From a virus: a DNA stretch of 25,299 nt. Location: IMG/VR virus record IMGVR_UViG_3300007559_000023, positions 1 through 25,299 of that record. One strand, written 5' to 3'. A program made the position numbers and the translations under genes. The notes beneath the pieces are model-generated. The model was not told the DNA's origin. It saw only the letters and a program-made list of their open reading frames with translations, and made no database searches. The stretch's first letter is position 1, and the number at the start of each line of letters is the position of its first letter. Below are positions 1 through 25,299 of this stretch, one piece after another.

Positions 1-2859
1 GGAGCAACATTTAGTAATGGAATTGATATTGGTATACACCCATTCTACGATGCAATTTACCACCAAGTGGTAAATGGTTATAACCATTATGAAGTACTTT
101 CAGGAAATACATCCTATTATAGTAATGTTTTAAATGGTGGAATTAAAACAAGAGGTAAAATTAAATCAAACGGATTAAGATATTGGACATCTTTCGTTGA
201 TAATTCCAAATTTAACCCAACGGACTTAAGATATACAGTATTACCTTGCGATGGGGATAACAAATACGCCGATTTTAATAATATGGCAGAAATGGTTATT
301 AATACAGATTCATTCGATAGAGGTAATCAAATTTACTATAGTACGATTTGGGAAGATAACTACATCAATGGAGATTATAGTGGAAGTACTTTTTTCAAAT
401 ACAATGAATATAATACAAATACAAATGGAGATTATACCGTTGAAGGTAATACAAAAAAAGTTATTGATTTAATTGGAACATTTAGTCCGGCAATTTTAGA
501 TCAATTTGAAGATATATTTTTACAATTTGCAACTGAAAAATTAAATGAAGAAACCCCTTATAAGAAATTCTCCAAAGTAAAATATGATAATTTTCAAGAT
601 TTACTAAAAGGACTTCTTTCGGTTAAGAAAGAAACAACCGATGAAGGTAAAACATTTGAAGAACTTGTAAGTCTTATAAAAGACAGACAGTCTGAAAACA
701 AAATTAAGTTAACAGATGAAATTATAGATTATAGTAATTTATTGGAAATTAAATTAGGAAACCCAAAAGAACTTGACCCTTATATAATTGAAGGATTTGT
801 TGGCATTTCAGGCAACTCTTTAAAGTATGATCCATATAATTCATCACAATCTGTAAATTTAAAATACATTGAACTTTACGTTGGAGAGGATATTAGTGGA
901 CATTATTTAGATTTCTTTGTAAAAAATAATATTGAACTATCAGAAGAGAATGTTCTTAAGTTTAGACCGTTAATATTAATTTATGCGGGATATAGAGAGT
1001 CGGGTGGACCTGATGTTAAAAAGACATTCCAAGATTATGTCGGTAATACTATATTAAATGGTTTACCTTTTACGTTTGTGTTTACAAATGGGGTACCATT
1101 TGCTGTTCCGGCAACACCAGGAGCGAATCCAAGATATCAATTATTCCTTAGTTTATTGATTAGTAAGCTTGGAAAAATAACAAATAAAGAACAAGCTCAA
1201 TCTATAGATTTTGTTGATGGGTATAACAATAGAAACCTAAAAGTAGAAATATACAATTTCTTTAAATCGTTTAACGATAAATGGTCATCTGGTAATTCAA
1301 TAGGTCAAAGATTGTTAATGGAGGAATTTTTATTTTTAGATAAGGCGAATAAAGATATTGGGGATAAGGCTTATCTTAATTTAGATAGGTTTGTTTCAAT
1401 CATAAACCCAAAAAACGATAAAGCAAGTTTATATAGTGCAATTTCAATGTTAATACAAGGAAGTGGATTTGATATGAGAACCCTACCCGCTTATGTTAAC
1501 TTTTATGGTAATGGATTAACAACAAGAAGTAAAATCACTCCATCACATACAGTTGCAAATAATTTGTTTGGAACATTTTTAGAAGTCGATTACCAAGAAT
1601 CATCACCTAAAACTGTTATTCAATTTGCGGGACCAACATCTAAACGTCCTTCAGATATGAATAAAAACTATAGATTTAGTGATGATAGTTTTAATATATC
1701 GGACGTTAATAACAACCCATTAATCGTAACGTTACCTAAAATTTTTGATACTGAGAATTTATCTAAATCAAATAAGGTAGTTGCGTTCGAAGTTAGTTTT
1801 GGTGACCAAAACCAAAGTATGTTCAAAGGAGTTACTTTAGATCAATCAACAATTAAAAACACATCAGAATCTTTTGTTGTGTTAGAAAACTTAGCGAGAT
1901 CAGAATCTGGAGCGGGAACATATAATGTTGACATTGGATTATTTGATTACTATAGACAAGCGTCATATCAATGTGAAGTTACGTGTATGGGTAATGTTAT
2001 GATACAACCAACAATGTTCTTCTATTTGAAAAACATCCCTATGTTCCGTGGTTCATATTGGATTACTGAAGTTAGTCATAGTATTAGAAATAATTCAATT
2101 ACGACAACATTTAAAGGAAGTAGAATACCACAAGCTAGTCTACCAGATCCAGAAGATTCGTTTGTATCAAGTTATAAAGCGTTGTTTGATAAATTACTTT
2201 CAAAAGCTAAAACCCAAACAGAAGCAATTTCATCTGGAAAAGTAAGTACAGAACAACCATTATCAATTCCTGGTAAAGGCGACTTTACTATTGATAAGGG
2301 TACGGTTAAAATATCAGGAGAGGAACAGATAAATGAAGTTGGTATCACATCATTCGGTATTCCATATAATGGATTCAATAATGAGAAATATATTCAAAAA
2401 GTTAAATACAAAGGTGGAGATTGGTTTAGAGCTGTCGTAGCAAGAATGGGATCGGAAGCATACCCAATAGCAGACGACACTCATATGGCCATTGTTAGTA
2501 GATTTAAAAATCAAGTTGTTACCGATAAAGACGGTAATGGTGGATTATCTTGGGGAGAACTTAAGAATTATTCAAAAACACAAAATTTTTATTCGACCAA
2601 ATTTATATTACAAAGTAACATCACTCCTGACCATATTGGGACAGGAATTACCACATTCTTAAATCCAGACGATGGTACCGAAAAGACAATAACCCCATCA
2701 TATTCTTTAAATAGAACACTATCAGGGTCACCATTCAAAGCCGAAGGACCAGTTAATATCGGACCAAGTGTAAATGGATATGGTATAGCGTTATCGGATT
2801 CACTTATGAAATTATTAAATACCCACGAAGGACGGGTTATCTATTTTATGATTAAATAA
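1..2859 (+). CDS. Putative baseplate hub/tail protein with possible C-terminal cell-wall hydrolase domain (5' partial)
   Basis: The reading frame is open from base 1, so the gene begins upstream of the window; the GTG at 67 is only an internal codon. 952 codons are visible, ending in TAA. Most of the protein is unrecognisable beta-rich sequence. Around window residues 660-705 a stretch (CMGNVMIQPTMFFYL, then FRGSYWITEVSHSIRNN and TTTFKGSR) resembles the end of gpD/late-control-type baseplate hub proteins, where a glycine-containing strand, 'G-Y-I-T-x-V-x-H' and a final 'T-x-F-x-x-R' are typical. Near the C-terminus (nt 2431-2520) the spacing E-A-x9-A-I-x5-N-x-V matches the core of SleB-like cell-wall hydrolases, with E encoded at 2455. 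An EF-hand-like loop, DKDGNGGLSWGE, follows at 2524-2559. Hub identity and hydrolase role are inferred from motifs. The gene sits upstream of small virion-like genes, which fits a structural role. Confidence 0.5.
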   Translation, partial: GATFSNGIDIGIHPFYDAIYHQVVNGYNHYEVLSGNTSYYSNVLNGGIKTRGKIKSNGLRYWTSFVDNSKFNPTDLRYTVLPCDGDNKYADFNNMAEMVINTDSFDRGNQIYYSTIWEDNYINGDYSGSTFFKYNEYNTNTNGDYTVEGNTKKVIDLIGTFSPAILDQFEDIFLQFATEKLNEETPYKKFSKVKYDNFQDLLKGLLSVKKETTDEGKTFEELVSLIKDRQSENKIKLTDEIIDYSNLLEIKLGNPKELDPYIIEGFVGISGNSLKYDPYNSSQSVNLKYIELYVGEDISGHYLDFFVKNNIELSEENVLKFRPLILIYAGYRESGGPDVKKTFQDYVGNTILNGLPFTFVFTNGVPFAVPATPGANPRYQLFLSLLISKLGKITNKEQAQSIDFVDGYNNRNLKVEIYNFFKSFNDKWSSGNSIGQRLLMEEFLFLDKANKDIGDKAYLNLDRFVSIINPKNDKASLYSAISMLIQGSGFDMRTLPAYVNFYGNGLTTRSKITPSHTVANNLFGTFLEVDYQESSPKTVIQFAGPTSKRPSDMNKNYRFSDDSFNISDVNNNPLIVTLPKIFDTENLSKSNKVVAFEVSFGDQNQSMFKGVTLDQSTIKNTSESFVVLENLARSESGAGTYNVDIGLFDYYRQASYQCEVTCMGNVMIQPTMFFYLKNIPMFRGSYWITEVSHSIRNNSITTTFKGSRIPQASLPDPEDSFVSSYKALFDKLLSKAKTQTEAISSGKVSTEQPLSIPGKGDFTIDKGTVKISGEEQINEVGITSFGIPYNGFNNEKYIQKVKYKGGDWFRAVVARMGSEAYPIADDTHMAIVSRFKNQVVTDKDGNGGLSWGELKNYSKTQNFYSTKFILQSNITPDHIGTGITTFLNPDDGTEKTITPSYSLNRTLSGSPFKAEGPVNIGPSVNGYGIALSDSLMKLLNTHEGRVIYFMIK
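2524..2559 (+). other. EF-hand-like Ca2+-binding loop within the hub-like CDS
   Basis: The codons encode DKDGNGGLSWGE. This matches the canonical 12-residue EF-hand loop: acidic or oxygen ligands at positions 1, 3, 5 and 9, G at 6, a hydrophobic residue at 8 and E at 12. The flanking residues could form helices. Only one copy is seen, whereas EF-hands usually pair, so it may be a solitary calcium loop or a coincidence. Confidence 0.4.
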
Positions 2860-2879
2860 GAATATTAAGAATTATGGGA

Positions 2880-2886
2880 TATTTAT
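2880..2886 (+). promoter_or_regulatory. TATTTAT element, candidate late promoter -10-like box
   Basis: TATTTAT directly abuts the ATG at 2887. The same heptamer precedes three other structural genes (12545, 14884, 22224) and is absent just upstream of the replication genes. If it is a -10 element, transcription would start inside the annotated start region, and translation would begin at the ATG at 2905 or 2920. Evidence is positional recurrence only. Confidence 0.25.
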
Positions 2887-3108
2887 ATGTATATCTTAAA
2901 AATTATGGAAAATAATAAAATGAACGACAGTATTAATCAATTCTTAAAACCAAAACAAGTTAGAAATGTTTCTAATGACGGTATGGAAAGAGAAGAATGT
3001 GATATGTTAACAGGAGAATGTTATACTATCAGAGAAAAAGACGGTATAGTTGAAAGAATAAATAAAAAATATATTACCAACGACGGTAGACAATTATTAC
3101 AAGATTAA
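2887..3108 (+). CDS. Small phage protein of unknown function
   Basis: 73 codons from the ATG at 2887. In-frame alternative starts at 2905 (MENNK) and 2920 (MNDS) would give 67 or 62 residues; 2905 is attractive because its context (AAAAATTATGG) resembles other starts here. The protein is polar, with no membrane segment or signal peptide. The C-terminal half (CDMLTGECYTIREKDG, then VERINKKYITNDGRQLLQD) looks like a compact, well-conserved small fold with two cysteines about seven residues apart. I do not recognise the family. It lies between the hub-like gene and a proline-rich coiled-coil gene, four bases before the latter, so it is probably co-transcribed with virion genes. Confidence 0.7.
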   Translation: MYILKIMENNKMNDSINQFLKPKQVRNVSNDGMEREECDMLTGECYTIREKDGIVERINKKYITNDGRQLLQD

Positions 3109-3112
3109 AACT

Positions 3113-3745
3113 ATGTTAGAGAAAAAATTACACGACGAGTTGAAGCGTTACAAACAAATCAACAAATATGGTTCTAAGATGATTATGGAACAAGAAGTTC
3201 CAGAACCACCAATGGACCCAGCAGCACCAGTTGACCCAGCGGCTCCGGTAGATCCGGCAGCGCCAGTTGACCCAGCGGCGGCACCAATGGACGCACCAGA
3301 AGAAACCCCAATGGACGGAGGTACTGAAGAAATTGATATTACTGATTTAGTTAATATGACTAAAAGTATCAAAAACAACATCGACGACAATAAAGCGGAT
3401 CACGTATCTGTTTTAAACAAAATGGATGATGTATTCAGTAAATTAACAGACCTCGAGGCTAAATTAGGTGAAATGGACCAAGTGGTTGCTAAAATTGACC
3501 AATTGGGTGCTCAAGTACAACAAATGAAACCAGAAACACCTCAAGAAAAACTTGAAATGCGTTCTTTGGATTCATATCCATTTAATCAAAGACCGAACGA
3601 GTTCTTTAGCCAAAAACAAGGTGAAATGAGAGCTTCTGGTAAGAATGAGTATGTTTTAACTAAACAAGATGTTCAAGACTACTCACCAGATACTATAAAA
3701 ACGTCCTTTAACTCAGACCAAGAAGAAAATGAATTTAAGTTCTAA
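3113..3745 (+). CDS. Proline-rich, coiled-coil acidic protein, probably virion-associated
   Basis: 210 codons. Residues 1-30 are basic and helical. Residues 36-60 are a low-complexity linker of tandem PAAPVD hexapeptides ending in PAAAPMD. Residues 70-145 are rich in heptad-like hydrophobics (DLVNMTKSIKNNI, LNKMDDVFSKLTDLEAKLGEMDQVVAKI in part), so a coiled coil is likely. The C-terminal 65 residues are polar and end in ENEFKF. There is no enzyme motif. Architecture (helix, flexible Pro/Ala spacer, coiled coil) suggests a structural, scaffold or assembly protein, but this is inference. The start follows the upstream stop by four bases, and the last 17 bases overlap the next gene in another frame, indicating a tight operon. 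Confidence 0.75.
   Translation: MLEKKLHDELKRYKQINKYGSKMIMEQEVPEPPMDPAAPVDPAAPVDPAAPVDPAAAPMDAPEETPMDGGTEEIDITDLVNMTKSIKNNIDDNKADHVSVLNKMDDVFSKLTDLEAKLGEMDQVVAKIDQLGAQVQQMKPETPQEKLEMRSLDSYPFNQRPNEFFSQKQGEMRASGKNEYVLTKQDVQDYSPDTIKTSFNSDQEENEFKF
3218..3292 (+). repeat. In-gene tandem hexapeptide repeat (PAAPVD)n
   Basis: Three 18-bp units encoding PAAPVD are followed by a variant PAAAPMD. The units differ at synonymous positions (CCA/CCG, GCA/GCG/GCT, GTT/GTA, GAC/GAT), so the peptide is conserved more than the DNA. The tract is markedly GC-richer than its surroundings. Confidence 0.85.
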
Positions 3746-4100
3746 TGTAAACTTTTTATTAGGTTTACAAATACAAATGAAGATTAACCATTGGCAAACT
3801 AAAGGGTTTGCTAGACACAACGCATTTGGTGGATTTTACGATTCATTAAGTGCATTAATCGACACATTTGTCGAGTCTGCAATGGGAAAATACGGTAGAT
3901 TTACTTTAGACGAAGAGACTAAAACAATTCAATTGAGTAATCTTTCAGAATTAGATATGAAAGGTTTAGTTAGTACCGTTAGAGAATCTTTAGTTCAAAT
4001 GTCAGAACAATTGGAACCATCAGATACTGATTTATTAAACATCCGTGATGAAATATTAGGAGAATTAAATAAATTATCGTATCTTTTAACATTGGAGTAA
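3729..4100 (+). CDS. Dps/ferritin-like small protein (DUF5856-type)
   Basis: 123 codons, starting inside the end of the upstream gene. The N-terminal half reads like helices A and B of Dps: H21-W22, K25-G26, H30, then I44-D45 and E49. In E. coli Dps the ferroxidase ligands are H51, H63, D78 and E82. The H-x14-D-x3-E spacing is identical here (H30, D45, E49), while the first two histidines are three residues closer. The C-terminus (DLLNIRDEILGELNKLSYLLTLE in two parts) resembles the last Dps helix. At 123 residues it is shorter than Dps (about 165). From memory it matches a viral family catalogued as DUF5856. Possible roles are iron/peroxide handling or DNA protection, or a ferritin-like fold reused structurally; function is inference. 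A strong terminator follows. Confidence 0.75.
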   Translation: MNLSSNVNFLLGLQIQMKINHWQTKGFARHNAFGGFYDSLSALIDTFVESAMGKYGRFTLDEETKTIQLSNLSELDMKGLVSTVRESLVQMSEQLEPSDTDLLNIRDEILGELNKLSYLLTLE

Positions 4101-4133
4101 AAAACCAAAAAACTTTTTTTAAAAAACTTTAAG

Positions 4134-4159
4134 CCGGATTTCGTAATCCGGTTTTTTTT
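4134..4159 (+). terminator. Intrinsic terminator after the Dps-like gene
   Basis: A perfect 7-bp stem, CCGGATT (4134-4140) with AATCCGG (4145-4151), has loop TCGT and is followed by eight T residues (4152-4159). It separates the upstream virion genes from the replication cassette. The preceding bases (4107-4130) contain two A6CTTT-type direct repeats of unknown meaning. Confidence 0.9.
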
Positions 4160-4203
4160 GTCTATATTTTATCTATAACAGTTTATAACTTAAATTAACA
4201 ATT
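4160..4203 (+). promoter_or_regulatory. Probable promoter region of the replication cassette
   Basis: This AT-rich gap lies between a terminator and the first replication gene, so a promoter is expected here. A TTTG at 4157-4160 and TATAAC-like boxes at 4174-4179 and 4185-4189 can be seen. None gives a clean match to the Bacteroidetes TTTG/TAnnTTTG consensus. The TATTTAT element found before tail genes is absent. The start context is TTAACAATTATG. Confidence 0.35.
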
Positions 4204-5046
4204 ATGTCAACATTTGATGCAGTACTAGCACAGTACGAGAAAAACAAGAACGCCACAAGTGGCAACGCAAACAGAGTATCCCAAGAGGATAGGATGAAGA
4301 AGTACTTCGTAACGATACTTCCTAAAGGTTCAAAAGGTGAAGAGAGAAGAATTCGTATTCTTCCCACACCAGACGGTTCATCTCCATTTAAAGAGGTGTA
4401 CTTCCACGAAGTTCAGGTGGATGGAAAATGGGTTAAATTATACGACCCAAAACAAGAAGGTAAACGTTCCCCATTAAATGAGGTTCACGAAGGATTAATG
4501 ATGACAGGTGTTGAGTCAGACAGAGAATTGGCTCGTCAGTACCGTTCACGTAAATTCTACATCGTAAAAGTTATCGATCGCGACCAAGAACAAGATGGTC
4601 CAAAATTTTGGAGATTTAAACACAACGCCAAGGGAGATGGTATTTTAGACAAAATCTTCCCAATCTTTAAAAACAAAGGTGACGTTACCGACACTCAAAA
4701 AGGACGTGATTTAATCATTTCTTTGACCTTAACTAAGGCGGGTACCGGTAAAGAGTACACTTCAATTAATTCAGTTATTCCTGAAGATGCGGGTCCATTA
4801 CACACAGATGATAATGTGGCAAAAACTTGGTTAGAAGACGAATTGACTTGGTCAGACGTTTATTCTAAGAAAAGTGAAGACTACTTAGAAATGGTGGCTA
4901 AAGGTGAAATTCCACGTTGGGATAACGAAACAAAAAAATGGGTTTCAAACTCTTCAAATGAAGAAACTATCGGAACACAAAAACCAGTAACTCCAGTGGT
5001 AGACCCACAGGATGATGCTGAGGTAGACGAAGATTTACCGTTCTAA
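4204..5046 (+). CDS. 32: gp32-like single-stranded DNA-binding protein with bacterial-type C-terminal tip
   Basis: 280 residues (T4 gp32 has 301). It would coat ssDNA during phage replication and recombination. The N-terminus is basic and helical; the core carries family-typical segments such as RRIRILPTPDG, WVKLYDPKQEGKRSPL and YIVKVIDRD. T4 gp32 binds zinc through one His and three Cys, but this protein has no cysteine at all, so it must fold without that site. After a low-complexity linker (about residues 245-268) the tail is acidic and ends DDAEVDEDLPF. That ending is like the DDDIPF/DDLPF tip of cellular SSBs that binds partner proteins, and unlike T4 gp32. First gene of the replication cassette, followed by a hairpin and uvsX. 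Confidence 0.9.
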   Translation: MSTFDAVLAQYEKNKNATSGNANRVSQEDRMKKYFVTILPKGSKGEERRIRILPTPDGSSPFKEVYFHEVQVDGKWVKLYDPKQEGKRSPLNEVHEGLMMTGVESDRELARQYRSRKFYIVKVIDRDQEQDGPKFWRFKHNAKGDGILDKIFPIFKNKGDVTDTQKGRDLIISLTLTKAGTGKEYTSINSVIPEDAGPLHTDDNVAKTWLEDELTWSDVYSKKSEDYLEMVAKGEIPRWDNETKKWVSNSSNEETIGTQKPVTPVVDPQDDAEVDEDLPF

Positions 5047-5055
5047 TTTATTCAC

Positions 5056-5081
5056 GGGGTGGTGAAATATCCACCCCATAT
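5056..5081 (+). terminator. Hairpin between the SSB and uvsX genes (possible attenuator)
   Basis: GGGGTGG (5056-5062) pairs perfectly with CCACCCC (5071-5077) across an 8-nt loop. The strong GC stem is followed only by ATATTTT. It could be a partial terminator that lowers uvsX relative to SSB expression, or a 3'-end stabiliser of the SSB message. The short, interrupted T run makes full termination doubtful. Confidence 0.5.
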
Positions 5082-5098
5082 TTTAAAAAAACAACAAT

Positions 5099-6091
5099 AT
5101 GGCAGGTATTAAAAAAAACGACTTCTCTTCTATGAAGAAGAAATTCTCTAAAGAGGCGGAGTACAAACCAGATCGTTTCTTAGATTTGGGAGACGCGTTT
5201 TTAGATGCAACAGGAATACCAGGTCCAGCAATTGGACACATTAATATGTTCTTAGGACATAGTGATACTGGTAAAACCACAGCACTTGTGAAAGCGGCAG
5301 TCGATGCACAAAAGAAAGGAATTCTACCTGTGTTCATTATTACAGAACAAAAATGGAATTGGGATCACGCGGTATTAATGGGATTCAATAAAGAAGATGA
5401 TTTCTATCTCTTCAATAGTGACTTCGATTATATCGAACAGATTACCGATTTTATTAATGAAGTATTAGTGGCACAAGAAAAAGGTGAAATTCCTCACGAT
5501 ATTTTATTCTTATGGGATTCAGTTGGTTCTGTTCCTTGTAAGATGACATTTGAAGGTAAAGGAGGTAAACAACACAATGCTTCGGTTCTTGCTGACAAAA
5601 TAGGTATGGGTATTAACCAACGTATCTCAGGTTCAAGAAGAACAGATAAACCACATACAAACACTCTTATCATTGTTAACCAACCTTGGGTTGAATTACC
5701 CGACAATCCTTTCGGACAACCAAAGATTAAAGCAAAAGGTGGAGAAGCCATTTGGTTAAACTCAACTTTAGTATTCTTATTTGGTAACCAAAAAGGAGCA
5801 GGAACAACAAAAATCAAAATCACAAGAAATAAACGTGATGTAAACTTCGCAAGTAGAACTAAAATTTCTATTATGAAGAACCACGTTAATGGTATTGGAT
5901 TTGCAGATGGGAAGATAATGGTAACTCCTCACGGATTTATGAAGGCAAAAGAATCCGCCGAAGAAAAAATATCAATCCAAGAATACGCAAAAGAAAATTT
6001 AGACTATATCAGTAAATTATTCGGAGAGAAGGTTACTGATGTTAGTGAACTAGGATTCAAAGCAGAAATCTCGTCAGATGATGACGAATAA
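5099..6091 (+). CDS. uvsX: UvsX/RecA-like recombinase
   Basis: 330 residues (T4 UvsX 391). RecA-fold ATPase that would form filaments on ssDNA and drive strand invasion for recombination-dependent replication and repair. Walker A is GHSDTGKTT at residues 53-61. The catalytic glutamate region is ITEQKWNWDH (81-90). Walker B is DILFLWDS (134-141). Later signatures typical of phage RecA-like proteins include IIVNQPW, a GGEAIWLNS stretch matching the DNA-binding loop 2 region, and KITRNKRDVNF. The acidic C-terminus (SSDDDE) resembles RecA tails that modulate DNA binding. It lies directly after SSB, its expected functional partner, and before the 5' nuclease. Start context ACAACAATATG matches other replication genes. 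Confidence 0.92.
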   Translation: MAGIKKNDFSSMKKKFSKEAEYKPDRFLDLGDAFLDATGIPGPAIGHINMFLGHSDTGKTTALVKAAVDAQKKGILPVFIITEQKWNWDHAVLMGFNKEDDFYLFNSDFDYIEQITDFINEVLVAQEKGEIPHDILFLWDSVGSVPCKMTFEGKGGKQHNASVLADKIGMGINQRISGSRRTDKPHTNTLIIVNQPWVELPDNPFGQPKIKAKGGEAIWLNSTLVFLFGNQKGAGTTKIKITRNKRDVNFASRTKISIMKNHVNGIGFADGKIMVTPHGFMKAKESAEEKISIQEYAKENLDYISKLFGEKVTDVSELGFKAEISSDDDE

Positions 6092-6101
6092 ATTATACTA
6101 A

Positions 6102-7124
6102 ATGTCGGTTTTACTCGTTGATGGAGACAATTTACTTACGATTGGTTTTTATGGTCTCAAGAACCATTTCTACAAAGGAAAACATATTGGAGCAATATAC
6201 CATTTTGTTAATACTCTTAGGAGATCATTTGAGACGTATCATTTAGACAAAATTGTAGTATTTTGGGATGGTGAAAATGGTTCAGACTCAAGACGAAAAT
6301 TTTACTCTCAATACAAAGAGAATAGAAAATCTCGATTAAGAAGTGATGAAGAAATTAATTCATATCAATATCAAAAGCAACGAGTAAAACAGTATTTAGA
6401 AGAAATCTTTGTTAGACAAGGTGAATTTAAATTTTGTGAGGCGGACGATTGTATTGCATTCTACACTCAAAATTCACCAACTGAAAAAAAGACAATTTAT
6501 TCTGGAGACGGAGATTTAACACAACTAGTTTCTGAACAAACCCAAATTTACAACCCCTCACATCAAAAAGTATACAAGAAAAACGACACCATAGTTTACA
6601 ATCACGAAGAAATTCTAATTGAAAACGTAACATTGGTTAAGATGTTATGTGGTGACCCTTCAGATAATATTGCAGGAATTAAGAATATGGGAATCAAAAG
6701 ACTTATTACCCTTTTTCCTGAAATTAAAAATCTACCCCTTACTATTGAAGATATTAGAGATAAAACTAATGTTTTATTTGAAGAAGATAAAGATAATTGG
6801 TTAATCAAAAATCTTCTAACTGGAGTTACAAAACACGGGGTTTTCGGTGAGGAGTTTTATGAGGTAAACAAAAAGATAGTTAGTTTGGATGAACCGTTTT
6901 TAACTGACGAGGCAAGGGAGACGATTATCGCATTAGTAAACGAAAATTTAGACCCAGAAGGTAGGTCTTATAAAAATACTATGAAAATGATGATGGAAGA
7001 TGGACTGTTCCAATTGTTACCGAAATCGGATGACGCTTGGATAAAATTTTTCAACCCATTTCTTAGATTAACAAGAAAAGAAAAAAATAAAAGGACGATT
7101 AAAATTAAAAACAATTATGAGTAA
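6102..7124 (+). CDS. rnh: T4 RNase H/FEN-like 5'-3' exonuclease
   Basis: 340 residues (T4 RNase H 305). PIN/FEN-family nuclease that removes RNA primers and flap DNA at lagging-strand ends. Metal-binding acidic motifs are all visible: DGDN at residues 7-10, FWDG near 54-57, CEADD at 112-116, SGDGDLTQL from 134, and GDPSDN at 184-189. The last is followed by AGIKNMGIKR, the helix-three-turn-helix DNA-binding element. A basic loop (RRKFYSQYKENRKSR) after the second motif fits the helical arch. The C-terminal tail is basic and may be a partner-binding segment. It starts ten bases after uvsX and overlaps the next start by eight bases (ATGAGTAA). Confidence 0.9.
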   Translation: MSVLLVDGDNLLTIGFYGLKNHFYKGKHIGAIYHFVNTLRRSFETYHLDKIVVFWDGENGSDSRRKFYSQYKENRKSRLRSDEEINSYQYQKQRVKQYLEEIFVRQGEFKFCEADDCIAFYTQNSPTEKKTIYSGDGDLTQLVSEQTQIYNPSHQKVYKKNDTIVYNHEEILIENVTLVKMLCGDPSDNIAGIKNMGIKRLITLFPEIKNLPLTIEDIRDKTNVLFEEDKDNWLIKNLLTGVTKHGVFGEEFYEVNKKIVSLDEPFLTDEARETIIALVNENLDPEGRSYKNTMKMMMEDGLFQLLPKSDDAWIKFFNPFLRLTRKEKNKRTIKIKNNYE

Positions 7125-7566
7125 CTATCAACAAGAAATCACAAAATTTGAGTTTTTGCTTAGTTTAGGTGGAAACATCGTATGTCAAAGATTCTTCAAC
7201 GTAAAAGACCACGTTGAGCAAGCACGTAGATCGATGGATCTTCACTATTATGTAAAAAATATTTGTGAAGAAATAAGTGAAGATTTGAAAATGAAAACTT
7301 CGGATTATCTATGCGAAAATCAAAACTATTTTCTCAATTCCGAGTTTGTGGAAGATGAGAATGAGAAAGAAAAAGAACACTTTTTATTGGAAATTAAACT
7401 CGGAGACGACGTATTTATTTCTAGAATATTCCCCGCGTATTTCTTCCATCCAAAGGTTAGATACACGGTTGATATTCGACCAAAACTAAAGAGAATTTTG
7501 TCAGATTTAACTGACATCTTGTCTTCAGAAGAATTGGAAACCGTATATTTGCAATATCAACTTTAA
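7117..7566 (+). CDS. Unknown protein in the replication cassette
   Basis: 149 residues, starting inside the end of the nuclease gene with the context AAAACAATTATG shared by its neighbours. No motif I recognise. The N-terminal 70 residues look helical and include several aromatics; a highly acidic stretch (EDENEKEKEH) lies near residue 85, followed by beta-like sequence (FLLEIKLGDDVFISRIFPAYFF) and a helical C-terminus. In T4, small replication accessory genes (59, the helicase loader, and 33, the late-transcription coactivator) lie near rnh and 32. Position between the nuclease and the helicase therefore makes a loader or accessory role conceivable, but no sequence signature supports it. Confidence 0.7.
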   Translation: MSNYQQEITKFEFLLSLGGNIVCQRFFNVKDHVEQARRSMDLHYYVKNICEEISEDLKMKTSDYLCENQNYFLNSEFVEDENEKEKEHFLLEIKLGDDVFISRIFPAYFFHPKVRYTVDIRPKLKRILSDLTDILSSEELETVYLQYQL

Positions 7567-7585
7567 TAAACATACATAACAAATT

Positions 7586-8965
7586 ATGCAACAAGAGAAA
7601 AACTTTGGGTTTTTAGGATTTTCCTTTCAACAATCGCTCATTAGATCGGTCATCGAGGACAAGAAATTCGGAGAAACGATAATAGACTTTTTAGACAGTA
7701 AATATTTCGACAACAATTCATTTAGATATATCGTAGAGAATATCAAAGAATTGTACGTAACTTACAACAAACTACCCGATTACCACACTCTATCACAAAA
7801 AATAATGACAGAGTCTGGTACTAAAGACACAAATAGGGTACATTTGGATACTCTACAAAATATTAAAGATGACGACAAAGACACGTCGTTCGTTAGAGAT
7901 ACCGCACTTAATTTTTGTAAACAACAAAATTTAAAGAAAGAGCTTAAAAATGTTCACAATATTATTGAAAGTGGTGAGTTTGAATCATACAATAAGATTG
8001 AGGAAATCATTAAAAAGGCATTACAAGTCGGTATTAATGATGACCAAGCGGTTGACGTATTTCACAATATTGACCAAGCGTTGGAAGATAATTTTAGGTT
8101 ACCAATTCCAACGGGAATTGCGGGTATCGACCAACTATTAAAAGGTGGTTTGGGTAGAGGTGAATTAGGTGTTGTATTAGCCCCAACAGGCACAGGTAAA
8201 ACTACCTTACTTACTAAGTTTGCAAACACCGCATATAACCAAGGATTTAATGTTGTTCAAATTTTCTTTGAGGACAATCCAGGTAATATTAAAAGAAAAC
8301 ATTATACCATTTGGTCGGGTATTACTCCTGACGACCAACCTGCAAACGCTGAAGAGGTTAAGAGATTAGTTAAAGAGGCGGAAGAGAGGTCATCAGGTTC
8401 ATTAAAATTAATGAAGTTTCCTTCAGATAGTGTAACAGTTTCCCAAATAAAAAATATCGTTAGAAAAATGAAATCTGACGGTTTTAAATTAGATTTGTTA
8501 CTTATCGATTATGTTGATTGTATTTCAACAGACAAGAGTTTAAACGGTGAAGAATGGAAAGGTGAAGGTTCTGTTATGAGATCTTTAGAAGCAATGACAA
8601 GTGAATTTGATATTGCACTATGGACCGCCACGCAGGGTAATAGAGACTCAATTTCGTCCGAAGTAGTAACGGGTGACCAAATGGGTGGTTCTATTAAGAA
8701 AGCTCAAATTGCTCACGTTATTATGTCGATAGGTAAGACCTTAGAACAGAAAGAACAAAACTTGGCAACTCTATCACTTTTAAAATCCCGTATTGGTAAA
8801 GACGGTGTTGTATTTAGTAACTGTAAATTTAATAATGAATATCTTGTTATTGATACGGAATCTCAAAATACCTTACTTGGTATGGAACAACAAAAAACTC
8901 AAAATAACGCAAACAGAGCCGCAGAAGCGTTTAAGAAAAGACAAGAATTACTTAATAATAAATAA
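7586..8965 (+). CDS. DnaB/gp41-family replicative DNA helicase
   Basis: 459 residues (T4 gp41 475). Hexameric RecA-fold helicase that would unwind the replication fork. The N-terminal 150 residues are helical, as in the DnaB N-terminal domain. The ATPase core starts at IPTGIAGIDQLLKGGLGRGE. Walker A is APTGTGKTT (199-207), a catalytic-Glu region is QIFFEDNPG (from about 225), Walker B is DLLLIDYVD (303-311, D308), and the sensor motif is WTATQGNRDS with GGS downstream. The C-terminus is a charged Q/N/K-rich tail. No primase lies next to it in this window. The start context is ATAACAAATTATG. nrdB follows after eight bases. Confidence 0.92.
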   Translation: MQQEKNFGFLGFSFQQSLIRSVIEDKKFGETIIDFLDSKYFDNNSFRYIVENIKELYVTYNKLPDYHTLSQKIMTESGTKDTNRVHLDTLQNIKDDDKDTSFVRDTALNFCKQQNLKKELKNVHNIIESGEFESYNKIEEIIKKALQVGINDDQAVDVFHNIDQALEDNFRLPIPTGIAGIDQLLKGGLGRGELGVVLAPTGTGKTTLLTKFANTAYNQGFNVVQIFFEDNPGNIKRKHYTIWSGITPDDQPANAEEVKRLVKEAEERSSGSLKLMKFPSDSVTVSQIKNIVRKMKSDGFKLDLLLIDYVDCISTDKSLNGEEWKGEGSVMRSLEAMTSEFDIALWTATQGNRDSISSEVVTGDQMGGSIKKAQIAHVIMSIGKTLEQKEQNLATLSLLKSRIGKDGVVFSNCKFNNEYLVIDTESQNTLLGMEQQKTQNNANRAAEAFKKRQELLNNK

Positions 8966-8973
8966 AATAAACT

Positions 8974-9951
8974 ATGACGGAGAGAATCTTACAAGACAAT
9001 CCTGGACGTTTTGTCCTTTTTCCAATCGAACATCACGATTTATGGAAATATTATAAACAATCTGAAGCGTCTTTTTGGACTGCTGAGGAAATTGATTTAG
9101 GTCAAGATGTTACAGATTGGGAGAATAAATTAAACGATGATGAAAAACATTTTGTTAAACACGTATTAGCATTCTTTGCCGCGTCTGATGGAATTGTAAA
9201 TGAAAATCTAGCGATGAACTTTGTTAATGAAGTTCAATATACTGAAGCTAAATTCTTCTACGGATTCCAAATAATGATGGAAAACATCCATAGTGAAACA
9301 TATTCTTTATTAATCGATACGTTGGTTAAAGATAAAGAAGAACAACACTATTTGTTCAACGCTGTTGATACAATCCCTGCTGTTAAGAAAAAAGCGGATT
9401 GGGCTCTTAAATTTATTAATTCAGAATCTTTTGTTGAAAGATTATTAGCATTTGCGGCGGTAGAAGGAATTTTCTTTTCGGGTTCATTCTGTTCAATTTT
9501 TTGGTTAAAGAAAAGAGGATTGATGCCAGGTCTAACATTTTCAAACGAATTAATTTCTCGTGATGAAGGTGTACACTGTGATTTTGCTTGTCACATTTAC
9601 AATAACCATATTGAAAAGAAAATAAGTGAAAAGAAAATAAAAGAAATCATTTGTGGGGCGTTGGAAATAGAGAAGGAATTTATTCTTGAAGCATTACCAG
9701 TTCGTTTAATTGGTATGAATTCTGATTTAATGTCTCAATATCTTGAGTTTGTTACTGATAGATTATTAATGGCCTTGGGTTGTTCTAAAGTTTACAATTC
9801 AGAAAACCCATTTGATTTTATGCAGAACATCGCATTACAAGGTAAAACTAATTTCTTTGAGAAAAGAGTTGCTGAGTATCAAAAGGCGGGAGTTAATAAT
9901 GTTGCAACCGAAGATTTAGGATCCGCGTTTGACGAGGATATGGACTTCTAA
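8974..9951 (+). CDS. nrdB: Ribonucleotide reductase class Ia, beta (radical) subunit
   Basis: 325 residues. It holds the diiron-tyrosyl radical cofactor that starts reduction of ribonucleotides to deoxyribonucleotides. The complete ligand set is visible: D72, E103, H106, E164, E198 and H201, with the radical tyrosine at Y110 in ENIHSETYS. Long blocks read like eukaryotic RRM2 ([45 protein letters not shown]), so this is the eukaryote/Bacteroidetes-like lineage rather than E. coli NrdB. The C-terminus DEDMDF matches the aromatic/acidic tail that docks onto the alpha subunit. It appears functional and is co-transcribed with nrdA twelve bases downstream. Confidence 0.97.
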
Positions 9952-9963
9952 AAATAGTATAAG

Positions 9964-12396
9964 ATGAAAGTAAAAAAAAGAGATGGTTCCCTAGAGGAAA
10001 TGAGATACGATAAGATAACACGTAGAATAAGTGTTTTTTGTAGCGATTTAAATTTAGAATATGTTGACCCAACATTTGTCACATTAAAAGTGACACAAGG
10101 AATATATGATGGAATTTCAACAACAGAGTTAGATGTATTGGCGGCGGAGACCGCGGCAGCTATGGTTACCACTCACCCTGATTATGCTAAATTATCAGGT
10201 AGATTGGCGGTGTCTAATCTACATAAGACAACACATAAAAAGTTTTCCCAATGTATTAAAGAATTATATTCTTTTGTTGAACCAAAAACAGGTAAAGAAT
10301 CTTCATTAATTGATGAAGGTGTTTACAAATTCGTAATGGAGAATAGAGAATCTTTAGATGGGGCAATCCACCAAGAAAGAGATTTAGAGTTTGATTACTT
10401 TGGATATAAAACATTAGAACGTTCTTATCTTTTAAAGATTGGTGATAGAGTAGTTGAGAGACCTCAATATCTTTATATGAGAGTTGCCGTTGGTATTTGT
10501 AAAGGTGATTTGGATATGGCATTAAGAATATACGATGACTTATCACAACACTTCTATACTCACGCAACCCCAACATTATTTAATGCTGGAACACGTAGAG
10601 CTCAAATGTCATCTTGTTTCTTAATTGGTAACAAGGGTGATGATATTGATGGTTTATTTGACACCATTAAAGACGTGGCTAAAATTTCTAAATGGGCTGG
10701 AGGTATTGGACTTCACGTTCACGATGTTCGATCTAAAGGTTCTTATATAAAAGGAACGGGTGGACAGTCAGATGGTTTACTACCAATGATGAAAACTTAT
10801 AATGAGGTTGCTCGTTGGATTAATCAAGGGGGAAAACGTAAAGGTTCTTTCGCTGTGTATCTTGAACCTTGGCATTCAGATATTTTTGAATTCATTGATT
10901 TAAGAAAGAATCACGGTAAAGAAGAAATGAGAGCAAGGGATTTATTCTTGGCAATGTGGACTCCAGGTTTATTTATGGAGAGAGTTGAACAAGATGGTGA
11001 TTGGTCTTTATTTTCACCTGACGAAGCCCCAGGACTATCCGATATGTATGATTCACCAGAAGACAAGGCGTTTACTCGTTTATATGAACAGTACGAAAAA
11101 GAAGGTAAAGCAAGAAAAGTTATCAAGGCGAGAAAGTTAATGGATGCAATCCTTACTGCTCAAATTGAAACAGGAACACCTTATATGTTATATAAAGATC
11201 CTGCTAACTACAAATCAAATCAAAAGAATTTAGGTACTATTAAATCTTCAAATTTATGTACTGAAATTATTGAGTACAGTTCACCAACAGAACAGGCAGT
11301 TTGTAATTTGGCGTCGATAGCTTTACCAAAGTACATTATTAATGGTGAGTTTAATCACGATTTATTATACGAGTATACATACCAAGTTGTTAAAAATTTA
11401 AATAACGTAATTGATTTGAATTACTACCCAACTGAAGAAACCAAACGTTCAAACTTTAAACATCGTCCTGTTGGATTAGGTGTTCAAGGTTTAGCTGATG
11501 TATTTTGTATGTTAGGTTTACCATTCGAATCTGAAACCGCTGATAAACTACAAACGGATATTTTTGAAACAATCTATTTTGCTGCAATGACATCATCTAA
11601 AGATTTGTCTAAAGAGTTTGGCCCATATGAGTCTATTGCTGGATCACCAATTGAAAAAGGTGTTTTCCAATTTGAAATGTGGGGTAAAAAAGATAAAGAT
11701 TTATCAGGTCGTTGGGATTGGAAATCTTTAAGAAAAGAGGTTGTTAACTATGGTGTTAGAAATTCATTATTAGTTGCACCAATGCCAACAGCATCAACCG
11801 CACAAATTTTAGGTAACAACGAAGCGTTTGAACCATTTACTACTAATTTATATTCTCGTAGAACTTTAAGTGGAGAATTTATTATGATTAATAAACATCT
11901 AGTTAATGATTTATTAAAAATAGGATTATGGAGTGATACCATTAAGAATAAGTTAATTATGGAGAATGGGTCGGTTCAAAATATTCCAGAAATTCCTACT
12001 GAAATGAAAGAAGTTTATAAAACAGTTTGGGAAATGTCTCAAAAACGTGTTTTACAAATGGCAGCAAATAGAAGTGTGTTTATCGACCAATCACAATCTT
12101 TAAATTTATTTGTCGATAATGCTACTAAACCTAAATTATTGGCTGCTCATTTATTTGGTTGGAAATTAGGTTTAAAAACGGGTATGTACTATTTGAGAAC
12201 AAGGGCGGCGGTAGATGCAATTAAAGGTTTAGGGGTTGATACGTCAGCATCTAAACCAATTGAACAAACCTCATCAATAAACAATGTGGAAGTACCAACT
12301 AATAACAAGTTAATCAGTGAAAGAACACCTGAAGTCGTAATGACATCAGAAAGACCAACAGACTCACCTTTTGAGTGTGAGGGATGTGGTTCATAA
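9964..12396 (+). CDS. nrdA: Ribonucleotide reductase class Ia, alpha (catalytic) subunit
   Basis: 810 residues. It reduces ribonucleoside diphosphates using the radical from NrdB. An intact N-terminal ATP-cone (about residues 1-92, from MKVKKRDGSLEEMRYDKITR) implies dATP/ATP activity control. Active-site residues are C218 (SSCFL), N430, C432 and E434 (NLCTE), and C447 (AVCNLAS). The radical-transfer tyrosine pair is in GMYYLRTRAA. The C-terminal shuttle cysteines are C805 and C808 (CEGCGS). C218 and the adjacent numbering almost match human RRM1, and similarity to RRM1 is strong along the whole length. No intron or intein interrupts it. Last gene of the cassette, followed by a structured gap and a terminator. 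Confidence 0.97.
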   Translation: MKVKKRDGSLEEMRYDKITRRISVFCSDLNLEYVDPTFVTLKVTQGIYDGISTTELDVLAAETAAAMVTTHPDYAKLSGRLAVSNLHKTTHKKFSQCIKELYSFVEPKTGKESSLIDEGVYKFVMENRESLDGAIHQERDLEFDYFGYKTLERSYLLKIGDRVVERPQYLYMRVAVGICKGDLDMALRIYDDLSQHFYTHATPTLFNAGTRRAQMSSCFLIGNKGDDIDGLFDTIKDVAKISKWAGGIGLHVHDVRSKGSYIKGTGGQSDGLLPMMKTYNEVARWINQGGKRKGSFAVYLEPWHSDIFEFIDLRKNHGKEEMRARDLFLAMWTPGLFMERVEQDGDWSLFSPDEAPGLSDMYDSPEDKAFTRLYEQYEKEGKARKVIKARKLMDAILTAQIETGTPYMLYKDPANYKSNQKNLGTIKSSNLCTEIIEYSSPTEQAVCNLASIALPKYIINGEFNHDLLYEYTYQVVKNLNNVIDLNYYPTEETKRSNFKHRPVGLGVQGLADVFCMLGLPFESETADKLQTDIFETIYFAAMTSSKDLSKEFGPYESIAGSPIEKGVFQFEMWGKKDKDLSGRWDWKSLRKEVVNYGVRNSLLVAPMPTASTAQILGNNEAFEPFTTNLYSRRTLSGEFIMINKHLVNDLLKIGLWSDTIKNKLIMENGSVQNIPEIPTEMKEVYKTVWEMSQKRVLQMAANRSVFIDQSQSLNLFVDNATKPKLLAAHLFGWKLGLKTGMYYLRTRAAVDAIKGLGVDTSASKPIEQTSSINNVEVPTNNKLISERTPEVVMTSERPTDSPFECEGCGS

Positions 12397-12492
12397 AGTA
12401 ATGGGAGACTCCCTCAAAGTTACTGTCGTCAAGGCGTACCTTGAGCTTCCAGGTTTTGAGAATACAGGGGGTGAATATCAAGACACTATATT
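12397..12492 (+). ncRNA. Possible structured RNA downstream of nrdA
   Basis: The stretch is not convincingly coding but is rich in complementary segments. TCAAGG/CCTTGA (12429-12434 with 12439-12444, loop CGTA) is a perfect hairpin. It can be enclosed by TCAAAG/TTTTGA (12414-12419 with 12454-12459) and then by ACTCCC/GGGGGT (12408-12413 with 12467-12472, including one G-U pair). An alternative helix, AGTAA/TTACT (12398-12402 with 12420-12424), would compete with the outer stems. It could be a 3'UTR stabiliser, a processed small RNA ending at the adjacent terminator, or a regulatory switch. No known family was recognised. Confidence 0.35.
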
Positions 12493-12518
12493 AAATCCAG
12501 CTTCGGCTGGATTTTTTT
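12493..12518 (+). terminator. Intrinsic terminator ending the nrd/replication cassette
   Basis: AAATCCAGC (12493-12501) pairs with GCTGGATTT (12506-12514) around a UUCG-type tetraloop closed by C-G, an unusually stable loop, and the 3' arm runs into seven T residues (12512-12518). It separates the replication cassette from the tail genes. Confidence 0.92.
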
Positions 12519-12544
12519 ATTTATTACCATTTTAGATTAGTTTA

Positions 12545-12551
12545 TATTTAT
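12545..12551 (+). promoter_or_regulatory. TATTTAT element upstream of the gp25-like gene
   Basis: TATTTAT followed by TTGAT lies just before the ATG at 12557, directly after a terminator where a promoter is needed. A second copy (TATTTATTA) is at 12518-12526. With normal -10 spacing the 12545 copy would place the transcription start at about the A of the ATG, giving a leaderless message. Confidence 0.35.
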
Positions 12552-12556
12552 TTGAT

Positions 12557-13009
12557 ATGGCAGCAACTTACGGTATAGATTTTCCCTTTAGGAATAGTTT
12601 AAAAGGTGACTTCATAAGGATGACAGAATCACCTGAAAGAGAAGTTCGTGCGAATTTGATTCACTTATTGTTAACAAGAAAGGGTAGTAGATATTATTTA
12701 CCTGATTTTGGTACTAGATTGTACGAATATATCTTCGACCAAAACGATGTAGTCACCTTTGGTTTAATCGAAGACGAGATAAGAGAAAGTGTTAAAAAAT
12801 ACATTCCAAATTTAGATATTAATTCAATTAATGTGGTATCGGCGGAAAATGATCCAGAAGAAACTAAATTATATTCACAAGAGGAGGACGAGAGATTATT
12901 TAGAGTATCGGATGCCACAAGTAAACCATACACCGCAAAAGTAAAAATAGACTACACGGTTAATAACGGATCATTTACGTCATCCGACTTTGTAATTATA
13001 AACATATAA
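12557..13009 (+). CDS. 25: gp25-like baseplate wedge protein
   Basis: 150 residues (T4 gp25 132). Lysozyme-fold-like wedge component at the junction between baseplate and sheath, conserved across contractile tails and related injection machines. The diagnostic segment is LLLTRKGSRYYLPDFGTRLYEYIFD (split here as TRKGSRYYLPDFGTRL and YEYIFD) around residues 37-62, matching the 'GxR-x-x-PDFG' core of the family. The remainder forms an EIRESVKKYIP helix and beta strands, as expected. First gene of the tail block after a terminator, and two bases before the gp6-like gene, its structural partner. Confidence 0.92.
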   Translation: MAATYGIDFPFRNSLKGDFIRMTESPEREVRANLIHLLLTRKGSRYYLPDFGTRLYEYIFDQNDVVTFGLIEDEIRESVKKYIPNLDINSINVVSAENDPEETKLYSQEEDERLFRVSDATSKPYTAKVKIDYTVNNGSFTSSDFVIINI

Positions 13010-13010
13010 A

Positions 13011-14843
13011 ATGGCTAAAAAAATATCATACGCAACTAGAGATTTTGCAGGATTAAGACAGGAGTTAGTAAATCTAACAAACGACTACTATCCAGAATTA
13101 ATAAAAAATACTAATGACGCATCTATATTCTCTGTGTTATTAGATTTAAACGCGGCTGTGGCGGACAACTTACACTTCCATATCGATAGAGTATGGCAAG
13201 AAACTATGTTAGATTTCGCTCAACAGAGACAATCCCTTTTTCATATTGCCAAAACATATGGTTTAAGAATACCAGGAAATAGACCGTCAGTTGCATTATG
13301 TGATTTTTCCATAAACGTACCAATTGCGGGAGATAAAGAAAAAACCGAATACTTGGGTCTGTTAAAAGCGGGAGCTCAGGTGTCTGGAGGAGGACAAATT
13401 TTTGAAACATTAGAAGATGTAGACTTCTCTAATCCATTCAATAGTAAAGGTGAACCAAATCGTTTAAAGATACCTAATTTCGACGGTAATAATAAATTGG
13501 TGTCATATACCATAACTAAGAGAGAAGCGGTCGTAAACGGAGTCTCAAGGATATACAGAAGAGTTGTAACTGAATTAGATCAGAAACCTTTCTTAAAACT
13601 TTATTTACCCGAACAAAATGTGTTAGGTATTGTATCAATTATACATAAAGAAGGTACTTCATTTGGTTCAAATCCAACATCATCAGAATTTACATCATCA
13701 ACAAATAAGTGGTATGAAGTTAAATCTTTAATGGAAGATAAAGTATTCATTAAAGACCCAACAAAAATATCAGATAAAGATAATTTTATACCAGGAACAT
13801 ACCTTTCAGTTACTAACAAATTTATGACCGAATACACTCCTGAAGGGTACTATTCAATGACCTTTGGTTCTGGAACAATAGACCCGATGGCAAATTTAGA
13901 TAATTTTATAACTGGTAATTTAAAAGTCAGTTTAGGTTCTTATTTAAATAACGTATCGTTAGGTGCGGTACCTAAGTCAAATAGTACAATGTTTGTAAAA
14001 TATAGAATTGGTGGAGGTAAAAACTCAAACTTAGGTGTTAATGTTATTAATAGTATAGATAATATTGAATTTAATGTAAATGGTCCAGTTTCAACTGTAA
14101 ATTCACAAGTAATTCAATCATTGAGAGTAACAAACGTAACTCCAGCAATAGGTGGAGCCGACCAACCAACAATTGATGAAATTAGAAATATGATTTCTTA
14201 CAACTTTGCCGCACAAAATAGAGCGGTAACATTAAATGATTACAAATCTGTAATTGAAAATATGCCACCTACGTTTGGAGCGGCCGCTAAGGTTAATGTA
14301 ATGGAGGAAGACAATAAGGTAAAAATTAAATTGTTATCTTATGATGCTGATGGAAATCTAACTGATGTGGTTTCAAACACATTAAAAGATAATGTTACAG
14401 AATATATTGCACAATATAGAATGATTAATGACTTTGTTGAAATTCAAAGTGGTGAGGTTATTGACCTTGGATTAGAGATTGATGTTGTAATTGATAGAAA
14501 TGAATTAGAATCAGATGTTATTAAATCTATAATCGAAAAAACAATTTCATATTTTGCAATTGAAAAAAGAAAAATGGGTGACCCATTATTCACAGGTGAG
14601 TTGTTAAAAGAAATTGGATCAACAACTGGTGTGGTTAACGTAGTAGATGTTAGAGTTTTTAACAAAACAGGTGGAGAATATTCACAAGCTGAGGTCTCCC
14701 AAACATATAAAACACCCGAAACAAAAGAAATTCTACAAGCGGATATGACCGTATATATGAAGTCAAATCAGATATTCCAAATTAGATTTCCAAATAAAGA
14801 TATTAAAGTTAGAGTTAAACCTCTCACTTCGACTACATTTTAA
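13011..14843 (+). CDS. 6: gp6-like baseplate wedge protein (baseplate J family)
   Basis: 610 residues (T4 gp6 660). Two copies of gp6 plus gp7 form the wedge core that links hub to periphery and changes shape on contraction. The N-terminus (ATRDFAGLRQELVNLTNDYY, NDASIFSVLLDLNAAVADN, LHFHIDRVWQE) is characteristic of phage gp6-like proteins. The middle and C-terminal parts show baseplate-J features: GGADQPTIDEIRNMI, then RAVTLNDYKSVIENMPP, then a series of alternating strands and DLGLEIDVVIDRN. The order gp25-gp6 matches other contractile systems. The junction TAAAATGG gives close coupling. A 54-bp gap with a hairpin follows. Confidence 0.9.
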   Translation: MAKKISYATRDFAGLRQELVNLTNDYYPELIKNTNDASIFSVLLDLNAAVADNLHFHIDRVWQETMLDFAQQRQSLFHIAKTYGLRIPGNRPSVALCDFSINVPIAGDKEKTEYLGLLKAGAQVSGGGQIFETLEDVDFSNPFNSKGEPNRLKIPNFDGNNKLVSYTITKREAVVNGVSRIYRRVVTELDQKPFLKLYLPEQNVLGIVSIIHKEGTSFGSNPTSSEFTSSTNKWYEVKSLMEDKVFIKDPTKISDKDNFIPGTYLSVTNKFMTEYTPEGYYSMTFGSGTIDPMANLDNFITGNLKVSLGSYLNNVSLGAVPKSNSTMFVKYRIGGGKNSNLGVNVINSIDNIEFNVNGPVSTVNSQVIQSLRVTNVTPAIGGADQPTIDEIRNMISYNFAAQNRAVTLNDYKSVIENMPPTFGAAAKVNVMEEDNKVKIKLLSYDADGNLTDVVSNTLKDNVTEYIAQYRMINDFVEIQSGEVIDLGLEIDVVIDRNELESDVIKSIIEKTISYFAIEKRKMGDPLFTGELLKEIGSTTGVVNVVDVRVFNKTGGEYSQAEVSQTYKTPETKEILQADMTVYMKSNQIFQIRFPNKDIKVRVKPLTSTTF

Positions 14844-14852
14844 TTAAAATTT

Positions 14853-14898
14853 TTCTTATTATAATGGAAAATAGTCTGCTTTCTATTTATTATAAGAA
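14853..14898 (+). other. Long imperfect hairpin over the start of the 1255-aa gene
   Basis: TTCTTAT (14853-14859) can pair with ATAAGAA (14892-14898), extended by two more pairs after a T-T mismatch, and AAATAG (14869-14874) pairs with CTATTT (14883-14888) around the loop TCTGCTTT. The first base of the start codon is in the stem. It may control translation or be chance in AT-rich DNA. The same span holds a 16-codon ORF (14864-14914) overlapping the start in another frame. Confidence 0.35.
14884..14895 (+). promoter_or_regulatory. TATTTATTATAA element upstream of the 1255-aa gene
   Basis: This 12-mer is identical to the one at 22224-22235 before another structural gene. It ends two bases before the ATG at 14898. 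It could be a late promoter giving a nearly leaderless message. It overlaps the 3' arm of the hairpin described at this locus. Confidence 0.35.
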
Positions 14899-17800
14899 TG
14901 ATACAAAAACATAGAATTTCAACGAATATTGGTAAAGACCAAATTTTAAAAGTCGAACTTAAACAAGATTTCGATTTATTAGAGATTTTGTCTTTAAAAT
15001 TCACACAAAAAGATATATACACATCTCTTTGTGCTGATTATGGTGTGGTTTGTGGTAGAATCACCGTTAACAACGGTTTAGGTGTTCCAAACGCTAGAAT
15101 TTCTATTTTTATACCGTTAGACGAAACGGACGAACAAGACCCAGTCATTTCAACATTATATCCGTTTAAAACGGTTAATGATAAGAATGAGGACAATTAC
15201 AGATACAATCTATTACCATCAAGAAAACAACACGGAGGACACGAACCAACAGGTACATTTTTTGACCAATCAGATGTTTTAACGAGAGAAGAAGTTTTAG
15301 AGGTCTACGAAAAATACTACAAATACACAGTAAAAACTAACAGTGCGGGAGATTTTATGATATGGGGAGTTCCATTAGGTGAACAAACAATACACGTAGA
15401 TTTAGATTTATCCGACATTGGTTGTTTCTCTTTTAGACCTTATGATTTTATAAAACAAGGTTTAGGTCCCGACCAATTTAAAAATACTTATTCTTTTAAA
15501 TCTTCAGTAGATTTAGATTCATTACCTCAAGTAGTATCATTTAATAAATCAATAGAAGTTTATCCATTTTGGGGAAACGAAGATATTTGTGAAATTGGTT
15601 TAACAAGAACTGATTTTGATTTATCAGAAGTTGGTGTTAAAATTGAACCTAAAGCCTTTTTTATTGGGGGAACATATACCGACACTGGTAAAAATTCTGT
15701 AAATAAAAATTGCCAACCAAGACGTAAAATGGGTCGTAAATGTGATTTAACAACAAAAACGGGTACCATTGAGGCGATTAGATATACACCAAACAAAGAT
15801 GAGAATAATAGACCTAAAATAGAGGTTTATGATATTGAAGAAGACATTCCAGAAGATGGTTCGTTTGTATTTCCGGTCCCAATGAATATGGATTATGTCT
15901 TTACAAACGAATTTGGTGAAAATGAAATTACAAATGACACCAATAAAGGAGTACCAACGTCGAGTTGTTATAGGTTTAGATTTTCATTAGATGACGCAGG
16001 TAACTCAAGAACTAGAAAAACCGCATCTTATTTAGTACCTAACATTAGAGAATATTCGGCAGAGGCCGATAAGTCGTATGCCTTTTCCACCAATTACTCC
16101 GACTATCCGTCAGCTGCGGTTTCTGATAATGTTGATAAAGGAATGTTATATAATGAATTGGGTCAATATAATCCTAGAGATTATTTTTATAGAATGACAT
16201 ATAATAAAGTTTACACTATGTCATCTTTTCAAAATATACACTATCTAGGAAGTAGTTTTAGTAACGATAGGTATGTTGGATTGAAAGAAATCGTTCCAAC
16301 AGAAGAAGAGGATTGTTCAAATGACATTGTAACTCCACCTGTTAATTTTGGTAAAAAGAATTTTACATTTACTTTATTGATAGCTGACGTGTTATTATTT
16401 TTTGAACAATTAATCAACCTTGTTACATTAACTTTCTTTAATACAATTGCAAAGGTTTTCCATAGATTCGCTGATGCAACTAACTTTAGACCAATTAGAA
16501 AATTATCTAGAAGAATTAGACATTTTGCTTACCAAATACAAGATTCAACACAACGAACACTTTATTTAATATCGTATCCAGGATGTGAGGAATGTAATAC
16601 CAATGAATTGGGTGAACAAGGAGGTATAGGAACTACGTTAACATTTTGTGAAGTTGGAAAACTAAAAATAAATGGTAAGGAAAGTCAAACTGATAGAATA
16701 TTAACCGCTTATGATATTACATTTTCGGTACCCGATAATGGTGAATGTGCATTAATCGCAACACCAATAATCGACACTGTAGATTTCATCAGTAGACAAA
16801 GTGATTATATATTAACATTTAAAGAAATACCAGATGCGGACGATCCAGAAGATCCAGAATTAATTACAAATGAGGAATTTGCGGTGGCAATAACTTCTAC
16901 ATCTTTTTCATCTGTTTATAACCCCGTAACAAGTGGTTATACGTTTACGTTTAATGATAGTTCGCAAACCTTTTCAGATATTTCAGTTCCATATGAAGTT
17001 ACAATAAGAGATAAAAACGCAACATCCACTGGATTTTCTATAGTAGTACCAGTTGAAAGTGAGTGTGAAATTTTCGACGTTCCATATGATGAATCGTTGG
17101 TTAGTGTTTATTACGTAGGTACAGGTACGACAAGAACCGAATCCGCCACCTATACACCAGGTATGAATGTAAGTGGGTCAAAAATATCTGATTCTGGTTA
17201 TCGTTTACCAACCGACTATAGAGGTAACCGATATTCACCATCAACACTATCTGGGTTTTGTGAATTTGAAAATGGGCAATTTCATATTGTACCTGGTTCA
17301 TTGTCAGGAGGTAGGTTATTTAACATACTGAGAGAATATAGAAAAAGAAAAAGAGTTGGAAAATTATTTTGTGGTGGAATTGTAAATTATTCATTTGTTG
17401 ATAATTGGTTATCAGGATCATTATATTTCTTTCTTTTTAAGGGGAGAAGAGGTAGGTTTTGTAGTCAAATTATAAGATATGTTACTGAACAAGGTAGATA
17501 CTATTATAGGTCAGCGTTATATAATAACTCATCAAATGTATGGGGTGACCCAAGTAAAGGTTCAAGAATAGGTAGACCAACAACAATGGTAGATTTAGGA
17601 CCTAGAGATGAATTTATTAAAGAAATTTGTCTTGACCCATCGTTAGACCCTAACTGTTCCGTTACTCGTCAAATAGGACCCACCTCTTTTCAAAATTTTG
17701 GAGAATTATTAGGATTAGCTATTAACTATAGATTAGACACAACGAACGCTAACCACGATATAAATGATTTTTTTGATAATAGTGGTTTTGGTTATACGAA

Positions 17801-18665
17801 TCAGGTTTTTGATGGAGACTTATTACAACTCATATCAATAAACAACGAAGCAGGTATTGAAGAATTTGATTTACAAAACCCAAAATATCTCGGATATAAT
17901 TATCAAAATTTAGACCCAGAAGTATTTCCTCAAGTTTTTAAAAATGGTACTAACGTTTGGGGACCTTTACCAGTTACATTTTATTTGGAAGATGACGGTG
18001 AAAGAGTAAGGGCGTGTCTTAATGAACCAACACACATTGCCAATGATGGAATAACAAGGGTACAAGGAAGACTTACAGAATCATCACAAAAAGTACCATT
18101 CTTCCTATGGGATAAAGGAGCACCTGGATTTGGACCTTATAATATCACTACGGTTGACAATCAAAGTTGGGATTATGGTAATATACAAGTTCAACCATTA
18201 CAGGGTATGACATATGGATATAATTTAACGAGTCCCGCTGATGATTCTAGTGACAAATACTTACTACTACCTATAACATATACGTTTAGTGGATTAACAA
18301 TCCCAACTGATAACGCAACTAACGAGGTAGAATTTGACGTTGTAGATGTTACTGCCGACAATCACAGTGCGTATGATAATGAGTATCCTGGATTTACTTA
18401 CCTCTATGCATCTAGTGGGTCCATATCGTCACCTGCGGCTGGAATCCTATACACAAGATATGGTACTAGTGGTACTTGGGATGTAAAACCTTGGGATTTA
18501 ACTGACGATTTTATTATTAGAAGGACACAAGATTACTATAGTGGTAATAAACAAATCCTATCAACCCCATTTATGTTCTATTTTGGATTGAGGGTTGGTA
18601 AAACGGGTGTAGATAAGTTTATTCAATTTTTCGGGGATAAGGGAGCCTTTACATCTGCAGAATAA
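14898..18665 (+). CDS. Very large putative tail/baseplate protein with carboxypeptidase-regulatory-like domain
   Basis: 1255 residues. I do not recognise the whole protein. Residues about 50-170 resemble a carboxypeptidase-regulatory/transthyretin-like beta-sandwich: VCGRITVNNGLGVPNARISI, then an insertion of about 55 residues (about 85-140), then YTVKTNSAGDFMIWGVPLGE. Such domains often mediate surface adhesion. Residues about 488-522 are strikingly hydrophobic (FTFTLLIADVLLFFEQLINL and onward), followed by an arginine-rich stretch (RKLSRRIRH). There are 19 cysteines, including GCEEC, NCQPRRKMGRKC and several GxC/ExC pairs, unusual for a cytoplasmic virion protein. Later parts look like Ig-type strands. 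It sits directly after gp6, where T4 has gp7, but shows no gp7 signature I can see. Probably structural, in the baseplate periphery or fibre network. Confidence 0.8.
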   Translation: MIQKHRISTNIGKDQILKVELKQDFDLLEILSLKFTQKDIYTSLCADYGVVCGRITVNNGLGVPNARISIFIPLDETDEQDPVISTLYPFKTVNDKNEDNYRYNLLPSRKQHGGHEPTGTFFDQSDVLTREEVLEVYEKYYKYTVKTNSAGDFMIWGVPLGEQTIHVDLDLSDIGCFSFRPYDFIKQGLGPDQFKNTYSFKSSVDLDSLPQVVSFNKSIEVYPFWGNEDICEIGLTRTDFDLSEVGVKIEPKAFFIGGTYTDTGKNSVNKNCQPRRKMGRKCDLTTKTGTIEAIRYTPNKDENNRPKIEVYDIEEDIPEDGSFVFPVPMNMDYVFTNEFGENEITNDTNKGVPTSSCYRFRFSLDDAGNSRTRKTASYLVPNIREYSAEADKSYAFSTNYSDYPSAAVSDNVDKGMLYNELGQYNPRDYFYRMTYNKVYTMSSFQNIHYLGSSFSNDRYVGLKEIVPTEEEDCSNDIVTPPVNFGKKNFTFTLLIADVLLFFEQLINLVTLTFFNTIAKVFHRFADATNFRPIRKLSRRIRHFAYQIQDSTQRTLYLISYPGCEECNTNELGEQGGIGTTLTFCEVGKLKINGKESQTDRILTAYDITFSVPDNGECALIATPIIDTVDFISRQSDYILTFKEIPDADDPEDPELITNEEFAVAITSTSFSSVYNPVTSGYTFTFNDSSQTFSDISVPYEVTIRDKNATSTGFSIVVPVESECEIFDVPYDESLVSVYYVGTGTTRTESATYTPGMNVSGSKISDSGYRLPTDYRGNRYSPSTLSGFCEFENGQFHIVPGSLSGGRLFNILREYRKRKRVGKLFCGGIVNYSFVDNWLSGSLYFFLFKGRRGRFCSQIIRYVTEQGRYYYRSALYNNSSNVWGDPSKGSRIGRPTTMVDLGPRDEFIKEICLDPSLDPNCSVTRQIGPTSFQNFGELLGLAINYRLDTTNANHDINDFFDNSGFGYTNQVFDGDLLQLISINNEAGIEEFDLQNPKYLGYNYQNLDPEVFPQVFKNGTNVWGPLPVTFYLEDDGERVRACLNEPTHIANDGITRVQGRLTESSQKVPFFLWDKGAPGFGPYNITTVDNQSWDYGNIQVQPLQGMTYGYNLTSPADDSSDKYLLLPITYTFSGLTIPTDNATNEVEFDVVDVTADNHSAYDNEYPGFTYLYASSGSISSPAAGILYTRYGTSGTWDVKPWDLTDDFIIRRTQDYYSGNKQILSTPFMFYFGLRVGKTGVDKFIQFFGDKGAFTSAE

Positions 18666-20476
18666 TGGAAAAAAAGAAAATCATATTACCAACAAAAAGA
18701 TTCTTCAAATCAAATGAGGAGGATTTAAATCTAAGAATTAATTTAGATGAAACAGAAGCGTTATTACGTGAGGGAGATAGGGATATAGTATTGGATGTAC
18801 CAACACAATTTGAAACAGAAAGAACCGAAAGTAACAATTACAAGATTCACGGAAAACTTAAAATGGTTTTTAGGAATCTATATTCTGGAACAACATCATT
18901 CAATCCCTTACTTAGAAAATTATATCTTCCAAATGATGGTTTTGGAATTGCTAGTGGGTTTTTACCATACAACGAATTCTCGTTTTTAAGAAATGATGTT
19001 GTTAGAGAAGTTAACACACCTAATCAGGGCACAAGTCTAACTTCATTTAGTCAACAATTGACATTATCTGAAATACCAGAACATACATTAGTAACACCAA
19101 TAACCGCACCATATCAAAATTGGAACATTTACTTGTCATATGTTTATGGTAAAGATAGTGACCACAAAATTAATTACACTTTAAGTGGTGGTACAACTGG
19201 AACAACATACACAGCAACAGCAAAAGATGGTATTCCGTTTAGAGTTGTTAGTGATGGTAATTATTATTCACTTGTTTCACCCGTTGAACACGGAATATCT
19301 GCTGGAGAATATGTTACAATTTCAACAACTGGAAATACATTTTATGTACCGTCAGGTACGGGGTATACAACTACAACTAGTTTATCTGGTAGAACTTTTT
19401 ATGTTGAAACAGTTGGGAATGCAACACATAATTCTGAAAAATATGTTTTAAATATTTTAAAGAGTGAATTTGTAAACGGTACCACTTTGGGTCCTGTTGT
19501 TTTTGGTAAAAGATGTATTGATAAGAACAATATAACGGATACCATTTCAGAATATTATGTACATAAACATAAAACATTAACTAGCGATTCTGACTATATT
19601 TTAGATAAAGCCGGGTTTGAAAATTCTATTTGGGAGGATGAGAAAAAAATACTATTTGAAAATGCATTAGGTGATAACGACGTAATTGTTGAAAGAAATA
19701 GAATGGAATCATTAATTTATGATTTTAAAAATCCATTAACAGTAACTGGAATTACAAATAATTTAGGGTACACACCAACAGAGGTTTATGTATCAGTTAT
19801 CCTTAAAAATGGTAACGGATATTTTAATTACCCACCAAAAGTCGGGTATAAATTTAATTTTCACAATACTTGGATTGATAACCACTTCAACGGTAACACA
19901 TCTGTGGAAAGTGGAATTACAACGACAACTATTTCTTCAAATGCTAGTGGTTATACATTTACAGGAGGAACATCATTACCTATTGGTACAATATTAACAG
20001 GTGCATTTGTGGAGTATAATAATAGTGAAATGAAAGAAACAATAATAAGTGAATCTTTTCACAAGTTTACTGCAAGAGTAGATTTATTTAATCACGGACA
20101 AACTGGTAGTACTGTAAATTTTTCTGGAGTTACATCTACAAATCAAAGTGGATTATATTATCAACCGCACTATAGGGTTAAATTAAGACAACTATCACCA
20201 TATATCGAAACTTCAAATACAGATGACATTTATAATTTACCAGAAAATTGTAGATATTTTGAAAACGATGGATTATGGAAATGGAGAGATGTGTACGACC
20301 CAGGATTTATCGATTTTGAAGGAAATGGAGTAGATTATCCATTTACTAATAATATACATTATATAAAAAATGATATTAATTTCTATTTAAGAAACGAGGA
20401 GTTTTATAGAAATAAAACAGATGGAATAACTGGATTCAACAATAAACCCGGAGGATCAAATACAACTGATTGTTAA
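18665..20476 (+). CDS. Putative virion structural (tail/baseplate) protein
   Basis: 603 residues, starting on a TAATG overlap with the previous stop. Mostly beta-rich and threonine/glycine-rich. Residues about 209-220 (HGISAGEYVTIS) match the 'HG-x-x-x-G-x-x-V-x-I' strand-turn seen in many phage tail proteins, followed by TFYVETVGN. Near the C-terminus, YFENDGLWKWRDVYDPGFID and GVDYPFTNNIHYIKNDINFY form a distinct conserved-looking end domain. No enzyme motif, signal peptide or membrane segment. The location among tail genes indicates a virion role; exact function is unknown. Confidence 0.75.
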   Translation: MEKKKIILPTKRFFKSNEEDLNLRINLDETEALLREGDRDIVLDVPTQFETERTESNNYKIHGKLKMVFRNLYSGTTSFNPLLRKLYLPNDGFGIASGFLPYNEFSFLRNDVVREVNTPNQGTSLTSFSQQLTLSEIPEHTLVTPITAPYQNWNIYLSYVYGKDSDHKINYTLSGGTTGTTYTATAKDGIPFRVVSDGNYYSLVSPVEHGISAGEYVTISTTGNTFYVPSGTGYTTTTSLSGRTFYVETVGNATHNSEKYVLNILKSEFVNGTTLGPVVFGKRCIDKNNITDTISEYYVHKHKTLTSDSDYILDKAGFENSIWEDEKKILFENALGDNDVIVERNRMESLIYDFKNPLTVTGITNNLGYTPTEVYVSVILKNGNGYFNYPPKVGYKFNFHNTWIDNHFNGNTSVESGITTTTISSNASGYTFTGGTSLPIGTILTGAFVEYNNSEMKETIISESFHKFTARVDLFNHGQTGSTVNFSGVTSTNQSGLYYQPHYRVKLRQLSPYIETSNTDDIYNLPENCRYFENDGLWKWRDVYDPGFIDFEGNGVDYPFTNNIHYIKNDINFYLRNEEFYRNKTDGITGFNNKPGGSNTTDC

Positions 20477-21294
20477 TGGAAATTTTAAGAGATAATAACA
20501 ATAAAAAAATCATTTTAAATCAGGACTTAAATTTTAGAACAGATTTAGGGTGGGAAGATTCTGCAAAAGAATTAGAGTCACAAACTTTACGTAAAATAAT
20601 TAACCCAATTGAAAATTACGAAACGGTTAGGTATATTCATAAACCATACAATACAACATTAGGGAGTTTAACATTCCCACAAACCGATATATGGTTTTAT
20701 TTTTATTTTTTAAGTGGGTCAACATACGTACAAGACTACGAACCAACTGGACTATCAGCAAATGAAAACGCGTTAATGGAAAAAAAAATCACTAATAGTT
20801 TCTTTAGGTTGGAGTTTTTTAAAACACCTAGTAAAATAGTAAACAATGTTGAAGTAGCTGACCAACCAAGTAGATTAAATAGACGAATGGTGTTTGCAAA
20901 AAACCTTTCATTACCGTTAGGTGAAAAATATTTTTATACTACTTTAAACGATTATATATATAAACCCGCATTTATGGGTTCAAATTATAGAAACAAAGAA
21001 AATATGTATTTCTTTTGGTTTCAAGACGAAACCGCACTTAATGAGACATCATTAACTGGTAATACATTTTGGATGACCGCAAAATTTTATAATGCGGAAG
21101 ATGGATCAATAGGTGATTTTGTTAAATCGGATATCGGAACTTCAGAAGTTAATGAAAGTAATGATATGTACTATAAAGTGGTAATTGATAAAAGTGATTA
21201 CTCCTACCAAGTTTTTCGTTATAATAATAACACACAAGGAACTAGAATAGGTGAAAGTAATGACCCAATAAAATTCTATCAGAAAAAAGGATAA
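20476..21294 (+). CDS. Putative virion structural protein
   Basis: 272 residues from the ATG at 20476, which shares its A with the upstream TAA (TAATG). A TTG six bases earlier is also possible, but the ATG overlap matches neighbouring junctions. The sequence is rich in aromatics (WFYFYFLSGSTYV, MYFFWFQDE, YFYTTLNDYIY) and beta-prone throughout, as in trimeric baseplate or fibre-attachment proteins. No recognised domain. It ends in another TAATG overlap with the following gene. Confidence 0.72.
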   Translation: MEILRDNNNKKIILNQDLNFRTDLGWEDSAKELESQTLRKIINPIENYETVRYIHKPYNTTLGSLTFPQTDIWFYFYFLSGSTYVQDYEPTGLSANENALMEKKITNSFFRLEFFKTPSKIVNNVEVADQPSRLNRRMVFAKNLSLPLGEKYFYTTLNDYIYKPAFMGSNYRNKENMYFFWFQDETALNETSLTGNTFWMTAKFYNAEDGSIGDFVKSDIGTSEVNESNDMYYKVVIDKSDYSYQVFRYNNNTQGTRIGESNDPIKFYQKKG

Positions 21295-22217
21295 TGCAAT
21301 CAAGTAAATACGAAATATTAAAACAAACGGGAACCACATTTAATTTACCACTTTATTTAGAGAGTAGTGTAGATGAAATGGGTGTAATGGTTGGATTTGA
21401 TGGTGAAATACAACAAGTTGAACAATTAGTTAATTTTTCGTATTCAGGAGTAACGGGAACTAAAACCGTGCACATATACTCAACAACCAATCCCGATAAA
21501 TTAAGAAAAATAGTTGATCAAGTCTATAGTGTTAATTGGGGAGATAATAGTTCGGTGGTACAATTACCCATTAATAATGGAATACCTAATTCAAATTTAC
21601 CAACCTTATCTCACACATATGGAATTGGAATAGTTGAAAGTACGATAACTATAACACTAAATTCTCCTTGGTCGACTCAGATTATTTCAAAAAACATTTC
21701 ATTACCGTTTTTAAATCCGTCTACAATTAGTAACCCTTTGGGTTCATTTAGTGGTGTAACGATGCCAATCGAAATTGATTATATAAACAATTTAGATAAT
21801 TCTACAGACCCAACGGCAAATGCCACGATTAAATTTATGGGTATTGGTAAAAGTAGAATTGAGGAATTAAGAAAATATGGTCAAACAACATTTAATGGTG
21901 TAACAACGGGAACTACCGACGGTTCTAGTTGGAGTGGATACACTTTAGATAATCTTTATTATCGTGACTTTAATGATGGTTATACAATGATTACGGGTAG
22001 TACATCTAGTTTTACCAAAGAAGAGGTAATCAATAGAATGATTACAAGAAATGAACATTTTATAGGATTTATTGACGAACCAACGATATACTCCGACATT
22101 TTTGTTGAGAGAGGAAAACAAGGTGTTATGGAGAAAAATTTAAGATTAGGAGAAATTGACAACATTGGTGAGGTAGACATATATGGAAATGGATATTTTA
22201 ATGTGAGAAAACAATAA
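21294..22217 (+). CDS. Putative structural protein with PKD-like domain
   Basis: 307 residues, starting on a TAATG overlap. Residues about 79-122 resemble a PKD/Ig-like domain: VNWGDNSS, then a loop, then LSHTYGIGIVESTITITL, matching the 'V-x-W-G-D-G-S ... H-T-Y' pattern. Such domains occur in surface and tail-fibre proteins and often mediate carbohydrate or protein contact. The C-terminal half (RIEELRKYGQTTFNG, TIYSDIFVERGKQGVMEKN, LRLGEIDNIGEVDIYGNGYF) looks like a separate conserved module. Expected in the tail or baseplate; precise role unknown. Confidence 0.72.
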   Translation: MQSSKYEILKQTGTTFNLPLYLESSVDEMGVMVGFDGEIQQVEQLVNFSYSGVTGTKTVHIYSTTNPDKLRKIVDQVYSVNWGDNSSVVQLPINNGIPNSNLPTLSHTYGIGIVESTITITLNSPWSTQIISKNISLPFLNPSTISNPLGSFSGVTMPIEIDYINNLDNSTDPTANATIKFMGIGKSRIEELRKYGQTTFNGVTTGTTDGSSWSGYTLDNLYYRDFNDGYTMITGSTSSFTKEEVINRMITRNEHFIGFIDEPTIYSDIFVERGKQGVMEKNLRLGEIDNIGEVDIYGNGYFNVRKQ

Positions 22218-22223
22218 AAATTA

Positions 22224-22235
22224 TATTTATTATAA
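22224..22235 (+). promoter_or_regulatory. TATTTATTATAA element upstream of the 305-aa gene
   Basis: An exact copy of the 12-mer at 14884-14895, in the only non-overlapping junction of this part of the tail block (24-bp gap). It ends six bases before the ATG at 22242. The coincidence of gap and motif suggests an internal late promoter. Confidence 0.4.
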
Positions 22236-22241
22236 AAAGTT

Positions 22242-23159
22242 ATGGCAGTAGGAAGTTACGGAATAATTAGACCAGCGGATGTATCCCCAGCGGACGTAGA
22301 TGTTTTTTATCATTACGTTCCAAATAGAACATCAACTGCGGAGGTAACCTTAAAAAAGTTAAACTCAGAAGAAGTCCTTGCTCCAGTTTTTCATAACGGA
22401 GATACCACAGATAGTACGGACGCTCCAAACGTTGAAATTTTAGGTGGTTTATACAACTTAACACTAACTTCAGATGATTTTAGTGATTTGGGTATATATA
22501 CACTTCATATTAGACCAAAACAAATTAGAACCTCAATCACAGATTGTGGTATTTTAGCTTCATTACCTTCTGTTAGAGGTTTAGTTATCGATTTAAGTAC
22601 TGTTCCATCGGCAGATAGAAACAAATTTACACCACAGGGATTAGTGGGATATCGTATTGAATATTTAAATTCCAACGATAATACTAAAGTTCCAAATTTT
22701 TATAGAATAGTAACATCATCTTTTTATTGTACACCAGTGGTTTCAAACTTAACTAGTACAACGCAAAAGGCGATTAGATACCAATATAGTGTTGCGGCTT
22801 CAAATTTATTATTTTTAACTGTAACACCATCTTCGGCACCATCAAGTAGACCGAATGTGGTTCCTTTTATTGGACAACCAGGACAAAATATCATTTTAAC
22901 CAATACATTCTTTAACCCAACAACAGTTGAAGTAGAAATGGTTGAACACGATTCGTCAACATTGGCTTACGCATTATATGGTAACCAAAGTAAGGCGGTG
23001 TCTTCAGGTATCTATACCATTTACGATAACAATAACAATATCTTCAAACAATACAATCTATACGAGGTTAAAGATGAGTTTAACGAAACTTTATTCGAGA
23101 TTAGAGAGAACAAGACGGATATTGATGAGACATTAAATTTCGATGATATTACACAATAA
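22242..23159 (+). CDS. Putative virion structural protein
   Basis: 305 residues. Beta-rich, with a likely small N-terminal domain (SYGIIRPADVSPADVDVFYH) followed by Ig-like strands (GLYNLTLTSDDFSDLGIYTL, HIRPKQIRT). The C-terminal third is polar (YTIYDNNNNIFKQYNLYEVK, DIDETLNFDD). It contains no catalytic motif or signal peptide. It starts after a possible internal promoter and ends by a TAATG overlap with the gp7/tail-protein-I-like gene, so the two are probably translated together. Confidence 0.72.
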   Translation: MAVGSYGIIRPADVSPADVDVFYHYVPNRTSTAEVTLKKLNSEEVLAPVFHNGDTTDSTDAPNVEILGGLYNLTLTSDDFSDLGIYTLHIRPKQIRTSITDCGILASLPSVRGLVIDLSTVPSADRNKFTPQGLVGYRIEYLNSNDNTKVPNFYRIVTSSFYCTPVVSNLTSTTQKAIRYQYSVAASNLLFLTVTPSSAPSSRPNVVPFIGQPGQNIILTNTFFNPTTVEVEMVEHDSSTLAYALYGNQSKAVSSGIYTIYDNNNNIFKQYNLYEVKDEFNETLFEIRENKTDIDETLNFDDITQ

Positions 23160-25299
23160 TGGCTACAAGAAAAGTCCCAAGTCAAGTTGCAACTGGTGCA
23201 GAAACATTTAGTGATAGTTTAGTCGGTAGACAAATTACCGACGGTACTAGTCAATTGACTAATACGAACTTTGCTATTGACCGTATTATACCAGAAAAAG
23301 ACAGTAAGAAATTTAGAACTAGCCAATTTTCAGATTTTTTAACTTTAGATGATTTAAAAGAGGAAACAGATTCCCCAACAACATCAACCAAAACTAAAGA
23401 AGAAAGAAAAAAAGAAATTAAATTTAAATCTTCTAAAAGTAATGCCGCTGTTTCTACTTTTGGTTCATTAAGAAGTAGATTACTTGCATCAATTACACGA
23501 ATTATTAAGAAATTCCCAGCAACATCACTTGTTGACTCTGAGAGTTTAATTAAGAATTCAATTTATACCGCATACAACATATCTTACGATTTTAATCAGA
23601 ACACAACAGAATTTACTGTTGATTTTGCGATGATTTATAATCCATTAGATGTTTTATTTATAAAACCAGAAAGTAATGTAATACCAACTACTGATAATGA
23701 AGTTAGAAATTTTTATTCATCATATAAAAAATATGTTATAGAAGTTTCTGGAACGACATATCAGGTATTAACATATAGCGAACCAAATTCAAATAATGAA
23801 GTTTCATTTAAAGTTTTTGGTAAACCATTTGGAACCTCATCAACTCACAGTTTTAATTATTTAATTAGACCAAATGATGGTATAGTTGAAGAATTTTATA
23901 TGGGGTTAGACGATTTAGAAGAAACACTTTTAAACAGAGAATCCTCACCAAAATTTCAAGCAACATTTAAAGTCCCAAGAGATAGTTTCGAAGGGGATAA
24001 AACAGAAATAACTGACATTCAAGTTGCTTGGCCAATATCTAAAGACGGTTGGAATATTAAGATTGTTGGTTTAGAATATGAAAATTATCTAACAGAATTA
24101 ACTGATTTATCCGACGAAATCGATAATTACAAATCGAACCTTTTTATAAGGTTTATGAGTGCTCCTCAATTGTATGAGTTCGATAGTGACGATAAAAAAA
24201 TTGAGTCAATATTTCAACTATACGGTCAAAATTTTGACAAGGTAAAAAAATACATATCGAACATTGCAAATATGCGTAATGTTTCATATGACGGTATTAA
24301 TAACGTTCCTGACGTATTATTAAAAAACTTAGCCAACACATTAGGATTATCAACTGTTAGTCTTTTAGATGAGAAACAAGTTGATGAATTATTATATGTT
24401 AGACAAGATTCTCAATACGAAGCGCTCAACCTTGGTACAAACATTGTTGATGCTGAATATGAATTCTATAGAAGATTATTAGTTAATTTAGTTGAACTAT
24501 ATAAGTCAAAGGGCACAAGAAAATCTATTGAATTTTTCTTAAAATTCTTAGGTGCTCCTGAACCAATGATTAAAATAAACGAATACGTTTATAAAGTAGT
24601 TGGATTCCCTAAGTCCTTAGATTTAGAAAATGATATTTGGGATGTTATCGAAGGTACAAAAGTCAACACGACTTTAACATTTGATGAAACCACGTTTTCA
24701 TATATAACAGGAACAACAACATCAAAAACAACATACGATAGAAAAGAGTATCCAGTTATTGAAAATACAATCTTACCTAGACGAGCCTATGATGATGCAA
24801 CAGATATGTTCTTCCAAAAAGGTGCGGGTTGGTATGAAAAAACATTAGATCACAGATCTTCGATGATTTTGGACGAAGAATTGTCAAAAGGTACTTACGT
24901 TGACGGAGTATTCCAATTAACGGGTAGAACTAAAACAATTAAAACTAAATCGAAAGATTTTACATATGGTGAGGACTATTTCGACGTATTTAGAACCTTA
25001 CCTGGATTAGATACGGGATTTGACATCGTTAATCAAATCGATAACAAGAAATCACATCCAACTGACGACGGTTCGGTTTACCTGTTAAACAGAAAAAATA
25101 TTAGTATTAACCTTTCAGCGGCTCAAGCTCTCGATTATGACATTTATAGAAAATCGAGAGAATTAAGTTTGTCATTTGGTAGTACAACATTAACCCCACA
25201 AACTGGAGTTACCTTTGCTGAATTTTTAGATAGAGCGTTAAGTCAACAAATTAAAAATTCACACTCAATAAAATACAAAAAGAATTATATAATTCTTGA
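23159..25299 (+). CDS. Putative baseplate wedge protein, tail protein I/gp7-like (3' partial)
   Basis: Starts at the ATG sharing its A with the previous TAA (TAATG). The frame stays open for 713 codons to the window edge; the terminal TGA is out of frame. Residues about 430-480 (EYEFYRRLLVNLVELYKSKG, TRKSIEFFLKFLGAPEPMIK) match the pattern of tail protein I/Afp12-type wedge proteins, where 'RRLL-x-L ... Y-K-x-K-G-T ... LxxLxG' precedes an I-x-I-x-E strand. The region before it (YEFDSDDKKIESIFQLYGQN, FDKVKKYISNIANMRN, VPDVLLKNLANTLGL) also fits that family. In contractile machines this component is the gp7 partner of gp6. The N-terminus (residues 1-100) is charged and probably flexible. Family assignment comes from motif memory only. 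Confidence 0.75.
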   Translation, partial: MATRKVPSQVATGAETFSDSLVGRQITDGTSQLTNTNFAIDRIIPEKDSKKFRTSQFSDFLTLDDLKEETDSPTTSTKTKEERKKEIKFKSSKSNAAVSTFGSLRSRLLASITRIIKKFPATSLVDSESLIKNSIYTAYNISYDFNQNTTEFTVDFAMIYNPLDVLFIKPESNVIPTTDNEVRNFYSSYKKYVIEVSGTTYQVLTYSEPNSNNEVSFKVFGKPFGTSSTHSFNYLIRPNDGIVEEFYMGLDDLEETLLNRESSPKFQATFKVPRDSFEGDKTEITDIQVAWPISKDGWNIKIVGLEYENYLTELTDLSDEIDNYKSNLFIRFMSAPQLYEFDSDDKKIESIFQLYGQNFDKVKKYISNIANMRNVSYDGINNVPDVLLKNLANTLGLSTVSLLDEKQVDELLYVRQDSQYEALNLGTNIVDAEYEFYRRLLVNLVELYKSKGTRKSIEFFLKFLGAPEPMIKINEYVYKVVGFPKSLDLENDIWDVIEGTKVNTTLTFDETTFSYITGTTTSKTTYDRKEYPVIENTILPRRAYDDATDMFFQKGAGWYEKTLDHRSSMILDEELSKGTYVDGVFQLTGRTKTIKTKSKDFTYGEDYFDVFRTLPGLDTGFDIVNQIDNKKSHPTDDGSVYLLNRKNISINLSAAQALDYDIYRKSRELSLSFGSTTLTPQTGVTFAEFLDRALSQQIKNSHSIKYKKNYIIL

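Follow-up and report, generated by a model that had tools for sequence, protein, structure and literature searches.

Dps is a bacterial iron-oxidising protein that protects DNA. Its ferroxidase ligands are H51, H63, D67, D78 and E82, which converge only across the dimer, and the BC helix is an element at the dimer interface. Dps forms a dodecamer, in which the ferroxidase sites lie where the two subunits of a dimer meet, and it oxidises Fe(II) with H2O2 or O2. A Lys-rich N-terminal tail is present in E. coli Dps and absent from several other Dps. Members of this group (PF00210), such as E. coli Dps, Dlp-1 (1ji5) and B. subtilis MrgA (2chp), have a four-helix ferritin fold with HW ending helix A and are about 150-167 amino acids (aa) long. 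Ordinary Dps proteins are also encoded by phages of Lactobacillus and Streptomyces and by gut phages, where protection from oxidative damage was proposed (PMC6669764, PMC8008677). These phage-borne proteins match bacterial Dps directly by BLAST, whereas the family analysed here, DUF5856, is separate and reaches Dps by profile comparison only.

The window, by which we mean the whole stretch of DNA analysed (25,299 nt), is a fragment of a T4-like phage. It encodes a gp32-type single-strand DNA-binding protein, a UvsX-like recombinase, a 5′-3′ exonuclease, a DnaB-like helicase, NrdB and NrdA, as well as gp25 and gp6-like baseplate proteins. After the gp6-like gene, five large co-directional ORFs without a convincing family match occupy positions 14898-23159. 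The CDS at 3729..4100 (+ strand, as are all window features below) encodes a compact Dps-like protein of 123 aa, as judged from family matches, an AlphaFold2 model, Foldseek and a profile search.

Membership and distribution of the DUF5856 family

The window protein matched DUF5856 (PF19174) over the full profile (1-94) with 66.5 bits, against a curated cut-off of 34.6, and PHROG 858 with an E-value of 3.4e-16. PHROG 858 is annotated as 'starvation-inducible transcriptional regulator', a name evidently derived from Dps-type proteins. Pfam catalogues the family only as a domain of unknown function, as the earlier note had supposed, and a literature search by the name DUF5856 found no paper.

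In an annotated phage collection, relatives of the window protein were found in 972 records and relatives of a T4-like DUF5856 member in 1378 records, RI.-1/MobD.6 of T4-like phages among them. Those T4-like members share only about 25-30% identity with the window protein and lie in another gene neighbourhood. A scan of an environmental viral collection gave at least 600 stretches, with 589 confirmed relatives among the matches listed. A single relative was found in 84,980 bacterial and archaeal species scanned with patterns biased to the HWQT subgroup, so that bacterial relatives with another motif could be missed. This lone prokaryotic relative sits on a 5.8-kb contig of a metagenome-assembled genome, and the contig may itself be viral. 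DUF5856 is common among T4-like phages and nearly missing from bacterial genomes; unlike Dps, it occurs almost exclusively in viruses.

Dps-type ligand residues and predicted fold

The earlier note had read a Dps-type ferroxidase pattern in this gene. All the residues that it named, H21-W22, K25-G26, H30, D45 and E49, were present in the 123-aa translation of 3729-4100. The H-x14-D-x3-E spacing was the same as in E. coli Dps (H63/D78/E82), and the HW-to-H interval was indeed three residues shorter, with a His-His distance of 9 in the window protein and 12 in Dps. The motif HW..H-x14-D-x3-E is beyond chance because it occurred in 0 of 300,000 shuffles of the window protein; the looser H..H-x14-D-x3-E occurred in 88 of 300,000.

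A search of PDB sequences with the window protein as a single sequence gave nothing relevant, and only a profile reached Dps. This profile, of 39 viral DUF5856 members, matched Dlp-1 (1e-5), a Dps-family protein (6.8e-5) and MrgA (8.4e-5), the Dps matches in PDB sequences spanning E=1e-5 to 1e-3. E. coli Dps was weak in the same search (E 0.16). Profile-profile comparison with a ten-sequence Dps alignment gave E=5.6e-7 (probability 92). By these two comparisons, the sequence homology to Dps exceeds chance. In the profile alignments, H21-W22, G26, H30, D45 and E49 paired with the Dps motif, with a three-residue gap in the A/B loop. Four of the five Dps ferroxidase ligands are kept: H21 (H21-W22 at 3789..3794 corresponds to H51-W52), H30 (3816..3818; H63), D45 (3861..3863; D78) and E49 (3873..3875; E82). 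At the site of the fifth, D67, the window protein has a glycine, G34 (3828..3830).

Among 155 distinct relatives, some of which share only about 25% identity with the window protein, the only invariant residues were H21, H30, D45, E49 and D107. The H/H/D/E set, on whose conservation the Dps-like reading had been made to depend, was thus kept in 155 of 155. W22 was kept in 90%, and position 26 was mostly G or S. Position 34 was G in 81% and otherwise D, A, N or E, with D in 15 of the 155; in T4-like members it was mostly D or N, in contrast to the window protein. The D67 column varies in the comparison Dps set too, with E or Q in two. The His-His distance was 9 in 146 relatives, 10 in 4 and 13 in 5, so that the shortening between helices A and B is a loop variation. 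DUF5856 variants with a longer A/B loop were seen in L247, L236 and L269 (contigs of 358, 300 and 26 kb) and in L276; one longer-loop example, HWQTQKKPGSFAQH, has a His-His distance of 13, compared with 12 in Dps.

The AlphaFold2 monomer of the window protein (pLDDT 95.2, pTM 0.87) had four helices: helix A (residues 3-23, 3735..3797), with H21-W22 at its end; helix B (residues 27-55, 3807..3893), bearing H30, D45 and E49; helix C (residues 77-92, 3957..4004); and helix D (residues 100-119, 4026..4085), which includes the invariant D107 (4047-4049). When this model was compared with the PDB by Foldseek, the top 50 matches were almost only Dps, with a probability of up to 1.00 and a TM-score of up to 0.72. 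The Foldseek E-values were 0.09 or worse, as expected for a short helical bundle. A T4-like relative was modelled with a pLDDT of 89, and its best Foldseek matches were also mostly Dps. The proposal of a minimal four-helix ferritin-like protein was borne out by this four-helix monomer and its nearest solved structures. In a viral structure library, folds similar to the window model were predicted in the giant viruses Fadolivirus (A0A7D3V608) and Pithovirus LCPAC404 (A0A481ZC29) and in a 713-aa protein called NUDIX hydrolase (A0A8S5MNG7); a protein called prohead protease (A0A6J7WIS1) gave a weak match.

The last helix was present in the model, but the claim that it is Dps-like gained little support, because this region aligns ambiguously. 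HMMER aligned D107 with the first D of the Dps D-x2-T-x-D motif, whereas a full-length profile alignment put D99, not D107, at that place. We had considered D107 as a replacement of the lost D67 ligand or as a match to the conserved Dps aspartate; since the two alignments disagree, we draw no conclusion on D107.

The window protein differs from Dps in several further respects. It has no BC helix in the B-C loop of the model, only a 3-residue turn at 72-74, and the BC helix was likewise absent from the model of the T4-like relative. No extension that could be a Lys-rich tail precedes helix A in the model, and the protein is acidic (net charge -7, pI 4.7; family median charge -7). The missing D67 ligand, in the window protein and most of the family, and the BC helix missing from the model count against a Dps-like role. 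Because these two Dps features were not found, we place the family beside Dps and not within it. We consider it rather likely that DUF5856 is a compact, virus-specific sister family of Dps in the ferritin superfamily, which would oxidise and sequester iron.

Such a protein would dimerise as Dps does, and H21 and H30 of one subunit with D45 and E49 of the other would form the metal site. There, Fe(II) would be oxidised, H2O2 being the most likely oxidant as it is for Dps, and Fe(III) would be retained. With glycine at the D67 site, the first iron site (H21, D45, E49) would be complete and the second weakened in the window protein. Near phage DNA, this chemistry would take away the reactants from which damaging hydroxyl radicals arise. 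Such protection from iron-peroxide damage would act in the host cell during infection and perhaps, for some lineages, within the virion as well.

Gene neighbourhood and links to the phage head

The DUF5856 gene stands at the end of a block. The block begins with a large ORF with a weak tail-protein match (67..2859); the frame of this ORF is open to the left end (1-2859), and the N terminus of its product therefore probably lies beyond the window. A conserved 73-aa ORF (2887..3108) and an ORF for a 210-aa Pro/Ala-rich, coiled-coil-like protein (3113..3745) follow, and after the DUF5856 gene a hairpin resembling an intrinsic terminator (4131..4154) closes the block ahead of the gp32-type gene (4204..5046). 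This order was kept in the window clade wherever the locus covers it, with the 210-aa ORF directly upstream of DUF5856 throughout. The start of the DUF5856 gene overlaps the 210-aa ORF by 17 nt, and the overlap was the same 17 nt in 23 of 30 relatives with the upstream ORF, suggesting translational coupling of the two. The gap between DUF5856 and gp32 (4101-4203) varied, and some relatives had about 0.5-1 kb extra there. The 210-aa protein has a very conserved C-terminal tail (EKLEMRSLDSYPFN...SGKNEYVLTK). No family match was found for it, and neither its ORF nor the large upstream ORF had relatives in the annotated phage collection.

The earlier note had raised the possibility of a fold repurposed in the virion. 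This gained support from relatives, not from the window itself. In larger contigs of the window clade, the head genes were about 50 kb from the DUF5856 gene, so that we rejected the window gene as part of a head cluster. No head-processing signal adjoining it was found in this clade.

In the Chryseobacterium phages MA9V-2 and MA9V-1, on the other hand, the DUF5856 domain is inside the ORF of an S77 prohead core protease (L083, 2627-6250, which is OR513085.1 166979-170602; L280, 2501-6544). This ORF sits between a capsid assembly (portal-like) gene and the major capsid gene. The MA9V-2 polyprotein has 15 [hydrophobic]xNE[SAG] motifs in 1207 aa, whereas other proteins totalling 29,353 aa have 25. 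Two of these 25 are close to the N terminus of the major capsid protein, at 21 and 59, a region in which cleavage by a T4-type prohead protease is expected. One motif copy in the polyprotein comes right after the last residues of the DUF5856 domain (YLMTLNE/S), at the point where free-standing members end. From these putative cleavage sites we infer that the domain may be released inside the prohead. A search of viral contigs found no close relatives of this domain, so that the fusion is known from two related isolates with the same host strain. A 1044-aa hypothetical protein, MA9V2_236 (L173, 37771-40905), carries 9 copies of the same putative motif and, judged by these copies, is possibly another processed head-internal polyprotein.

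CsCl-purified virions of the T4-like Klebsiella phages ValerieMcCarty03/04 yielded 26/27 spectra for gp108/gp100, named 'starvation-inducible transcriptional regulator', a number similar to that for the DNA end protector (20/17); the preparations held 135-153 proteins, so that carry-over is possible (PMC13119998). We checked the identity of gp108 of ValerieMcCarty03 and found it to be the DUF5856 gene. In some lineages, the DUF5856 protein is probably carried in the virion, the head being the likely site. That the window phage carries its own in the virion is conceivable, though we doubt it.

These links could also mean that the Dps fold was repurposed as an internal virion or scaffold part, in which H/H/D/E would keep the dimer together or bind zinc or another structural metal, with no ferroxidase turnover. 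Besides the protease fusion and the detection in virions of relatives, the loss of the D67 ligand in most family members would fit such a part, as would the place of the window gene at the close of a block starting with a weak tail-protein match. However, it is exactly the ferroxidase residues that were kept while nearly all else drifted, and a site with a structural role alone should allow more changes. We therefore regard this explanation as unlikely.

Role of the family

The gene context of the T4-like members suggests a different explanation, an accessory regulator of lysis timing, as was proposed for T4 RI.-1. In T4-like phages the gene directly follows and overlaps the antiholin gene rI, and lysis inhibition ends slightly later when T4 rI.-1 is overexpressed, as summarised in a review (Golec et al. 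2010, in PMC6832632). However, the neighbours in the window clade and in the Microcystis and Chryseobacterium phages are unrelated, and phage RaK2 has the DUF5856 gene without T or RI homologues (PMC3622015). The slight effect and the presence of the gene in a phage lacking T/RI suggest that lysis control is indirect or lineage-specific, and the fold and ligand set shared with Dps likewise suggest an indirect effect. We give lysis timing as the primary role a low probability.

The homology to Dps, a nucleoid protein, would also allow compaction or coating of phage DNA. The family member in the Klebsiella virion proteome was listed among DNA-associated proteins (PMC13119998), and in the window the gene adjoins the gp32/UvsX replication genes. 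The negative charge of the window protein and of the family, and the absence of an extension before helix A, argue against DNA coating, which we rate slightly below the lysis role. Since the protein is acidic and without a lysine tail, protection would be via iron chemistry rather than by coating. Chance resemblance in an unrelated helical bundle is strongly disfavoured: helical bundles are common and the Foldseek E-values alone are weak, but the independent profile statistics, the ligand invariance and the absence of the full motif from all shuffles speak against it.

The iron-oxidising sister family of Dps is thus the reading that we prefer. The recognition of DUF5856/RI.-1 as a separate, virus-specific, compact branch of Dps with a connection to the head appears to be new. 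With it, a family that has members in well over a thousand phage records acquires a biochemical role that can be tested; among these records are those of T4-like phages, whose RI.-1 has so far been known only as a minor accessory lysis-inhibition protein. On this reading, many phages would have a defence of their own against iron and peroxide. At least one lineage ties this defence to head assembly, which would offer a new idea on the protection of packaged or newly injected DNA. More tentatively, DUF5856 might be a virus-specific ferroxidase family whose members, from RI.-1 of T4 to those of huge phages, enter the head together with the genome. If so, virions would have Dps-like protection of their own, or would pass it on to the next host at injection.
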